A stretch of DNA of 64,000 nt from Phosphitispora fastidiosa (lineage in GTDB: Bacteria; Bacillota; Thermincolia; Thermincolales; UBA2595), in assembly GCF_019008365.1 (NCBI RefSeq), contig NZ_JAHHUL010000007.1:46133-110132 (forward strand). Reading direction: 5' to 3'. Below are positions 1 to 64,000 of the stretch, one piece after another; positions within the stretch are counted from its first letter, which is position 1; every line of letters begins with the position of its first letter. The notes beneath the pieces are model-generated. The model had not been told where the DNA came from, searched no databases, and saw nothing but the letters and a program-made list of their open reading frames with translations. Made by a program: the position numbers and the translations under genes.

Positions 1-111
1 CAGCCCGTTTCAAGGGTTCTAGGTATGGTCTGGCTGTAAAGGGTCTCCGGCTGACGCCTTCGATGAACTCCGCTAACGCTCCGCTCTTGACAGCCCCCAT
101 GGCTAGTGGCT

Positions 112-393
112 TTATGCCGCGGTTTTTTGGTCATACATACGCCTGAATTCTGCAGGTGTCATGTACCCGAGAGACTGATATCTCCTCTTACGGTTATAAA
201 ATGTTTCAATATACCAGAATATGTCCCGGTGGGCTTCTTCGCGTGTTTCATATTTCTTGAGATATAGCATTTCACATTTTATCGTACTAAAAAATGTTTC
301 CGCACAAGCATTATCGTAGCAATTACCCTTGCGGCTCATGCTGCAAAGCATTCCATGTTTCCTGAGGACTTTCTGGTAGTCTTTGCTACAATA
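112..393 (-). pseudogene. IS3-family transposase (OrfB), 3' exon
   Basis: This is the C-terminal part of an IS3-type DDE transposase. It carries the signature run SRKGNCYDNACAETFF followed by the conserved tail YNRKRRYQSLGYMTPAEF, which holds the last catalytic Glu region of the family. The reading frame enters from the intron side at codon TAT. Joined directly to the fragment ending at 5885 it reads DRGVQ-YCSKDYQ, restoring the family's DRGxQY block. The gene is therefore one transposase interrupted by the group II intron. It is listed as a pseudogene because its 5' part has a stop codon and no recognisable start. Confidence 0.85.
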
Positions 394-430
394 ATCGACT
401 AAAGAAAAGGGATTACTCCATTTCCCTCGT

Positions 431-838
431 CTAAGAACCGTACGTGAGAGTTTCCCGCTCATACGGCTCAAGCATTTCTTTACCATTTCTGGCGGCAACA
501 AGTGATTTTAATTTAATTTTCCTTTTCACAAAATACGCTTCATGTATGAAGGGATTTTTAGAAATCTGCAATTTAGGGTGTCGGATGATATTTATTCTTC
601 TTAGGTTTATAAGGCTATTATCATCCGTCGAGAACAACCATCTCTTTCCATTCTTTTCATGCCAATACTTGTTCATTCTCCACCATTTATTTTTGTTGGG
701 ATGTCGGTGTTTTGCCCATTGTTGCAATAAAAGATGTAGTGTGTTGTTGATGTAAGAAAAGGCTTGGCTTGCTACAACATGTCTGTGATAGTTGGTCCAA
801 CCTCTAATCACTTGATTTAGTCTTCGGATTAACTCGGT
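431..838 (-). pseudogene. ltrA: Group II intron reverse transcriptase/maturase, C-terminal fragment
   Basis: This is the thumb/maturase end of an intron-encoded protein. The run LIRRLNQVIRGWTNYHRHV is the typical maturase (GIIM) motif, followed by a WWRMNKYW stretch and an HNH-less tail. The coding frame runs into domain V, as is common. The upstream part of the gene is missing here: at about 838 it meets a fragment of an unrelated DDE transposase. It cannot be expressed as a complete protein. Confidence 0.85.
435..469 (-). other. Group II intron domain V
   Basis: Read on the minus strand, this is a 35-nt hairpin starting GAGCCGTATGAG and ending CACGTACGGTTC. These are the arms of the catalytic domain V of bacterial group II introns. 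It lies about 40 nt before the inferred 3' splice site at 394. Its presence suggests the ribozyme core could still be intact even though the protein is not. Confidence 0.8.
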
Positions 839-1026
839 CTGATTGTGTGAGACATATAAAAATCAATTGGTGTCATTTTAATAGAGCTATGAATCTTGCG
901 ATGATAATCTTCCTCCAGCCATTGCCAGAAGCGTAAATTTAGCTCGTTAAGGCTGTTAATGGTGGTAGGATTTATCCTTGATAAAAACCTTTGACGCACG
1001 GTATGGAAAAATATCTCAATTTTACC
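830..1026 (-). pseudogene. rve-type DDE transposase, C-terminal fragment
   Basis: Translation of the minus strand gives an open frame of about 65 codons containing GKIEIFFHTVRQRFL, SLNELNLRFWQWLEEDYHRK and HSSIKMTPIDFYMS, ending at a stop at 830. This pattern (KIERFFRTVR, ELN..F..WLE..YH...H..) is the end of IS481/Mu-like rve transposases. The fragment is truncated on its 5' side exactly where the RIT element begins and overlaps the end of the reverse transcriptase fragment. It records an insertion event between the intron and the RIT element. The exact IS family is uncertain. Confidence 0.65.
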
Positions 1027-1029
1027 TTT

Positions 1030-1051
1030 TTAATGTAAAGCTTTACATTAA
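1030..1051. repeat. 22-bp perfect palindrome at RIT left edge
   Basis: The sequence is a perfect palindrome with half-site TTAATGTAAAG. Its core resembles the TAATGTAAAG of the RIT inner repeats. It may be the outermost recombinase binding site or the crossover site, but no matching palindrome is seen at the right end. Confidence 0.6.
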
Positions 1052-1056
1052 ACCGG

Positions 1057-1142
1057 TTATGGAAAGTAAACGATAATGCAAAGTAAATCAACAAAATTCC
1101 CGGAATACCAGCACATTTTTATTGTTTTACTTTACATTATCA
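1057..1142. repeat. RIT left terminal repeats
   Basis: The outer repeat at 1057-1089 matches the reverse complement of 4478-4510 with several mismatches (shared TTATGGAAAG and GATAATG blocks). The inner repeat at 1126-1142 is the exact reverse complement of TGATAATGTAAAGTAAA at 4426-4442. The left end thus holds two recombinase-site-like repeats about 70 bp apart, mirrored on the right. Confidence 0.8.
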
Positions 1143-1188
1143 CCCAATGTTTTATTAAGAGGCACATTGCCTAATAAACATTGGGAGG
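1143..1188 (+). promoter_or_regulatory. Hairpin overlapping the ribosome binding site of the first RIT recombinase
   Basis: The arms CCCAATGTTTTATTA (1143-1157) and TAATAAACATTGGG (1172-1185) pair with a single bulge, with an inner AGGC/GCCT stem. The right arm overlaps the first Gs of the GGGAGG ribosome binding site at 1183-1188, eight bases before the TTG start at 1197. The folded RNA could hide the site and keep recombinase translation low. Confidence 0.55.
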
Positions 1189-1196
1189 TTTGAGGA

Positions 1197-2444
1197 TTGG
1201 TAAATGAAAAGCAACAGACACTTACAGAACTCACAACTAAAATTGAGGAGTATTTCAAAAATCTTTCATACTCTACCGCAAAGATGAGAATATTTCGGAA
1301 CGGATGGAAATTGCTTAATGAATTCATGCTAAAGCATTCCATTAAATTCTATGAACCGATGGTCGGAGACGCATTTATCACGAGCATATTAGGTACAGGC
1401 TCTTATGAAGAACTCTGTAGACGAGAAAAGGATACGATCCGCAGTGCTAACGTCCTTTCCGAGTATCAGACCACCGGGGTCACTAAGTTCAGGTCTGTTT
1501 CGAAATCTTATGAGTTTAACGGGGAAATAGGGAAACTTATTCTGGACTTTCTTGTTTACAGAAAATCACAAGAAGTGTCAGAAGATACTCTGGCAAATAA
1601 TAGGCTTTATCTTCACAGATTTTTAGACTATCTCAATGTAAACAAGGTGCTTTGCGTATCAGATTTGGACAGTCAGCATATCCTAGGTTTTGTTAACGGG
1701 CTTGGTTTCTATTCTAAAGCCACCATCCACTGTATGCTCTGTTCGTTAAGAACTTTTCTGAGATACTTATATGATAATCGATATTTAGAAATTGATTTTT
1801 CTTATCTCGTACCAAAAAGCAGCTATAGAAAGGAATCAAATCTCCCGACGACTTATACGAAAGACGAAGTTGAACGCCTGATAAGCGCCGTAGATAGAAG
1901 CAGTCCTAAGGGAAAAAGAGACGTAGCAATGATACTTCTGGCTGCAAGGCTTGGGTTACGGGCTTCTGACATCTGCAGACTTAAGTTTGAAAATATCCAC
2001 TGGGAAACAAATTCACTTATTCTGGTTCAGAAAAAAACAAGGGAAAAGATTGAGCTTCCCCTTTTGGTTGAAATTGGGAACGCAATTATTGATTATCTCA
2101 GGTATGGTAGACCAGAATCGGATCTGCCTTATATATTCATCCGTGCATGGCAGCCTTATGATAGGCTGGAAGAACCAACACTCCACAGCATCGTATCCTT
2201 TTATCTGAAGCAGGCAGGTATCAGCAACATCAGCGAGAAAAAACATGGCCCACATGCATTACGTCACAGCCTTGCCGGTTTCCTGCTGGAGAAAAAGACA
2301 CCACTTCCGGTAATTTCGGAAGTACTGGGTCATACCAATACAGAAAGTACAAAGACCTATCTCCGGATTGATTTGGAATCCCTACGCCAATGCTCATTGG
2401 AAGTTTCGCCGATAAATTCACCTCATTTTAGGGAGGTGGTCTAA
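1197..2444 (+). CDS. RIT tyrosine recombinase A
   Basis: A 415-residue tyrosine site-specific recombinase (phage integrase family), the first of the RIT trio. The catalytic domain shows the first Arg in ARLGLRASDICRL, the HALRHS box, the LGHTNTEST block and the nucleophile Tyr in KTYLRI. The N-terminal half is a SAM-like core-binding domain that grips the element ends. The start is TTG at 1197, chosen for the GGGAGG eight bases upstream. It is followed after two bases by recombinase B. The coding sequence is more AT-rich than the metabolic genes downstream, as expected of acquired DNA. Confidence 0.85.
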   Translation: MVNEKQQTLTELTTKIEEYFKNLSYSTAKMRIFRNGWKLLNEFMLKHSIKFYEPMVGDAFITSILGTGSYEELCRREKDTIRSANVLSEYQTTGVTKFRSVSKSYEFNGEIGKLILDFLVYRKSQEVSEDTLANNRLYLHRFLDYLNVNKVLCVSDLDSQHILGFVNGLGFYSKATIHCMLCSLRTFLRYLYDNRYLEIDFSYLVPKSSYRKESNLPTTYTKDEVERLISAVDRSSPKGKRDVAMILLAARLGLRASDICRLKFENIHWETNSLILVQKKTREKIELPLLVEIGNAIIDYLRYGRPESDLPYIFIRAWQPYDRLEEPTLHSIVSFYLKQAGISNISEKKHGPHALRHSLAGFLLEKKTPLPVISEVLGHTNTESTKTYLRIDLESLRQCSLEVSPINSPHFREVV

Positions 2445-2446
2445 AG

Positions 2447-3400
2447 GTGGAATTTTACGGAGCAAACGGTTATTTTCTGGAACAGTACATAGCTTTTAAA
2501 CGGAACATGGGCTATGAATTAAAGAACATATATACCTTTAAAATGTTTGACCGTTTTTGCATTGAAAAGGGCGCAACCACTGTCGGGGTGACAAAGGAAC
2601 TAGCTGCCCTGTGGGCAGAGAAGCGCCCAAATGAATCTGATGTTACAAGGTACAAACGGGTCAATGACCTCATTAATTTTTCTATCTACCTGAACCACCT
2701 GGGATATCAGTCATACATCCCCAAACAACTTAAAGCCTATCATTCGACTTTTACACCATATATCTTCTCACAGGAAGAGCTTAATTCTTTTTTTGCTGCC
2801 TGTGATACCATCGAAGTCCATAGACATTCACCTATTAAATATGTGCTTCCCGTTGTCTTCCGCATGATTTATGGCTGTGGGTTAAGGATTAATGAAGCGC
2901 TTTCCCTTAAATGTCGGGATGTCAACTTGAGTGAAGGATATATCATTATTCGTGAATCAAAGAACGGTCAGGATAGGATGCTACCACTTTCTGGTTCGCT
3001 GACTGATGTGTGTGTCCTTTACACTAAGCGTTATTTGTCGGTAAACAATCGTGGAGAATATTTTTTTCCGCAGAAGAGTGGTCAGCGATATGCATCAGAT
3101 ACCTTATATAAATGGTTCCGGAGAATCCTATCGAAGGCGGGCATCTCTCATGGTGGCAGGGGTATGGGTCCTAGGGTACACGACCTGAGACATTCGTTCA
3201 GTGTACATTCCTTGGCGGAAATGTCCAGGAAAGGACTGGATCTATACTATTCCCTTCCTATCCTTTCTAAGTACCTTGGGCATCGATCCCTCGAAGCGAC
3301 GGATCAATATGTTCGGCTTACCTCGGAAATGTATCCAGAATTAATCCAGGAAGTAAACAGCCTCTGTTCATACATATTTCCAGAGGTGAAGTTACCATGA
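2447..3400 (+). CDS. RIT tyrosine recombinase B
   Basis: A 317-residue tyrosine recombinase. The catalytic Arg lies in YGCGLRINEALSL, the HxxR box in RVHDLRHSF, the second His in LGHRSLEAT and the Tyr in DQYVRL. The start is GTG at 2447, placed after the AGGGAGGTGG stretch that ends gene A. Its end overlaps the start of gene C, so A, B and C are almost certainly translated from one message. The three proteins are thought to act together on the element ends, but the division of labour in RIT elements is not known. Confidence 0.85.
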   Translation: MEFYGANGYFLEQYIAFKRNMGYELKNIYTFKMFDRFCIEKGATTVGVTKELAALWAEKRPNESDVTRYKRVNDLINFSIYLNHLGYQSYIPKQLKAYHSTFTPYIFSQEELNSFFAACDTIEVHRHSPIKYVLPVVFRMIYGCGLRINEALSLKCRDVNLSEGYIIIRESKNGQDRMLPLSGSLTDVCVLYTKRYLSVNNRGEYFFPQKSGQRYASDTLYKWFRRILSKAGISHGGRGMGPRVHDLRHSFSVHSLAEMSRKGLDLYYSLPILSKYLGHRSLEATDQYVRLTSEMYPELIQEVNSLCSYIFPEVKLP

Positions 3401-4416
3401 AACCTACAGACTTTTCATATTATCTTACGGGTTTCCTGACGAAATACCTTCCTGGAGAAAAAGGTGCCAGTAAACATACCATTGCTTCCTACAGAGATAC
3501 ATTCATCCTTTTCCTTAGCTTCCTGAAAGACACAAAAAACATTCCTGCAGACCGCCTTACCCTTAATATGGTTACTAAAGATCTGGTGGTTGAATATCTG
3601 GATTGGACGGAAAATGAACGTAATTCTTGTACTGCGACACGGAACGTGCGTCTGGCCGCACTGCATTCCTTTTTCCAGTACCTGCAGTACCAGAATCCTG
3701 ACAACCTACTGGAATGGCAAAGAATCCTTTCTATACCGGTTAAAAAGACGGAAAAGAAAACAATCAATTACCTTACCCTTGATGGAATTAAGCTACTTCT
3801 GGAAATGCCGGATCAGAAAACGAAGACTGGCCGTCGCGATTTAGCATTACCGACCCTTATGTATGATACAGGAGCCAGAGTGCAGGAAATGATTGACCTG
3901 ACACCATCACAGGTCAGGTTTGACAAACCATATACGGTCAAACTGATTGGTAAAGGTAATAAATCAAGGATTGTTCCATTGATGGAGCCGACAGTGCAGA
4001 TTTTAAAACGATATATGAAGGAACAGGGCCTCCTGGAACTATCTGCAAACGTATATCCTCTGTTTTTTAATAAGAGAAAAGAAAAACTGACAAGGGCTGG
4101 GGTCAATTATATCCTGGCTAAGTATAAGGATATGGCACGGGACAGGGATCATGCATTGATTCCGGAAGTGCTTACATGCCATTGTCTAAGACATTCGAAA
4201 GCAATGCATCTGCTTCAGGAAGGGGTAAACCTAGTATATATAAGGGACATCCTTGGTCATTGTTCTGTTCAGGTAACAGAGATTTATGCCAAAGTGGATT
4301 CGAAGCAGAAACGGGACGCAATTGAAAAGGCTTATACGGATGTGACTCCTGCTGAAGAACCGTTATGGCATAAAAATGATGGTTTACTGGATTGGCTAAA
4401 AGGTTTCAATAAATGA
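3397..4416 (+). CDS. RIT tyrosine recombinase C
   Basis: A 339-residue tyrosine recombinase related to XerC/XerD. The catalytic Arg is in YDTGARVQEMIDL, followed by the basic beta-hairpin GKGNKSRIVPL, the box CHCLRHSKA, the His in LGHCSVQVT and the Tyr in EIYAKV. Its ATG overlaps the stop of gene B by four bases. The gene stops ten bases before the inner right-end repeat. It appears intact. Confidence 0.85.
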   Translation: MKPTDFSYYLTGFLTKYLPGEKGASKHTIASYRDTFILFLSFLKDTKNIPADRLTLNMVTKDLVVEYLDWTENERNSCTATRNVRLAALHSFFQYLQYQNPDNLLEWQRILSIPVKKTEKKTINYLTLDGIKLLLEMPDQKTKTGRRDLALPTLMYDTGARVQEMIDLTPSQVRFDKPYTVKLIGKGNKSRIVPLMEPTVQILKRYMKEQGLLELSANVYPLFFNKRKEKLTRAGVNYILAKYKDMARDRDHALIPEVLTCHCLRHSKAMHLLQEGVNLVYIRDILGHCSVQVTEIYAKVDSKQKRDAIEKAYTDVTPAEEPLWHKNDGLLDWLKGFNK

Positions 4417-4425
4417 CAGGTGACA

Positions 4426-4510
4426 TGATAATGTAAAGTAAATCACGAACTAGGCTTGTATTTACTAAGTTTTTTAAGGTTTGGTTTACATTATCAGTTG
4501 CTTTCCATAA
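4426..4510. repeat. RIT right terminal repeats
   Basis: The inner repeat TGATAATGTAAAGTAAA (4426-4442) and the outer repeat 4478-4510 (ending CTTTCCATAA) mirror the left end. The element boundary is taken as 4510. No clear target duplication was identified by eye. Confidence 0.75.
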
Positions 4511-4612
4511 ACTTTTGAATTAGGAGTAAATGGTTGGGCGTGAATCAAAGAACAGCCCAGCCCGGCACACACAACCGCCAACTGCATACTACGATATATT
4601 TTCCCGTTATCG

Positions 4613-4638
4613 GTACTATGACGAATTCGTCATAGTAC
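4613..4638. repeat. 26-bp perfect palindrome
   Basis: This is a perfect palindrome with half-site GTACTATGACGAA. It sits in the non-coding stretch between the RIT right end and the broken reverse transcriptase. It could be an operator or the end of the IS remnant. No function can be assigned. Confidence 0.7.
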
Positions 4639-4649
4639 TGACTGTGGTT

Positions 4650-4693
4650 GGAAAAATTTGTTGCAAAAACACCACCCCGCAACAAATTTTTCC
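4650..4693. repeat. 15-bp inverted repeat hairpin
   Basis: The arms GGAAAAATTTGTTGC (4650-4664) and its exact complement (4679-4693) enclose a 14-nt loop. It lies close to the 26-bp palindrome. Together they probably represent the end of the DDE insertion sequence whose other end is at about 830. Confidence 0.65.
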
Positions 4694-4748
4694 CAGCCGA
4701 TTACAATTATATTATAATTTGAGAAAAAATCTTGAATTATATGAGCAT

Positions 4749-5554
4749 TTATTTATCTTGAATTAGTTTTTCAAGGCCATCTAATGTTATATTTGCATAT
4801 AGGCTTGAAATAGCTCCCCCTTGTGGTGAACCTGTGTCTGTAGGAAATAATTTGCCTTCATATATGAACCCTGATTTTAAGAATTGCTTCATTATTCTTT
4901 TGTCCATAGGAATATTTTCTTGTAACCAGCCATGGTTAATGTTGTCAAAACAGCCTTTGATATCTCCTTCTAAAATCCATGTCGGAGAGCATTTTCTCGC
5001 CAGTACACAAAATATCTGCTCACAGGCATCTTTGGCACTTCTTCCCTTACGAAAACCAAAAGATATGTGGTCTCCCGTAGTTTCAGCTACTGGTTACAGT
5101 GCTAGAGCATACAACGTCTGCATGCTTCTGTTGTACATGGTGGGGATTCCCAGCGGTCGTTTCTTGTTTTTGCCCTTCTTTTCAATGTAAACTCGTCTAA
5201 GTGGTTTTGCTCTGTAGTGTTTGTCCGTAAGCGCCGATACTGCCTTCATCTTTGAAGCTGAAGTTGACCATAACTTTTTGTCTACCCCAGAGGTGTTCTT
5301 CCCTTATTCGATGTTACTTTCTTTACCGCATAGGCTTTGGCATAGAATGAATGTGTTAATAAGTATTGTAATCTTTTAACTTTGTTCTTGTCGCCCTTCA
5401 CTGTTGCCTTGGCAATTCTGGCTTGTAGCCTATTCACCTGCGTCCAATAAATGGATGCCCGTTGGTCAGCTAGTGTGTTTTTGTCCTTTAGCATCTCGGT
5501 TTTATCCGTCGTTGAGTTACTAAAATTCATAAGTTTACCGTCCGTTCCTGCCAA
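4749..5554 (-). pseudogene. ltrA: Group II intron reverse transcriptase, N-terminal fragment (frameshifted)
   Basis: This is the first half of the intron-encoded protein. The N-terminal block (VNRLQARIAKATVKGDKNKV) and the finger/palm motifs (PLGIPTMYNRSMQ, FGFRKGRSAKDA, WILEGDIKGCFD, GSPQGGAISSLYAN) are clear. It is broken three ways: a one-base frameshift after NKG at about 5288, a stop codon in place of the conserved residue after YALAL, and truncation after GLEKLIQDK at 4749. The YADD region is absent on both sides of the insertion. The protein is dead. Confidence 0.85.
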
Positions 5555-5884
5555 GAAATACTATAGGATAAGTCAGCACCCTTTCGAGTTAGGGCAAAGT
5601 TTGAACCCCTATCTTCTTTAATTACAAAAGTAGCGTTTGCTTTTTATCCTTTTCTTCTGCCCTTTATTCTGTTTCTTTCCCTTGCGGTTTTGACTCCTTA
5701 CCATTTTGGTCGAAGCGTTTCAGCCTATTTCGCTTCCTCCAGCGTAACGATTCCTACAGTGATTCACTTTACGTTCTCCATAGCTTTCTAACCCGGACGT
5801 TACCATCCACGCTAGTCACAATAGAGTTACCCCGAATGGATGGGGTAGCCTTTCGGCAATATATCAAGCGACTTCTTGTCGCAC

Positions 5885-6121
5885 TTGCACGCCTCGATCG
5901 GAGTGATGAATGAGTCCTCTTGGTGGTCGATACCTCCTGATTGCACTTTCGAGCGCCTTGATACAAAGTTCTGTTCTCATGTGATCTGCGGTAGCCCATC
6001 CAACAATATCTTTTGTAAATATATCTTTAACGGTTGCCAAATAGAGCCAACCCTGAGAAGTGTCTATATAGCTGATATCTGTTACCCATATGGCTTCTGG
6101 ACAATGGTTATAATACCTAAC
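5885..6121 (-). pseudogene. IS3-family transposase (OrfB), 5' exon
   Basis: The minus-strand frame reads WVTDISYIDTSQGWLYLATV, IVGWATADHMRTEL and GLIHHSDRGVQ. These contain the first two catalytic Asp residues of an IS3 OrfB. A stop codon lies at 6122-6124, and the usual N-terminal HTH region is not recognisable upstream. The frame leads straight into the intron 5' end. With the fragment at 112-393 it forms one interrupted catalytic domain. Confidence 0.8.
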
Positions 6122-6510
6122 TCATGTGTGTCCGGCAAACTGGGTATAGGTCATAATCCACAAATCTTTGGTGGCTAAATCGTAGAGGCAAAGGAGAATT
6201 CGGGCAATACATCTCCTCAGCCTCTGTTGGGTGAAAGATGTTTCCTATACCATACCGGGATTGTGCGAATTGAGTTATCAATTCGCTAGTGCATCTTGGG
6301 GGCTGGCCCCAGGGATGGCCCCAGGGTGGCCCCCAATACGTTACATTATGATAATTCTAGCACTGGTTACTGGATTAATTTGATAATTCTACTCTATTTA
6401 TTCTAAATGGACCAAATTTTAATTTGAGAATTGACAATTTACTATAATTATACCGTCGAACATAGTTAATACTGTGTACCCCTGGCAGGCCTGTCCTTTA
6501 CTGTTTAAAG
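6122..6510. other. Intergenic, edge of the mobile region
   Basis: No gene is supported here. The stretch contains what is probably the decayed left end of the IS3 element. At 6304-6334 there are two copies of TGGCCCCAGGG and a partial third. AT-rich DNA follows, leading to the sigma-54 promoter at 6511. A TTGACA at 6431 has no well-spaced -10 partner. Confidence 0.5.
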
Positions 6511-6528
6511 CTGGCATTGTTTTTGCAT
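6511..6528 (+). promoter_or_regulatory. Sigma-54 promoter for the Cys-rich protein gene
   Basis: CTGGCATTGTTTTTGCAT has the GG and GC dinucleotides exactly 10 nt apart and the TTGC -12 element. It lies about 60 nt before the start codon at 6587. It overlaps the upstream in-frame ATG at 6527, so that ATG would not be in the transcript, which supports the later start. Confidence 0.75.
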
Positions 6529-6586
6529 GTATATAATGGCAAATGAAAAAAACAAAAATGCAAACCAAAAAAAAGGGGGATTTAAC

Positions 6587-6868
6587 ATGTGTGTACTGAG
6601 AGATACTTATTTAATCGATGACCCTGCACATTTTGAACATTTAGAGGAGCAAAAGAAAAACCTTAAACTGGTTAAGAAGCCTGTGGAAGTAATCGTACAT
6701 GAGCGCAGCTATGTTGGCTTTGCCACTACCCATTTTTGGTGTCGGACCTGCAAGGAAAAGACTCCGGCTGCCGAGACCAGAACGTGTGATTGTGGTATGA
6801 TCATGTGTATCACCTGCTGGGAAGAATGGGAGGCAACGTGCCCGATATGTGACGCTGCAGTGGGATGA
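6587..6868 (+). CDS. Small Cys-rich zinc-ribbon-like protein A
   Basis: A protein of 93 residues with a C-terminal metal-binding block WCRTCKEKT...CDCG...CITCWEEW...CPICD. That gives eight cysteines in CxxC, CxC, CxxC and CxxC pairs, typical of a zinc ribbon or RING-like fold. The start at 6587 is chosen for the GGGGG ribosome binding site seven bases upstream and because the earlier ATG lies inside the promoter. A paralogue with the same Cys spacing is the last gene of the hdr-met operon (15387). I do not recognise a named family. A role in metal handling or protein interaction for the operon's iron-sulfur enzymes is only a guess. Confidence 0.75.
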   Translation: MCVLRDTYLIDDPAHFEHLEEQKKNLKLVKKPVEVIVHERSYVGFATTHFWCRTCKEKTPAAETRTCDCGMIMCITCWEEWEATCPICDAAVG

Positions 6869-6951
6869 TATCCCAAAATAACCAGGCCCCTGCCGGGACT
6901 AAGGGGGGATCATATGACAGAAATACCCGCAGGAAAAAAAGATATCTGACC

Positions 6952-6984
6952 AAAAACACTGGTTTTAACAGGCCGGTGTTTTTT
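6952..6984 (+). terminator. Rho-independent terminator
   Basis: The stem AACACTGG/CCGGTGTT (one G-T pair) is followed by a run of Ts at 6979-6983. It ends the transcript of the Cys-rich gene and separates it from the hdr operon control region. Confidence 0.7.
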
Positions 6985-7000
6985 GATTTAATCAGACCCT

Positions 7001-7099
7001 TTGAGACACCTGACACAGTGAAACAAAAGTGGGACATATGTGATACAACATTGACACAAGCTCGGACGTTTGTGATACAACGTGAAACAGCGTGGGACA
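7001..7099 (+). promoter_or_regulatory. Helically phased GTGNNACA repeat array (putative activator sites)
   Basis: Exact GTGNNACA occurs at 7018, 7029, 7040, 7072, 7082 and 7092. One-mismatch copies are at 7001, 7010 and 7051, and a degenerate one at 7061. From 7018 to 7092 the spacing is 11, 11, 11, 10, 11, 10 and 10 bp, a mean of about 10.6 bp, equal to one turn of DNA. The array ends about 140 bp before the sigma-54 promoter at 7239. That is where an enhancer-binding activator of sigma-54 would bind, on one face of the helix. Confidence 0.65.
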
Positions 7100-7238
7100 G
7101 CTACGGTATTGGCCCGTGAAAAAAAATTACGGATAAATTTAGCTTTTTTAATAGAAATCCACTGAATTCAGATACCACAATATGTAAATATTACCCTGGC
7201 AGAAGTATTCTGGGAATATCGGTAAGATAATTATCTTT

Positions 7239-7256
7239 TTGGCAAGGTATTTGCAT
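7239..7256 (+). promoter_or_regulatory. Sigma-54 promoter for the hdr-mvhD-met operon
   Basis: TTGGCAAGGTATTTGCAT has GG-N10-GC spacing and a TTGC -12 element. It is 39 nt upstream of the hdrC start, whose AAAGGAGGG ribosome binding site follows. Sigma-54 transcription needs an ATP-driven activator. None is encoded in this window. Confidence 0.8.
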
Positions 7257-7294
7257 TAACTATATGGCAAAAGGGAAAAGAAAGGAGGGCCAAC

Positions 7295-7864
7295 ATGGAA
7301 GGCAGCAATTTGGCCGAAAGCAGAGTATTTCAGCCTTCGGAGAATTTTCTGAGGCTTATTGAGAAAGAAAGCCAACAGCCGGTCAGCCGTTGTTACCAGT
7401 GTAAGAAGTGTTCTTCCGGATGTCCGGTGGGAACCGTGGCAGACCTAAGCACCAGCGCCCTGATCAGGATGGTCCAGCTGGGAGATGCCGAAAAGGTCCT
7501 CAACAGCAATCGCCTCTGGCTCTGTTTATCCTGCAAGACTTGCCAGGCACGCTGCCCCAATGGGATAGACACCTCGGCAGTAATTGATGTTCTTAAGGCC
7601 ATGGTGCTCAAAGAGGGCAGGCTGCCCGGGGAGAAACGGATTCCTGCTTTTTACCGCTCATTTATGGATTCAGTTAAAATGACCGGCAGACTCTATGACC
7701 TGGGAATGATTGGCCTTTACAAAATCAGGACCGGCACCTATACGGAGGATATGGGCCTTGGTATCGAGATGCTGAAGCGGGGCAAGCTGAAGTTTCTGCC
7801 CCAAAGAGTCAAAAACATGGACCAGGTTAAGGCCATTTTCAGGAAAGGTGGGGAGGTCAAGTGA
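7295..7864 (+). CDS. hdrC: Heterodisulfide reductase subunit C-like ferredoxin
   Basis: An HdrC-type protein of 189 residues. It carries two [4Fe-4S] motifs, CYQCKKCSSGCP near residue 33 and CLSCKTCQARCP near residue 76, in the usual HdrC order. It passes electrons between HdrA and HdrB. The start has an AAAGGAGGG site. It is the first gene of the operon and its stop overlaps the hdrB GTG start. In Moorella thermoacetica a homologous HdrCBA-MvhD set forms a complex with MetF and MetV. The same gene order here supports that assignment over a heterodisulfide reductase role. Confidence 0.9.
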   Translation: MEGSNLAESRVFQPSENFLRLIEKESQQPVSRCYQCKKCSSGCPVGTVADLSTSALIRMVQLGDAEKVLNSNRLWLCLSCKTCQARCPNGIDTSAVIDVLKAMVLKEGRLPGEKRIPAFYRSFMDSVKMTGRLYDLGMIGLYKIRTGTYTEDMGLGIEMLKRGKLKFLPQRVKNMDQVKAIFRKGGEVK

Positions 7865-8718
7865 AAGTAGGTTATTATCCGGGGTGTTCGTTACACTCGA
7901 CTGCAGCTGATTACGGCAGATCCACTGAAGCCGTGTGCCGCGAAATGAACATAGACCTGGCCGAAGTTCCGGACTGGAACTGCTGTGGCGCTACTCCCGC
8001 CCATTCAACCAGCGAGTTCCTGGCAAAAGCCCTCCCGTTACGAAACCTTATTCTTGCTGAAGGCGCCGGTCTGGACCTGGTGGTGCCCTGTACCGGGTGT
8101 TACAATGTCTGTCGCCAGACTCACGGATTTATCAGCCGGGGCTCTTCAGGGGCTATGGATGTAAACAGCAAGGTTGCCTCAGTGATGGGAAAAAGGTATG
8201 AAGGTAAACTCAGGATTATGCACCTCCTGGAGTTTTTTGGACAGGAAGAAGTACAGGCAGAACTGCGGAGCCGGGTCGTTCAGCCCTTAAATGGCCTGAA
8301 GGTGGTTCCGTATTATGGGTGTCTCATGCTCAGGCCTGCTGCAGATGTGGCCTTTGATGACCCGGAGCAGCCACAGATGCTTGACCGGCTGCTGGAAATC
8401 CTGGGCGCCGAGGTCAGGCCCTGGTCCTATAAGATGGACTGCTGTGGCGGCAGTTTTGCCATTGCCAGGTCTGATGTAGTTACCGACCTGACAGGTGAAC
8501 TGGTCAAACAGGCCCGTAAAGCCGGGGCTGAAGCCATGGTCACCGCATGTCCGCTGTGCCAGGCAAATGTTGATACCAGGCAGACGGGACCGGGGATGCC
8601 TATCGTCTATTTTACCGAGTTGATTGCCACAGCGATGGGGATCCCCGGCCAGGACCGCTGGCTGGGGAAACACATCATAGACCCCAGGCCTGTTCTCAAG
8701 AGCCGTGAATTGATATAA
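7861..8718 (+). CDS. hdrB: Heterodisulfide reductase subunit B-like protein
   Basis: An HdrB of 285 residues with two CCG domains. The first has PGCS, NCCGAT and CTGCYNVC. The second has YGCL, DCCGGS and CPLCQANVD. In methanogens these bind the two unusual cubane clusters that reduce the heterodisulfide. In MTHFR complexes HdrB has no known heterodisulfide substrate and is thought to serve as an electron-transfer or docking unit. Translation is coupled to hdrC by a GTGA overlap. The final residues run into a 20-bp gap before hdrA. Confidence 0.9.
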   Translation: MKVGYYPGCSLHSTAADYGRSTEAVCREMNIDLAEVPDWNCCGATPAHSTSEFLAKALPLRNLILAEGAGLDLVVPCTGCYNVCRQTHGFISRGSSGAMDVNSKVASVMGKRYEGKLRIMHLLEFFGQEEVQAELRSRVVQPLNGLKVVPYYGCLMLRPAADVAFDDPEQPQMLDRLLEILGAEVRPWSYKMDCCGGSFAIARSDVVTDLTGELVKQARKAGAEAMVTACPLCQANVDTRQTGPGMPIVYFTELIATAMGIPGQDRWLGKHIIDPRPVLKSRELI

Positions 8719-8738
8719 AAGACGGGTGGTGAGATCTA

Positions 8739-11700
8739 ATGAAAGAGAAAAACGTTATCGGAGCTTCTATGGTGGTCGGCGGCGGGATCGCCGGAATGCA
8801 GGCTTCTCTGGACCTGGCCAATGGCGGCTATATGGTTCACCTGGTTACTAACCAGCCCTCCATAGGAGGCAAAATGGCCCAGCTTGACAAGACATTTCCC
8901 ACCAATGAATGTTCCATGTGCCTTCTGGGGCCCAAGATGACAGATGTCCTGAATCACCAGAATATTGAGATACATACCTGTACCGATGTTACCAAGGTAT
9001 CGGGAGAGGCCGGAAACTTCAAGGTCAACCTTAAGGGGGCGCCCCGGTACGTGGATGTAAATGAGTGTACGGCATGTGGAGACTGTGAACAGGTGTGCCC
9101 CGTTTCCGTACCTGACCGGTTTAATGAGGGGAAAAGTGAACGCAAGGCTGTTCACCGGATGTTTCCCCAGGCCGTCCCCAACAGGTATCTGATTGAAAAG
9201 GCCGGGACCTCACCGTGCCGGAATGCGTGTCCTTCAGGGATAAATGTCCATGGTTATGTAGCCCTCGCTGCCCAGGGCAAGTTTAAAGAAGCCTGGGAAC
9301 TTATCAGGGAAGAAATACCGTTTCCCATTATCTGCGGCACGGTCTGCCACCACCCCTGTGAGGCCGCGTGCCAGAGGGGTAAGGTTGATGAGCCTGTGGC
9401 GATAAGCCGGATTAAGCGTTTTGTGGGACACTATATGCTTGACCATCTTGATGAAGTAAGCCTGGAGACCGCCGAAGGACGGGATGAGAAAATAGCTATT
9501 GTGGGTTCCGGTCCGGCAGGACTGGCATGTGCCTATCACCTGGCCCGCAGGGGCTACGGGGTTACCGTTTTTGAGGCCCTTCCCGTTGTTGGGGGCATGA
9601 TGCGGGTAGGTATCCCTGAATACAGGCTGCCGAAACACCTGGTGGATGCTGAAATCGATCTGATAACCAAGCAGGGTGTGGAAATCAGGACAAATACCCC
9701 TATCGGGAAAGATCTTTCCGTAAATATGCTGTTTGACCAGGGCTACAAGGCGGTATTCCTCGGGATTGGGGCCCACCAGCCCGACAGGCTGGGTATTCCC
9801 GGTGAGGATAAAGAGTTGGTGCACCACGGTGTGGCCTTCCTCAGAGAGGTCAGTCTTGGTGAAAGAAATAAGATTGGCCGCCGGGTAGCGGTTGTCGGCG
9901 GGGGGAATACGGCCATGGATGCTGCCAGGACCGCCCTCAGGCTCGGCGCTAAAGAAGTTACCATAATGTACCGGCGTGCCGAGGAAGATATGACAGCCCT
10001 TCCCGAAGAAATCCACGAAGCCAGGGAAGAGGGCATCAACTTCATGTTTTACGTGTCACCGGTAGAGATACTGGGCGACAGCGAGGTAGAGACAGTAAAA
10101 TTCATCCGTAACGAGATGGGAGAACCGGATGCCTCGGGCCGCAGGCGGCCTGTTCCGGTCAATGGTTCGGAATTTATCCTGGGCCTTGATGATATCATTA
10201 TTGCGGTCAGCCAGGCTCCTGCGGAGTCATTCTTTGCCGAACATGATCATTCAGTTGCCAGGAACAAAAGGAATATCAGGATTGACCAGGTTACCCTGGA
10301 AACCAATATTCCCGGTGTATTTGCCGGCGGTGATGCTGTTACCGGACCGGCAACCCTCATAGAAGCCGCGGCGGCAGGGAAAGAGGCTGCCGAATCCATT
10401 GACCGGTATATTAACGGGAGTGGCCTCAGGGAGGACAGAGGCCCAGGGGAAAGGCTTCCCGAAGCTGTCAAATCCCCTGCAGAACTGGTCAATATCCCCA
10501 AAAAGGCGCGGATAGTTCCTGACAGGATAGGCATTGCGGAGCGCAAACAGACCTTCCAGGAGGTTGTCCTGGCATATACCTCGGAAATGGCCATGGCAGA
10601 GGCCGGGAGATGCCTGAACTGCGGTGTGTGCTGTGAGTGTTTCCAGTGTGTCTCGGCCTGTAAGAAAAATGCCGTTCTCCACGAAGACAGAGGGAGTGAG
10701 GAAACAGTTGCCGTCGGTTCTGTTATTCTGGCCCCCGGTTTTGATCTCTATGATGCCCGGCTCAGGGGAGAATACGGATACGGTTATTATAAAAATGTGA
10801 TTACATCAATGGACTTTGAACGGCTGCTCAGTTCCACCGGACCGTCACAGGGCCATGTTGTCAGGCCTTCTGATCATACACCCCCTAAAAAGGTTGCCTT
10901 TATCCAGTGTGTGGGTTCCCGGGACTGTGAGCGTGGTTCGGAGTACTGTTCCTCCATTTGCTGCATGTATTCCACCAAAGAGGCTATTATTGCCAAAGAA
11001 CACGATGCCAATATTGAACCTGCCATCTTCTATCTGGATATGAGGTCATATGGAAAGAACTTTGACAAATATGTCAATTCTGCGGTTAATTCCGGTGTGC
11101 GCTATGTGAGGGCAATGATATCATCGGTTAAGGAGGACCCGGAGACCGGGAACCTCTCCCTCAAATACATGCAAAATGGGGAGCTTGTTACTGAAGAGTT
11201 TCAGATGGTTGTCCTGGCAATCGGCGTCAGGCCTCCGGCAGATGCGGAAAAACTGGCCGGAGCAACAGGCATCAGAATCAATGAGTATGGTTTCGCCTGG
11301 ACCGACCCCCTGGACCCGACCAGGTCATCCAAAAGCGGAATCTATGTTGCCGGAGGCTTCCAGGGCCCCCGGGATATTCCCGAAACAGTGATGAATGCCA
11401 GCGCTGCCGCGGCATCTGCGGCTATTGATATGGCCCCGTCGCGGGGGAAAATGGTCAGAACCAAGAAATACCCTCCGGAGCGAAGTGTCAGCGGAGAACA
11501 GCCGCGGGTCGGTGTCTTTATCTGCCGCTGTGGGATCAACATTGCCTCAGTGGTAGATGTGCCGGCAGTCCTGGAATATACCCGCAGCCTGCCTAATGTG
11601 GCCTACGCCGAGGAGAACCTCTATACCTGTTCTCAGGATACTGTTAACCTGATAAAGAAAACCATCAGCGAACAAAACCTTAACAGGGTGGTTGTTGCTT

Positions 11701-13193
11701 CCTGTACCATCCGCACCCACCAGCCCCTGTTCCGGGAGGCCCTCAGGGATGCCGGGCTGAACCAGTTCCTGTTTGAAATGGCCAATATCAGGGACCAGTG
11801 TTCCTGGGTCCACCGGGGATTCCCGGCAGAAGCCACCGAAAAAGCCAAGGATCTGGTCAGGATGGCTGTAAGGAAGGTGCAGACCCACGAAGAACTGCAC
11901 CTGCATCCAGTCCCTGTTGTCCCCAAGGGGCTGATACTTGGGGGTGGTATTTCAGGAATGACAGCTGCCTTAAGCCTGGCAGACCAGGGTTTTGAGTCTT
12001 ATCTGGTGGAACGGGAGGAGTACCTGGGCGGTAACCTGAGATATCTGCAGATTACTCCCGAGGGGAGAGACCTGCAGGAATTCCTGAAAAATACTATTGC
12101 CAGGGTCAGTGATAACCCGCTGATTCATATATATACCAATGCCGAACTGGAGGAACTGAGCGGCCACCAGGGGCATTTCACATCAACTGTTTCTCAGGGC
12201 AAAAGCGGTGAAAGCCCGGTAAGGAACACCTTCAGGATTGAACACGGTGTCGTCATCGTGGCCACCGGAGGCCGGGAAACCGCTCCTGATGAAAAATATG
12301 CCTATGGCAGTAATGACTGCATTATTACAGTCAGGGATCTTGAGGCTAACCTCAGTAACGGGATCACAGACCCGCGGAAGATAAAAGAGGCAGTTTTCAT
12401 CCAGTGCGCTTCCGCAGGTGATGAGGAGGTTCTCAAATACTGCAGCCGGACCTGCTGTACCCAGTCTGTGAAGAACGCCATCCGGATCAAGGAGGAAAAC
12501 CCTGCTGCCAGGGTTTACATCCTGTACAGGGATATCAGGACCTACGGTTTCTATGAACAGTACTATAAGCGGGCCCGGGAAATGGGAGTCTGTTTTGTCC
12601 ATTATACCGGGGCCGGCAGGCCGGAAGTGGTCCCACAGCAGGATGGCAGCCTGAAAATAGAGGTTTATGACCCTGATTCCGGATATGTCTTACCCCTTAC
12701 CCCTGACCTGGTCGTCCTGGCAACTGGAATCGGTCCTGCGGCGGGTTCGGATGCCCTGGGAACGATGCTGAAGGTGCCGCGGAATGAGGATGGGTTCTTT
12801 GTAGAGACCCACGCCAAGCTGGGGCCCATGGATTTCCCTTCAGCAGGACTGTTCCTCTGTGGGCTGGCCCATTCCCCCAAAAATGTGGCTGAATGTATTT
12901 ACCAGGCTCAGGGCGCCGTGGCCAGAGCATGCACCATCCTGGCTCAGCCGCACCTGATGGTTGGCGGGGTAGTGGCAGCAGTTGTCAAACCCGAGCGTTG
13001 TGCGGCCTGCCTTACCTGTGTCAGGGTTTGCCCTTACGGGGTCCCGGTAATCAACAGGGATATGGTTGCTGAGATCGACCCGGTCCAGTGTCATGGCTGT
13101 GGCACGTGTGTAGGGGAATGTCCCGGTAAGGCGCTGCAGCTGCTGCATTATAAAGATGACCAGATGATTGAGAAGATACATGGAGTGGTTTAG
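8739..13193 (+). CDS. hdrA: Giant HdrA: HdrA-GltD-HdrA fusion flavoprotein
   Basis: A 1484-residue iron-sulfur flavoprotein made of several modules. An HdrA-type FAD site (GGGIAGMQASLDLA, near residue 12) and ferredoxin motif CTACGDCEQVCP (near 110) come first. Next is an inserted GltD/NfnB-like NAD(P)H module with CRNACPSG (near 160), IVGSGPAGLACAY (near 254) and VVGGGNTAMDAARTA (near 385). The rest of the first HdrA follows, with a CLNCGVCCECFQC cluster (near 625). A second complete HdrA starts with FICRCGINIA (near 927) and has a second FAD site near 1065 and two C-terminal [4Fe-4S] motifs (near 1421 and 1451). The two FAD sites plus a pyridine-nucleotide module suggest NADH-dependent, possibly bifurcating, electron supply to MetF. 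Ordinary HdrA is about 650 residues. Confidence 0.9.
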   Translation: MKEKNVIGASMVVGGGIAGMQASLDLANGGYMVHLVTNQPSIGGKMAQLDKTFPTNECSMCLLGPKMTDVLNHQNIEIHTCTDVTKVSGEAGNFKVNLKGAPRYVDVNECTACGDCEQVCPVSVPDRFNEGKSERKAVHRMFPQAVPNRYLIEKAGTSPCRNACPSGINVHGYVALAAQGKFKEAWELIREEIPFPIICGTVCHHPCEAACQRGKVDEPVAISRIKRFVGHYMLDHLDEVSLETAEGRDEKIAIVGSGPAGLACAYHLARRGYGVTVFEALPVVGGMMRVGIPEYRLPKHLVDAEIDLITKQGVEIRTNTPIGKDLSVNMLFDQGYKAVFLGIGAHQPDRLGIPGEDKELVHHGVAFLREVSLGERNKIGRRVAVVGGGNTAMDAARTALRLGAKEVTIMYRRAEEDMTALPEEIHEAREEGINFMFYVSPVEILGDSEVETVKFIRNEMGEPDASGRRRPVPVNGSEFILGLDDIIIAVSQAPAESFFAEHDHSVARNKRNIRIDQVTLETNIPGVFAGGDAVTGPATLIEAAAAGKEAAESIDRYINGSGLREDRGPGERLPEAVKSPAELVNIPKKARIVPDRIGIAERKQTFQEVVLAYTSEMAMAEAGRCLNCGVCCECFQCVSACKKNAVLHEDRGSEETVAVGSVILAPGFDLYDARLRGEYGYGYYKNVITSMDFERLLSSTGPSQGHVVRPSDHTPPKKVAFIQCVGSRDCERGSEYCSSICCMYSTKEAIIAKEHDANIEPAIFYLDMRSYGKNFDKYVNSAVNSGVRYVRAMISSVKEDPETGNLSLKYMQNGELVTEEFQMVVLAIGVRPPADAEKLAGATGIRINEYGFAWTDPLDPTRSSKSGIYVAGGFQGPRDIPETVMNASAAAASAAIDMAPSRGKMVRTKKYPPERSVSGEQPRVGVFICRCGINIASVVDVPAVLEYTRSLPNVAYAEENLYTCSQDTVNLIKKTISEQNLNRVVVASCTIRTHQPLFREALRDAGLNQFLFEMANIRDQCSWVHRGFPAEATEKAKDLVRMAVRKVQTHEELHLHPVPVVPKGLILGGGISGMTAALSLADQGFESYLVEREEYLGGNLRYLQITPEGRDLQEFLKNTIARVSDNPLIHIYTNAELEELSGHQGHFTSTVSQGKSGESPVRNTFRIEHGVVIVATGGRETAPDEKYAYGSNDCIITVRDLEANLSNGITDPRKIKEAVFIQCASAGDEEVLKYCSRTCCTQSVKNAIRIKEENPAARVYILYRDIRTYGFYEQYYKRAREMGVCFVHYTGAGRPEVVPQQDGSLKIEVYDPDSGYVLPLTPDLVVLATGIGPAAGSDALGTMLKVPRNEDGFFVETHAKLGPMDFPSAGLFLCGLAHSPKNVAECIYQAQGAVARACTILAQPHLMVGGVVAAVVKPERCAACLTCVRVCPYGVPVINRDMVAEIDPVQCHGCGTCVGECPGKALQLLHYKDDQMIEKIHGVV

Positions 13194-13243
13194 AACAGAC
13201 ATGGTTTACTGAACAAAGACTAATGGAAAGAGGGTGTGTTTTG

Positions 13244-13708
13244 ATGCGTGATTTCCAGCCAAAAATAGTTGCCTTCTGCTGTTATTACTGCGCATACTCA
13301 GCGGCTGACCTGGCAGGCTCCATGCGCCTCCAGTACCCTCCGACAGTAAGAATGATTGAACAGCCCTGTTCCGGCAGAATCGATATCCAGCTCATCCTGC
13401 AGGCTTTTGAGGATGGCGCTGACGGAGTATATGTGGCCGGATGCCTGGAAGGTGACTGCCACTTCCTGAAAGGCAACTACCGGGCCAAGCTGAGGGTGGC
13501 TCAGGTCAAGAAAATTCTTGATGATGTGGGCATCGGCGGCGACAGGGTGGAGATGTATAACCTGTCAGGTTCCATGGGCCCGAGGTTTGCGGAAATTGCC
13601 CATGAAATGCACGAACGGATTAAAAAGCTCGGCCCCAGCCCCCTGAACCGTAAAGTTGAACCCAGCCAACTGAACTGTGAAGCTGAACCAGCTGCCGGTC
13701 AACAATAG
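13244..13708 (+). CDS. mvhD: MvhD-like [2Fe-2S] electron-transfer protein
   Basis: A protein of 154 residues in the MvhD/HdrA-associated delta family. The cysteines in FCCYYCAYSAADLAG and GCLEGDCHFLKGN are those expected to hold the [2Fe-2S] cluster. In hydrogenase-Hdr complexes MvhD links the electron donor to HdrA. Here it sits between hdrA and metV, as in the acetogen MTHFR clusters. The start at 13244 is chosen for the GAGGGTG site. A GTG seven codons earlier has no good site. The C-terminal tail (about 25 residues, PSPLNRKVEPSQLN) is low-complexity and looks dispensable. Confidence 0.85.
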   Translation: MRDFQPKIVAFCCYYCAYSAADLAGSMRLQYPPTVRMIEQPCSGRIDIQLILQAFEDGADGVYVAGCLEGDCHFLKGNYRAKLRVAQVKKILDDVGIGGDRVEMYNLSGSMGPRFAEIAHEMHERIKKLGPSPLNRKVEPSQLNCEAEPAAGQQ

Positions 13709-13726
13709 GGAAAGAGGTGATGACCT

Positions 13727-14398
13727 GTGATTATTGCCGAACAAAAACCATTTGAGGAAATTGCCAAAATGACGGCCAATTTTGATAAAGTGCTGCTGCT
13801 CGGGTGTAATGAATGTGTTACCGTGTGTTTGGCGGGCGGGGAGAAAGAAGTAGGTGTCCTGGCAGCATCTCTCCGGATGCTGCGGAAACAGGGAGACCGG
13901 CCGCTTATTACACTGGAGGAAACTGTAACCCGTCAGTGTGAGTGGGAATATCTGGACCAAATCGAGAAACTGGCCGAAGAGGCTGAGTGCATTATTTCCA
14001 TGGCCTGTGGCGTAGGGGTCCAGTTTGTGGCGGAACGTTTCCCTGATAAATGGGTGATTCCCGCATTAAATACCAAGAGTGCCGGCGGTTCGGTGAAACA
14101 CGGTATTTGGGAAGAACGCTGCGGATTGTGCGGGGAATGTATCCTTTACAAAACCGGGGGTGTCTGTCCGGTGGCCCGGTGTTCCAAGAGGATATTAAAC
14201 GGGCCCTGTGGAGGGTCACAAAACGGCAAGTGCGAGGTCAAGGATGCTGACTGTATCTGGGACCAGATATATAAGCGGATGGCCGCCCTGGGGCGGATGG
14301 ATTGGCTTATGGAAATTGAGCCGGAGAAAGACTGGTCCAAAGCCAGGGACGGCGGGCCGCGCAAACTGATCAGAGAGGATGTGATGATAAGTGAGTGA
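13727..14398 (+). CDS. metV: Methylenetetrahydrofolate reductase-associated zinc protein
   Basis: A MetV-type protein of 223 residues, the small partner of MetF in acetogens. The Cys-rich C-terminal part (CGLCGECILY, GGVCPVARCSKRI, NGPCGGSQNGKC) is the hallmark, and the N-terminal part has an LLGCNECVTVC block. The start is GTG at 13727 after GAGGTGATG. Its end overlaps the metF GTG start by eight bases, so the two are translationally coupled, consistent with a tight MetFV heterodimer. Confidence 0.88.
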   Translation: MIIAEQKPFEEIAKMTANFDKVLLLGCNECVTVCLAGGEKEVGVLAASLRMLRKQGDRPLITLEETVTRQCEWEYLDQIEKLAEEAECIISMACGVGVQFVAERFPDKWVIPALNTKSAGGSVKHGIWEERCGLCGECILYKTGGVCPVARCSKRILNGPCGGSQNGKCEVKDADCIWDQIYKRMAALGRMDWLMEIEPEKDWSKARDGGPRKLIREDVMISE

Positions 14399-15338
14399 GA
14401 ATAAATCACGTCTGCAGACACTTTTTGAACAGGGTGAGTTCGTGGTTACCGGTGAAATCGGTCCACCCAAGTCGGCTAATGGCGAAGGGATAAGGAAACA
14501 CGCCGAACACCTGAAGGGTTATTGTGACGCTACCAACCTGACAGATAACCAGACAGCAATTGTGCGTCTGTCCAGTATTGCGGCGGGGATGCACGTCCTT
14601 AAGGCCGGCGGGGAACCGATTATTCAGATGACCTGCCGGGACCGGAACAGGATTGCCATCCAGAGTGATCTTCTGGGAGCCTACAGCCTGGGTATGAAAA
14701 ACATGCTCTGTCTAACAGGTGACCACCAGTCCTTCGGAAACCACCCCACCGCGGCAAACGTATTTGATGTAGATTCCATCCAGTTGATCAGGATGGTTAA
14801 AAGGATGAAAGATGAAAAGGTGTTTGCCTGTGGTGAGGCAATTAAAAAAGATGAGCCCCGGTTCTTTATCGGGGCAGTGGCAAACCCCTTTGCCGACCCG
14901 TTTGAAGTCAGGGTCTATCGAATGGAAAAGAAAATCAATGCCGGGGCTCAGTTTTTCCAGACACAGATAATATTTGACCTGGAGCGTTTTGAGAGATGGA
15001 TGGAACTGGTCAGGGAACGCGGTCTGCACGAACGGGCCTACATAATGGCAGGGGTAATGCCCGTCAAATCGGCAAAAGTGGCCGCCTATATGCAGAAAAA
15101 CGTTTCCGGCATGATCGTTCCGGATGAAATGGTTACCAGGCTTAAAAATGCAGAGGATCAGCAGGCCGAGGCTGTGGAAATATGTGTGGAGCAGATAAAG
15201 CATATCAGGAAGATCAAGGGTGTCAGTGGAGTACACATAATGGCTGTTGGCTGGGAGGAAATTGTACCGTCAATTGCAGAAAAAGCCGGCTTGCTGCCGA
15301 GACCGCAGGCAGCAGGAATTGCCCGGGTGGCCGGCTGA
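14391..15338 (+). CDS. metF: Methylenetetrahydrofolate reductase
   Basis: A MetF flavoenzyme of 315 residues. It reduces 5,10-methylene-THF to 5-methyl-THF in the methyl branch of the Wood-Ljungdahl pathway. Visible family features are the N-terminal VVTGEIGPPKSAN strand, the CLTGDHQSFGNHP loop and AGVMPVKSAK near residue 225. It lacks its own NAD(P)H site. In this complex electrons would come through HdrA/MvhD/MetV. The pathway direction (acetogenesis or oxidation of C1 units) cannot be told from this window. Confidence 0.92.
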   Translation: MSENKSRLQTLFEQGEFVVTGEIGPPKSANGEGIRKHAEHLKGYCDATNLTDNQTAIVRLSSIAAGMHVLKAGGEPIIQMTCRDRNRIAIQSDLLGAYSLGMKNMLCLTGDHQSFGNHPTAANVFDVDSIQLIRMVKRMKDEKVFACGEAIKKDEPRFFIGAVANPFADPFEVRVYRMEKKINAGAQFFQTQIIFDLERFERWMELVRERGLHERAYIMAGVMPVKSAKVAAYMQKNVSGMIVPDEMVTRLKNAEDQQAEAVEICVEQIKHIRKIKGVSGVHIMAVGWEEIVPSIAEKAGLLPRPQAAGIARVAG

Positions 15339-15386
15339 GTGAGGAGCATGGTTTGAAAGGTAAAAAAATAACGAGGAGGAAACGGT

Positions 15387-15704
15387 ATGCAAATACAGGG
15401 AATACAAAAACTGCAGACCGATGAAAACCGACAGGCATCTCAAGAGCCTGACAGCCCTTCTCTGCACATTATCACCAAACCTGTCGAGACTGAAGAGATA
15501 TCATTTGGTGAGACCGCAGAACCTATCAGAGAACAGCGTAAATCCGGGTGGACTGTTACAGCCTATTACTGGTGCCGGGTTTGTAAACAAAAGACACCTG
15601 TCACAGATGCCAAAAGCTGTGACTGTGGCGTGACTATGTGTAATGTATGCTGGGCGGAGTGGGATTTTACCTGCCCGATCTGTGAATCAGACATGTCAAA
15701 ATAA
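15387..15704 (+). CDS. Small Cys-rich zinc-ribbon-like protein B
   Basis: A protein of 105 residues ending in WCRVCKQKT...CDCG...CNVCWAEW...CPICE. This has the same eight-Cys spacing as the protein at 6587 and closely matching residues between them, on a different N-terminal half. It lies 48 bp after metF with a good GAGGAGG site and no visible promoter, and the operon terminator follows it. It is therefore expressed with the MTHFR genes. The family is not recognised. Possible roles are assembly or zinc/iron delivery for MetV and the Hdr subunits, but this is inference. Confidence 0.8.
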   Translation: MQIQGIQKLQTDENRQASQEPDSPSLHIITKPVETEEISFGETAEPIREQRKSGWTVTAYYWCRVCKQKTPVTDAKSCDCGVTMCNVCWAEWDFTCPICESDMSK

Positions 15705-15725
15705 GGGGGCCATAAGTGATTGCTG

Positions 15726-15777
15726 AAAACAGGCCGTCCCTTTTCCGGGTTTTGGAAGAGGGCGGGCCTGTTTTTTT
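15726..15777 (+). terminator. Terminator of the hdr-met operon
   Basis: The arms AAAACAGGCCGTCCC and GGGCGGGCCTGTTT pair (one G-T or mismatch) around an 18-nt loop, followed by seven Ts. It is a strong intrinsic terminator directly after the last operon gene. Confidence 0.85.
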
Positions 15778-15810
15778 ACACAGGTGAATGTACATAATAA
15801 CAGGAGGGAT

Positions 15811-16485
15811 ATGTGGTGTTTACAGCGAAATAAGTTTCAAATACCGCAAATACCAAGCCAAAAACAAAGGATGGGGAATTTGAGCCCGGACACTGCATCT
15901 TCCCGCCACAGCAGAGCACTGCTTGCGGCTAAAATAATATCCAGAATAACCGAACCGCTTATCTGGCTGCCGCTGATGGTTTGGCTGGTGCTCCGGAATG
16001 TCAGCCTGCCGGTACACAAACAAGTGGTCTATTTTCCTATACTGTTATTATTCGTTTTTGTTATCCCCTTTGGGTATTTTTTGTACCTTGTATTGATCAG
16101 AAAACAATTTGATGTTGATATAACCCAGAGAATTAAACGGGTTGACTTCACCCTGAAGTGCATGGTTTCCTTTGCCGTTGCTGTCGGGATAACATTTTTT
16201 TTGAACAGGGAACTGTTTATTATTACCGGCGCAGTATTTCTGGCCACCCTCAGTCTTGTTTTGGTAACAATTTACTGGAAAATAAGTTTTCACGGCGGAC
16301 TGAATACTCTCATATACAGTACCGTGAATTACCTGTATGGCTGGCAGTTCTGGTGGCTTTTTTTAATCCTGATCCCTATCGGCTGGGCCAGATTGACTAT
16401 GAATAAACATGATTTTAGCCAGTATGCTGGGGGCATTTTATTGAGCGCCGCAGTCTTTTTTGCAGTCACCGGATTATTTTGTTAG
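15811..16485 (+). CDS. PAP2-like integral membrane protein
   Basis: A protein of about 224 residues with five or six hydrophobic helices. The C-terminal half has KISFHGGLNT and IGWARLTMNKHDFSQYAGG. This resembles the second and third conserved motifs of PAP2 lipid phosphatases (S-G-H and R...H), with the first motif weak or missing. It may be a lipid or undecaprenyl phosphate phosphatase relative, or a non-catalytic homologue. The ATG at 15811 follows AGGAGGG very closely. A GTG at 15784 or an ATG at about 15871 are alternatives. It stands alone between two terminators. Confidence 0.6.
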   Translation: MWCLQRNKFQIPQIPSQKQRMGNLSPDTASSRHSRALLAAKIISRITEPLIWLPLMVWLVLRNVSLPVHKQVVYFPILLLFVFVIPFGYFLYLVLIRKQFDVDITQRIKRVDFTLKCMVSFAVAVGITFFLNRELFIITGAVFLATLSLVLVTIYWKISFHGGLNTLIYSTVNYLYGWQFWWLFLILIPIGWARLTMNKHDFSQYAGGILLSAAVFFAVTGLFC

Positions 16486-16495
16486 TTATAATTAA

Positions 16496-16551
16496 GGCTC
16501 CTCCCGCATATCTATTCTTTTGTGAATGAGTAAAAATGGGGAGGGGTTGCC
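16496..16551 (+). terminator. GC-rich hairpin between convergent genes
   Basis: GGCTCCTCCC (16496-16505) can pair with GGGGAGGGGTTGCC (16538-16551). It sits between the convergent PAP2-like and thiE genes. There is no T run right after it, so termination is only likely, not certain. Confidence 0.4.
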
Positions 16552-16633
16552 ACGTCAAAAACCGGGAAGTCATCAGAATACTCCCTGTCGCTACCGGGTG
16601 GCAGCTCCAGTGAGTGGGACTTGGTTGCTGCCA

Positions 16634-17248
16634 TCACTGCACTGACAGCATTGACCGGCGCAAGGCTTTTATGGTCCCGGTGATATCGGTTGCCTCCATC
16701 ACCAGGGACATTACGGCAATACCATTTGCGCCTGCCTGGATAACCCCAGCTGCATTTTCAGGGTTTATGCCTCCAATGGCAATTACCGGTATCTTAACAG
16801 AAGCTTTTACTGAGCTGATAAAGTCCAGACCTCTTCCGGCCAGTCCTGGTTTACTGCGGGTAGGGAAAACATGGCCTGCCAAAACATAGTCTGCGCCATC
16901 AGCCTGTGCCTGGAGAGCCTCTGCTGTGCTGTGTACCGAAACTCCGACAATTTTTTCAGGGACCATTGCCCTGACAACTTTCAGCGGCAGGCTGCCTGTC
17001 CCCAGGTGGATCCCGGAGGCATTACAGGCTATTGCGGTTTCCACACTTGAGTTGATTATCAGTTTTGTTTCGGTGCCTGTACAAATAGCTGACATCTCAG
17101 CGCCCAGTTCATACAGCTCCGCCACAGCCAGGTCTTTTTCACGGAGGATAACGGCATCTGCTCCTGTGGCAGCTGCTTCCCTAATGACAGAAACCAGGGG
17201 CCTGCCGTTGGTAAGAGTCCTGTTTGTAATCACAAATATCTTTGGCAT
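16634..17248 (-). CDS. thiE: Thiamine phosphate synthase
   Basis: ThiE, about 204 residues and close to the family length. It joins the thiazole and pyrimidine moieties of thiamine. The TIM-barrel motifs are visible: ITNRTL, VILREKDL, SGIHLGTGSLP, VSVHSTAEA, DYVLAGHVFPT and IAIGGINPENA. The start at 17248 (MPKIFVIT) is used because an upstream in-frame extension is hydrophobic and unlike ThiE, and AAAGGATG precedes this ATG. No TPP riboswitch is seen upstream and no other thi gene is nearby. It could also be a TenI-like homologue. Confidence 0.85.
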   Translation of the reverse strand: MPKIFVITNRTLTNGRPLVSVIREAAATGADAVILREKDLAVAELYELGAEMSAICTGTETKLIINSSVETAIACNASGIHLGTGSLPLKVVRAMVPEKIVGVSVHSTAEALQAQADGADYVLAGHVFPTRSKPGLAGRGLDFISSVKASVKIPVIAIGGINPENAAGVIQAGANGIAVMSLVMEATDITGTIKALRRSMLSVQ

Positions 17249-17416
17249 GGGCAAACATCCTTTCAAGGTGTTACATAATATAGAAAAACACAAAATATAC
17301 AAAAATGCAAATTTAAGCACAAATTTAAGAAGGATTTAAAAAACTTTCTGCGAAGAGAAATATATAAGGTGTGATTAAAGTTTAATCCATACAAACTGAA
17401 TAAGGAGGGGGTTAGT

Positions 17417-17524
17417 ATGAGTTACGAGTATTCAATTGGCAATAGGCTGCTTGGTGCACTTATAGGTACTGTGTCAGTTGGAGTCTCAACGATTTTTCTG
17501 TTTGTTCTGCTCTTCGGAAAATAA
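17417..17524 (+). CDS. 35-residue single-span membrane peptide
   Basis: A short frame reading MSYEYSIGNRLLGAL followed by a hydrophobic stretch and ending FLFVLLFGK. The very strong AAGGAGGGG site seven bases before the ATG and a good terminator 30 bp after the stop make it a believable gene despite its size. It has one predicted membrane helix covering most of the peptide. No family is recognised. It may be a small membrane regulator or a sporulation peptide. Confidence 0.6.
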   Translation: MSYEYSIGNRLLGALIGTVSVGVSTIFLFVLLFGK

Positions 17525-17552
17525 GGCATTTTAGCCTCATATAGAATAATAA

Positions 17553-17588
17553 GAAGGTGGTCTGGAGTATATAAAGACCACCTTATTT
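17553..17588 (+). terminator. Rho-independent terminator
   Basis: AAGGTGGTCT and AGACCACCTT form a perfect 10-bp stem followed by ATTTAATT. It ends the small membrane peptide transcript. Confidence 0.75.
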
Positions 17589-17618
17589 AATTGCCGGGAA
17601 AAGGGAATTGTGCATGCA

Positions 17619-17726
17619 GGGGAAAATGTTTCCTGACTGCTTGCGCGGCTGACCGTAATCCTCGACGTACATCAAGTACGCCTGTGGTTACGGTCAGCCG
17701 TGCGCCTTGTCAGGAAGCATTTTCCC
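17619..17726. repeat. Foldback element, GGGGNANATG family, copy 1
   Basis: A 108-bp near-perfect inverted repeat. The outer arms GGGGAAAATGTTTCCTGAC and GTCAGGAAGCATTTTCCC continue inward through GGCTGACCGTAA and its complement, to a central ATCAA loop between CGTAC and GTACG. Its ends match those of the elements at 19262, 22279 and 31828. Confidence 0.7.
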
Positions 17727-17898
17727 ACCCCCAGGTCAGATATAATGAAAAGTTGCTCGATTGTCAATGAAGTGCTATAATCACAGAGTGTTTTAATCAA
17801 CAGAGTGCTGTGATTAACAGAGTGTTAGCAGAAATAATAAGGTTCTTATAAGTCTCTCTGAAATAAAAGTTCCTTTATGTTCACGGCTCTGCGCCTTT

Positions 17899-18249
17899 GG
17901 AATATGGTGAGCTATTGTACAAGATTTTCCTTACGCTGACGCCGTGAGAAATATTATCGCAGTTCCGCCAGGCGAAGCCACAGACCGGAGCCAGTGCGGA
18001 GCCGTTGCCGCTTTAGCGGCTTACGGCTTCCGGCCTACCCCTTGCGGGTATGGATGGCGTAGCCGCCATTGAGGCAGCAGCGGAGCCGTAGGCGCTTCAG
18101 CGCCTTTACGGATCCGGCGTGCCCCCTGCGGGTAGAGCCGAATTGGCGGTTTAGTCTGTGGCTTCGCCAGGAACAAGGTTAGATTTCTCCGGCGTCAGCG
18201 TGGAAAATCGGTACAATACCTCACCATAATTCATTCCCGGTCATTTCCG
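17899..18249. mobile_element. MITE-like foldback element, copy A
   Basis: About 350 bp with roughly 90-bp imperfect terminal inverted repeats. The left arm is GGAATATGGTGAGC...TTTTCC...GAAGCCACAGACC and the right arm is its complement, ending CGGTCATTTCCG. The ends match the element at 37299-37550. There is no coding capacity, so it would need a transposase from elsewhere. It supplies the last codons and the stop of the gene at 18241. The core carries two 55-bp repeats (see 17996). Confidence 0.65.
17996..18134. repeat. Two 55-bp hairpin repeats with matched changes
   Basis: Units at 17996-18050 and 18080-18134 share GCGGAGCCGT...TTACGG...CCGGC...CCCCTTGCGGGTA-like sequence. The inner stem differs as GCCGCTTTAGCGGC in one and GGCGCTTCAGCGCC in the other, so both arms changed together and pairing is kept. 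The second copy of the whole element (37299) lacks most of this core. Confidence 0.65.
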
Positions 18250-18939
18250 GGAGCCTATTTTTTGGATAAATTCTGCCAGGGCAGCCACCATGCGGCAGTA
18301 ATCTTCCGGGTTCTGGTGCGGAGCGCGGAAGCGTTTATTAATTTCCAGTTGGAGCGCCGGAATGCCGAGGTGTTGGGAAACATAGCTGGTAACAGTGTTC
18401 TGGCCGGATATTGTAAAGCGGTTTTCCGATATGGTGCTGATGCCGTGTTTTTCAAGCGAACCCCTGAGCAGCGCGACATAACGGCTTTTGCCCAGCAGGG
18501 AGTTCCCTTTCATGGTACCGATGTCAATGTCAAAATCATGCTCTCTGGAAGCGCCGTGAATATCAATAACTATCTTGGGCTTGTTAGCAGCAGTGATGTT
18601 TTTAATTGACTCTTTATAAATACATTTATCGTCAAAATTGGGGTCTCCTCCATAAAGTTTTGTTACCGCAAGACTGTGGCAGCCCGTTAGTTTTTTTAGA
18701 ATACACGCCATGGAGCCGGTAAACTCATCAGAAGGCTTGATTTTCTTGTGACGGATGTGCCGCACCGAGTGAGGGGCTGAAACCAGTACCGGCAGGCTGC
18801 CCTCAAAATACCTGAAGGGGTCAATTTTGCGCGGGTTTGATCTGCGGTCGGTTTTCACAAAATAAACCCGTTCGATGTCAAAAGCCTCTTCCCCGATTTT
18901 TGTTTTGACGAGAGTTTCAGTCCTGGTATCGGAATTCAA
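18241..18939 (-). CDS. N-formylglutamate amidohydrolase-like protein
   Basis: A protein of 232 residues. The blocks SAPHSVRHIR, DEFTGSMA, VIDIHGASREHDFDIDIG and ALQLEINKRFR match the N-formylglutamate amidohydrolase fold (metal-binding His and Asp, with the C-terminal LQLEIN strand). Substrate specificity cannot be set from sequence. The start is TTG at 18939 after GGGGTGAT. The stop and last two codons (RK-stop) lie inside the foldback element, so the original C-terminus may have been replaced when that element inserted. Confidence 0.65.
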   Translation of the reverse strand: MNSDTRTETLVKTKIGEEAFDIERVYFVKTDRRSNPRKIDPFRYFEGSLPVLVSAPHSVRHIRHKKIKPSDEFTGSMACILKKLTGCHSLAVTKLYGGDPNFDDKCIYKESIKNITAANKPKIVIDIHGASREHDFDIDIGTMKGNSLLGKSRYVALLRGSLEKHGISTISENRFTISGQNTVTSYVSQHLGIPALQLEINKRFRAPHQNPEDYCRMVAALAEFIQKIGSRK

Positions 18940-19058
18940 ATTATCACCCCGTTATGCTGATTAGTTATTTCCCTCTCTTTTTCGACATATTCACGGTGAA
19001 TCCTCTCGGATGTTGTAGAAGGGGAATCTCAAGTATACAAAATACCTTACTGATTTCC

Positions 19059-19087
19059 TTGTATTAGCAGGGAAGATTTCATATAAT
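19059..19087 (+). promoter_or_regulatory. Sigma-A promoter for a candidate small RNA
   Basis: TTGTAT and TATAAT are separated by exactly 17 bp. Transcription would begin near 19094, just before the folded stretch that ends in an intrinsic terminator. Confidence 0.6.
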
Positions 19088-19093
19088 ATAAGT

Positions 19094-19173
19094 AGAAGGG
19101 TAACAGGTTAAACCCTGACGTGACGGAGGAACGTAACCTCCCAAGGGGCAAACAGGTTGCCCCTTATTAATTT
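19094..19173 (+). ncRNA. Candidate small structured RNA or leader
   Basis: This 80-nt stretch between a good promoter and a terminator can form GGGT/ACCC, GGAGG/CCTCC and AAGGGGCAA/TTGCCCCTT hairpins, the last followed by ATTAATTT. It contains no reading frame of note. It matches no riboswitch I can recognise. It could be a free small RNA or an attenuated leader for the DUF72 gene 300 bp further on. Confidence 0.45.
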
Positions 19174-19193
19174 CATGTCGTCCTTACATTATG

Positions 19194-19450
19194 ACCAAGG
19201 AGAATACTTCTCCTTGCAGGCTGTCGACAAAGTCAGTGATTTTGAGATTAAAATGTTATAAGACAGGGGTAGATGTGTTCCGGATGGCGGAGTCTGTCGT
19301 CCGACCGGCCAGCGACCCGCGAAGCGGGAGCTGCTGCCGGCGGAGATGTAGCCCGCCGGAGGAATTCATCTGCCCCTGTCAATATTACAATTCAATGCTA
19401 AAAAATATGAAGTTTGTCAATAAGCTGCAAGGAGAATACTTCTCCTTGGT
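19194..19450. repeat. Inverted repeats around a foldback element
   Basis: AAGGAGAATACTTCTCCTT, itself nearly palindromic, occurs at both ends (19196 and 19429) within longer inverted repeats reading CTTGCAGGCT on the left and AGCTGCAAGG on the right. They enclose foldback copy 2. The whole block looks like one inserted unit upstream of the DUF72 gene. Confidence 0.6.
19262..19380. repeat. Foldback element, GGGGNANATG family, copy 2
   Basis: A 119-bp inverted repeat starting GACAGGGGTAGATGTGTTCC and ending GGAATTCATCTGCCCCTGTC, with an inner GGCGG/CCGCC stem and a CCCGCGAAGCGGG hairpin. It shares GTGTTCCGGA and GGAGTCTG-type segments with copy 4 at 31828. Confidence 0.7.
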
Positions 19451-19466
19451 TTTTGAGGTGAGATAT

Positions 19467-20246
19467 TTGATTCACATAGGCACTGCCGGTTACAGCTATC
19501 CTGACTGGATTGGTCCGGTATACCCGGAAGGAATCAAAAAAGGCGAAATGCTGGAATATTATGCCCGTGAATTCGCTTTTACCGAGATAAACTCTACTTA
19601 TTACGGGATGCCCAATAAGTATATGATGGGGAATCTGGTTAAAAAGACTCCTGATGGGTTTCAGTTTATGGTGAAGGCTCACCGCTCGATGACTCATGAC
19701 CGGTCTGCGGGGCAAAAGGATTATGCCGACTTTATGGAAGCTATCCGGCCATTGGCAGAGGCAGGCAAGCTTGGTGGGGTCCTGGCCCAGTTCCCCTTTT
19801 CCTTTCACTGTAACAGGGCCAACAGGGAATACCTTAAATGGTTTGCCGGGCATCTGGGAGAGGTTCAGGCAGCTATTGAGTTCCGCAACCAGGAGTGGCT
19901 TTCAGGGGATACCCTGGGTTTCCTTAGGGATGAAGGGCTTGCCTATGTATCAGTGGACGAACCTGACCTAAAAGGGCTTGTCCGTCCTGTGGCCGCCCTG
20001 ACATCCCGGATGGGGTATGTCAGGTTCCATGGGCGTAATTCGGCCAATTGGTATCATCATAAAGAATCATATGAACGATATAACTATCTTTATTCAAAGG
20101 AAGAACTGGCAGAATGGATACCCAAAATTATTAAAATGGCCGAAAAAGCAGAGCGCGTTTTTGTCAGTCTCAATAACCATTACCAGGGACAGGCTGTCCG
20201 AAATGCCAGGATGATCAGGGAAATGTTGTCAGGGATACCGGATTAG
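19467..20246 (+). CDS. DUF72 family protein
   Basis: A TIM-barrel-like DUF72 protein of 259 residues. It has the N-terminal IGTAGYSYPDW, FTEINSTYYGMP, AEFRNQEW-type (IEFRNQEW) and YVRFHGRN blocks, plus the C-terminal VFVSLNNHYQGQAVRNA. The family is widespread and its reaction is not known. The start is TTG at 19467, which has GAGGTGA six bases upstream and gives the family length. Extending further upstream would translate the repeat block. It stands alone. Confidence 0.85.
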   Translation: MIHIGTAGYSYPDWIGPVYPEGIKKGEMLEYYAREFAFTEINSTYYGMPNKYMMGNLVKKTPDGFQFMVKAHRSMTHDRSAGQKDYADFMEAIRPLAEAGKLGGVLAQFPFSFHCNRANREYLKWFAGHLGEVQAAIEFRNQEWLSGDTLGFLRDEGLAYVSVDEPDLKGLVRPVAALTSRMGYVRFHGRNSANWYHHKESYERYNYLYSKEELAEWIPKIIKMAEKAERVFVSLNNHYQGQAVRNARMIREMLSGIPD

Positions 20247-20277
20247 TCAGGGAGATGCTGTCAAGGTTAAGCTGGAT

Positions 20278-20964
20278 TTACAGTATTTTTTCAGCAACCC
20301 CGAGACCTGCCGGAGCTGTAGTGTTTTCCGCCTGCTCAGAAGTAATCAGGATAGAGACACCTGTGGTCAGGGGAAAATCCACTTCCACACGTCCGCCCCA
20401 GTAACCGGGAAAAATTTCTTCCATGGTGGTGACCACCTGTTGACCGTTGCCGGACTCTCTAACCCATAGCTTATAAACCTCACCATCTGGAAGTTCATCT
20501 GGCTGCGGCACATTGGTTACAAAAGCGGTCACCGCATCGGATTCGATAAAGGCCACACCCTTTGAGGCGGGGGTTATATCAGTGGGATTGAGATTCACAA
20601 TTTCCGGGCCGGGCTCCGGCACCGGAGGGGTTTCCGGTACACAGATAATCTGGCCGATCATCAGGTTATACGGGTCTAAGCCGGGATTGAGGCTCATAAT
20701 TGCTTCAACTGTGGTATTGTATGCGGCGGCAATGTTATATAGGGTGTCCCCGGCTTTAATTGTATACCTGATGCTGCCGTTTGGGCAGGTAACCGTTGGC
20801 GGTACAGGGATACAAATTTGCTGCCCGATCATCAGGTTATACGGATCGATACCGGGATTAGCCATCAGAAGAACATTAATCGGGATATTAAAACGACGCG
20901 CGATGAAGTATAGAGTATCACCTGCCTGAATAACATAGATCTGCCCTCCGGGACATATGGGCAT
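20278..20964 (-). CDS. LysM double-repeat protein
   Basis: A protein of 228 residues with two LysM peptidoglycan-binding domains near residues 8-55 and 65-112. Each has YVIQAGDTLYFIA- or YTIKAGDTLYNIA-type starts and DPYNLMIGQ.ICVP ends. A Pro-rich linker and a beta-rich C-terminal domain of about 110 residues follow, the latter resembling a Gmad2- or BsuPI-like immunoglobulin fold. There is no signal peptide, which is common for spore-coat LysM proteins of clostridia. The start is chosen for AAGGAG nine bases upstream. Confidence 0.75.
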   Translation of the reverse strand: MPICPGGQIYVIQAGDTLYFIARRFNIPINVLLMANPGIDPYNLMIGQQICIPVPPTVTCPNGSIRYTIKAGDTLYNIAAAYNTTVEAIMSLNPGLDPYNLMIGQIICVPETPPVPEPGPEIVNLNPTDITPASKGVAFIESDAVTAFVTNVPQPDELPDGEVYKLWVRESGNGQQVVTTMEEIFPGYWGGRVEVDFPLTTGVSILITSEQAENTTAPAGLGVAEKIL

Positions 20965-21054
20965 ACTGATCAACTCCTTATCATTGTTTGAGATATTTGG
21001 TTTTTGGACTTCATAGTATATTTTATGTCCGGCGGCAGGGAATGGTTAAAATAT

Positions 21055-21095
21055 AAGCCTGTTTTTCCTTTAATTAAGGACGAACAGGCTTTTTT
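21055..21095. terminator. Bidirectional intrinsic terminator
   Basis: AAGCCTGTT and AACAGGCTT form the stem, with Ts on the plus-strand side. It lies just after the end of the DUF3231 pair (minus strand) and before the LysM gene's upstream region. Confidence 0.6.
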
Positions 21096-21113
21096 CTGCA
21101 TCAAACTGTTACA

Positions 21114-21632
21114 TTAAGATTTGTAATGTGGCGGTGTTTCCAAAAATTCTTTAATTTTGCCATATTGAAAAAGCTTATCATATATTTCGATTTCCTGAAA
21201 AAGAAAAATCTTGAACTGTTCCCTCAGCACCGGCATCGTACTTTGCGTAAAAGCCATTGCATGGACATGAATCATGTCTTGGATGCCCCTTAAGATACGC
21301 CTGAATATATACCTGTCTGTTATCATTTCAACATTGGCAATTGTTTTGGCATCAAAAGGCGGTCTCGCGGGAAAGGGGATGCCGTAATCACCCATTATTT
21401 TTTCTATTTTATGAATCTGATTCTGCAGAGTTTCTATCCCGGAATTCAGAATCAACCGCAGTTCCGGGCTTTGGGCACAGTTTTTAAGTATATTAGTAGT
21501 TTCCAGGACATCATATCTCATCTGTAAATGGCTGTTTAGATGCCACACTTCGCTGATATTGATCTCCTGCTGCTTTTGTTCCGGAGATTTAGTGAGGTCT
21601 GTAATTTGTTGGTATATGCTGGGTATTTTCAT
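21114..21632 (-). CDS. DUF3231 family protein (second of a tandem pair)
   Basis: A protein of 172 residues. It matches the DUF3231 pattern with ISEVWHLNSHL near the start, ILKNCAQSPELR, and IPFPARPP in the middle. It is predicted to be all-helical. It is a diverged paralogue of the gene just upstream (21653). DUF3231 proteins occur mostly in spore-formers and have no proven function. The pair is probably one transcript ending at the terminator at 21055. Confidence 0.7.
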   Translation of the reverse strand: MKIPSIYQQITDLTKSPEQKQQEINISEVWHLNSHLQMRYDVLETTNILKNCAQSPELRLILNSGIETLQNQIHKIEKIMGDYGIPFPARPPFDAKTIANVEMITDRYIFRRILRGIQDMIHVHAMAFTQSTMPVLREQFKIFLFQEIEIYDKLFQYGKIKEFLETPPHYKS

Positions 21633-21652
21633 ATTGTCACCTCAATTTAATT

Positions 21653-22186
21653 TTAAAACATGGGTATATACATAGGTAATTTTTGCAGATAACCCTTTGC
21701 TTCACCATACACAGACAGATAATCAACCAGTTCCATTGTTTGCATTATGTGGTTTTTAAAAAAATTAATAATTATCGGTGATCCGCTATTATTAAATGAT
21801 ACTGCCAGAAGCGGCATCAGTTGTTTGATTAAACCAAAAATACTATTATAGATATATTTGTCTGTGACCACTTCTAAATTTAAAGTGGTATTTGCGCTCT
21901 GCGGCGGCCTTGGGGGAAGGGGAATCGCATATTCCAGCATTAACTCCTGCAGTTCATCTGCCCCTTTTTCAACTACCTTTAAGGTATGTTTAACAACTGA
22001 CTTCAGGTCAGCGTCCCGGGCACAATTCAGCAGTATATTTATTACTTCAATGGTATCATATTTGGCCACCAGAATATCCCACAGATGCCACACATCACTG
22101 ACATTGAGACTTTGTTGTTTTTGTTGAGTGGAATCAGTTATTCCCGTAATTTTCTTAATATCTGCAATAACATCTACAATATCCAT
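21653..22186 (-). CDS. DUF3231 family protein (first of a tandem pair)
   Basis: A protein of 177 residues with LNVSDVWHLWDILVAKYD, NCARDADLK and IPLPPRPP blocks, the standard DUF3231 signature. It is about a third identical by eye to its downstream neighbour, with conserved spacing of these blocks. A helical bundle is likely. The two genes are 20 bp apart. Confidence 0.75.
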   Translation of the reverse strand: MDIVDVIADIKKITGITDSTQQKQQSLNVSDVWHLWDILVAKYDTIEVINILLNCARDADLKSVVKHTLKVVEKGADELQELMLEYAIPLPPRPPQSANTTLNLEVVTDKYIYNSIFGLIKQLMPLLAVSFNNSGSPIIINFFKNHIMQTMELVDYLSVYGEAKGYLQKLPMYIPMF

Positions 22187-22278
22187 TGCTATCTACCGCC
22201 TCACCCATATATCATTACCAGTTATTATTTACGGTGAGTCATCTGATTATTTGCATCAACAGAGTGAAAACAGCGAAA

Positions 22279-22335
22279 GGGGCAGATGTTTTCCAGAAGG
22301 CAAGTTTTTTACCCGCCCGAGGAAGCATCTGCCCC
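22279..22335. repeat. Foldback element, GGGGNANATG family, copy 3
   Basis: A short 57-bp copy: GGGGCAGATGTTTTCC on the left and GGAAGCATCTGCCCC on the right, with a reduced core. It lies between the acetate transporter 3' end and the DUF3231 pair. Confidence 0.65.
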
Positions 22336-22351
22336 TATTCAGGTTTATATA

Positions 22352-22996
22352 TTAAGCCTTTACTTTCTTTTTCAGGTTCATTGTCGGCACTTTGACGGCT
22401 GCGGATTTAATATTCCTGGGGCCAACAGGCAGCACGGCCCTGCCATATGTTGTGTTGATAATTCCGGCTGCTGATGTATACCAGGCCCCGGCTGCACATA
22501 CAAGCCCCATCAGGCCTCCGGGAGCGCTGCTGGCAATTATTTTGAACTCAGCCAGATCCAGCAGGATATATGTTATCAGCAATGTTGTAAATACAAAGAC
22601 AAGGGCATTATTGACTTTTAATGAGCCAATCCACATATAGAAGGTGAAGATTGTCCAGGCTACCAGAAAGAGGCCGATGGCAATATTCCTGTCAGGTCCG
22701 AAATTAATCAGATTTAGTTCTTCGAAAAGGATAATTGAAGCCAGAGCGAGCCAGAAAGCGCCATATGAAGTGAAGGCAGTAGCGCCAAAGGTGTTATTTT
22801 TTTTGAATTCCCACATTCCGGCCAGTATCTGGGCGATACCCCCGTAAAACAGCGCCAGGGTCAGGAAGGTGGCGTGTATTGAAGCAGGTACCAGTTTGGC
22901 ATTGATCATGCTCAGGATAAAGGTTGTCATTGCAAAGCCGGCAAGGCCAAGCGGACCGGGGTCAGCTATGGCGCCGGTGTTTTTCTCTTCAGACAT
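22352..22996 (-). CDS. Acetate/succinate uptake transporter (SatP/GPR1/YaaH family)
   Basis: A membrane protein of 214 residues with six hydrophobic helices. The family's N-terminal NPAPLGL motif is seen as DPGPLGLAGFAMTT. The family carries acetate, and in some members succinate, by proton symport. In an acetate-metabolising anaerobe it could import or export acetate. The start is preceded by GGGGGGAG. Its upstream region holds four 13-bp repeats (23023-23077). Confidence 0.85.
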   Translation of the reverse strand: MSEEKNTGAIADPGPLGLAGFAMTTFILSMINAKLVPASIHATFLTLALFYGGIAQILAGMWEFKKNNTFGATAFTSYGAFWLALASIILFEELNLINFGPDRNIAIGLFLVAWTIFTFYMWIGSLKVNNALVFVFTTLLITYILLDLAEFKIIASSAPGGLMGLVCAAGAWYTSAAGIINTTYGRAVLPVGPRNIKSAAVKVPTMNLKKKVKA

Positions 22997-23022
22997 CTAA
23001 AACTCCCCCCAAGTATAAGTTC

Positions 23023-23077
23023 GGCTAAAGTGCCTGGCTAAAATGCCTCGCGGCTAAAGTGCCTGGCTAAAATGCCT
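23023..23077 (-). repeat. Four 13-bp tandem repeats in the transporter leader
   Basis: GGCTAAAGTGCCT and GGCTAAAATGCCT alternate at 23023, 23036, 23052 and 23065, making a duplicated 26-bp pair with a 3-bp spacer. They lie 27 to 81 bases before the transporter start. Just upstream (23095-23110 on the minus strand) is a perfect AAAAGGAGGTGAGG with no start codon after it. Confidence 0.65.
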
Positions 23078-23243
23078 TGGGGAATGCCTTGAAATTAACC
23101 TCACCTCCTTTTCCCAATTATGTAAACAAAAACATACACCACCCCCATATAATGGTAGCACTTAGTGCCCCTATCTTATACATCATTAGGGCGAATGGCA
23201 GAAAACAGAAGGTGAGCGGTGGAAAAACGGGGTTAAACGGTAA

Positions 23244-26200
23244 TCACTGCAGTCGGGATATTTGCCTGGCGATTATGGAGAAACCGTTTCCCCTGTGCTG
23301 TAATGTGCCCCAAACCTGAAGCGGTGGAACAGGTCTGGTGAAAAGGAGATTCCCAAACTTCTGGTAGGTCTTTTCGAAAACAGTGATGTCAATCAGGCCG
23401 AATTCATCCTCCAGTGAAAAAAAGGCGGCTATTTTGCCTGTCCTGGTAGGGGGACGGTGCGGACGGACTGGCAGGCCGGCAACATTAACCAGACTGCTGT
23501 CTCTGGCGACCGCAAGATTCCTGCTGTTCAAAAAGCCCCTGCGCTCCAGCCTGGTGCGCCAATGACTCATATAATGGCTGGTGACATCTATGCCGAGTAT
23601 TTCATACTCCATATTGAATTTCTCCTGTGGCGTAAAGTCCGGGACAGAGGGAAGGGTCACCATATTATCTGTGAGGGCAAGCTCACCGGTGTTTCCTCTG
23701 CTGCCGGCAGCCGGAATGGCCCACAATAGCTGCTTCCGGTTATCGCGCAGGCTGTCAAAGGCCCCACAGCAGATTAGGTTTTCCAGGACATTTCGGTCGG
23801 GGCGGATACGTTTCAGGAAATCGTCAAAAGACCTGAAGGGACCATTTTTCCTGGCTGTCAGAATTTTTTCCAGGGAACTGTCTTTAACCCCTTTTATCTG
23901 CCTGAGGGAGATGCGGATGGTGTTGGCATCAACAGTGAAAGACTCCCGGCTCAGGTTAATATCAGGGGGGAGGATAGTCACTCCTCTCCTCCGTGCCTCC
24001 ACACACAGGGTGTTGGCATCATAAAACCCCATGGGCTGGTGGCTGAGCACTGAGGCAAAAAAATGGGCCGGGTAATGCTTGATAAGATATGCTGTTTTAT
24101 AGGCAGTGGTGGCAAAGGCTGCTGCATGGGCCTCACAGAAACCATAGCTGGCATAGCCGGTAATATATGAGAAGATGGTTTCGGCAACTTCTGTGCTGAC
24201 CCCGTTGGCAGCGGCTTTTTTAATAAAGTCCGCTCCGATGCCGGCCATTTCCCGGTGGGAGCGGGCATGAGTCATCACGCGGCGCAGGCGGTCAGCTTCA
24301 CCTGGAGTAAAGCCGGCAATTGCTGTGGCAATTTCAATAACCTGTTCCTGGTAGAGGACAACTCCATAGGTTTTTTTCAGGATAGGTTCAAGTTTTGGAT
24401 GCAGGTATGTCACCGGCTCTTTTCCCTGACGCCTGGCAATAAAGGGTTCTACCATGTTGCCCTTGATGGGACCGGGTCTGATGATGGCCACACTGGCTAT
24501 AATGTCTTCCATTTCGGAGGCGCCAAGGCGGCTTTGCAGGGCGCGCTGGGCAGGGCTCTCCAGTTGGAAGACCCCGACAGTTTCTCCCTTGTTAAGCATT
24601 GCAAAGGTTGCCTTATCGTCAAGGGGGATTGTTTCATAGTCAAAGCTGCTGCCGGTTTCCCTGATGGTCAGGGTAGTGTCTTCAATTGCGGACATGGTCC
24701 TCAGTGACAGCAGGTCAAGTTTGACGAGTCCTATATCTTCAATAAATTCCTTGTCATACTGGGTGACAACTATTCCTTTGGCAGCCTCCTGAAGGGGTGT
24801 TACATCAGATAAGGGACACCGGCTGACAACAATACCCCCCAGGTGTGTGCCGATGAACCGGGGGAATCCTGAAACTGCGCCACAGTAGTCCAGGAGATCC
24901 CGGAATCCGGGGGCATCAATTCCGCTTTCCCGGAGTTCCGGAAAGCGCTCTACTGCCAGATCAATCTGGTCGGCCTGGATATAAGGCAGCTTTTTGGCCA
25001 GGCGGTCAATTTCAGCGGCCGGGAAATCCATGGCTTTGGCCAGGTCCCTGAAGGCAGAACGGGCCCTGAAGGTGTTGTAGGTACAGACTGTGGCCACCCG
25101 GTCGGCGCCGTATTTTTTATAGAGGTATGCTGATACCCTGTCCCGGTGGCGGGAATCAAAATCTATGTCAATATCCGGTGTCTGGGCGCGCTCCAGGCTC
25201 ATGAAACGTTCAAAAAGGAGGTTCCGGGCTATGGAATCAACCTCCGTGATGTACAGGCAGTATGCGACTGCCGAATCTGCGGCTGAACCCCGCCCGGCAT
25301 ACCTGATTTTTTCTCTGCGGGCGTAATTGGCGGCATCCCAGACCAACAGAAAATAATCCTCAAACCCCAGGCGGCAGATGATGTCAAGTTCATGGTCCAG
25401 GCGTGAGGTTACCTGCCGGGGCAGGTAGCGATAGCGTTCCCTGGCTCCTTTAAAGGTAAGTTTCCTGAGGTAACCGGCAGCGGTTTCCCCGGGGGGAATG
25501 TCCGGGAAGGCGGGAAACAGCCGGTTCCCTGTCTCCAGGGCCGGTTGGCACATTTCGGCAATAGCAAGGGTATTTGTGACTGCCTGTGGATAGTCACCAA
25601 AAATCTGGGCCATTTCAGCAGGTGATTTCAGGTAATTTTCCGCATTGAGACGCCGTTCGGGGTGAATTTCCTCAAGCTTTGTCAGGGTCCGCACACATGT
25701 CAGCAGGTCGTGAATTTTAAACTGTTCTTTGGTAACATAATGGACATTATTGGTGGCCGCTGTTTTCAGTCTTCGGTGGGAGGCCAGGTTATCCAGGGCG
25801 CTGTTGAGAAACCGGCTTCCCGGGAGGAAATCCTGCTGCATTTCGATAAAGAAGTTTTCCCTGCCGAAAATATCAGCAAATGTTTGGGCCGTTTCCTCAG
25901 CCAGGCGGTAATGACCCTTCAGGATAAGCTGTGGAATCCTGCCTTTGCGGCATCCTGACAGGGCCGCCAGGTCACTGCTGTAAGCCCTGAGGGTTTCATA
26001 AGAGGTGCGCGGGGTTTGGCGTGGATTCCCCAGGTGGGCAGCGCTCAGGATACGGCAGAGGTTTGTATAGCCATCAGGGTTTTTGGCCAGGAGGGTAAGG
26101 TGGCTGTCATCCCCCAGGGTTATTTCAACACCGGTGATAGGTTTAATCCCGGCCTTTTTAGCCAGGCCGGAGAAAAGGATGGCTCCACAGAGGTTGTTAT

Positions 26201-26321
26201 GGTCTGTGAGAGCCAGTGCGGGCATGCCTGCTGCGGCTGCAGAGGTTACCATTTCTTCGATTTTTCCGGCCCCGTCGAGAAAAGAAAACGGGGAGTGGAC
26301 GTGAAGGTGGACAAAACTCAT
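23244..26321 (-). CDS. dnaE2: Error-prone DNA polymerase III alpha subunit (DnaE2/ImuC-like)
   Basis: A C-family DNA polymerase of 1025 residues. The N-terminal PHP domain (HLHVHSPFSFLDGAG, LALTDHNNLCGA) is followed by the palm with the catalytic PDIDIDFD triad near residue 385, fingers, a helix-hairpin-helix region and a C-terminal OB fold. It is shorter than a replicative DnaE (about 1160). It ends an operon with a Y-family-like protein behind a LexA box. That context, rather than any single residue, points to SOS mutagenic lesion bypass. GGAGG lies eight bases before the ATG. Confidence 0.85.
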   Translation of the reverse strand: MSFVHLHVHSPFSFLDGAGKIEEMVTSAAAAGMPALALTDHNNLCGAILFSGLAKKAGIKPITGVEITLGDDSHLTLLAKNPDGYTNLCRILSAAHLGNPRQTPRTSYETLRAYSSDLAALSGCRKGRIPQLILKGHYRLAEETAQTFADIFGRENFFIEMQQDFLPGSRFLNSALDNLASHRRLKTAATNNVHYVTKEQFKIHDLLTCVRTLTKLEEIHPERRLNAENYLKSPAEMAQIFGDYPQAVTNTLAIAEMCQPALETGNRLFPAFPDIPPGETAAGYLRKLTFKGARERYRYLPRQVTSRLDHELDIICRLGFEDYFLLVWDAANYARREKIRYAGRGSAADSAVAYCLYITEVDSIARNLLFERFMSLERAQTPDIDIDFDSRHRDRVSAYLYKKYGADRVATVCTYNTFRARSAFRDLAKAMDFPAAEIDRLAKKLPYIQADQIDLAVERFPELRESGIDAPGFRDLLDYCGAVSGFPRFIGTHLGGIVVSRCPLSDVTPLQEAAKGIVVTQYDKEFIEDIGLVKLDLLSLRTMSAIEDTTLTIRETGSSFDYETIPLDDKATFAMLNKGETVGVFQLESPAQRALQSRLGASEMEDIIASVAIIRPGPIKGNMVEPFIARRQGKEPVTYLHPKLEPILKKTYGVVLYQEQVIEIATAIAGFTPGEADRLRRVMTHARSHREMAGIGADFIKKAAANGVSTEVAETIFSYITGYASYGFCEAHAAAFATTAYKTAYLIKHYPAHFFASVLSHQPMGFYDANTLCVEARRRGVTILPPDINLSRESFTVDANTIRISLRQIKGVKDSSLEKILTARKNGPFRSFDDFLKRIRPDRNVLENLICCGAFDSLRDNRKQLLWAIPAAGSRGNTGELALTDNMVTLPSVPDFTPQEKFNMEYEILGIDVTSHYMSHWRTRLERRGFLNSRNLAVARDSSLVNVAGLPVRPHRPPTRTGKIAAFFSLEDEFGLIDITVFEKTYQKFGNLLFTRPVPPLQVWGTLQHRGNGFSIIARQISRLQ

Positions 26322-26333
26322 ATGGAGGCCTCC

Positions 26334-26591
26334 CTAATCATAAACGCGGTACAGGAACCAGGACCGGCTGACACTGTCCCGGTAAAGCTCAAAAAGGCTT
26401 CCTTCAGGAGTGTTTACCCTGTAGAAGGTTTTTTCACTTTCCCCGTCCCACCATATGCCGGTATCTTTCCATATATCAAGAACCTGGCTGACCGGAAGCC
26501 ATTTCCCGTTAATCCGGAAGGCCAGGGGGGTATTATTGATGCCATATTCCATTTCGATATTTTTATTAATTAATTTTACCACTGTAATCAT
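26334..26591 (-). CDS. DUF6504-like small protein of the mutasome operon
   Basis: A protein of about 85 residues, with FRINGKWLPVSQVLDIWKDTG, WWDGESEKTFYRV and WFLYRVYD. Small proteins with this W-rich pattern are found between Y-family polymerase and DnaE2 genes. It overlaps the imuB-like gene end by about 26 bases and ends 12 bases before dnaE2. The start is uncertain: ATG at 26591 or GTG nine bases later. It could be an adaptor between the two polymerases. Confidence 0.65.
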   Translation of the reverse strand: MITVVKLINKNIEMEYGINNTPLAFRINGKWLPVSQVLDIWKDTGIWWDGESEKTFYRVNTPEGSLFELYRDSVSRSWFLYRVYD

Positions 26592-27669
26592 CCTTTGCTG
26601 TTTTACCGCCATTGCGCAGGGGGTCAACAAACATCAGCATTTGTTCCCTGCGGCTTACGGGAAGGGCGCTGCCCATCCTGATAATTCCGGGGGAGTACCT
26701 GGAGGCCAGGTTTTCACAGACCCTGACCAGTTTTTCGTGATGCTCTGCATACCTTCCGTTAAGGGTTTTGGGGTCTTCAAAAAGAGACATCTGGCTGTGC
26801 ACACAGTTTGCGAGCCGTCCCGCTGCCAGAGACAGCTCTGTCACCGGGCCGGCAGCCTGCAGTCTTTTCAGGAGATTCATACAGTCCTGGTATACCGAAC
26901 GGATATCATATTTTCCCCTGGTAAAGGAAGAGGTCACGGTTTCAGTGCAGCAATCTTCAGAGAAGATAGCCAGGGATAGTTCACGATAGCTTTTTCCCCG
27001 TTCCTGCAGGTTAAGGCTGAGGTGGACTGCAGCCTGTTTGATGATTTCTTCCAGCCCGATGAGGTCGGAACACTCACAGCGGCTGTGATATGTAATCCTG
27101 TCAGGAGGACTGAAAAAAGGTATGTTTGATGTATCGATACCCCTGCTGTAATCCATAATCAGGGGGGCCAGGGAACCAAACGGGCTGTAGAGCATTGTCA
27201 GGGGGACCCGGCTGACTTCGCCAAAGGACTTCAGCCCCAAGGTTTTCAGGCGTTGGATAACCTTTTTTTCCAATGGCCACATAGATTCTATCGGAAGCCG
27301 GGACGTGAAATCTCCGGCTGTGTCAGATTTGAGGACACAGAGACGGAATTTGTCGTAACCCTTTGCCAAAGTCCCTTCCGGTAGTCTTCCCGGGCTGGGA
27401 GGGTTGGTGACATATGCCATTGTCAAAGCCTTTGCCAGCAGCCGGCAGGGGGCCAGGCTGATTGTGGCAAAACTCCCCAGGGAAGGGATGACTGTCCCGG
27501 TAAAAGCGCTGATTACCCGTGCCCCGGGAGGTTTTTTGCCGCTCAGGTCAATAAAAGCCTCGTTTTCACAGGGGGTTTCCACCCTGGGACTTAGGTTATG
27601 GCATTTACAGGCAAGTTCAGACATATTACCCCGGAAATCATGAAGGAAGATGTGTGCAATTATCTTCAT
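26566..27669 (-). CDS. imuB: Y-family polymerase-like protein (ImuB-like)
   Basis: A 367-residue homologue of the Y-family polymerase ImuB. The usual catalytic DxD start of active Y-family enzymes is not present (it begins KIIAHIFLHDF), as in ImuB, which is thought to act as a hub and not as a polymerase. The thumb helix-hairpin-helix (LKTLGLKSFGEVSRVP) and little-finger regions are visible. QMSLFED near residue 290 is a good beta-clamp binding motif. It is the first gene of the SOS operon. An imuA/RecA-like partner is missing. Confidence 0.8.
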   Translation of the reverse strand: MKIIAHIFLHDFRGNMSELACKCHNLSPRVETPCENEAFIDLSGKKPPGARVISAFTGTVIPSLGSFATISLAPCRLLAKALTMAYVTNPPSPGRLPEGTLAKGYDKFRLCVLKSDTAGDFTSRLPIESMWPLEKKVIQRLKTLGLKSFGEVSRVPLTMLYSPFGSLAPLIMDYSRGIDTSNIPFFSPPDRITYHSRCECSDLIGLEEIIKQAAVHLSLNLQERGKSYRELSLAIFSEDCCTETVTSSFTRGKYDIRSVYQDCMNLLKRLQAAGPVTELSLAAGRLANCVHSQMSLFEDPKTLNGRYAEHHEKLVRVCENLASRYSPGIIRMGSALPVSRREQMLMFVDPLRNGGKTAKDDYSGKIN

Positions 27670-27685
27670 TTGGGTTAACCTCCAC

Positions 27686-27699
27686 GGAACATGTGTTCG
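27686..27699 (-). promoter_or_regulatory. LexA (SOS) box
   Basis: GGAACATGTGTTCG contains GAAC-N4-GTTC, the Gram-positive LexA consensus. It lies between the -10 element and the ribosome binding site of the imuB-like gene, so bound LexA would block transcription. Confidence 0.85.
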
Positions 27700-27707
27700 A
27701 TAAGTTA

Positions 27708-27737
27708 ATTATATGAAAATTGACGGCCCTGTGTCAA
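27708..27737 (-). promoter_or_regulatory. Sigma-A promoter of the SOS operon
   Basis: On the minus strand TTGACA and TATAAT are 18 bp apart, both consensus. The start point would fall at the LexA box. Confidence 0.8.
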
Positions 27738-27877
27738 CCCGAAGATATAGGAAAATATTTTCATCTATATCCAAAACCTCCCTCTGTAAAAGAGGGAAAA
27801 ATAATATTGGCAAAGAAAGAATAAAATATAACATGGCAGCGCCGTATAACATACATAACAGGAGAAAGGGTGATAGT

Positions 27878-28318
27878 ATGTATTTGGATAATCTTTTTGT
27901 ATACGGAACATTACTTCCGGGTATGGAAAACCATGAACGTTTTATTCAGGCACATAAACCGACACTGTATAAAGCAAGAGCTAAGGGGATCATGTATTTT
28001 CTTCCTGAAGACGGCTATCCGGTTGTTCTTGAGGGTGAAGGTGAAATAAAAGGGGTTATGTTTCAGACCAGGGATATGGCCACTGTTCTTCCCGAAATAG
28101 ACGAAATCGAAAAATACACCGGGTTAGAAAGCCAGAGCCATCTTATCCGGGAGATAAGGGACGTGGAACTCCTGGAAACAGGTGAAAAGGTAAAGGCACA
28201 TATGTTCCTCTGGCCTCCGTCAAAAGCCGGGTGGCTGAAGGAGAATGCGGAAATCATTCCAGATGGCGACTGGGCCAGGTTTTTGCAGGAACACAGGAAA
28301 GTAACCACAGGAAAGTAA
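27878..28318 (+). CDS. Gamma-glutamylcyclotransferase-like (AIG2/GGCT) protein
   Basis: A protein of 146 residues with the glycine-rich substrate loop VYGTLLPGMENH at residues 8-19. The likely acidic residues of the fold are in DEIEKYTG, and there is an HMFLWPP strand near the end. Family members form 5-oxoproline from gamma-glutamyl compounds. The true substrate is unknown. The start is set by AGGAGAAAGGG eight bases upstream. The last codons precede a short repeat (AAGTAACCACAGG twice at 28300-28325). Confidence 0.8.
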   Translation: MYLDNLFVYGTLLPGMENHERFIQAHKPTLYKARAKGIMYFLPEDGYPVVLEGEGEIKGVMFQTRDMATVLPEIDEIEKYTGLESQSHLIREIRDVELLETGEKVKAHMFLWPPSKAGWLKENAEIIPDGDWARFLQEHRKVTTGK

Positions 28319-28425
28319 CCACAGGAAATGACCAGGGTTTTCCCCAAAAATATTCTTCTGTACCGGTAATAGTTTGGTTTACGGGTGGTCAAATTAATAT
28401 TAAAACAACCTGGAGGTGCAGGGAA

Positions 28426-28617
28426 TTGAGCCCAAAAAGGGAAAAGGATATCTGGAATGAAAAGTCTGATAAACTGGGAGAACTAATGGAGGTTGAGGCA
28501 GAGCAGTTTGTGGATAATGTTGCCCGCAACAAGGAAGGAAGTTCGGCCCTAAAAGAGAAGTTCATATTTGATGAGACAACCACTCCCAAACTGCTGCCAC
28601 CGAATAAACGAAGCTAA
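28426..28617 (+). CDS. Small hypothetical protein
   Basis: A 63-residue, highly charged frame (SPKREKDIWNEKSDKLGELMEVEAEQFVDNVARN...). It starts at TTG 28426, supported by GGAGGTG nine bases upstream. It has no cysteines and no membrane segment and is probably helical. No family is recognised. The strong ribosome binding site is the main support. Confidence 0.45.
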   Translation: MSPKREKDIWNEKSDKLGELMEVEAEQFVDNVARNKEGSSALKEKFIFDETTTPKLLPPNKRS

Positions 28618-28839
28618 ATATGCCACATTAAAATTGTCACTGGCACGGGAGCGGCCCATCAATAAAAAATTCATGGGAATGCTCCCTCTTTTCATTTTGA
28701 CCCATAGGAAAAGGGAACAGTTATGAGTCAGCCCCTGACCATGTCTTTCTTTTGGTATTGAAAAAATGCTTCGAAACAATTACCATTATGTCATAAGATG
28801 TTTAAGCGGTTAACATAATATGCTTGGAAGTGTAAATAA
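28618..28839. other. Intergenic
   Basis: No gene is supported. A run TGGCACGGGAGCGGCC has sigma-54-like GG-N10-GC spacing but lacks the TTGC element and is not called. The last 40 bases lead into the beta-propeller gene, which has only a weak ribosome binding site (GGAAG). Confidence 0.4.
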
Positions 28840-30180
28840 ATGAAGAAATGGGCTTATGTGGTAACAGCATACATAGTTTTGGGACTTATCGTATATTTTG
28901 CGGGAGGGAAAAATGTTGATCCTCCTCCGTGCTGTAGTACCCTTAATATAGGAATTCATGATTCTGTGACAGAACCTGTCGCCGGTACGGTTTACACCGG
29001 CTTGAGCGGGATACCGGGGGATAACCAGGTCCGGGAACAGGTTGGCCTTCCCAGGCCGGAACCCAATATTCCCTTTAAGGATCCTGTATTTGGCACAACA
29101 ATTTTAAGGTTGACAGGCCCGGCCGGGGCTGCTGACGGTGCAAGCCAGGATTATCTGACAGCCAATGTTTTTAATGCAGACAGCACTCATATACTGATTA
29201 AAGACGGGCAAGCCAGATGGACCCTGCTGGACCTTCCGGGCTTTAGATTTAATAAATATCTGCATGATATGAGAAGTGATATAATTCCTCGGTGGCATCC
29301 AGTGGACCCACACCTTTTATATTATTTTGAGGGGAATAATCTGTACATCAAAGATTTAATCACAGAACAGTATAAAGCGCTGCACTCCTTTACGCGGTTT
29401 TCCCGGGTAACAGCTACTCCTGAGGGGCGGCTCAGTAAAGATGGTTCCAGGATAGCCGTTTTGGGACTTGATAGCAGAGGCAATCCTGAAGAATTATTTA
29501 CCTATGATATTAAAACCAAGCTGGAAGGACCGGGACTGAAAATATCTGACCCTTCCGGGGAAATTCAATGGGCTACGGTAACACCGGAGGGAGATTATGT
29601 TATTGTTGGCTGGGGCAGGCAGGGAACCGGTGAATTCGAAGGGACCAGACTGTACACAGCTGCCATGAAGCCGGTCAGACAGCTGATTGACACTACCCAC
29701 CCGGGGAAAATTGCCCATGATCTTGACGGAAACCATGTTTATGTGGTCTCCAGCGTTGATTCCAAGCAGCGGCAGAACCCAAACGAGATAATCAAGATTA
29801 CTGTTCCGGAGGGGAAAGAGACTGTTGTACAGAAACTGGATTGCCGTTTCCATGTAAACATATCGGGAGCGGCTTCAGGAAGCAGGGGGTGGGTCGTGGT
29901 ATCAACCCGCCGGAGCCGGAAACCCGGGTGTGAGCAGCCGGGGAAAGGCGGGTGGCATCCTTATGAAGGAGAGATCTATGCCCTTAAAATTGACGGGTCA
30001 GGGACCACCAGAAGAATTGCTCACCACAGGAATATTGAAGGTGACCCGACTCAGGAAACACACATTTTTGTTAACCGGGATATGACCCTGGCAGTTTGGA
30101 ACAGCAACTGGGGCCAAACTGACCCTGAAACCTGCGATTTATATGCCGCGGATTTGACCAAGAGAAGTGAAGAAGACTGA
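28840..30180 (+). CDS. Exported TolB-like beta-propeller protein
   Basis: A protein of 446 residues. An N-terminal hydrophobic helix (residues 4-22) is a signal anchor, followed by a short Pro/Cys stretch. The rest shows repeating blade patterns (ILIKDGQARWTLLDLPG, LYIKDLITEQYKALHS, SKDGSRIAVLGLD, TPEGDYVIVGWG), typical of six- or seven-bladed TolB or WD40-like propellers. The role is unknown, possibly binding or catalysis outside the cell. The gene ends in a 17-bp tandem repeat that includes its stop codon. Confidence 0.6.
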   Translation: MKKWAYVVTAYIVLGLIVYFAGGKNVDPPPCCSTLNIGIHDSVTEPVAGTVYTGLSGIPGDNQVREQVGLPRPEPNIPFKDPVFGTTILRLTGPAGAADGASQDYLTANVFNADSTHILIKDGQARWTLLDLPGFRFNKYLHDMRSDIIPRWHPVDPHLLYYFEGNNLYIKDLITEQYKALHSFTRFSRVTATPEGRLSKDGSRIAVLGLDSRGNPEELFTYDIKTKLEGPGLKISDPSGEIQWATVTPEGDYVIVGWGRQGTGEFEGTRLYTAAMKPVRQLIDTTHPGKIAHDLDGNHVYVVSSVDSKQRQNPNEIIKITVPEGKETVVQKLDCRFHVNISGAASGSRGWVVVSTRRSRKPGCEQPGKGGWHPYEGEIYALKIDGSGTTRRIAHHRNIEGDPTQETHIFVNRDMTLAVWNSNWGQTDPETCDLYAADLTKRSEED

Positions 30181-30206
30181 GAAGTGAAGAAGACTGAGAA
30201 GTGAAG
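30164..30206 (+). repeat. 17-bp tandem repeat across a stop codon
   Basis: GAAGTGAAGAAGACTGA occurs at 30164 and 30181, followed by a 9-base partial copy. The TGA in the first unit is the stop of the propeller gene. Confidence 0.8.
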
Positions 30207-30207
30207 C

Positions 30208-30250
30208 GCCCTCTGTTTTAGGCCGTTGCGGCTGAAACAGAGGGCTTTTT
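30208..30250 (+). terminator. Rho-independent terminator
   Basis: GCCCTCTGTTTTAG pairs with CTGAAACAGAGGGC, followed by five Ts. It ends the propeller gene transcript. Confidence 0.8.
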
Positions 30251-30325
30251 GGCGGAAGCACAAAGATGGGCATCTTTACATAATATGTGATAGCGACATA
30301 TCAGCATCAAGAGAGGAGATTAACT

Positions 30326-31804
30326 ATGACCAGGTGTGACGGTTTTTTATATACAGTCAGGGAAGGTGACACGATTGTATCAATTGCCAGAATGCATCAT
30401 ATCAAGCTTGCGGAGCTGATTGTGGCCAATTCTCATATAGATGATCCTACAAAACTCTCTCCCGGACAGGAAGTATGCATTCCACAGGGTAAAGGGATCA
30501 ACCAGGTTGTCGAGCCGGACTTTGGGGTTCAGCTGCCTACGGGGTACAGGATAAAGAAATATGTGAAGGATTTAACCTTTCCCACCGGGATTACCTTCAG
30601 TGATGCCGGGGAAATGTATGTGGTGGAATCCGGATACCGGGCCGGCAGTGTTTTGGGGTCGGCACGCGTGCTGAGAGTTTATCCGGATGGGTCTACTGCT
30701 GAAGTTACCCGGGGGTTCCTGCCCCCGGTGACGGGAATCACCTGGTATGATGAAAGCTTATATGTGTCGGAATCGGGTTACCCCGGTCAGATAACCAGGG
30801 TCTTTCCGGACGGGAGCAGGGAGGCCGTGATTAATAACCTGCCGACCGGTGGTGATTACCAACTGAGCCAGGTCGTATTCGGCCCTGATGGGAGGATGTA
30901 TTTCGGGATAGGGACAGTGACCAATTCAGGAGTTGTTGGTCCTGATAACACCTGGCTGGGCAAAAGGCCACGGTTTCGTGACTTCCCAAGCCGGAATTTT
31001 GAACTTGCGGAACGGAGTTTTGTCAGTGAAAATGTCCTGAAACCTGAAATTGGAAACAGTACTGTGACAGGTGCCTTCCAGCCTTTTGGCACTGCCGCAA
31101 AGCCAGGCCAGACAGTGAAATCTCAATTCCCCTATACCGGGGTAATTTACCAGGCAAATCCTGACGGGAGCGGGATGAAGGTCTTTGCAGACGGGGTGCG
31201 CAACCCGTTTGGTCTGGGGTTTGCGCCGGGAGGCAGCTTGTTTGCCACTGATAATGGGATGGATATCCGCGGCAGCAGGCCTGTTGCTAATGCCTGGGAT
31301 ACCTTTGAGGAGATTAATTTTGGTGAATGGTATGGGTGGCCGGATTATAATGCCAGAGTTCCGGTAACCGACCCCCGGTTTAAGCCTGATGGCGGGCCAC
31401 AGCCCCAGTTCCTGATCACTAATCAGCCTCCTCTGGCGGAAGGCCCTGTGGCATTGTTTGAGCCCCATTCAGTTCCCGCTAAGTTTGATTTTTTAACCGG
31501 CACGGAATTTGGATTCCAGGGAGAAGCCTTTGTAGCGCTGTTCGGCCATATTGACCATATGGCCGAACCTCTGCCGGAACCGGCAGGCTTCAAGATTATC
31601 AGGGTTAATATAGAAACAGGAGAGGTTAATGATTTTATGGTCATCCTTGATCCCCGTAATCCGGGTAACGGGCCTGTCCACCCTATTCAGGCCAGGTTCT
31701 GCCCCGGTACCGGCAAACTCTACGTAGTTGATTTCGGGCAGACAGGGGATACCGGAGGTCCGCCAAAACGCAAATCAGGCGCCATCTGGGAGATAAGCAG
31801 GTGA
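30326..31804 (+). CDS. LysM plus glucose/sorbosone dehydrogenase-like propeller protein
   Basis: A protein of 492 residues in two parts. A LysM domain at residues 5-52 (YTVREGDTIVSIARM...LSPGQEVCIPQ) is followed by a propeller like soluble quinoprotein glucose dehydrogenase or NHL proteins. Visible propeller pieces are LTFPTGITFSDAGEMYVVESG, GVRNPFGLGFAPGG and LYVVDFGQTGD. Catalytic residues of the PQQ enzymes cannot be confirmed. There is no signal peptide, so a spore-surface or mother-cell location is possible. The start has GAGAGGAG upstream. The combination of LysM with this propeller is uncommon. Confidence 0.7.
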   Translation: MTRCDGFLYTVREGDTIVSIARMHHIKLAELIVANSHIDDPTKLSPGQEVCIPQGKGINQVVEPDFGVQLPTGYRIKKYVKDLTFPTGITFSDAGEMYVVESGYRAGSVLGSARVLRVYPDGSTAEVTRGFLPPVTGITWYDESLYVSESGYPGQITRVFPDGSREAVINNLPTGGDYQLSQVVFGPDGRMYFGIGTVTNSGVVGPDNTWLGKRPRFRDFPSRNFELAERSFVSENVLKPEIGNSTVTGAFQPFGTAAKPGQTVKSQFPYTGVIYQANPDGSGMKVFADGVRNPFGLGFAPGGSLFATDNGMDIRGSRPVANAWDTFEEINFGEWYGWPDYNARVPVTDPRFKPDGGPQPQFLITNQPPLAEGPVALFEPHSVPAKFDFLTGTEFGFQGEAFVALFGHIDHMAEPLPEPAGFKIIRVNIETGEVNDFMVILDPRNPGNGPVHPIQARFCPGTGKLYVVDFGQTGDTGGPPKRKSGAIWEISR

Positions 31805-31827
31805 GTCAGTGAGCAGCTTTTTGAATG

Positions 31828-31954
31828 AAAAGGAGTGGCAGATGTGTTCCGGAACGACGAGTCTGATGTCAGTCGACCCACAATCCGCGTAAGCGGGAGT
31901 GGATTGTCGACTGAATCGTTGCCGTCGTGGAGGAATATGTCTGCCACTCCTTTT
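31828..31954. repeat. Foldback element, GGGGNANATG family, copy 4
   Basis: A 127-bp inverted repeat from AAAAGGAGTGGCAGATGTG to ATGTCTGCCACTCCTTTT, with nested CAGTCGAC/GTCGACTG and TCCGCGTAAGCGGGA hairpins. It lies between convergent genes and could also serve as their terminator. Confidence 0.7.
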
Positions 31955-32016
31955 GTGATCAAAATTAAAGGTGGTCATTTATTACTTGTTGGAAACTCAG
32001 TTTTACCGCTCCTGGC

Positions 32017-33192
32017 TTACTCCACGAGCTGCCACTTGCCGTTTTTGATTTCCACCAGTACCAGGTCACTTTCCGCGAGCCCGTTATGGTCTTCGGGTGA
32101 CATGTTGAAAATGCCGGTAACTCCGGCGAAGTTTTTGGTATTCTCAAGCTCGGTCCTGATTTTTTCCCTGTCAGGTCCGGCTTTTTCGATGGCATTTACC
32201 GCTAGCTGCACAGCATCCCAGGCATATCCGCCAAAGGGGTTTGGCGGGCCGTATTTAGCCTCATATTGTTCTGCATATCCGGTAAGTACTGATTTCTGGG
32301 CATCAGTTTCCGCAAGGATGTCGGCAACCAGCAGCTTTCCGATGGGGAAGATGACGCCATCAGCCGCTTCCCCGGCGAGGTCAATAAAGGTCTGGTTCCC
32401 GATACCGTGGCTGTGGATCAGGGGAGCATTAACAGCCATCTGCCTGTAGTTTGCGGTCAGGCTGGAGGCGGCGGGAGGGATGGCCCAGGCAATCACGGCC
32501 TGGGGGTCATTTTTCTTAATGTTGGTAAGCTGTGAGGTCATCATGGTATCTTCCTGTTCAAACTTTTCCTGGACCACTATTTCAATACCTGATGCCGCAG
32601 CTGCCTTTTCAAATTCTACCCGGCCGCTGTCACCATATGCGCTGTTGACACTCATAAAGGCCACCTTGGTCATTCCATTGGCCTTGAGGTATTCAACTAT
32701 TTTGGCAGCCACCAGGCTGTCACTCTGAGCAGTCTTAAATACCCACCGGCGTTCTTCGAGGGGTTCCACAATATTGATGCTGGCTGCACATGAGATGAGG
32801 GGCACACCGGCATTTTCCGCGGATTCCACCATTGCCATTGTTGAGCCGCTGGTGCTGGCCCCGATAATTGCCAGGACATTCTGCTGGATCAGCTTCTTTG
32901 CTGCCAGTGCGGCTTCTGTCTCATTGCTCTTAGTGTCCAGCATAATTACTTCCAGCTCAGTTCCATTGATGCCGCCATTTTTGTTGATGTCATCAATCAT
33001 CATTTCAACCGTGTTGCGCTCAGGTATTCCCAGGGATGAAGACTTTCCTGAAATGTCCAGGACTACCCCGATTTTGTAGGACTTGCTTTCATTTGGCCCT
33101 GCCGTTTTATCTGCCGAACTACCACAGCCGCTGATTAATGCAGCGATAATGCTTAAACATACCAGAAGGGGAAGGATTAATCGTTTCAGCAC
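32017..33192 (-). CDS. livK: Branched-chain amino acid ABC transporter substrate-binding lipoprotein (LivK1)
   Basis: A periplasmic-binding-type protein of 391 residues. The lipobox ISGC follows a hydrophobic signal, so it is anchored to the outer face of the membrane. The mature part has YKIGVVLDISGKSSSLGIPERNT and IGASTSGSTMAM blocks of the LivK (type 1) fold. It is closely similar to the two other livK genes here (37571 and 39318). It is the last gene of the liv region and has its own T-box leader, so it can be induced on its own. Confidence 0.9.
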   Translation of the reverse strand: MLKRLILPLLVCLSIIAALISGCGSSADKTAGPNESKSYKIGVVLDISGKSSSLGIPERNTVEMMIDDINKNGGINGTELEVIMLDTKSNETEAALAAKKLIQQNVLAIIGASTSGSTMAMVESAENAGVPLISCAASINIVEPLEERRWVFKTAQSDSLVAAKIVEYLKANGMTKVAFMSVNSAYGDSGRVEFEKAAAASGIEIVVQEKFEQEDTMMTSQLTNIKKNDPQAVIAWAIPPAASSLTANYRQMAVNAPLIHSHGIGNQTFIDLAGEAADGVIFPIGKLLVADILAETDAQKSVLTGYAEQYEAKYGPPNPFGGYAWDAVQLAVNAIEKAGPDREKIRTELENTKNFAGVTGIFNMSPEDHNGLAESDLVLVEIKNGKWQLVE

Positions 33193-33362
33193 AGTAAACC
33201 ACTCCTTTTTTCATACTTGTTTTAGCAGCGGACTTTTTCAGTCCTGCTCTATATATTAAAGCTGCCGTTGGGAGGTTTCTGCTTTAGTGCAAACCATCCT
33301 ACCGGACTCCTGAAGGCAACTCAGAAATACATAATTTACAGCCAAAACCGTGTCCTGGAAAT

Positions 33363-33732
33363 TAAAAAAAGCCACTCATCCCTTAGGGACGAGAAGCTTA
33401 TAGCTTTCCGCGATACCACCCGAATTGGCTGCAGGTGCAGCCCACTCCTATGCAGGTACGAGATTCGTTAGCCAGCAGCCAACTGCCAAGCCAATCGCCA
33501 ATTCCCGGCTCCTAACTCCCGGCTCCTGACTCCTGCCTAGAATCCGATACCCTCTGCCTGTTAACGGTGGAGTGCCGGCACAGCCTACAAGGAGAGTCTG
33601 AAACGTGTTCAGGTGTCCCTTCAGCCTGCAGTTCAGGAGGGAATTTCAACTGTCCATTACCGGAAAGGCTCTCAGTCGGCGGCCTTATCTCCCTGTACGG
33701 CATGAAGCAGTTTACTTGTCTCCGTCATCACT
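33363..33732 (-). promoter_or_regulatory. T-box leader upstream of livK1
   Basis: On the minus strand, stem I starts AGTGATGACGGAGACAAGTA near 33732. The T-box GGGTGGTATCGCG is at 33409-33421, and a terminator with CTCGTCCC/GGGATGAG stem and seven Ts is at 33363-33396. In the specifier position GAA-ATT-CC, the codon ATT (33642-33644) indicates tRNA-Ile. About 170 nt separate the terminator from livK1. The message would be read through when isoleucyl-tRNA is uncharged. Confidence 0.85.
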
Positions 33733-33831
33733 TTTGCGTGGTATATTTAATTCATTTAAACACATGATATTCAGTGGCCCCAAAAAATGTGCCACCAATT
33801 ATATTACGCCAGCATGCACTGACTAATGCTA

Positions 33832-34554
33832 CTAAGCATGCAGCCTGGCGCCCAGGTAGGCTGACTGGACCCTGGTATCCTGCAGCATATCTCGGGCCCT
33901 GCCGGCCAGGGAAATCTGTCCCCGTTCAATAATATAAGCCCTGTCGGCCACCTTTAGGGCGGCCTTGGCGTTCTGCTCAACCATCAGGATTGTGGTGCCG
34001 CGCTTTTTCAGGCTCACCAGGATATCAAATATTTCTTTTACCACTAAGGGGGCCAGGCCCAGTGAGGGTTCATCCAGGAGCAGGACCTTTGGTTTGGCCA
34101 TCAAACCCCTGCCGATTGCCAGCATTTGCTGTTCACCGCCGCTCAGAGTACCGGCCAGCTGGGTTTCTCTGCCACGCAGGGCAGGGAAGAGGGAAAAAAT
34201 ATTTTCAATGTCATCATTAATTAATTTTTTATCGGTTTTATACCGGTGATAGGCGCCCAGCTTCAAGTTATCGATTATAGAAAGAGAATCAAAGACCTCC
34301 CTGTGTTCGGGAACAAGGCTGATGCCTGCTTTGACCACATCCTGTACCGGCATGCAGCTGGTCTGTACGGTTCCAAGGTACACCTGGCCTGACTTAGGCC
34401 TGTGAATACCTGCGATGGTGCTCAGCAGGGTCGTTTTACCGGCTCCGTTAGCACCGATAATAGTTACTATCTCGCCTTTTTCAACATCCAGGGAAACACT
34501 GTTTAGAACCTTGATTCTCCCGTGATATGTTTCGATTTTGACAACCTTCAGCAT
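33832..34554 (-). CDS. livF: Branched-chain amino acid ABC transporter ATPase LivF
   Basis: An ABC ATPase of 240 residues. Walker A is GANGAGKTT near residue 34, the signature is LSGGEQQMLAIGR near 136 and Walker B is VLLLDEPSLGLAP near 156. The length and C-terminus match LivF rather than LivG. Its ATG overlaps the livG stop by one base (TAATG), so the two are coupled. It is the last gene of livHMGF before the livK1 leader. Confidence 0.92.
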   Translation of the reverse strand: MLKVVKIETYHGRIKVLNSVSLDVEKGEIVTIIGANGAGKTTLLSTIAGIHRPKSGQVYLGTVQTSCMPVQDVVKAGISLVPEHREVFDSLSIIDNLKLGAYHRYKTDKKLINDDIENIFSLFPALRGRETQLAGTLSGGEQQMLAIGRGLMAKPKVLLLDEPSLGLAPLVVKEIFDILVSLKKRGTTILMVEQNAKAALKVADRAYIIERGQISLAGRARDMLQDTRVQSAYLGARLHA

Positions 34555-35318
34555 TATAAGCCCTCCTCACCCAGGTAAGCCGTAATGACCTCCTGGTTGT
34601 TCTGAATCTCATAAGGTGTGCCCTCGGCAAGCTTATTGCCGAAATTGAGCACTACCAACCGGTCGGTAATTTCCATAACGGTTTCCATGTCGTGTTCCAC
34701 CAGTATGATTGTAATTCCCTGATCTCTGAGGGTATATATAATATCAACCAATTCCCTGGTCTCACTGGAGTTGAGCCCGGCTGCCGGTTCATCCAGAAGC
34801 AGCAGTTCCGGTTCCAGGGCGATGGCCCGGGCAATTTCCAGCATTTTTTGCTGACCGTAAGGCAGATTGTTGGCCGGTTCCATTGCCTTGTCGGCCAGAC
34901 CGGTCAGGGCCAGCTTTTCCAGGGAACTTTCTACTATTTTGCTTTCTTCGACCTGAACGGGCCACAGCGGGAAAACTGCTCCCAGAAGCCCTGTACGGCT
35001 CCGGATATGCCGCCCGACCATAACATTCTCCAGTACTGTCATATTGTTAAAAACCTGGAGATTTTGAAAGGTCCGGGCAATTCCCAGGGCGGCTACTTTA
35101 TGAGTGGGCAGACAGGTGATCTCTGTATCATTAAAGTAAATATTACCTTGAGTAGGGGGATAAACACCGGTCATCAGGTTAAAAAGTGTCGTCTTACCGG
35201 CGCCGTTCGGCCCGATGACGGCAATAATTTCTCCCTTGGAGACAGAAAAAGAGACATCACTGACCGCATGAACCCCGCCGAAGGTTTTGGTGAGATGATT
35301 TACCTCAAGGAGTTTCAT
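34554..35318 (-). CDS. livG: Branched-chain amino acid ABC transporter ATPase LivG
   Basis: An ABC ATPase of 254 residues. Walker A is GPNGAGKTT near residue 35, the LivG-type variant signature is [13 protein letters not shown], and Walker B is [12 protein letters not shown]. The start at MKLLEVNHL is used because GGAG lies eight bases before it. Upstream extension overlaps livM heavily. The gene overlaps livM by 14 bases. Confidence 0.92.
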
Positions 35319-36318
35319 TGGCACGCTCCTTTCTGTATCTCCAGCCTTCATAGGCTTTAACCAAGCTTGCCGTAAGGCCGTCAGGCATAAAAATCATAAT
35401 GACAACAAGAATAATTCCGTATACTACAATTTCATATTCTCCTCCGGCCTGAGGTATCAAAAGAGGCATAAACTCCTTTAAACTTTCTGCCATGATAGTG
35501 ATTACAGATACTCCAAAAATAGGTCCCCAGATGCTGGCAAGGCCTCCCACAACTGCCATGACCACAAACTGTATGGAAGTCATCAGTCCGAAGGGGCTGG
35601 GGCTGATAAAGGTAATATAATGGGCATAGAGGCTGCCGGCCATACTTGCATAGACGGCGCTCAGGGCAAAAACCTGCAGCTTATGCCTGTCTGTATCCAC
35701 ACCCAGGCTCTGGGCGGCGAACTCGCTGCCGTGAATTGACCTGAGGGCACGACCGATTCGGGAATGGACCACATTGTTGGCCAGAATCAAAGCTAACAGG
35801 GCCAGTATCCAGACCAGAAAATAAAATTTGAAATCATTATTAAAAATCAGTTTGCCGATGGACAGGTATGGTATCCCTTTGCTCAGACCCGACGGACCGC
35901 CTGTCAGTTCCACTTCTTCCATCAGGATAACATGTATGATAAGACCAAACCCAAGGGTGGCCAGGGCAAGGTAGTGTTCCTTCAGTCTGAAAATCGGAAT
36001 GCCTATTAAATAAGCTATCATTCCGGTCCCCACAGCCCCGGCAGCCATTGCCAGCCATGGAGAAATATTATATGTTGAGGTGAGAATTCCGGAGGTATAG
36101 GCTCCAAGTCCGTAAAAAGCAGCATGACCCAGGGATATTTGTCCGGCATATCCCATCAGGAGACAGAGGCCGACGACAACTATGGTATGGATACCTATAA
36201 TAACCAGAACGCTGAGGTAATAATTATTGGTAATCACAAAAGGGAGAGTAAAAATAACCAAAGTAAATAAAAGTATCAGTGCGTGTCGTAATCGTTTTTG
36301 TTTTAAAAGGTCTTTCAT
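35305..36318 (-). CDS. livM: Branched-chain amino acid ABC transporter permease LivM
   Basis: A permease of 337 residues with about ten hydrophobic helices. The LivM markers LLMGYAGQISLGHAAFYGLGAY and the EAA-like SIHGSEFAAQSLGVD cytoplasmic loop are present. It pairs with LivH to form the channel. It starts 10 bases after livH ends with GGAGGG as ribosome binding site. Confidence 0.92.
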   Translation of the reverse strand: MKDLLKQKRLRHALILLFTLVIFTLPFVITNNYYLSVLVIIGIHTIVVVGLCLLMGYAGQISLGHAAFYGLGAYTSGILTSTYNISPWLAMAAGAVGTGMIAYLIGIPIFRLKEHYLALATLGFGLIIHVILMEEVELTGGPSGLSKGIPYLSIGKLIFNNDFKFYFLVWILALLALILANNVVHSRIGRALRSIHGSEFAAQSLGVDTDRHKLQVFALSAVYASMAGSLYAHYITFISPSPFGLMTSIQFVVMAVVGGLASIWGPIFGVSVITIMAESLKEFMPLLIPQAGGEYEIVVYGIILVVIMIFMPDGLTASLVKAYEGWRYRKERANETP

Positions 36319-36328
36319 AAGGCCCTCC

Positions 36329-37210
36329 TTATACGCGTTTAGTGCCGGATGTCCCGAATAGTCCGCCGGGTTTCAGGAAAAGAACCAGGAGGAGGATGAC
36401 AAACGCAATCCCATCCTTGTATCCCGATGATAGCAGGCCTGCGCCCATTGATTCCATGATTCCCAGGGCCAGGCCGCCGATAACGGCGCCCGGTGTACTG
36501 CTCAAACCTCCCAGAACTGCAGCCACAAAGCCTTTAAGCCCGAGCATAAGGCCCATATCATAGGTGACATATGTTATTGGGGCTATCACTATTCCGGCCA
36601 GGGCAGTCAGGGCAGCGCTGAACACGAAGGCCAGCAGGGACATTCGCTGGGGGTTGATTCCCATGAGACGCGCGGCAAACTTGTTGACCACACATGCTCT
36701 GAGGGCTTTACCCCAGTAGGTGTATTCAAAGATGAAAAAGGTAAGGGCCAGAACCAGCACGGTTGTTCCGATTACCCAAAGGCTCTGGGGAACAATAGTC
36801 GCTCCTCCGATATGCAGGGGGCCGCCTTTGGTAAAGGGCGCCAGCTTATAGGGGTTTGTGCCCCAAATCAGCAGGGCAATACCCTTTATTGCTGTTGATA
36901 AACCGATTGTGATAATAACGAGTGTTAACGGGGAGGCTTTTTTTGCAGTCCTGATAGCCCCGAATTCTATCAGGCCAACTACAATCATAACCAGAATAAC
37001 TGCAATTACCAGAGCGCCTGCGGCAGGTACTCCGGCATTGACGAGGGTTACCATGAACATGGCCCCCAGCATCACAAATTCACCCTGAGCAAAGTTTATG
37101 ATACCCGTGACATTATGTATTATTACAAATCCTAAAGCAACCAGGGCATAGATTCCGCCCATTGTCAGGCCGCTGAGCAAGTATTGCAGAAGTTCGCTGG
37201 ATAGGCTCAT
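36329..37210 (-). CDS. livH: Branched-chain amino acid ABC transporter permease LivH
   Basis: A permease of 293 residues, LivH type: LSGLTMGGIYALVALGFVI at the start, GIINFAQGEFVMLGA, and the FAARLMGINPQRM loop for ATPase contact. It is first in the livHMGF run, 360 bp downstream of livK2. A foldback element (37299-37550) now lies in that gap and might affect read-through from the T-box promoter. Confidence 0.92.
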   Translation of the reverse strand: MSLSSELLQYLLSGLTMGGIYALVALGFVIIHNVTGIINFAQGEFVMLGAMFMVTLVNAGVPAAGALVIAVILVMIVVGLIEFGAIRTAKKASPLTLVIITIGLSTAIKGIALLIWGTNPYKLAPFTKGGPLHIGGATIVPQSLWVIGTTVLVLALTFFIFEYTYWGKALRACVVNKFAARLMGINPQRMSLLAFVFSAALTALAGIVIAPITYVTYDMGLMLGLKGFVAAVLGGLSSTPGAVIGGLALGIMESMGAGLLSSGYKDGIAFVILLLVLFLKPGGLFGTSGTKRV

Positions 37211-37298
37211 GTCATCCTCCCTTAAGGTGTTTTGAGTTTCTTAAAAAATTTCCTCTAAGCTCAAAGCTTTGTGCCTTATTATCCTGTACTATTAGCTC

Positions 37299-37550
37299 CG
37301 GAAATGACCGTGGAATTTGGTGAGGTGTTGTACAAGATTTTCCTTGCACTGTCATCGTGAGAAATCTTACTGAGGTTCCGTTAAGCGAAGTCGCGGACCG
37401 TAGCCATGGATGGCGTAGCCGCCACTGAGCCAGGGATGGCGAATTGGCGGTTTAGTCCGTGACTTCGCCAGGAACAAGGTTAGATTTCTCCGGTGTCAGT
37501 GCGGAAAATCGGTACAATAGCTCACCATATTTCATTCCCGGTCATTTCCG
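37299..37550. mobile_element. MITE-like foldback element, copy B
   Basis: A 252-bp element with CGGAAATGACCG at the left and its exact complement at the right. It has about 90-bp imperfect inverted arms that match copy A at 17899-18249 (shared TTGTACAAGATTTTCC, GGAACAAGGTTAGATTTCTCC and GGTACAATA segments). The core is short and lacks the doubled 55-bp hairpins of copy A. It separates livK2 from livH. Confidence 0.7.
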
Positions 37551-37570
37551 AGAGTCTGCATAGTTACCGG

Positions 37571-38746
37571 TTATTTGGCGGGTATCCAGCTGCCTTCTGA
37601 GATTTCCACCATAACCATACTGTCGAGACCAAGGCCGTTATGGTCCTCAGGAGACATATTAAAGACACCCGAAATGCCCACGAAATTGGTTGTTTTTTCT
37701 AATTCCTCCCTGATTTTGCCCCTGTCGGGACCTGCTTTTTCCACGGCGTTGAGGACTATCTGCAGAGCATCCCAGGCATGACCGCCAAAGGTGTTCCGCG
37801 GGCCGTATTTTGCTTCAAAATCGGTCGCGTATTCGACCAGAACCTGCTTCTGCGGGTCATCCTCCGGGAGACCTTCGGCCACCAGGAGCTTACCGACCGG
37901 GAAGACCACACCATTGGCTGACTCACCGGCCAAATCAATAAATGTTTTGTTGCCGATTCCATGGCTGTGGATAAGAGGCACTGTGAGGCCCAAATCCGCA
38001 AAACCGGTTGTAAAGCTGGAAGCTGAGGGCGGTATAGCCCAGCAGAGCACTGCCTGCGGGTCAGACTTTTTGATGTTGGTGAGCTGTGAGGTCATGATAG
38101 TATCATTTACCTCAAATTTTTCCATAACCAAAATTTCAATACCTTCCTTGGCAGCTGCTTTTTCGAACTCTACCTTGCCGCTGTCGCCAAAGGCGTTATT
38201 CATGCTGGCAAAGGCTATTTTTGTGAGACCCTTGGATTTCAGGTAAGCAGCTACCCTTTCAGCTACCAAGCTGTCGCTCTGGGCGGTTTTAAAGACCCAT
38301 TTGCGTTCATTAACTGGCTCCACAATACGAATACTGGCGGCAGCTGAAACGAGGGGAATCTCTGCCTGCTGGATACCCTCCAGCATTGCCAGGGTGGTGC
38401 CGCTGGTGCTGCAGCCGATAATGGCCAGGACATCCTTCTGGATGAGACTCTTGGCAGCCAGGGCGGCTTCTGTTTCATTACTCTTGTTGTCCAGCATAAT
38501 CAATTCAATGGGATGACCGTCAATGCCGCCATTTTCATTGAGCTTCTCAACAATCATATTCACTGTGTCCCGCTCGGGAACACCCAGGGAAGAACCCGGA
38601 CCTGAGATGTCAAAAATTGCTCCGATTTTATAGGGCTCTTTTGATTCTGCAGAACTGCTTTTTTCAGGAGTTTCCTGTGTACCTCCGCAGCCTGCCAGGA
38701 CAAGGCCCAATACCAGGGCAATCACTAGGATAGCGCGTTTTTTCAT
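37571..38746 (-). CDS. livK: Branched-chain amino acid ABC transporter substrate-binding lipoprotein (LivK2)
   Basis: A LivK-type lipoprotein of 391 residues, with lipobox LAGC after a hydrophobic signal (MKKRAILVIALVLGLV). The mature part has YKIGAIFDISGPGSSLGVPERDT and IGCSTSGTTLAM. It is similar to LivK1 and LivK3 along its full length. The start is placed at the signal peptide Met. An upstream in-frame stretch would put polar residues before the signal. It is preceded by a T-box and followed by livHMGF. Confidence 0.9.
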   Translation of the reverse strand: MKKRAILVIALVLGLVLAGCGGTQETPEKSSSAESKEPYKIGAIFDISGPGSSLGVPERDTVNMIVEKLNENGGIDGHPIELIMLDNKSNETEAALAAKSLIQKDVLAIIGCSTSGTTLAMLEGIQQAEIPLVSAAASIRIVEPVNERKWVFKTAQSDSLVAERVAAYLKSKGLTKIAFASMNNAFGDSGKVEFEKAAAKEGIEILVMEKFEVNDTIMTSQLTNIKKSDPQAVLCWAIPPSASSFTTGFADLGLTVPLIHSHGIGNKTFIDLAGESANGVVFPVGKLLVAEGLPEDDPQKQVLVEYATDFEAKYGPRNTFGGHAWDALQIVLNAVEKAGPDRGKIREELEKTTNFVGISGVFNMSPEDHNGLGLDSMVMVEISEGSWIPAK

Positions 38747-38881
38747 CAACCGTTCCACCGTTTCACACTCCTTGAAGTTTATTGTTTTTATAGTCAAGCA
38801 CCTGTTTCTCCCAGGTGACGGGATTTCCATCCTGCCATATGCCTCGTTGGGCTAACCGTTCTAACCCGTAACAATAAAAAC

Positions 38882-39196
38882 AAAAAACTTCCCGTCCTAA
38901 CAGGGACGAGAAGTTTATACTTCACGCGGTACCACCCAGATTGGCTGCAGTGCAGCCCTCTCTAATTGCAGGTACAAGATTCATCTCTGACTGAATCTGA
39001 TACCTTCTGCCTGTTAACGGTGGAGAGCCGGCACGGCCTACCAGGAGTACCCATCAATTTGTGAAATGCATGGGGTTCCCTTCAACCTGCAGTTCAGGAG
39101 GGAATTTCAGCTGACCGGTAAAGGGAAAGGCTTGCAGTCTACGGCCCTTCCTCCCTGGACAAACCGGGACAACTTACTTGTCTCCGTCATCACTTT
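38882..39196 (-). promoter_or_regulatory. T-box leader upstream of livK2-livHMGF
   Basis: Stem I begins AGTGATGACGGAGACAAGTA near 39196. The T-box GGGTGGTACCGCG is at 38935-38947, and the terminator (CGTCCC/GGACGGG plus six Ts) is at 38882-38911. The specifier context GAA-ATT-CC (39103-39105) again points to isoleucine. It is clearly homologous to the leader at 33363, so one leader was probably duplicated with its livK gene. Confidence 0.88.
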
Positions 39197-39317
39197 TTAC
39201 ATTGAGTGTCTAAGTTTGTTGACAGCCAATTGCAATTTTGACTGAATATTAAAAAGATAATAGCACAAACTTCTGTCCCTGTAAACACTTTTTTAGTTAA
39301 TCACAAAACTTTTTGTA

Positions 39318-40490
39318 TTATTTGACCAGCTCCCATTTTCCATCGCTGACTTTTACCATGACCAGGCAGTCTTTAGTGAGACCGCTGTGGTCCTCGGGGG
39401 TAAAGTTAAATATGGCGGTTACCCCTGTGAAACTGGTGTTTTCAATCTCATCCCTTATCTTTGCAGGGTCAGGACCCACTTTTTCCAGGGCTTGAGCTAC
39501 TATTTTAACTGCATCCCAGGCATGCCCGCCGAAGGTACTCCTGGGACCAAATTGCTCCTCGTATTTTTGGGCATATTCGTTTGTGATTGCTTTCTGCGGG
39601 TCGGAGTCGGCCAGTTGTTCGGCAACAAGCAGGCGGCCAATCGGGAAGACTGTTCCTTCGGCAGCCTTTTCGGCCAGGTCCAGATATGTCTGGTTCCCAA
39701 CCCCGGAACTATGGATTAGTGGTGCCTCAATACCCATCTGGCTGAAGTTAGAGGTAAAACTTGAGGCCGCGGGTGGGATGGCCCAACAGATAACGGCATC
39801 AGGGTTCTGACTCTTAATATTGGTTAACTGGGAAGTCATAATGGTGTCAGCCGTTTCGAATTTTTCTTTAGCAACAATTGTAATCCCGGCTGCTGCTGCT
39901 GCCTTTTCAAACTCAGTCCGGCCGCTGTCGCCGTAAGCATCATTTACCGATGCCAGGGCAACCTTGCTCATCCCGTTGGCCTTCAGGTAATCAGTGATTT
40001 TTTCAGCCACAATGCTGTCACTCTGGGCAACCTTGAAGACCCACTGGCGCTCTGCCACCGGTTCGGTGATCCGGACACTGGCGGCACAGGAGATTAGGGG
40101 AATCTGAGCGTTTTGTATCATTTCAACCATGGCCATTGTGGTGCCGCTGCTGCTGGAACCGATGATGGCAGCAACACCTTCCTGAATCAGGCTTTTGGCA
40201 GCCAGGGCAGCTTCTGTCTCATTACTTTTGCTGTCTTTAATAATAAGCTCAATGGGATGGCCATTGACTCCGCCGTTGGCATTTATTTCTTCAACCACCA
40301 TCTGGGCAGTGTCACGTTCCGGGATTCCCAGTGAGGAGGCTTTTCCGGAGATGTCGAAAATGGCTCCCACCTTATACGGTTCCAGACCATCACCGGATGT
40401 TGGCGCTGACCCGCCGCACCCTGACAGCAGCAGACCCATCAGCAATAAACCGGTCAGCAATGTGAAGATTTTCCTGTTCCTTTTAAACAC
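39318..40490 (-). CDS. livK: Branched-chain amino acid ABC transporter substrate-binding lipoprotein (LivK3)
   Basis: A LivK-type lipoprotein of 390 residues with signal and lipobox LSGC near residue 24. The mature part has YKVGAIFDISGKASSLGIPERDT and IGSSSSGTTMAM. It is the third paralogue in tandem. The start GTG at 40490 is preceded by AAAGGAAG at nine bases. Unlike the other two it lies behind a leader that is not a T-box. The three proteins may differ in ligand while sharing one permease. Confidence 0.9.
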   Translation of the reverse strand: MFKRNRKIFTLLTGLLLMGLLLSGCGGSAPTSGDGLEPYKVGAIFDISGKASSLGIPERDTAQMVVEEINANGGVNGHPIELIIKDSKSNETEAALAAKSLIQEGVAAIIGSSSSGTTMAMVEMIQNAQIPLISCAASVRITEPVAERQWVFKVAQSDSIVAEKITDYLKANGMSKVALASVNDAYGDSGRTEFEKAAAAAGITIVAKEKFETADTIMTSQLTNIKSQNPDAVICWAIPPAASSFTSNFSQMGIEAPLIHSSGVGNQTYLDLAEKAAEGTVFPIGRLLVAEQLADSDPQKAITNEYAQKYEEQFGPRSTFGGHAWDAVKIVAQALEKVGPDPAKIRDEIENTSFTGVTAIFNFTPEDHSGLTKDCLVMVKVSDGKWELVK

Positions 40491-40530
40491 GACTTGCACT
40501 TCCTTTCATAAAATATTTATATTTAAAAAA

Positions 40531-40735
40531 CAAAAAACACTCCGGAAAGGAGTGCTTTAATCTGATATATTACCCCATCCTGCCATGCTCCCGTAGTTTT
40601 AAGTTTTTTTGCCATGAACTATTGATAACATTTCCTGCATGCGGTCTGTAATGACCGACCCTGCAAACTGCCATACTACAAATAAGTACATTTTTCCTAC
40701 AAAATAATTTTATCACAATTATACATCTATGTAAA
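40531..40735 (-). promoter_or_regulatory. Attenuated leader of livK3 (unknown class)
   Basis: A sigma-A promoter (TTTACA, 17 bp, TAAAAT; 40707-40735) is followed by about 150 nt of leader and an intrinsic terminator (CACTCC/GGAGTG with six Ts, 40531-40556) some 40 nt before the gene. The leader has a hairpin TGCA..CGGTC/GACCG..TGCA and an ACTACGGGAGCATGGCAGG stretch. It is not a T-box and matches no riboswitch I recognise. Confidence 0.55.
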
Positions 40736-40890
40736 ATGTTTTTTAGGCGGCAAATAGCTGACAGAGCAGGAGAAATTACCTTGAAAAATGAACGGAAATT
40801 AATGAAGGAGGTTGTGTATTTTTCCGCGAATAGAAGTAAATATCAAGTTCATTTCTAACTATATAGAACTGCAGGAAGAGGGGAGATATT

Positions 40891-41562
40891 ATGAAAGTTT
40901 ATGCCATAAACGGAAGTTTCCGGACTGAGGGTAATACCGATATTATTATGGAAAAGATTCTGGAAGGGGCCCGGAGCAGGGGAGCAGAGACAGAAAAGGT
41001 TTTAGTTGACGACCTGAATCTCAGGTCATGTCAGGGTTGCCTGGAATGCCGGCAGGAGGGCATCTGCCGGCAGGAGGACGGACTGATGGACATTGTACGG
41101 AAATTTGAGCAGGCTGACGCTATAGTTATGGGGACACCCATTTACGGCAACTATATGACCGGACAGCTAAAAATACTGCTGGACCGTTTAATGGGAGTTA
41201 TCAGCAGGATCACCTATGTACCGGGAGGCGGGATTAAGTCGATTACCAGACTCGAACCCCAAAAACGTAATATAGTTACTGTCCTTACGGCAGGGGCGCC
41301 CACTCCCGAGTGTGCAGATGATGCCCTGAAGCTGTTCCGCAGGATGCTGGGTTCCCTCAATAATGGCGGTTTTATGGAAGAGATTGTTGCTGTGGGAATT
41401 AACGCCAAAGGCGCAATTGTGTTCCCAAAAGAAGAGTGGCTTAAGGTGGCCGGGAAATACAGGGTTCCGGATACCGATGCCTATGCTGAAAAAGCTATGG
41501 CCAGAAACCGGGAAGTATTGGAACGGGCCTTTAAACTGGGACAGGATTTGGTGGAAAAATAG
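40891..41562 (+). CDS. Flavodoxin-fold iron-sulfur flavoprotein / NADPH-dependent FMN reductase
   Basis: A protein of 223 residues with the N-terminal INGSFRTEGNTDIIM phosphate-binding loop of the FMN reductase/flavodoxin fold. A compact Cys motif CQGCLECRQEGIC near residues 48-60 is like that of archaeal and clostridial iron-sulfur flavoproteins, and MGTPIYGNYMTGQLK forms the flavin site. It probably carries FMN and one [4Fe-4S] cluster in cytosolic redox chemistry. GAGGGGAG precedes the ATG. DUF1540 follows 48 bp later, probably on the same transcript. Confidence 0.8.
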   Translation: MKVYAINGSFRTEGNTDIIMEKILEGARSRGAETEKVLVDDLNLRSCQGCLECRQEGICRQEDGLMDIVRKFEQADAIVMGTPIYGNYMTGQLKILLDRLMGVISRITYVPGGGIKSITRLEPQKRNIVTVLTAGAPTPECADDALKLFRRMLGSLNNGGFMEEIVAVGINAKGAIVFPKEEWLKVAGKYRVPDTDAYAEKAMARNREVLERAFKLGQDLVEK

Positions 41563-41610
41563 CATACTCCCGGCTCAATAGGGAAAACCTATTGACCAGG
41601 AGGTGATGAA

Positions 41611-41859
41611 ATGAACCAGGAAATCTATTGTTCTGTTGACACATGTCACTACTGGGAACAAGGCAATCACTGCAAGGCCAACAAAATCATGGTAACATCA
41701 GATGCGGCCGGAGACAGCATGCCGGATAACTTTGATGCTCCCCAGGCCTCAATGGCGGCGCCCACGCCTGCAAATACATGTATGGAGACCGCCTGCAAAA
41801 CCTTTGTACCTAAGCAGAGCAACAATATAAATGCTGACGGAGTATACAAGCAGGGTTAA
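41611..41859 (+). CDS. DUF1540 domain protein
   Basis: A protein of 82 residues with the DUF1540 pattern CSVDTCHYWEQGNHCKANKI at the N-terminus and CMETACKTF near the end, five to six conserved Cys likely to bind metal. These small proteins are common in spore-formers and their role is unknown. AGGAGGTG lies six bases before the ATG. The terminator at 41868 ends the transcript. Confidence 0.85.
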   Translation: MNQEIYCSVDTCHYWEQGNHCKANKIMVTSDAAGDSMPDNFDAPQASMAAPTPANTCMETACKTFVPKQSNNINADGVYKQG

Positions 41860-41867
41860 GCATAATC

Positions 41868-41901
41868 AAACCGCTTCAGGAGATTGCCTGAAGCGGTTTT
41901 G
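41868..41901. terminator. Bidirectional terminator
   Basis: AAACCGCTTCAGG and CCTGAAGCGGTTT form a perfect stem with T runs on both strands. It serves the DUF1540 gene and the convergent glucan phosphorylase gene. Confidence 0.85.
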
Positions 41902-41918
41902 TATTTCACTGATTGATA

Positions 41919-43679
41919 TTACTGATACTGGTGTGGCCGCTCCGCATATTCCGGGGTCGAAATCATGAATGAATGCGGCCTGATATGCTTGCCCTGGTTC
42001 AGGGCGGTCTTTTGGTACATCACATCATAATATTCCCTCAGCATGCGGTGGGAGGAAAACTGGTAGTGGGCCATGTCGATACTGGACCGCATCATATTGT
42101 GCCACCTGTTTTTATCATCGTAATAAGTAGGAACAACTTCTGACAGCAGCACCTCATACAGTCTCTGCAAATCGTATTCGTCCTGGTTTGCTGCCTGGAC
42201 TTCATTGCCGCATATGGAACAGAGGAGCCAACCGCTGATACCGTGCTGCAGTCCCTCGGCAACCCAGCCGTCAACCACGCTAAGGTTAAGCACCCCGTTT
42301 ACTGCAGCCTTCATTCCGGACGTGCCGCTGGCTTCCAGGGGTCTCCTGGGGTTGTTCAGCCACACATCACAGCCCCTGATCATGAGCCGCGCTATTTCCA
42401 TATTATAGTTTTCCAGGAAGACGACAGCATCGCGGTATTTCCGGTCCATTTCCACCAGCTTTCGAATAATATCCTTACCCATGGAATCCCTGGGGTGTGC
42501 TTTGCCTGAGAAAACAAGCTGCAGCTTTCCTTCCCGGAGCAGGGGGTCAATGATATCCGTATTCCGGAATATCAGTTCACTTCTTTTATATGGAGCGACC
42601 CTCCGGGCAAAACCTATCACCAGGGCTTCAGGATTCAGGGTAGTTCCCGTATGCTGCTTGATAAAGTCAGCAAGTTCTTTTTTACACTGCACGTGCGGTT
42701 CCCAGAGGTCTTCACCCTTTTCAAAGGCATTCCGAATGCGTTCATCCTGCCAGGTGTTTACATGGATGCCGTTGGTAATAGATATAATCGGGGCGGTTTC
42801 ATAAACATTGCCCCACATATTTCTTGCCGTTTGGCCATGAAGCTTGGATACGGCATTGGCCATGTCAGCCATCCTCAGGGCAGCTATGGTCATGTTGAAA
42901 GGATCATCACCGATATCACGCATTTGCTCATAGGTAAGCCCATTATAGGCCTCCATATGCTGCAATAGGTCATGAGTCCAGATTTCATTGCCGGCTTCAA
43001 CAGGGGTATGGGTTGTGAAGACCACTTCTTTTTGGGTTGATTTCCAGGCTTCATGAAAAGAGATGTTGTCGTGCTGCATTTTTTCCCTGATTAGTTCTAC
43101 ACCGGCAAATACCGCATGCCCTTCATTAAAATGATAAATGTCAACCTCAATCCCCAGGGCCCGGAGGGCTCTTACTCCGCCTATGCCAAGAATCATTTCG
43201 GCAGCAACACGGTCCTGTTCCACTCCGCCATACAGACGGTTGGTCATCCAGCCGTGCGGACTGCCGGGGAAATTGGTATCCAGGAGATATATTGTGGCAT
43301 TTCCGTATTTTTCAATTTTATGGATTTTGCAGGTCACGTCAGCCCCCCTGACCCGCAGGGTTACTTTTAAACCCGTATCTTCGACTGCGGAAAAATCATA
43401 ATTGGGATACATATCATAAGGATACCCGTCCTGCCCGATAAACTGTTCCGTGTAATCCTGATTCCAGAGGATTCCGATCCCTGTTACCGGAGCATTCAGG
43501 TCTCTGGCTGCCTTGAGGTAATCTCCGGCAAGGACACCAAGTCCTCCGGCGTAAATGGGCAGGCTGCTGTTTAATCCGTATTCCATGCAGAAATAAGCGA
43601 CCCGGGGTGAACCTGATGGGTTATCTGTCCTCAATATATTTTCCGGCAAACCTGTAAATGTAAAGGAATGCCAGAACAC
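41919..43679 (-). CDS. glgP: Alpha-glucan (glycogen/maltodextrin) phosphorylase, short form
   Basis: A GT35 phosphorylase of 586 residues. It removes glucose units from alpha-1,4-glucans as glucose 1-phosphate. Seen in it are VAYFCMEYGLNSSLPIYAGGLG, the glucan/phosphate region FNEGHAVF, and the PLP lysine block ASGTSGMKAAVNGVLN near residue 462. It is shorter than the 800-residue E. coli type, as in the clostridial/archaeal branch. The start is uncertain: a GTG at 43679 lies immediately after GAGGGGAG, which is unusually close. Confidence 0.88.
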   Translation of the reverse strand: MFWHSFTFTGLPENILRTDNPSGSPRVAYFCMEYGLNSSLPIYAGGLGVLAGDYLKAARDLNAPVTGIGILWNQDYTEQFIGQDGYPYDMYPNYDFSAVEDTGLKVTLRVRGADVTCKIHKIEKYGNATIYLLDTNFPGSPHGWMTNRLYGGVEQDRVAAEMILGIGGVRALRALGIEVDIYHFNEGHAVFAGVELIREKMQHDNISFHEAWKSTQKEVVFTTHTPVEAGNEIWTHDLLQHMEAYNGLTYEQMRDIGDDPFNMTIAALRMADMANAVSKLHGQTARNMWGNVYETAPIISITNGIHVNTWQDERIRNAFEKGEDLWEPHVQCKKELADFIKQHTGTTLNPEALVIGFARRVAPYKRSELIFRNTDIIDPLLREGKLQLVFSGKAHPRDSMGKDIIRKLVEMDRKYRDAVVFLENYNMEIARLMIRGCDVWLNNPRRPLEASGTSGMKAAVNGVLNLSVVDGWVAEGLQHGISGWLLCSICGNEVQAANQDEYDLQRLYEVLLSEVVPTYYDDKNRWHNMMRSSIDMAHYQFSSHRMLREYYDVMYQKTALNQGKHIRPHSFMISTPEYAERPHQYQ

Positions 43680-44121
43680 CTCCCCTCAAAATAAGAGTAT
43701 TCTGGGACTTAGTCTTTTATGGCGGGGGAGAAATTATGCATATTAACTTTATAATGTAGAATACCTGCCGGTGCAGGCGGCAGGTATTCGAGCTGGGAGT
43801 ATGGGTGAGCTTTTTAAAAGAAGCTCTTATCTAAATATTATTGAGTTAGGCGTTTTTTTCCCAGCCTTATGGTCTGAAATGCGGTTTAAGGGGTGTGAAA
43901 TACCGGATAGAGGGTATGAAATACGGAAATGAGGGTGTGAAAACATTGAGTCTTGTGCGAAATATCGAATGCAGGCAAAAAAATGGTGATAAGGATGATT
44001 TATGATACTCTATACTTCCATAAAAAAATTCCATAAGGAACATAAAGGAAATTAATAACCATATATAGTAAACTATAGCGGGGGATTTTAAAAAACACTA
44101 TAGTGAAAGGAGTTAAAAGCA
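43680..44121. other. Intergenic control region between glgP and yedE
   Basis: No gene is supported. It holds a hairpin with GAATACCTGCC/GGCAGGTATTC arms (43759-43789), a small inverted repeat at 43808-43827, the 21-bp-phased array at 43871-43967 and a CACTATAGTG palindrome just before the yedE ribosome binding site. Confidence 0.6.
43871..43967 (+). promoter_or_regulatory. Direct repeats GGTGTGAAATACGG phased at 21 bp
   Basis: Copies start at 43871, 43892, 43913, 43934 and (weaker) 43954, so the spacing is 21, 21, 21 and 20 bp, two helical turns. The shared core is TGAAAT. The array is 155 bp upstream of yedE. It looks like binding sites for a regulator stacked on one DNA face. Confidence 0.6.
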
Positions 44122-45204
44122 TTGGGGAACAAGATTGGAGTTTTAATTACCGGGGCGGTCATCGGAATTGTGGCGCTTATCCTTACCAAGATGGGCAATC
44201 CGGCCAATATGGGGCTGTGTATAGCATGCTTCATGAGGGACACTGCCGGCGGGCTCGGCCTGCACCAGGCTGCGGTTGTCCGGTATATCAGGCCTGAAAT
44301 ACCGGGCATCATTCTGGGGGCCTTCCTGATTGCCGCGTTTAACCGGGAATTCCGGGCATCAGGGGGAGCAAACAAAACTGTTAGGTTTATCCTGGGTTTT
44401 ATCATGATGATAGGGATGCTTGTCTTCCTGGGATGCCCGCTAAGGGTGGCCTTAAGGCTTGGTGCGGGAGATCTGAATGCCCTGGTTGGTTTTGCCGGAC
44501 TGTTTGCCGGAGTTGCTGCAGGTACATTTTTTCTTAAATCCGGATTCAGTCTGGGCCGGTCCGGTTCACAGCCGGGGTGGGCGGGAGTCGTATTTCCCGC
44601 AATTGCTGTGATTTTGCTATTACTGCTGTTTCTGAAGCCGTCTTTTATTTCTTTCAGCCAGGAGGGACCGGGCTCAAATCATGCTCCTGTGCTAATTTCA
44701 CTTTTCGCGGGGCTGTTGGTCGGGGCGCTGTCACAGAGGTCGCGTTTCTGTATGGCGGGAGGGATTCGGGACCTGATTCTGTTCCGGAACTTTAACCTGA
44801 TTGCAGGTTTCCTAATGATAATACTTGTTACCTTTGCGGGGAGTCTGTACCTGAACAAGTTTCAGCCCGGGTTTGCAGCTCAGCCAATTGCACATTCAGA
44901 AGCTCTCTGGAATTTTCTTGGCCTGGCAGCTGCCGGGTGGGCGGCGGCTCTGCTGGGCGGATGCCCGCTCAGGCAGCTGGTGCTGGCCGGACAGGGCAAT
45001 ACGGATGCTGCTGTTACCGTGGGCGGCTTGGCTGCAGGGGCGGCGGCAGCCCATACCTTTGGATTGGCAGCCAGTCCTGCAGGAGTTCCACAGGCAGGCG
45101 GGATGGCTGTTGCCGCCGGGCTTATCATATTGCTGGCGCTTAGTATGGGAGTTTGTTACAAAACTGTTACCTCAGAAAGGAGGAGAGTTCATGCAGATAG
45201 TTGA
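44122..45204 (+). CDS. yedE: YedE-type selenium/sulfur transporter
   Basis: A membrane protein of 360 residues with about ten helices in two similar halves. The block MGNPANMGLCIACFMRDTAG near residue 24 is the mark of the YedE subfamily linked to selenium use. GCPLR occurs in each half (near residues 105 and 280), and SQRSRFCMAGGIRDL is the second-half Cys motif. It probably brings a sulfur or selenium compound across the membrane for the TusA-like protein encoded next. The start is TTG at 44122 with AAAGGAG upstream. Confidence 0.85.
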   Translation: MGNKIGVLITGAVIGIVALILTKMGNPANMGLCIACFMRDTAGGLGLHQAAVVRYIRPEIPGIILGAFLIAAFNREFRASGGANKTVRFILGFIMMIGMLVFLGCPLRVALRLGAGDLNALVGFAGLFAGVAAGTFFLKSGFSLGRSGSQPGWAGVVFPAIAVILLLLLFLKPSFISFSQEGPGSNHAPVLISLFAGLLVGALSQRSRFCMAGGIRDLILFRNFNLIAGFLMIILVTFAGSLYLNKFQPGFAAQPIAHSEALWNFLGLAAAGWAAALLGGCPLRQLVLAGQGNTDAAVTVGGLAAGAAAAHTFGLAASPAGVPQAGGMAVAAGLIILLALSMGVCYKTVTSERRRVHADS

Positions 45205-45400
45205 TGTAAGAGGGATTTCGTGTCCGGAACCGGTACTGCGTGCCAAGAAAGTTCTTGACAAGGGTGGACCGGGACCGGTCAAAGTACTTGTGGATGAGGA
45301 GGCGGCAGGTGAGAATGTAACTGCCCTGGCCAGACACATGGGCTGGAATGTGGCCAGGGGAAAGCATTCTGATTATATTGAAATCTTGCTGAGCAGGTAA
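45191..45400 (+). CDS. TusA-like (YedF/SirA) sulfur carrier
   Basis: A protein of 69 residues with the CPxP motif (VDVRGISCPEPVLRAKK) whose Cys carries a persulfide or possibly a selenium atom. It overlaps the yedE end by 14 bases and has AAAGGAGGAGAG as ribosome binding site. Being sandwiched between yedE and a DUF3343 gene is the conserved order of the selenium-linked module. Confidence 0.88.
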   Translation: MQIVDVRGISCPEPVLRAKKVLDKGGPGPVKVLVDEEAAGENVTALARHMGWNVARGKHSDYIEILLSR

Positions 45401-45401
45401 A

Positions 45402-45665
45402 ATGGGTTTTATTGAAGAAGAACGCTGTTATATTACATTTCCGGCTCTCACAGAGGTCCTTAAGGCTGAAAAGCGCCTCCAGCCGTCCGGGATAAAGTTC
45501 TGGCTGGTCCCGATTCCCAGGGAGATTACCGCAGACTGCGGAATGTGTCTCATGTGTTACCCCGAGGCCCTGGAAACCGTGACTGGTTTATTGGCTGCAG
45601 AACATATTGGATATGAGCGGTCTTATCTCCTGAAAAAAAGGAAGTTTAAATTTTTTCAGCAATAA
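45402..45665 (+). CDS. DUF3343 putative Se/S carrier protein
   Basis: A protein of 87 residues with DUF3343 features: an N-terminal CYITFPALTEVLKAEK strand and helix, WLVPIPREITADCGMCLMCYPE with the Cys pair, and a short C-terminal basic tail. It is found next to YedE and TusA in selenium-using anaerobes and is thought to handle reactive sulfur or selenium. It starts one base after the tusA stop. Confidence 0.85.
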   Translation: MGFIEEERCYITFPALTEVLKAEKRLQPSGIKFWLVPIPREITADCGMCLMCYPEALETVTGLLAAEHIGYERSYLLKKRKFKFFQQ

Positions 45666-45670
45666 CAAAG

Positions 45671-46036
45671 CTAGACCGTTTCTTTCCCCATATATATGCG
45701 GAAAATATTTTGCCGCTCGGCAAGTTTGCCATTTATCAGTGACAGGATAAAATTCATTTTTTCTGCTTCGGGAAAGGCGGTATAAAGGGTTATTGAACTG
45801 TCATCTGACAGGGTTCTGAGCCGATCCCACTGTTCTACAGAAAAATTGTCTTCAGGGAGTTCTACTTTTCCATAAACAGTCTTGACATTCTTCAAGGTGG
45901 CCGTGATGTCAGGCCTGATACCATTACTTACCGGCAGGTCCCCAGGGTTGGTATCAATTGCAGCCGTTATGGAAAACCCTCTGCGCACGAGGCTGTCTCT
46001 GAGAAAATTCAAAAGTTCGTTAAATTCATTGTCCAT
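45671..46036 (-). CDS. Hypothetical protein
   Basis: A protein of 121 residues, mixed alpha/beta, soluble, without Cys or membrane segments (DSLVRRGFSITAAIDTNP..., SITLYTAFPEAEKMNFILSLIN). The start is supported by GGAGGTAAC upstream. It is convergent with the DUF3343 gene and divergent from the M24 peptidase gene. No family is recognised. Confidence 0.6.
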   Translation of the reverse strand: MDNEFNELLNFLRDSLVRRGFSITAAIDTNPGDLPVSNGIRPDITATLKNVKTVYGKVELPEDNFSVEQWDRLRTLSDDSSITLYTAFPEAEKMNFILSLINGKLAERQNIFRIYMGKETV

Positions 46037-46232
46037 TTAAAGTTACCTCCTCTTATACGGATTTAATTATAATTGAAATTCTGATGATTTCCAATGATTA
46101 TTCTTATTTTACTGCTAAAATCTGTATCCTACCCTTCAGGTATTAATTTATACAATTTGACTTAAGTTAAATGAAAAAGTTTCTTGAAAAGTATATAATT
46201 ATTTTAGTCAAATTCAACTGGGGGGTAACAAA

Positions 46233-47417
46233 ATGTCTCTGATACCCAAAAGGGAAATTGAGTCACGGATAAGCAGACTGCAGTCACTGCTGGGGGAGAA
46301 CGGGGTAGATGGCGCATTGATTGTGCAGGCAGTTGATTTGTTCTATTTTTCGGGAACGGCACAAAACGGCTGTCTTTATCTACCTGCTTCCGGTAACCCG
46401 GTGCTCTGGGTTAAGAAGAGCTTTGCCAGGGCCAGGGATGAATCCGCCCTGGAAAACGTTTTTCCATTGAGCAGTGTCAAAAAACTGCCTGAACTGATAG
46501 CATCAGGAGGCAGAGCTCCACTGGTTATGGGCCTGGAAATGGATGTTCTGCCGGCAAATACTTACCTTTTTTATGCTAAAATGTTTTCCGGTACAGAACT
46601 GGTGGATATCTCAGGGCTGATAAAAAAGGTCAGGCAGATTAAATCAGGCTATGAAATGGAACATTTGCGGGTTTCCGGTCGCAAGATGACCGAGGTCTAT
46701 GACGAGATACCCGGGTTAATCAGGCCCGGAATAACAGAGGTTGCTCTTGCAGCCAAAATCGAAGAACGGGCCCGCAAAGCCGGGCATATTGGCTATATGA
46801 ACATGCGTGCCTTCGGGAGTGCGATTTTTTTTGGACAGTTGATGTCAGGATGGGCTGCTGCGGTACCGTCCTGTTTTGACGGAGTAGGCGGGGGTCAGGG
46901 ACTTCATCCGGTATTCCCCCAGGGGTGCAGTTTTAAGACCATTGAGACGGGTGAGCCTATCATGGTTGATTATGCCGGACTTTGGGGCGGCTATATTACA
47001 GACCGGTCACGTATTTATGCCATTGATTATCTTTCTGATAAGCTGATTCGGGCATTTGATGTATCCCTAAAGATACAGGACGAGGTTATTAGACGCGTTG
47101 AACCCGGTGCTAACGGCAGTGACCTTTTTGAACTGGCGTTCAAAATGGCGGACAAAGCCGGACTGGGGGATTATTTCATGGGCCACGGTTCTGACCGGGT
47201 GAAGTTTGTCGGTCACGGGGTCGGCCTGGAACTAGATGAATTTCCGATACTGGCAAAGGGTGTTGATGTCAAGCTGGAACCGGGTATGGTTTTTGCTCTG
47301 GAACCCAAATTTGTCTTTCCGGGGGAAGGGCTGGTGGGAATTGAAAACACATTTATACTTACCGAAAAGGGAGTTGAAAAGGTAACAGCTTCCCCGGATG
47401 AGTTGGTCATACTATAA
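46233..47417 (+). CDS. M24 family Xaa-Pro aminopeptidase-like protein
   Basis: A protein of 394 residues with a creatinase-type N-terminal domain and a C-terminal pita-bread metallopeptidase domain. Metal ligands are the two Asp in MVDYAGLWGGYITDR near residue 247-258, His in GHGVGLELDE near 330, Glu in ALEPKF near 356 and Glu in GIENTF near 370. It should cleave N-terminal residues before proline, though many homologues have other substrates. GGGGG ribosome binding site. A terminator follows at 47433. Confidence 0.88.
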   Translation: MSLIPKREIESRISRLQSLLGENGVDGALIVQAVDLFYFSGTAQNGCLYLPASGNPVLWVKKSFARARDESALENVFPLSSVKKLPELIASGGRAPLVMGLEMDVLPANTYLFYAKMFSGTELVDISGLIKKVRQIKSGYEMEHLRVSGRKMTEVYDEIPGLIRPGITEVALAAKIEERARKAGHIGYMNMRAFGSAIFFGQLMSGWAAAVPSCFDGVGGGQGLHPVFPQGCSFKTIETGEPIMVDYAGLWGGYITDRSRIYAIDYLSDKLIRAFDVSLKIQDEVIRRVEPGANGSDLFELAFKMADKAGLGDYFMGHGSDRVKFVGHGVGLELDEFPILAKGVDVKLEPGMVFALEPKFVFPGEGLVGIENTFILTEKGVEKVTASPDELVIL

Positions 47418-47432
47418 TAAGGTGTTACCGGC

Positions 47433-47486
47433 AAGCGGCTGCCGGGTCCAAATGAAGGCATTGGACCTGCAGCCGCTTTTTCTATT
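47433..47486 (+). terminator. Rho-independent terminator
   Basis: AAGCGGCTGC pairs with GCAGCCGCTT, and an inner GTCCAA/TTGGAC stem extends it, followed by TTTTCTATTTTT. It ends the peptidase transcript. Confidence 0.85.
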
Positions 47487-47565
47487 TTTGACAATATTGA
47501 AACGAGTCAGTAATATAGTTTTGGTACGAAATATTCGCAACGATAGAAATTGAGGGGAAGAAACT

Positions 47566-49293
47566 ATGCTTAGACTATACAGGTTTTTACAGCCATTTAG
47601 CGCCATGGTAGCCGGTGCTCTGCTATTTATATTTTTGCAAACGATAGGAGACCTTTATCTGCCCACATTGATGTCAAGAATAATCAATGATGGTGTCATG
47701 CGTGGCGATACACACAGGATTATGGAGATCGGAGGACTAATGCTTCTGATTGCCGGGGGTGGAGCCGTCAGTGCAATTATTGCCGGCTTTCTGTCATCGA
47801 AAATTGCGGTCGGCCTGGGAACAATTCTGCGCAGCAAGATTTTTCAAAGGGTTGAGAGCTTCTCCCTGAAAGAATTTGATAAGTTAGGTACAGCTACTCT
47901 TATTACCAGGACAACCAACGATATTACCCAGATACAAATGGTTACTGTGATGATAATGCGCCTGATGATAAGCGCTCCGATGATGGCTGTCGGCGGCATC
48001 ATCATGGCCTTCCGGGAAGACAGGACACTTACCTGGGTGCTGGCAGCTGCAATACCGGTTCTGGCCCTGGTTATTGCATTGATTGCATGGCGGGGGATAC
48101 CCCTCTTCAGGTTGATTCAGGTAAAGATCGATAAAATTAATCTCGTTTTACGTGAAAAGCTAACCGGTATTCGTGTAATTCGTGCTTTTGATACCATAGA
48201 GTATGAACGGAGGCGTTTTGATGAAGCCAATGCCGATCTTACACTAAACTATATCAAAGTGAACAAAATCATGGCTTTCACGATGCCTTCAATTATGCTG
48301 GTGATGAACCTGACTTCCCTGTCTGTTCTTTGGTTTGGGGGTATTCGTATTAGTCAAGGCAGCATGGACCTGGGCGCACTTGCCGCCTTTACCCAGTATG
48401 CCATAATGATAATGTTTTCCATGCTGATGCTCTCCCTGATGTTTGTTATGGTTCCGCGGGCACAGGCTGCTGCGGTTAGAATAAACGAGGTTCTTGACAC
48501 TCTGCCAACTATAAAAGATGCGGAAGAACCAAATGATTCCTTTTCCAGAAGGGGTTATATGGAATTCAAGGATGTCACCTTCAGTTATCATGGCGCTGAA
48601 AAACCGGTTTTGCAGAACATCTCCTTTTTGGCGCGCCCCGGTGAAGTTATTGCCATAGTAGGCAGCACAGGCTCAGGTAAATCAACCCTGATTAACCTTA
48701 TTCCGAGATTTTATGATGTGGACAGTGGCAGCATTTTTGTTGACGGTGTTGATGTCAGGGAAATATCCCAGAAAAATCTCCGGGCTAAAATCGGTTTTGT
48801 ACCGCAAAAAGCAGTCCTCTTTTCTGGTTCAATAATGGAGAATATTAAATTTGGTTATGACCAGGCAACAGAAGAAGAAATCAGGCATGCCGCAGATGTT
48901 GCCCAGGCTGCTGAGTTTATCTCCCAAATGGACGGCGGTTTTGCCCATGAAATTGAGCAGGGCGGCACCAACTTATCGGGCGGGCAGAAACAGCGTATTT
49001 CTATTGCCAGAGCGCTGGTAAGAAAACCGGAAATTTATGTATTTGATGATAGCTTTTCGGCTCTTGACTTTAGAACAGATGCGCGCGTGCGTGCGGCTTT
49101 GAAAAAAGAAACCACTGCGGCAACTGTGATAATTGTTGCCCAAAGGGTAGGTACTATTATGGATGCAGACAGGATCATCGTTCTGGATGAAGGACAGATT
49201 ACAGGGCTCGGAACTCACAAAGAGCTGCTGAATACCTGCGAGGTATACCGCCAGATTGTATCCTCACAGCTTTCGGAGGAGGAAATCGCGTGA
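47566..49293 (+). CDS. ABC exporter half-transporter A (permease-ATPase)
   Basis: A protein of 575 residues: six membrane helices (1-310) and an ATPase domain. Walker A is GSTGSGKST, the signature is LSGGQKQRISIARAL, and Walker B reads IYVFDDSFSALD. The usual catalytic Glu after the Walker B Asp is an Asp here, so this subunit forms the degenerate ATP site. It overlaps the next gene by four bases, and the two make a heterodimeric exporter of the BmrCD/TM287-288 type. Substrate unknown (drug or lipid). Confidence 0.9.
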   Translation: MLRLYRFLQPFSAMVAGALLFIFLQTIGDLYLPTLMSRIINDGVMRGDTHRIMEIGGLMLLIAGGGAVSAIIAGFLSSKIAVGLGTILRSKIFQRVESFSLKEFDKLGTATLITRTTNDITQIQMVTVMIMRLMISAPMMAVGGIIMAFREDRTLTWVLAAAIPVLALVIALIAWRGIPLFRLIQVKIDKINLVLREKLTGIRVIRAFDTIEYERRRFDEANADLTLNYIKVNKIMAFTMPSIMLVMNLTSLSVLWFGGIRISQGSMDLGALAAFTQYAIMIMFSMLMLSLMFVMVPRAQAAAVRINEVLDTLPTIKDAEEPNDSFSRRGYMEFKDVTFSYHGAEKPVLQNISFLARPGEVIAIVGSTGSGKSTLINLIPRFYDVDSGSIFVDGVDVREISQKNLRAKIGFVPQKAVLFSGSIMENIKFGYDQATEEEIRHAADVAQAAEFISQMDGGFAHEIEQGGTNLSGGQKQRISIARALVRKPEIYVFDDSFSALDFRTDARVRAALKKETTAATVIIVAQRVGTIMDADRIIVLDEGQITGLGTHKELLNTCEVYRQIVSSQLSEEEIA

Positions 49294-51236
49294 TTAAACA
49301 AAAGAGCAGTCAGGGAGGACCCGGGGGCGGTGGAATGGGACCCCGTTTTGCCCATCCTGTGGCTAAGGCAAAAGATTTTAAAGGGACTCTGAAAAGGCTG
49401 AGCAGCTATTTGCGGCCACATATATTCAGTTTAATTATTGTTTTTATATTTGCTATGGCCAGTACTTCATTTACCATAGCCGCACCGAAGGTGACTGCCA
49501 AAGCAATGAACAAGCTGCAGGATGGTTATATGGCCAGGATGTTGCTGGAAAAAATGTCTGCCGGGCAAGATGTAAACTTGACAGATGACCAAATTAAAGG
49601 AGCGATAAGGGCAATCAGGGAAACAAACGGACAGTACGATTTTCACTACATCGGTGTTATTGCCTTAATCCTGTTGGGCATGTACCTGGTAAGCGCTGCC
49701 TTCAGCCTGATCATGGGTTTGGTGATGTCGGGTGTGGCCCAAAAAACGGTATATGATTTGCGCAGGGAAGTAGAAAATAAAATGGCCAGGCTGCCGCTGA
49801 AATACTTTGACCGTCATTCCCATGGAGATATATTAAGCCGTGTTACCAATGATACCGATACTATTGCCACAACATTGCAGCAGAGCTTAACTCAGGTTAT
49901 TACCTCGGTCATTACAATTATCGGCTATATTATCATGATGCTGACAATCAGCCCAATACTCACCCTGATAATAATTGCTACACTTCCCCTGTATATTGGA
50001 ACGACTGCCCTCATTGCCAGGAAGTCTCAAAAATACTTTGCAGCTCAACAGAAAGAACTGGGCCAGCTCAGTGGTCATGTTGAGGAGATGTATACAGGGC
50101 ATAAAATAGTGAAGGCATTCGGACGTGAAGGAGATTCATTAAAGAAATTTGAGGACGTGAACGGCAGGCTCTACAGCGCAGGATGGAAAGCTCAATTTGT
50201 ATCAGGTATCATGTTTCCCTTGATGAATTTTATAAGCAACCTGGGATATGTGGGTATAAGTATTGTCGGTGGCATCTGGATTATCAGAAATATCCTGGGG
50301 TTCGGGGATATCCTGGCTTTTATCCAGTATTCAAGATCACTCACCCATCCTATTATTCAAACGGCAAATATCGCTAATATTATTCAGTCAACGATTGCCT
50401 GCGCGGAAAGGGTGTTTGAGGTTCTGGATGAAGAGGAAGAAGTCCCTGACAGCCCTCATGCAAAAGTAATTGAAATGCCAAAAGGAGATGTCAAATTTGA
50501 ACATGTGTTTTTCCGTTATGAAAAGAATGTACCACTGATAGAGGATATGAACCTGGATGTCAGAAGAGGTCATACCATCGCGATTGTCGGACCCACCGGC
50601 GCGGGTAAAACTACGCTGGTGAACCTGTTGATGCGCTTTTACGAAATAGATTCAGGCAGGATAAGTATTGATGGTGTGGACATCAAGGATATGGAGCGCA
50701 GTGTGCTGCGAAAAATGTTTGGGATGGTACTTCAGGATACCTGGTTATTTAACGGGACCATCAGAGATAATATTGCCTATGGCAAATCAGGAGCAGCTCT
50801 GGAAGAAATAGTGTGTGCAGCCAAAGCCGCTCACGCCGACCATTTTATAAGGACACTGCCTGATGGTTATAATACTGTGCTTAATGAAGAAGCAACCAAC
50901 ATCTCTCAGGGACAGAAGCAGCTGCTTACCATAGCCCGGGCCATACTTGCTGACCCCGTGGTTTTGATTCTTGATGAAGCCACCAGCAGTGTGGATACAA
51001 GGACAGAATTCCTTATTCAAAAGGCTATGGCTAATCTCATGAAAAACAGGACAAGTTTTGTGATAGCCCACAGGCTGTCTACTATCCGCGATGCCGAACT
51101 TATTCTGGTCATGAATAAGGGCAGGATTATTGAAATGGGCAATCATAAAGCATTAATTGATCAGGGCGGCTTCTATGCCGACCTCTATAACAGCCAGTTT
51201 ACCGGAGTTCAACCCCGGTCCCGGGCCCTGCACTGA
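49290..51236 (+). CDS. ABC exporter half-transporter B (permease-ATPase)
   Basis: A protein of 648 residues with a Gly/Ser-rich N-terminal leader, six membrane helices with a long loop near residues 75-115, and an ATPase with Walker A GPTGAGKTT. The altered signature is ISQGQKQLLTIARAI (Q for the second G) and Walker B is VLILDEATSSVD with the catalytic Glu. The altered signature here and the altered Walker B in the partner belong to complementary sites, as in known asymmetric heterodimers. Confidence 0.9.
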   Translation: MIKQKSSQGGPGGGGMGPRFAHPVAKAKDFKGTLKRLSSYLRPHIFSLIIVFIFAMASTSFTIAAPKVTAKAMNKLQDGYMARMLLEKMSAGQDVNLTDDQIKGAIRAIRETNGQYDFHYIGVIALILLGMYLVSAAFSLIMGLVMSGVAQKTVYDLRREVENKMARLPLKYFDRHSHGDILSRVTNDTDTIATTLQQSLTQVITSVITIIGYIIMMLTISPILTLIIIATLPLYIGTTALIARKSQKYFAAQQKELGQLSGHVEEMYTGHKIVKAFGREGDSLKKFEDVNGRLYSAGWKAQFVSGIMFPLMNFISNLGYVGISIVGGIWIIRNILGFGDILAFIQYSRSLTHPIIQTANIANIIQSTIACAERVFEVLDEEEEVPDSPHAKVIEMPKGDVKFEHVFFRYEKNVPLIEDMNLDVRRGHTIAIVGPTGAGKTTLVNLLMRFYEIDSGRISIDGVDIKDMERSVLRKMFGMVLQDTWLFNGTIRDNIAYGKSGAALEEIVCAAKAAHADHFIRTLPDGYNTVLNEEATNISQGQKQLLTIARAILADPVVLILDEATSSVDTRTEFLIQKAMANLMKNRTSFVIAHRLSTIRDAELILVMNKGRIIEMGNHKALIDQGGFYADLYNSQFTGVQPRSRALH

Positions 51237-51248
51237 GCAACAAGCATT

Positions 51249-51290
51249 CCAAGGTATTTGCCAAAAGCATACCTTGGGATTTTTTATTTT
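51249..51290 (+). terminator. Rho-independent terminator
   Basis: CCAAGGTAT and ATACCTTGG form a perfect 9-bp stem followed by GATTTTTTATTTT, just after the ABC exporter genes. Confidence 0.85.
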
Positions 51291-51421
51291 CAAGCTTTAT
51301 TTCATGTTGGAACTCTGTTTGGTAAGGGAGGAAAAAAGCTTAAAGGTGGCGAAAAAGTAGTAAGTAAATGTCGAAATAAGCACGCGATAAAATAAAATAC
51401 CATTAAATTATGGAGGAATCT

Positions 51422-52207
51422 ATGCCTAACACATATTTTGAACCAATGGGAATAGGGGAAATGCTTGATGCCGGCATCGACCTGTTCAAAAAGAATTTCA
51501 AAAAACTGTATTTGATTACCTTCCTTGGTTACCTGCCTCTTGCTGTAATTATTATTATTGCTGTAGCAGCAGCGGCTGCTATCGGGACATATGAGTTAGG
51601 GTTTATGATTATATTTGGATTGATTGTACTCATATTGTCTATTCCGGCTATGATTGCAATCGTTGCCATGCAGGGGGCCCTGATTAAAGCATGTGATGAC
51701 AGCTTGTTTGACCGGGAAATTGAAGTAAAGGAAGGCCTCAGATTTGGATTGAAGCGGTTTTTCCCCTATTTTATCGCGTTACTGCTGTCCGGGCTGGCAA
51801 CCGCCTTTGGCTACCTGCTTTTGATAGTGCCCGGGATACTGTTCCAGACCTGGTTTTTTCTGATTAGTCCGGTTGTTTTTTTAGAGGATAACGGATACGC
51901 ATCAGCGCTGGGAAGGAGTCGGGAACTGGTAAGGGGTTATTTCTGGAGGACATTTGGTTTTATTGTTGTCATGGGGTTGCTGGGTTTTGCTATGATTGGC
52001 GCTATTTCCCAGGTGATTTCTCTGATACCCGTTATTGGAACAGTCACCGGTGTATTTATTCAGATTGCAATTATGCCCCTTCAGGCAATTGCCACAACCC
52101 TGTATTTTTACAACCAGAAGGCGATTCTGGAAGGGCATGACCTGAAATTGAGGGCAGATTACCTGTATTCTCAGCCGGAAGGAAAAGGGGATGTTCCGGT
52201 TGTCTAA
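51422..52207 (+). CDS. YciC/GPDPase-like multi-pass membrane protein
   Basis: A protein of 261 residues with five to six hydrophobic helices. The N-terminal amphipathic GIGEMLDAGIDLFKKNFKKL and the SPVVFLEDNGYASALGRSREL loop are typical of DUF975/YciC or glycerophosphodiesterase membrane-domain proteins. It is the first gene of the MoxR cluster and overlaps the DUF4129 gene by 17 bases. GGAGG at 51411 sets the start. Function unknown. Confidence 0.7.
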   Translation: MPNTYFEPMGIGEMLDAGIDLFKKNFKKLYLITFLGYLPLAVIIIIAVAAAAAIGTYELGFMIIFGLIVLILSIPAMIAIVAMQGALIKACDDSLFDREIEVKEGLRFGLKRFFPYFIALLLSGLATAFGYLLLIVPGILFQTWFFLISPVVFLEDNGYASALGRSRELVRGYFWRTFGFIVVMGLLGFAMIGAISQVISLIPVIGTVTGVFIQIAIMPLQAIATTLYFYNQKAILEGHDLKLRADYLYSQPEGKGDVPVV

Positions 52208-52832
52208 AGGGTTTGTTTTTACCAATCAGGAAGTGAGGGACATGCTTGAGGAGATACTGTCACGACCGGATTTTATCCTGAGCAGGCTTGCTGGATCCTG
52301 GATTGACAGGGGTACAGCTATGGCTGAACGGCTGTTGTTTGGGATTTTGGGTACTGATGGCAGAATTGCATGGTGGGGTTATGTGCTGCTGCTGCTGTCT
52401 GTGGCCGGCTTGTTATTTCTGGTTTATTTTGCTGCCTCAAGGGTATCCCGGGTCTTTTTCCCTGACCGGGCCGCTGCCGGGCAGGAGTCTGCTGAACCCG
52501 GTGGTACGGATTATAACGGTTTCCGGGAAACTGCCTCCCGATATGCTGATGCCGGAGATTACAGGGAAGCTGTCAGGTATTTGTATCTTTCCCTGCTGAT
52601 GTTTTTAGACGGGCAGCAGCTTATTCAATTCCGGATGAGTAAGACCAACCTGGATTACCTCGGTGAGCTCAGGAAATCTTCCGCTGATTCTGATCGGTTT
52701 ACCGGTGCAGCAAACTTTTTTGAACGCAAATGGTACGGTATGGAAAATTGTACTGACACTGACTACCGTGAATTCAGGGCAATGTACCTGAGCCTTGTGT
52801 CTGACTGGAGGGGTAGTTATCAGAACAGGTAA
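52191..52832 (+). CDS. DUF4129 protein
   Basis: A protein of 213 residues with one membrane helix near residues 62-84. The C-terminal DUF4129 domain (YADAGDYREAVRYLYLSLL, FRMSKTNLDYLGEL, FERKWYG) follows. Such domains accompany MoxR and DUF58 genes. The gene overlaps its neighbours on both sides, so the cluster is tightly coupled. Confidence 0.8.
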   Translation: MFRLSKGFVFTNQEVRDMLEEILSRPDFILSRLAGSWIDRGTAMAERLLFGILGTDGRIAWWGYVLLLLSVAGLLFLVYFAASRVSRVFFPDRAAAGQESAEPGGTDYNGFRETASRYADAGDYREAVRYLYLSLLMFLDGQQLIQFRMSKTNLDYLGELRKSSADSDRFTGAANFFERKWYGMENCTDTDYREFRAMYLSLVSDWRGSYQNR

Positions 52833-53991
52833 GACGACATTTCTGGCCGGTTTGATTATAATTAATATTCTTGCCGCACTGCTGCTGCAAAGGTATTTTG
52901 CCGGAACCCCCGAATACTCCACCTACAATGCGGGCCCCAGGGGGCTCAAGGCCTTATATCTCCTTACGGGAGAGCTGGGATTAACCAATATCAGACTGGA
53001 AGACAGCTACCGGAGCCTTTCCGATGGGGTCCTGATGAGGGTTGAGAACAGGTTTGGAGGTCTGCCTGCCGGGTTAGAGATACCCTCAGAGCCTGAAGGT
53101 GCAGTTGACACCCTGATGCAGTGGGTCAGAGAAGGGGGTAGTCTGGTACTTTTTACCTCCTGGGAAACTGATCTGACCCGGGCTTTGGGAATAGAGCTGG
53201 GGGATTCTTTCGGTGGTGCGGAAGTAAAACCTGAGGAGACGGCATTTACGGCTGATGCCGGGAAGCTTGTTTTTGCCGGGGGACGTTGTCTGGAGCCTGT
53301 TAAGGATGCCGAAGTTATTGCCAGAAGCCCAAAGGGCGCTGTGGCTGTGTCTTTTGCCCTGGGAAGGGGCCGCGTAATAGTGGTATCAGACCCGTATCCG
53401 GTAACCAATAAGGGGATTTCGGAGGGTGACAATGTCATCTTTGTGGCAAATATATTACGCGTGCTGCAGCCTTCCCGGGTTACCTTTGATGAGTCCGGAG
53501 GGGCCGCTGCAGGAGATGCTGCCGCCGGAGGCGTCGCCCGACCGGTTGTCAGCAAAACTGCCGCCGCCGCCGGGGTCCAGGCAGCTGCTGCACTGCTGCT
53601 GCTGTATATCTTCTGGGGGCGGCGCTTTGGGAGGCCTGTCCCGCTGCTGCGGGCTGATACCGGACCTTCAGCCCAGTATGTGAATACAATGGCAAACATT
53701 TACAGACAGGGCCGGGCCAGGGAAATTGCCCTGGAAAGTATTTACGCGGGTTTTTGGCAGAGCCTGACCAGGGCCCTGGGTGTTCCCGGAAGCATAGAAA
53801 AAAAAGAGATTATCAACCTCTGCAGGCAGAGGAGAGAGATGGACAGTGACGGCCTGGAGCGGCTGCTCGGGTCTGTCGGGAAACTGCGCCCGGGTGGTGG
53901 TTTGTCGGAGGCTGAACTGTTTGCTCTGGTACACGATATGGAGAATTGGCGAAGGGAGAATCTGAAACATGCAGGATATGTACGACATTAA
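52795..53991 (+). CDS. DUF4350 protein
   Basis: A protein of about 398 residues. An N-terminal membrane helix and a DUF4350-type domain (YNAGPRGLKALYLLTGELGL, MQWVREGGSLVLFTSWE, GRGRVIVVSDPYPVTNKGI) come first. A second helix near residue 265 and a cytoplasmic tail follow. The start is uncertain: TTG at 52795 overlaps the preceding gene by 38 bases, and no better codon follows the GGAGGGG at 52807. DUF4350 regularly sits between DUF4129 and MoxR genes. Confidence 0.78.
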   Translation: MCLTGGVVIRTGKTTFLAGLIIINILAALLLQRYFAGTPEYSTYNAGPRGLKALYLLTGELGLTNIRLEDSYRSLSDGVLMRVENRFGGLPAGLEIPSEPEGAVDTLMQWVREGGSLVLFTSWETDLTRALGIELGDSFGGAEVKPEETAFTADAGKLVFAGGRCLEPVKDAEVIARSPKGAVAVSFALGRGRVIVVSDPYPVTNKGISEGDNVIFVANILRVLQPSRVTFDESGGAAAGDAAAGGVARPVVSKTAAAAGVQAAAALLLLYIFWGRRFGRPVPLLRADTGPSAQYVNTMANIYRQGRAREIALESIYAGFWQSLTRALGVPGSIEKKEIINLCRQRREMDSDGLERLLGSVGKLRPGGGLSEAELFALVHDMENWRRENLKHAGYVRH

Positions 53992-54931
53992 AGACAGGAT
54001 TGTTCAGGTCCGGCAGGAGCTGGCCAAAGTAGTGGCCGGGCAGGAGGAAGTGATTGAGGAATTGATTGTGGGCCTCCTGATGAATACAGGACATATTCTT
54101 CTTGAAGGGGTCCCCGGTACCGGGAAGACTCTCCTGGTGAAAACACTGGCCCAGGCGGTAGACTGTGAATTTAAGCGGGTCCAGTTTACCCCTGACCTGA
54201 TGCCGTCAGATATCATTGGGACAAATGTGTATAATTTCTCATCAGGGAGTTTCACCCTGAAAAAGGGTCCGGTATTTACCAGCTTTCTGCTGGCAGATGA
54301 GATCAACCGGACTCCCCCGAAAACTCAGGCCGCGCTTCTGGAGGTCATGGAGGAAAAACAGGTGACTATTGACGGGATCGGATATCGGCTGGAGGAGCCC
54401 TTTTTTGTGATTGCTACCCAGAATCCCATTGAACATGAGGGGACCTATCCCCTTCCTGAAGCCCAGCTGGATCGTTTTTTGATGAAGATAATTGTTGATT
54501 ACCCCTCCCGTGAGGAAGAAAAATCTGTCCTCAGAAATTACCACAGCGGGTTCAGGGCTGACCGGATAAATGAGGCCGGAGTTAATAAGGTCCTTACTCC
54601 GGCGGATATTCTCATAATCAGGGAAAAAGTGCAGGCAGTTGTAGTTGAGGATGCCATTTTTGATTACATCCTGGCAGTTGTTGAAGGGACCAGGAAGAAC
54701 TACAACCTGATGGTCGGGGCAAGCCCCCGGGCGTCAATCAACCTGCTCCTGGCAGGTAAGGTTTTAGCAGCTATAACCGGTCGCGGTTATGTAGTTCCTG
54801 ATGATATCAAGAGACTTGCTGCGCCTGTATTGAGGCATAGGCTGGCGCTGAAACCGGAAGCCGAGATAGAGGGACTGACCGCAGATGATGTTATCCGTCT
54901 GATTCTGGACAGTGTTGAAGTGCCGAGGTGA
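53969..54931 (+). CDS. MoxR family AAA+ ATPase
   Basis: An AAA+ ATPase of 320 residues. Walker A is GVPGTGKT near residue 47, Walker B is LLADEINRTPP near 109, sensor 1 is IATQNPIE, and the arginine-finger region is in PLPEAQLDRFL. A C-terminal lid domain (AAA_lid_2) is present. MoxR proteins act as chaperones that load metals or assemble complexes together with DUF58/VWA partners. It overlaps the DUF4350 gene by 23 bases and is followed by DUF58. Confidence 0.92.
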   Translation: MQDMYDIKDRIVQVRQELAKVVAGQEEVIEELIVGLLMNTGHILLEGVPGTGKTLLVKTLAQAVDCEFKRVQFTPDLMPSDIIGTNVYNFSSGSFTLKKGPVFTSFLLADEINRTPPKTQAALLEVMEEKQVTIDGIGYRLEEPFFVIATQNPIEHEGTYPLPEAQLDRFLMKIIVDYPSREEEKSVLRNYHSGFRADRINEAGVNKVLTPADILIIREKVQAVVVEDAIFDYILAVVEGTRKNYNLMVGASPRASINLLLAGKVLAAITGRGYVVPDDIKRLAAPVLRHRLALKPEAEIEGLTADDVIRLILDSVEVPR

Positions 54932-54935
54932 TGAG

Positions 54936-56252
54936 ATGATACCTTCCAGAAGGCTGATTATTCTTGTGCTGGCAGGTATCCTCCCGATGCTGGCAGGAAG
55001 CCCCGGCGGCACAGGAATTATGATTTCACTCATATATAACGGAATGCTGGCAGCCGCCCTGATTTGTGATTTTCTCATTACCGCCAGGCCTGCGGGGTTT
55101 ACCCTGGACAGGGAATTTGAATATAAGATGTCTCTGGGAGCGGAAAACCCCGTCAGGGTCAATGTCAAAAACCGTACTTCACATCCCTATAGGGTTGTTA
55201 TCAAAGACGAGCCTCCTGCCATCAACTTTACGGCTTGCGGCCTTATCCGGGAACTGCGGCTGGCTGCAGGGGCGGAGGATTCTGTGGTTTACCGGGTTAT
55301 TCCCGCCAAACGCGGTGATTACTCCTTTGGCTGCCTTAATTTCAGGTATTTCAGCCGGATGGGGCTGTTTATCAGACAGGCCAAGGGCAGGTGTGAAAAC
55401 AGGGAAATAAAGGTTTATCCTAATCTGATTGATATCAGGCGGCATGCCCTGAAGGCCCAAAAAGGGTTTCTCCGGGAGGCCGGGCTGAGACCGACTGTGA
55501 TTAAGGGTCTGGGCACTGATTTTGAGGGACTGCGTGACTATGTTCCCGATGATGAATACAGGCGCGTCAACTGGGCCGCCTCTGCCCGCAGGGGTAAACT
55601 TGTCAGTAATGAATTTCAGGACGAGAAGAGCCAGAATATGCTGCTGGTCCTGGACAGCGGGCGGATGATGACAACACATGTTGACAGGCTGTCAAAATTC
55701 GACCTGGCAGTAAATGCCGCACTGCTTTTGGGATATGTCGGGGTAACCAGGGATGACAAGGTGGGGCTGGCTGTGTTTGACAGCCGGATGAAGCTGTTCC
55801 TGCCCCCAAAGAAGGGGAAGGGCCAGCTCCAGAGGATAATCTCCAGCCTGTATAATATCCAGCCTGAAGTTGTGGAACCTGATTTTCGCGGGGCCTGTCA
55901 TTATATCATGGAGAACAACAGAAAACGCAGTCTGGTATGCCTTTTTACTGACCTGATAGATGCCGAGGCTTCAAAACAGCTGATAAGTTATGTTTCCGTC
56001 ATGGCCCGCAAACACCTGGTGGTGTGTATCACCCTTATTGATTCGGATTTGGTGAAGACTTCCCGGACTCTGCCCGTCAGTTCTCAGGAGATGTTCGAAA
56101 AGGCTGTTGCCGAGGAAGTGCTGCGGGAACGGGAAAAAGCAATGGCCGTGCTGCGGAACATGGGGGTGGCGGTGGTCAATGTCCCGCCTGAAGAGCTGTC
56201 TGTTGCCGTTATCAACCAATACCTGGAACTAAAGGCCAGGGGGAGAATATAA
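54936..56252 (+). CDS. DUF58 protein
   Basis: A protein of 438 residues with two N-terminal membrane helices and the DUF58 core GTDFEGLRDYVPDDEYRRVNWAASARR near residue 200, then a VWA-like fold (LLVLDSGRMM). It is the standard partner of the MoxR ATPase. ATG at 54936 is preceded by GAGGTGATG and the gene begins four bases after moxR. Confidence 0.9.
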   Translation: MIPSRRLIILVLAGILPMLAGSPGGTGIMISLIYNGMLAAALICDFLITARPAGFTLDREFEYKMSLGAENPVRVNVKNRTSHPYRVVIKDEPPAINFTACGLIRELRLAAGAEDSVVYRVIPAKRGDYSFGCLNFRYFSRMGLFIRQAKGRCENREIKVYPNLIDIRRHALKAQKGFLREAGLRPTVIKGLGTDFEGLRDYVPDDEYRRVNWAASARRGKLVSNEFQDEKSQNMLLVLDSGRMMTTHVDRLSKFDLAVNAALLLGYVGVTRDDKVGLAVFDSRMKLFLPPKKGKGQLQRIISSLYNIQPEVVEPDFRGACHYIMENNRKRSLVCLFTDLIDAEASKQLISYVSVMARKHLVVCITLIDSDLVKTSRTLPVSSQEMFEKAVAEEVLREREKAMAVLRNMGVAVVNVPPEELSVAVINQYLELKARGRI

Positions 56253-56286
56253 TGCGGGGGCGAAACCGGGGGGAGTGATATAAAGG

Positions 56287-57288
56287 ATGAATTCCCAGAA
56301 TTTCATCGAAATAAACAGGGACACCTGGATTAGGTTCCGGGGGATTCTTGACCAGATAGACAAAAAAGGCGCTGCCTCGCTTTCCCGCCGGGACATGGAG
56401 GATGTCGGGCCTTTATTTCGCCGGGTGACAGCCCACCTTGCCTATGCCCAGACCAATTATCCGGATACGGATGTGGTCAATTACCTCAACCGGCTGGTTG
56501 CGCGGGCTCACAGCAGCCTGTACCGGACGGAGACGGCTTCTGTGAGGAGTCTGCTCAACTTTTATGCCAAAGGATTTCCGGGACTTATTTACAGGTACAG
56601 AAAATATGTGATTGCGGCTTCCCTGATTCTGGTGCTGAGCGCTGCCTGGGGAGCGCTGCTTAATCATACCGGCAGCAGCCTGGCTGTTTTGGCGCTGCCT
56701 GAGGGAATAAGGGAAGCAGTTAACCAAAATTTTGCTGAAGGGAATACCGGCGCCAGTATCGAGGACTCGCTGAAACCTCTGTTTTCCAGCGCCATCATGG
56801 TGAATAACATCACCGTATCGTTTTACTGCCTGGTTCTGGGGATTACCTGGGGGATGGGCACGGTTTTTATCCTGGTCCGCAACGGACTCCTGCTGGGGGC
56901 TCTGGCAGATATCTTTGCAGGCGCTCAGCAGAGCCTGGAGTTCTGGTCCTTGATTCTGCCCCACGGCATACCGGAGCTGTTTGCGATTGCCTTAAACGGA
57001 GCTGCCGGGCTGATGATTGCCAGTGCAGTAGTAAAGCCCGGAGATTTTACGCGCAGAGATGCCCTGAAGCTGAAGGCTGTCCCGGCTATGAAAATATCTC
57101 TGGGCAGTATCCCTATTCTCGTGGCAGCTGCAGCCATTGAGGGTTTTGTTACCCCGGTTAATATCCCGCCACAGGCAAAGCTGGGAATTGCCGCTTTGAC
57201 GGGAGTGCTTCTGGGGTATTATGTATATTCGGGCAGCAGTAAACAAAGAAAGGGGGAAGCTGACATTGCAGGATCTGTCTCTCTATAG
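56287..57288 (+). CDS. SpoIIM-like (DUF95) membrane protein
   Basis: A protein of 333 residues. A soluble helical N-terminal part (about 110 residues) is followed by five to six membrane helices. The LPHGIPELFAIALNGAAGLM stretch near residue 225 is the SpoIIM/DUF95 mark. Stage II sporulation protein M works in engulfment. Homologues in MoxR-RDD clusters like this one may have a different, non-sporulation role. Confidence 0.85.
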   Translation: MNSQNFIEINRDTWIRFRGILDQIDKKGAASLSRRDMEDVGPLFRRVTAHLAYAQTNYPDTDVVNYLNRLVARAHSSLYRTETASVRSLLNFYAKGFPGLIYRYRKYVIAASLILVLSAAWGALLNHTGSSLAVLALPEGIREAVNQNFAEGNTGASIEDSLKPLFSSAIMVNNITVSFYCLVLGITWGMGTVFILVRNGLLLGALADIFAGAQQSLEFWSLILPHGIPELFAIALNGAAGLMIASAVVKPGDFTRRDALKLKAVPAMKISLGSIPILVAAAAIEGFVTPVNIPPQAKLGIAALTGVLLGYYVYSGSSKQRKGEADIAGSVSL

Positions 57289-58024
57289 TTCCGAAAAGAT
57301 ATATTACAGTTACCGGCTCGGTGGACTCGGGTCACGGTTTATTGGATTGATTCTGGATTCCCTTATTCTTGGGGTGGCCTACCTTGTTTTGGGAGGTTTT
57401 ACGGCAGCAATGGTTGGGGTTTTCGGAGGGGCATTGTCAGAGAAGCTCATTATTGTTGTGGTAGCAGTAGTCCTGATCCTTTATTTCCTACTCAGTTTCG
57501 GTTATTTTATATTTTTTGAAACCATCTGGAACGGCCAGACACCGGGCAAAAGGGCAGCAGGACTCCGGGTCGTCAGGAGAACAGGGGAGGCCGTTACTTT
57601 TGGCAGTGTGTTTGTCAGAAACCTGATGCGGATTGTTGATGCTCTCCCTGCCGGAAACGCTATCGGTATGATTGCCATTTTCTTTTCCGAGAACCGTCAG
57701 CGGGTTGGTGATATGGTAGCCGATACTATTGTAGTCAGGGAAAAGAACCTCAGTGAACCGGTCATTTTGGATTCCTTTTCTGTTTCTGCGGACACGGATA
57801 TGGGGGAACACCTGAGGGCTTACATTCACCTGATTGATGAGCGGGACTTTAACCTGATCCGGGATTTTTTCGCCCGGGTCCCCAAGATGAAGCCCGAAGC
57901 TGTGGATGCCGCTGCTGAAAAGATAGCCAGGGGTCTGGCTGGGAAGCTGGGGCTGCCAAAGGGTGAGACAATTAACCCGGCGGATTTTATGAAGACTATT
58001 GGGTCGATGTACCGGGAGAGGTAG
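57266..58024 (+). CDS. RDD family membrane protein
   Basis: A protein of 252 residues with an N-terminal RDD domain (RLGGLGSRFIGLILDSLIL, with Asp, then GQTPGKRAAGLRVVRRTG). It has three membrane helices and a soluble C-terminal part of about 100 residues with a KPEAVDAAAEKIARGL helix. The start is TTG at 57266, preceded by AAAGGGGGAAGC, overlapping spoIIM by 23 bases. It is the last gene of the MoxR cluster. Function unknown. Confidence 0.82.
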   Translation: MQDLSLYSSEKIYYSYRLGGLGSRFIGLILDSLILGVAYLVLGGFTAAMVGVFGGALSEKLIIVVVAVVLILYFLLSFGYFIFFETIWNGQTPGKRAAGLRVVRRTGEAVTFGSVFVRNLMRIVDALPAGNAIGMIAIFFSENRQRVGDMVADTIVVREKNLSEPVILDSFSVSADTDMGEHLRAYIHLIDERDFNLIRDFFARVPKMKPEAVDAAAEKIARGLAGKLGLPKGETINPADFMKTIGSMYRER

Positions 58025-58035
58025 GTGACGGGCCG

Positions 58036-58692
58036 GTGAAGTTAGCTTCTCAAAAAAGGCTTTCACTTGGAGTGGTTTGTTTTATCACTGCATTTGGATT
58101 GGCTGCCTTTATCACTGACCAAAATTTGCTGTTAGTATGGGTTATTGGGATTGCTCTGGGATTTGTTTTATACCGGTCGGGTATCTGCTTCGCTTCTGCC
58201 TTCAGGGATATCTTTCTCTTCAGGGATTTCAGTATGGCCCGGGTGGTGATTATCTTCACAACTGTTTCCTTCGTTGGTATTGGCATAATGCAGGTTTACG
58301 CTGTCACCAGGGGTTTACCGGTAACCGGAAGGATTTATCCGGTGGGCTTTCACAGCGCTGTAGGAGGGGTCCTGTTCGGGTTCGGAATGGTCCTGGCAGG
58401 TGGTTGTGCCAGTGGAACTTTGCAGCGTATCGGAGAGGGGTTCATCCTTTTCTGGGCAGTAGTCCTGGGGATTGTAGCCGGTTCAGTATTGGGAGTCTAT
58501 CATTTTTCATGGTGGGCAAACAGTTTTTTCAGTGTTGATGCAGTATTTATACCTGATTTAATCGGCTGGATACCCAGTCTAATACTAACCCTGGCGCTGC
58601 TGGGAGGGCTGTATATGATTACAGTGACAGTCGAAAAGAGAAAAAACAATAATAAAGATTTGGCTGCAAAGGAAGTGGATAGCAATGGCTGA
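58036..58692 (+). CDS. YeeE/YedE-type sulfur transporter, N-terminal half protein
   Basis: A protein of 218 residues with five to six helices, the size of one half of a full YeeE. It has RSGICFASAFRDIFLFRDF near residue 47 and AGGCASGTLQRIGEG near 117, the two Cys-bearing motifs of YeeE proteins. It likely acts with the half protein at 58946. It overlaps the tusA-like gene that follows by eight bases. The GTG start is 12 bases after the RDD gene. Confidence 0.82.
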   Translation: MKLASQKRLSLGVVCFITAFGLAAFITDQNLLLVWVIGIALGFVLYRSGICFASAFRDIFLFRDFSMARVVIIFTTVSFVGIGIMQVYAVTRGLPVTGRIYPVGFHSAVGGVLFGFGMVLAGGCASGTLQRIGEGFILFWAVVLGIVAGSVLGVYHFSWWANSFFSVDAVFIPDLIGWIPSLILTLALLGGLYMITVTVEKRKNNNKDLAAKEVDSNG

Positions 58693-58906
58693 AAAGAAAC
58701 TGGATATGCTTGGAGAGGTCTGCCCGGTGCCGCTTTTGACTACCCAGAAGATAATCAGCGAGATGAAATCCGGTGATGTCCTTATAGTTGAAACAGACTA
58801 TAACAGGACGGTGCGTAACATCATCAAGTGGTGTGATGACAGGGGATATGCTTTTGATGTTGAGGATAAGGATAACGGGGTGTGGTTGGTTACTATTAAT
58901 AAATGA
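58685..58906 (+). CDS. TusA-like sulfur carrier
   Basis: A protein of 73 residues with the persulfide Cys in EVCPVPLLTTQK, plus the TusA/SirA fold pattern (MKSGDVLIVETDYNRTVRNIIKW). It lies between two YeeE half genes and presumably receives sulfur from the transporter. It is different from the TusA at 45191, so the genome has at least two such carriers. Confidence 0.88.
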   Translation: MAEKKLDMLGEVCPVPLLTTQKIISEMKSGDVLIVETDYNRTVRNIIKWCDDRGYAFDVEDKDNGVWLVTINK

Positions 58907-58945
58907 AAGTAAGAAATGAAAGTAAGAAATGAAAGGTGAAGCTAA

Positions 58946-59482
58946 ATGAACACAGGGCGAGCCTTTACAAGGCGCATACTTACCGGTTACTGGCCTTTTT
59001 GGACGGGAGGAGCGCTGCTGGCTATTTTAAATATTCTATTGGCGGTTTTCGATAAACCGTGGGGAATTTCCGGTAACCTGGCTCAATGGGGTTTAGCGGT
59101 CTGCAAAGCAGCCGGAGGACATCCTGAAACCTGGTTTTATATTTGGGATGAGCCTCTTAGACTGGATTTTGCAGACCTGCTGTTCAGCAGGGGAACTGTC
59201 CTTAACCTTGGTCTAATACTGGGTGTTATGCTTGCAGCGCTCTTGGCTGCAGAGTTTCGCATTAAAAAGGTGAAGTCGCCACGGCAGCTTGCTCTTGGAA
59301 TAGCAGGTGGGCTGCTGATGGGTTATGGAGCACGACTGGCTCTGGGCTGCAACATCGGGGGACTGGTAAACGGGATTGCTTCCCAGTCCCTGCATGGCTG
59401 GGTGTTCGGCCTGTTTCTGATATTTGGCGCCTGGGCCGGAAGCGTGTTTATGAAATACATTGTATCCAAAAACGGCAGTTAG
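58946..59482 (+). CDS. YeeE/YedE-type sulfur transporter, C-terminal half protein
   Basis: A protein of 178 residues with four to five helices. The block GYGARLALGCNIGGLVNGIASQSLHGW near residue 130 is the second Cys motif of YeeE transporters. Together with the half at 58036 it would make a complete transporter. The 40-bp leader has GAAAGTAAGAAAT repeats and a GAAAGGTGA ribosome binding site. Its end overlaps the convergent lysR gene by four bases. Confidence 0.82.
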   Translation: MNTGRAFTRRILTGYWPFWTGGALLAILNILLAVFDKPWGISGNLAQWGLAVCKAAGGHPETWFYIWDEPLRLDFADLLFSRGTVLNLGLILGVMLAALLAAEFRIKKVKSPRQLALGIAGGLLMGYGARLALGCNIGGLVNGIASQSLHGWVFGLFLIFGAWAGSVFMKYIVSKNGS

Positions 59483-60387
59483 CAGAAGGGCGTCCCGGGG
59501 CCCATAATAAAGCGGATAAACCTCTTGGCGATATTATTCAGACCTTTCTCGCTTTTATATACAAGCTGGTAATTAAACTTTACTGATTTTCCTTCAATCG
59601 TAAGGGGATGAATAGTCCCGGTGCGGATTTCCTTTTGGGTTGCTATCCGGCTGCAGATAGACAGTCCGAGCCCTGCTTCCACAGTTGATTTAATAGCGCT
59701 GGTGCTGCTCATTTCGGTGACAATATTCAGATCACTCAGTTTCATACCCCATGAAGTGATAGCCTCTTCAAAGATCTGGCGCAGGCCCGAACCCTGTTCC
59801 CGGATTATAAAGGGGGCTGTTTTTATTTCCTCCAGAGTTATTTCGGTACGGTCGACCCAGGGGGGATTTGCAGGTGCAATCACCAGGAGTTCGTCATTTG
59901 AGATGGGCTGCGAAACCAGGTCGTCCGGCAGCCCTGATATGGGGTTTTCCAAAAGAGCCAGGTTAAGCTGGTTGTCATTAAGCAGAGCCAGGATTCTCTC
60001 GGCATTATGTACCTCGAGCTTAATCTGGGCCTGGGGATACTTCTCTTTAAAGGTCCAGATGCCGCAGGGCAGCGCTGAATTGCCTATTGTAGAACTGGCC
60101 CCGATAATGAGTTTTTGATTCTCGCTCTGCAGCATACTGTCTATTTCATTTTCCAGCTTATCATGGAGCTTAAGGATCTCCTTGGCATATTTATATACCA
60201 TTTCACCCACCGCAGTTAGAGTGACACCGCTGGAGCTGCGGTTAAAGAGCTGCATCCCATAGTAATCCTCAAGATAGTGAATTTGAGCACTAACGGCGGG
60301 CTGGCTCAAATGAAGCAGTTTTGCTGCCTTGGAGAAACTTTTTACCCGGGCAACTTCACAGAACATTTCAAAGTGGGGGAGGTTCAT
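59479..60387 (-). CDS. LysR family transcriptional regulator
   Basis: A protein of 302 residues. The N-terminal winged HTH (FEMFCEVARVKSFSKAAKLLHLSQPAVSAQI) is followed by a substrate-binding domain with periplasmic-binding-type folds. CysL/CysB-like regulators of sulfur assimilation have the same layout. Its 3' end meets the YeeE gene and its 5' end is divergent from the cytochrome gene, so it may control either or both. The effector is unknown. Confidence 0.88.
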   Translation of the reverse strand: MNLPHFEMFCEVARVKSFSKAAKLLHLSQPAVSAQIHYLEDYYGMQLFNRSSSGVTLTAVGEMVYKYAKEILKLHDKLENEIDSMLQSENQKLIIGASSTIGNSALPCGIWTFKEKYPQAQIKLEVHNAERILALLNDNQLNLALLENPISGLPDDLVSQPISNDELLVIAPANPPWVDRTEITLEEIKTAPFIIREQGSGLRQIFEEAITSWGMKLSDLNIVTEMSSTSAIKSTVEAGLGLSICSRIATQKEIRTGTIHPLTIEGKSVKFNYQLVYKSEKGLNNIAKRFIRFIMGPGTPFC

Positions 60388-60709
60388 CTTTTTGGACTCC
60401 TTATTGTTATATTTGCTATCATAATCATATTTACTCTAATTATAAAGCAATAACAACTATCATTCAATACAGCTATAACCAATTCCTATACCGGTATAAG
60501 AAATTGTGTGCAGGAAAATAGACAGAGCATGAATAAATATTTGTAATAAGACAACGTAAGACAGTAGAAGACAGCATGTGACAACAAATGACATCAATAG
60601 ACGACGTGAAGCAAACAAGAGTCGCAGAGCAAATGGTGAAAGTGAATACAAATATAAACATAAGCATGCTAGCAGCTATCTGAACAAATATTTATGAGGA
60701 GGGGTTATC
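60388..60709. other. Divergent intergenic region between lysR and the cytochrome gene
   Basis: No gene is supported. It contains inverted-repeat-rich AT DNA at 60400-60500 (lysR promoter side), the 10-bp-phased GACA array at 60550-60603 and the AGGAGGGG ribosome binding site of the cytochrome gene. No clear sigma-A or sigma-54 promoter was found on the plus strand. Confidence 0.5.
60550..60603 (+). promoter_or_regulatory. GACA direct-repeat array phased at exactly 10 bp
   Basis: GACA begins at 60550, 60560, 60570, 60580 and 60590, and GACG at 60600. A further GACA at 60521 is 29 bp earlier. The bases between are not conserved apart from purine-rich TAAG/TGTG ends. The array starts about 160 bp before the cytochrome start codon. 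Confidence 0.55.
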
Positions 60710-61531
60710 ATGATAGAAAAAACAGCAATGAAAGACGGTTTAACCAGAAGAAGATTCCTTATTGGTGCCGGAGCCCTGGCTACCGGAGTCCTCGCCGGCG
60801 GCGTTGCCGGCTGCACCGGCTCCACAGGTTCCACTGGAAGTTCCGGCACTAATACCGGAAATGCAGCAGAGGCAAATGCCATACCGTGGCAGTATAAGAA
60901 GCTGGATGTCGAGGCTGTGAGAAAGCTGGGGTATGATAATTATTACAAAGATGGCTGTATGTACGGAGTTGCTGCAGCAATAATTGAAACCTTAAGGGAA
61001 ACCACCGGGGGACCATGGAATACGATTCCCATGGATATGTTTGCTTATGGAGAGGGCGGCGCTTTCGGCTGGGGAACTCTCTGCGGAGCCCTGAACGGGG
61101 GACTTGCGATGATTAACCTGGCTGCCGGAAAAAATGCCGATCTGGGAAATGACCTGATTGGATGGTATACTGAAAATCCGTTTCCTTCAGACAAACACGA
61201 AGCTTACTGCAAATTTAACAATCAGATTACAACGGTATCCAAATCACCTCTGTGCCATGCTTCGGTAACCAGGTGGACCGAGGCTGCGGATGTCCGGGTT
61301 GGCACTGATGAAAGGAAGGACCGCTGTGCCAAACTTACCGGTGATACTGCTGCAAAGGTAGCCGAACTCCTTAATAAGGCCCTTGAAGGCCAGTATACGG
61401 CTACATTTAAACCCACGGCAGACTACATTACATGTATGGGCTGTCACCAGGGCGCCGACAGTACTCTGGATAACGAGCAGGGTAAGATGAATTGTGTCAC
61501 CTGCCATGAAGACCATACAAAGAAGAGCTGA
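60710..61531 (+). CDS. Tat-exported split-Soret-like cytochrome c
   Basis: A protein of 273 residues. The twin-arginine signal TRRRFLIGAGALATGVLAGG is followed by a Cys (possible lipoprotein) and a Gly/Ser/Thr-rich linker. The middle has GCMYGVAAAIIETLRE and GEGGAFGWGTLCGALNGG, which resemble the split-Soret cytochrome / C_GCAxxG_C_C family. Two C-terminal heme-binding motifs CMGCH and CVTCH lie near residues 243 and 263. It should be a dihaem electron carrier outside the membrane. Substrate unknown. AGGAGGGG precedes the ATG. Confidence 0.8.
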   Translation: MIEKTAMKDGLTRRRFLIGAGALATGVLAGGVAGCTGSTGSTGSSGTNTGNAAEANAIPWQYKKLDVEAVRKLGYDNYYKDGCMYGVAAAIIETLRETTGGPWNTIPMDMFAYGEGGAFGWGTLCGALNGGLAMINLAAGKNADLGNDLIGWYTENPFPSDKHEAYCKFNNQITTVSKSPLCHASVTRWTEAADVRVGTDERKDRCAKLTGDTAAKVAELLNKALEGQYTATFKPTADYITCMGCHQGADSTLDNEQGKMNCVTCHEDHTKKS

Positions 61532-61576
61532 TTCAAAAGAAGCTAATTCAAAAAACAGCAGTTGGGAGGTATCCGG

Positions 61577-61747
61577 ATGTTAGGGTTGGGATTACCTGAA
61601 ATAATGCTTATCCTGGTTATTGCTCTGGTCATTTTCGGGCCGGGGAAACTGCCAGAAATCGGGAAGGCATTTGGCAGAAGCATAAAAGAATTTAAACAGG
61701 CAACCTCAGAGGCTGCCGATGTAATAATGAAAGATTCCCCAAAATAA
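61577..61747 (+). CDS. tatA: Twin-arginine translocase subunit TatA
   Basis: A TatA of 56 residues: one membrane helix ([24 protein letters not shown]), the [10 protein letters not shown] hinge, then an amphipathic [15 protein letters not shown] helix. It lies 45 bp after a Tat substrate gene, which suggests a dedicated export pair. tatC is not in this window. The start is chosen for GGGAGG upstream. Confidence 0.92.
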
Positions 61748-61767
61748 TATTACCCCCCAATTTTTTT

Positions 61768-61816
61768 ATCAGGCGCTTTTACGGACTGAATCCGTGGCGG
61801 TGCCTGATATTTTTTT
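61768..61816 (+). terminator. Rho-independent terminator
   Basis: ATCAGGCGC and GGTGCCTGAT form the main stem, extended inside by ACGG/CCGT, and a run of seven Ts follows. It ends the cytochrome-tatA transcript. Confidence 0.85.
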
Positions 61817-61902
61817 GCTTTGGGGAATTAATAATGTATGTCTGGAAGCGGGGGCTGCAGCTAATGGAAGGTTTTGGACCGGAGACGTAGAATATTATAA
61901 CT

Positions 61903-62397
61903 ATGAGAAAAAAACATCTATTAGCATTTTTTATAGCTGCAGCGGCTGTCAGTACATTGTTTGCCTACCTGGGGATCAGGGCGGCAGGCGGGTTTTTGGT
62001 AAAAGCCGATATTGGGGTCGGTGAAAAGGTTTACAGCAAAACTTACAGTGAAAAGAGCCCACTGGAGGAATTCGTACACCCTGAACCTGATTTTATGATG
62101 ACAGCCACGGCTTATACAGACAGGGGTGAAACAAAATCCAGAATTCACGCCGGGGTAGGCTGTGTCGCGGTTGACCGCAGGGTAATCCCTCATGGGACAC
62201 TTCTGTACATAGAGGGATACGGCCTCGGCCTGGCAACAGATACGGGCCGTCTGATAAAGGGCCGGCGCATTGACGTATGGTTTGCTGATGAAGAAATAGC
62301 TGTACAGTGGGGCCGGAAAAAGGTCAGGGTATGGAAAGTCGGGCAGGCTGATATTGAGAAGATTTTGGCTGCAGGGGGCCGGTATCTCAAATATTAG
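61903..62397 (+). CDS. 3D-domain protein (exported, cell-wall)
   Basis: A protein of 164 residues with an N-terminal signal or anchor helix (KKHLLAFFIAAAAVSTLFAYLGI). The C-terminal 3D domain has TATAYT, VAVDRRVIPHGTLLYIEGYG, ATDTG and KGRRIDVWF, giving the three Asp of the active site. 3D domains occur in lytic transglycosylase-like proteins such as YuiC and Rpf-related stationary-phase factors. It may act in spore germination or cell-wall turnover. Confidence 0.85.
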   Translation: MRKKHLLAFFIAAAAVSTLFAYLGIRAAGGFLVKADIGVGEKVYSKTYSEKSPLEEFVHPEPDFMMTATAYTDRGETKSRIHAGVGCVAVDRRVIPHGTLLYIEGYGLGLATDTGRLIKGRRIDVWFADEEIAVQWGRKKVRVWKVGQADIEKILAAGGRYLKY

Positions 62398-62422
62398 AAA
62401 CTGCCGCAATTCCAACAGTTAT

Positions 62423-63241
62423 TTATTTAAGTTTGTTTCCTTCCGGAACCCATGACCAGTATTTTTGGGGTAAATGTTTCCTGGCCAGGGCCAGATTTTT
62501 TCTTCCCTCAATGTACTGGGATTCGTAGTAGGTTTCCCACAGCAGGTCAAACTCATCCCCCGGAAGGTCAAACGGCAGGTTGGCTGGGGATGTGGTCTTA
62601 ACTACACTGTTTTCAAGATAGCATGCGGTCTGTTCTGTTGGTGTCATCTGCTCTGTTAAAGCTGTCTGCTCTGTGTTAGCATTAATTCTATTGCCGGTAA
62701 TCAGGTAAATTTTCCACCCGCGGTGGCGGCGGGCAAAGTAGCGCAGCACCAGATCACTGATATCATGCTGAAAATCAGCCTTACCGACCATAAACCTGCC
62801 ATTGGCATTTTCCACAGGGGACAGCCTGATGAAACCGTTTGCCCTGTGGGCTTCCATACAGACCCTGCGTGATCTGTTAAACATGCTGCGGGCATCTTTG
62901 GAGACTCTGCCAAGAACATAATCGAGGTCGTATTCGAGGGCCTGGAGCAAAACTTTTGATATCAGCCTGTACCTGTCGGGAGAATGGTAGCGGGAAGCGT
63001 AGAAAACGCCTTCGGCCAGGCTGCGGGCTTTTTTACTGTTGAACCATTCCAGGGTCCCATAACTCTGCTCATACCTTTTCCTGATAGCTTCCGTGTTGAT
63101 GGTGTCACAGTCAATGGCCTTTCTACCATTAAACATGGATTCGGCAAACTCCTTTTTATGCATGCAGAGCCCTTTACACAGACGTGAGAGCATGGCTGCC
63201 CTGAGAAAGGACCCGGGGCTGCCGCTGTGAAGAATAATCAA
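62423..63241 (-). CDS. DUF4130 (TIGR03915-type) putative DNA-repair protein
   Basis: A protein of about 272 residues. The C-terminal part has VCMEAHRANGFIRL, ISDLVLRYFARRHRGWKIYLI and ESQYIEGRKNLALARKHLPQKYWSWVPE. This matches the DUF4130 pattern seen beside a radical SAM partner. A stretch TEQTALTEQMTPTEQTA (near residue 195) is a low-complexity insertion. The start is TTG at 63241, set by GGAGGG six bases upstream, and overlaps the radical SAM gene by 68 bases. The reaction is unknown. It resembles uracil-DNA glycosylase-type proteins. Confidence 0.75.
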   Translation of the reverse strand: MIILHSGSPGSFLRAAMLSRLCKGLCMHKKEFAESMFNGRKAIDCDTINTEAIRKRYEQSYGTLEWFNSKKARSLAEGVFYASRYHSPDRYRLISKVLLQALEYDLDYVLGRVSKDARSMFNRSRRVCMEAHRANGFIRLSPVENANGRFMVGKADFQHDISDLVLRYFARRHRGWKIYLITGNRINANTEQTALTEQMTPTEQTACYLENSVVKTTSPANLPFDLPGDEFDLLWETYYESQYIEGRKNLALARKHLPQKYWSWVPEGNKLK

Positions 63242-64000
63242 ATGAATCCCTCCAGAGTTCAAGCTGCTGAACCAGTTTGTATGATTCCCTGTACCTGCCG
63301 TTAACCTGGACAAAGGGAGCCGCCCTTTTAACAACCACGCCTGTATTCCTCAGCTCATCAAGGGTGTTGAACTTAAATTGTTTTCTGGCGCTGACTATCC
63401 TTCGGGCTGAAGCCGGGCCAATCCCCGGTACCTTCAGAAGCTCTCTGTATGATGCCCTGTTGACTTCAAGGGGAAAGAGCTGCAGGTTGTTAAGAGCATA
63501 ATTTAGTTTCGGGTCAAGGTCCTCGGGGAGGTTACCATCACTGTTAAAACTGATATCGGTTAATTTGAAGCCATACAAACGGAACAGGAAGTCACACTGG
63601 TATAACCGGTGTTCTCTAAGGACTGTTGCCGGGGACATCCCTTCCAGGGGCGTCCCGGTAACAGGCTGGAAGGCGCTGAAATAGACGCGTTTCAGTCCGA
63701 TACCCTGGTAAAGACCGGATGTTGTCTTTAGGATGGCGGCATCACTTTCCCCGGCTGCCCCGACCATAAACTGTGTTGTCTGTCCTGCAGGCAGCAAACC
63801 ACCTTTCTGCAGCCGGTTAATCCATTTCATGCGGTTAATGATATCGTCATTAAAGTCCTTCAGTTTACTCAGTTTTTGCAAATGAGCTGCTGTGGGGGCT
63901 TCGATGTTGACAGATACTCTGCTGGCCAGCCTGACAGCCTGCTCAATATATTCGGGCTGGGACCCCGGAATTATTTTAAGGTGGATATAACCTTTAAAAC
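63174..64000 (-). CDS. Radical SAM DNA modification/repair protein, C-terminal part (cut by window edge)
   Basis: This is the last 275 or so residues of a TIGR03916-type radical SAM protein. The start and CxxxCxxC motif lie beyond 64000. Visible are IHLKIIPGSQPEYIEQAVRLASRVSVNIEAP (the barrel end), FMVGAAGESDAAIL, and a C-terminal helix-hairpin-helix (LLKVPGIGPASARRIVSARK) for DNA contact. It is the known partner of the DUF4130 protein that follows on the same strand. Confidence 0.85.
   Translation of the reverse strand, partial: FKGYIHLKIIPGSQPEYIEQAVRLASRVSVNIEAPTAAHLQKLSKLKDFNDDIINRMKWINRLQKGGLLPAGQTTQFMVGAAGESDAAILKTTSGLYQGIGLKRVYFSAFQPVTGTPLEGMSPATVLREHRLYQCDFLFRLYGFKLTDISFNSDGNLPEDLDPKLNYALNNLQLFPLEVNRASYRELLKVPGIGPASARRIVSARKQFKFNTLDELRNTGVVVKRAAPFVQVNGRYRESYKLVQQLELWRDSFDYSSQRQPRVLSQGSHALTSV

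Follow-up and report, generated by a model that had tools for sequence, protein, structure and literature searches.

Genes and Elements at the Locus

The GACA array occupies part of a 322-bp divergent intergenic region in the 64-kb stretch of Phosphitispora fastidiosa DNA analyzed here (hereafter, the window), with a lysR gene on its left and a cytochrome gene on its right. The features of this region and its flanks are as follows.

59479–60387, minus strand: LysR-type regulator; 262 bits against NCBIfam NF040786 ("selenium metabolism-associated"; cut-off 250)
60439–60467, minus strand: lysR promoter, TTGAAT-17-TATAAT, from a consensus scan
60478–60507, no strand assigned: conserved palindrome ACCAATTCCTATACC/GGTATAAGAAATTGT, an inverted repeat inside the most conserved block (60460–60510, 80% invariant)
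60510–60518, plus strand: GCAGGAAAA, at about the putative −35 position, with a presumptive role there
60532–60537, plus strand: candidate −10, AATAAA here and GATAAT and AATAAT in relatives, deduced from the alignment
60550–60603, plus strand: GACA array; GACA five times, at 60550, 60560, 60570, 60580, and 60590, and GACG at 60600; strict 10-bp period
60604–60696, plus strand: remainder of the leader, rich in A and poor in U, with little conservation up to 60640 and no stable structure predicted
60697–60704, plus strand: conserved ribosome-binding site AGGAGGGG
60710–61531, plus strand: split-Soret-like cytochrome c with a C_GCAxxG_C_C motif; PF09719, 46 bits; NF047622, 158 bits (below the cut-off of 400)
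61577–61747, plus strand: tatA, the next gene downstream of the cytochrome

For NF040786, another protein of the genome scored higher than the LysR-type regulator of the window. Upstream of lysR, two half-length YedE/YeeE-type membrane proteins are encoded on the plus strand; this split transporter occupies 58036–59482, with a small TusA/SirA-like frame (58685–58906; named by eye) between its two genes. A split YedE has been described for archaea (PMC5322559).

Phase and Periodicity of the Array

Reading of the sequence confirmed the central claim of a first-pass annotation of this DNA, namely five GACA words and a GACG at the positions listed above, in a strict 10-bp register. A further GACA that it had counted at 60521 is present but does not belong to the array, being out of phase and not conserved in the genus alignment. 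The autocorrelation and shuffling check proposed there was performed. Autocorrelation of 60540–60609 gave z = 4.7, 3.5, and 3.3 at lags 10, 20, and 30, with dips at lags 9, 11, and 19. In dinucleotide shuffles of the 322-bp intergenic region (n = 2,000), no 4-mer exceeded three units at periods of 6–15. When the local A-rich 151 bp were shuffled in the same manner (n = 20,000), four units appeared in 15 shuffles and five units in 0 of the 20,000, and the maximum in whole-window shuffles (n = 15) was four units. The array was the sole run of five identical 4-mers at periods of 7–14 in the 64-kb window. The GACA array is not a product of chance.

The locus had also been described as the third phased array of this DNA, with a design shared by all three. 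Neither description was supported, since 4-mer runs and autocorrelation revealed no other strict 10-bp array in the 64-kb window. The remaining autocorrelation peaks corresponded to a 13-bp tandem repeat (58897–58935), a tandem repeat at 23022–23077, and coding or AT-rich sequence. The 13-bp repeat comprises three copies of TAAGAAATGAAAG and is flanked by the small TusA-like frame and the second YedE-like gene.

Several other origins were rejected. A coding origin was discarded because the 10-bp period is not divisible by 3, and a 31-codon frame from 60588 is a chance occurrence; the relatives lack its start codon, so that the frame exists in this species only. A-tract curvature was discarded because the array in this species contains no A-tract longer than three. 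A slippage minisatellite was likewise excluded, as whole units are not alike: spacer identity between units was 0.38, 0.25, and 0.47, compared with 0.32, 0.33, and 0.41 expected from composition. Because the spacers are no more alike than composition predicts, the GACA words were not recently copied from each other and have been kept by selection.

Conservation within the Genus

Conservation was assessed across three species, all of one genus (the window species and two other genomes). Gene arrangement is unchanged in the two relatives, their cytochromes are 94% and 91% identical to that of the window, and the intergenic regions of the three species align well. Loss of the period in close relatives had been named beforehand as a result that would speak against the array; within the genus, the period is retained in an unchanged register, with five units in one relative and four units in the second. 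Units 1–4 are present in all three species without indels, unit 5 in two of the three, and unit 6 (GACG) in the window species only. Directly downstream of units 1–4, the genus alignment contains a gap of ~22 bases.

Across units 1–4, all 16 core columns were invariant in the three species versus 9 of 24 spacer columns (hypergeometric p = 3e-5). In units 1–3 of all species, GACA follows an AA, so that an AA dinucleotide recurs every 10 bp; this AA is lost in units 4–5. Outside the palindrome block, invariance was 74% at 60511–60549, 62% in the array (60550–60589), 16% at 60590–60640, and 79% at 60681–60709.

Position Relative to the Promoter and Leader

A consensus scan of the region found no consensus promoter for the cytochrome gene. 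The aligned AATAAA, GATAAT, and AATAAT near 60532, together with the shared GCAGGAAAA, suggest a transcription start near 60544, which would place the array at about +7 to +60. A promoter downstream of the array is disfavored because the block that follows is the least conserved of the region. Since the array comes after the conserved promoter block and before the unconserved leader, its probable location is at the start or immediately past it, a position that speaks more for repression or fine tuning than for classical upstream activation.

The leader has an A content of 0.46–0.49 and a T content of 0.16–0.18 in the three species, and T just upstream is 0.28–0.32. A known structured RNA leader was rejected, as the leader matched no Rfam family and that of the window was predicted to be unstructured (fold z about 0 to +1.7).

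A Separate Palindrome as Candidate LysR Site

The array had been judged not to be a LysR-type site, and our analysis agrees. A LysR-type operator (an interrupted dyad of the T-N11-A type) was rejected for the array, which is a direct repeat, whereas the dyad stands apart at 60478–60507 and recurs without the array. A second locus in all three species again carries the palindrome sequence CTATACCGGTATAAG, with GCAGGAAAA at the same place after it; there it is unaccompanied by a GACA array and precedes genes for an HD-domain-like protein and a TauE/TSUP-type permease-like protein (both named by eye). These second copies, of the form CTATACCGGTATAAG-N-AAAT...GCAGGAAAA (L088 at G000:C24:44762, L083, and L093), likely represent a shared regulator site. 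On the best reading, the palindrome serves two promoters as a regulator site, probably for the divergent LysR protein, and is likelier than the array to be the LysR site. The GACA array is then best read as a further element that is specific for the cytochrome gene.

Distribution of the Array

The four-unit GACA pattern occurs at one locus per genome in all three genomes of the genus. With two mismatches allowed, the remaining matches in these genomes appeared at the control rate, and AAGACA-N4-AAGACA outside the array was located inside coding sequence only. No further intergenic site with the same core was detected in the genus genomes by this search, which would miss weaker or diverged sites. 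Outside the genus, no array was found at orthologous promoters, and different sequence precedes the cytochrome homologs there. GACA arrays at 10 bp were present in 14 of 398 genomes of a phylum sample (the three of the genus and 11 others), a frequency not far above that of the reversed control pattern; those of the 11 others were scattered in unrelated contexts. The array of the window is real, conserved, and confined to a single locus, a tandem operator-like element of an ordinary kind with unusual regularity.

In two unrelated genomes of the sample, arrays of 4–5 GACA units at 10 bp lie in phage-like regions (L059 and L069 in G031; L065 in G138), and one genome carries two nearly identical arrays of this sort.

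Comparison with Known Direct-Repeat Sites

Spo0A 0A boxes begin with TGTC and occur as tandem boxes 10 bp apart, and the 0A box TGTCGAA requires G at position 5. On the minus strand, the GACA units read TGTCTTA, TGTCTTA, TGTCTTC, TGTCACA, and TGTCATT, so that position 5 is T or A in all of them, unlike in 0A boxes. No minus-strand unit matches TGTCGAA or TGNCGAA, and a 0A-box array was therefore rejected. Elsewhere in the phylum sample, a TCGACAAA array with 10-bp spacing (L056; G247:C12:79551) resembles tandem Spo0A boxes and lies upstream of a penicillin-binding protein-like gene.

The tor boxes are decameric direct repeats. Situated upstream of torCAD, they resemble the array in that several repeated boxes mark the promoter of an operon for anaerobic respiration (PMC9239176) but differ in sequence and position, and their activator, TorR, is known. 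The RstA box TACATNTNGTTACA contains tandem TACA sites bound head to tail (PMC4117788). This box of the OmpR/PhoB family shares with the array a four-base xACA core, head-to-tail orientation, and a spacing of exactly 10 bp; it differs in having two units rather than four to six, a TACA rather than a GACA core, and a known bound protein.

Most ArcA sites in Escherichia coli contain three to five direct-repeat elements, and some are located downstream of the transcription start (PMC3798270). They are similar to the array in their tandem direct repeats, redox-related targets, and occasional position past the start, whereas their usual centre-to-centre spacing is 11 bp, their motif is another one, and more than 100 sites exist compared with one per genome here. 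The ParR centromere of pB171 likewise consists of 10-bp direct repeats (PMC9426499), with cooperative binding as a feature of ParR. It is, however, a plasmid partition site beside parM/parR, and no such genes were seen beside the array. TAACTGA repeats are also intergenic direct repeats before genes, with a possible post-transcriptional role (PMC4679880), but are heptamers that adjoin the start codon and occupy many sites per genome.

The Array as a Proposed Tandem DNA Operator

We regard the chances as about even that the array is a head-to-tail DNA operator, composed of tandem 4-bp half-sites one helical turn apart and read by a putative regulator. Four to six identical half-sites (core GACA; TGTC on the opposite strand) would be filled cooperatively, along one face of the helix, by a regulator whose DNA-binding domain is of the winged-helix or a similar type. 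Most likely, the bound array would repress the cytochrome gene or set its level by covering the start or early transcribed region, the direction being suggested by position, and this control would come on top of the divergent LysR protein acting at its own palindrome. The strict 10-bp register, the four-base core, and the head-to-tail orientation fit such cooperative winged-helix binding on one DNA face. We infer that the array works as DNA, and analogy points to a partner of the OmpR/PhoB or a similar head-to-tail type.

Like OmpR/PhoB operators, the array consists of head-to-tail direct repeats one helical turn apart, and the genome encodes proteins of this family, with at least nine strong matches to PF00486 (Trans_reg_C) and ten over the cut-off. 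None of the strong nine is encoded on the contig of the window, and no GACA-N6-GACA pair was found near the nine genes (~2.3–2.5 kb each), a search that weaker or diverged sites would escape. As none of these nine genes lies near the array or has a GACA pair in the stretch around it, the OmpR/PhoB family can be named only as a candidate for the partner. Several targets or autoregulation by the same box are usual for OmpR-type regulators, although not strictly defining. Counting against the operator, AAGACA-N4-AAGACA outside the array lies in coding sequence only, many OmpR-type sites use 11-bp spacing (PMC3798270, PMC4832192), and conservation is supported by three species of a single genus. 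If it is an operator, the array offers a clean conserved tandem site in anaerobes whose gene control is little studied.

It is also conceivable, albeit unlikely, that the array acts in RNA, with 10-nt-phased GACA words in an unstructured 5' leader recruiting an oligomeric RNA-binding protein or small RNA that sets translation or stability of the cytochrome mRNA. With a start near 60544, the array would be transcribed, the leader is A-rich and U-poor in the three species and predicted to be unstructured in the window, and occurrence at a single gene accords with a dedicated leader element. Arrays of direct repeats placed immediately before start codons have been proposed to act post-transcriptionally (TAACTGA of Beggiatoaceae; PMC4679880), whereas the GACA array is 105–160 nt from the start codon and does not adjoin it. 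The lack of an Rfam match also speaks against an RNA element, and a strict 10-base register without indels is better explained by DNA helical phase than by flexible RNA. The array could instead form part of the binding region of the LysR regulator, as an extended activation site 43 bp downstream of the LysR-like palindrome in the same intergenic region; this is highly improbable, given that LysR-type sites are dyads, that the array is a direct repeat, and that the palindrome with GCAGGAAAA recurs at the second promoter in all three species without it.

We assign equally little probability to a structural role, in which phased AA/CA steps would bend DNA or favor the open complex or early elongation without a specific binding protein. 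The AA ahead of GACA in units 1–3 of all species fits this idea, but units 4–5 lose AA and keep GACA, A-tracts longer than three are absent from the array in this species, and bending requires less than the selective conservation of a four-letter word. Somewhat less improbable, though still quite unlikely, is a neutral relic or coincidence, such as an old mobile-element end kept through the closeness of the species. The arrays in 14 of 398 phylum genomes, the genus included, are mostly in unrelated and some in phage-like contexts and are not much more frequent than the reversed control, in keeping with a relic. Against it, the cores have not followed the spacers in diverging to background, and neither a mobile element nor a terminal repeat was seen next to the array. 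The tandem operator remains our preferred reading.

Selenium Context of the Cytochrome Gene

Paralogs of the cytochrome, encoded in the genome of the window and in that of one relative, contain an in-frame TGA exactly at the position of the C_GCAxxG motif cysteine; a conserved stem-loop is predicted directly after it, the arrangement of bacterial selenoproteins. These TGA paralogs are as follows.

L022: G000:C5:135485–136267
L026: G000:C18:29824–30612
L023: G002:C19:129812–130600

All three species have SelB and tRNA-Sec, and the paralogs are probable selenocysteine cytochromes. One species lacks a TGA paralog among its matches and keeps the array, which indicates that the array does not depend on the paralog.

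LysR_Se proteins have been linked to selenium use, and HrsM, an archaeal member, acts as a repressor of the Cys forms of selenoproteins in the presence of selenium (PMC5322559, PMC11097638). By analogy, the cytochrome of the window may be a Cys-form gene under LysR_Se-type selenium control. It is rather improbable that a single-gene, 10-nt-phased leader element read in RNA by an oligomeric protein provides a second layer of control on this Cys-form cytochrome beside the selenium-type LysR. The array-bearing gene being a Cys form with probable Sec paralogs in the genome, the locus, if the array is an operator, could make a bacterial Sec/Cys isoform switch testable.
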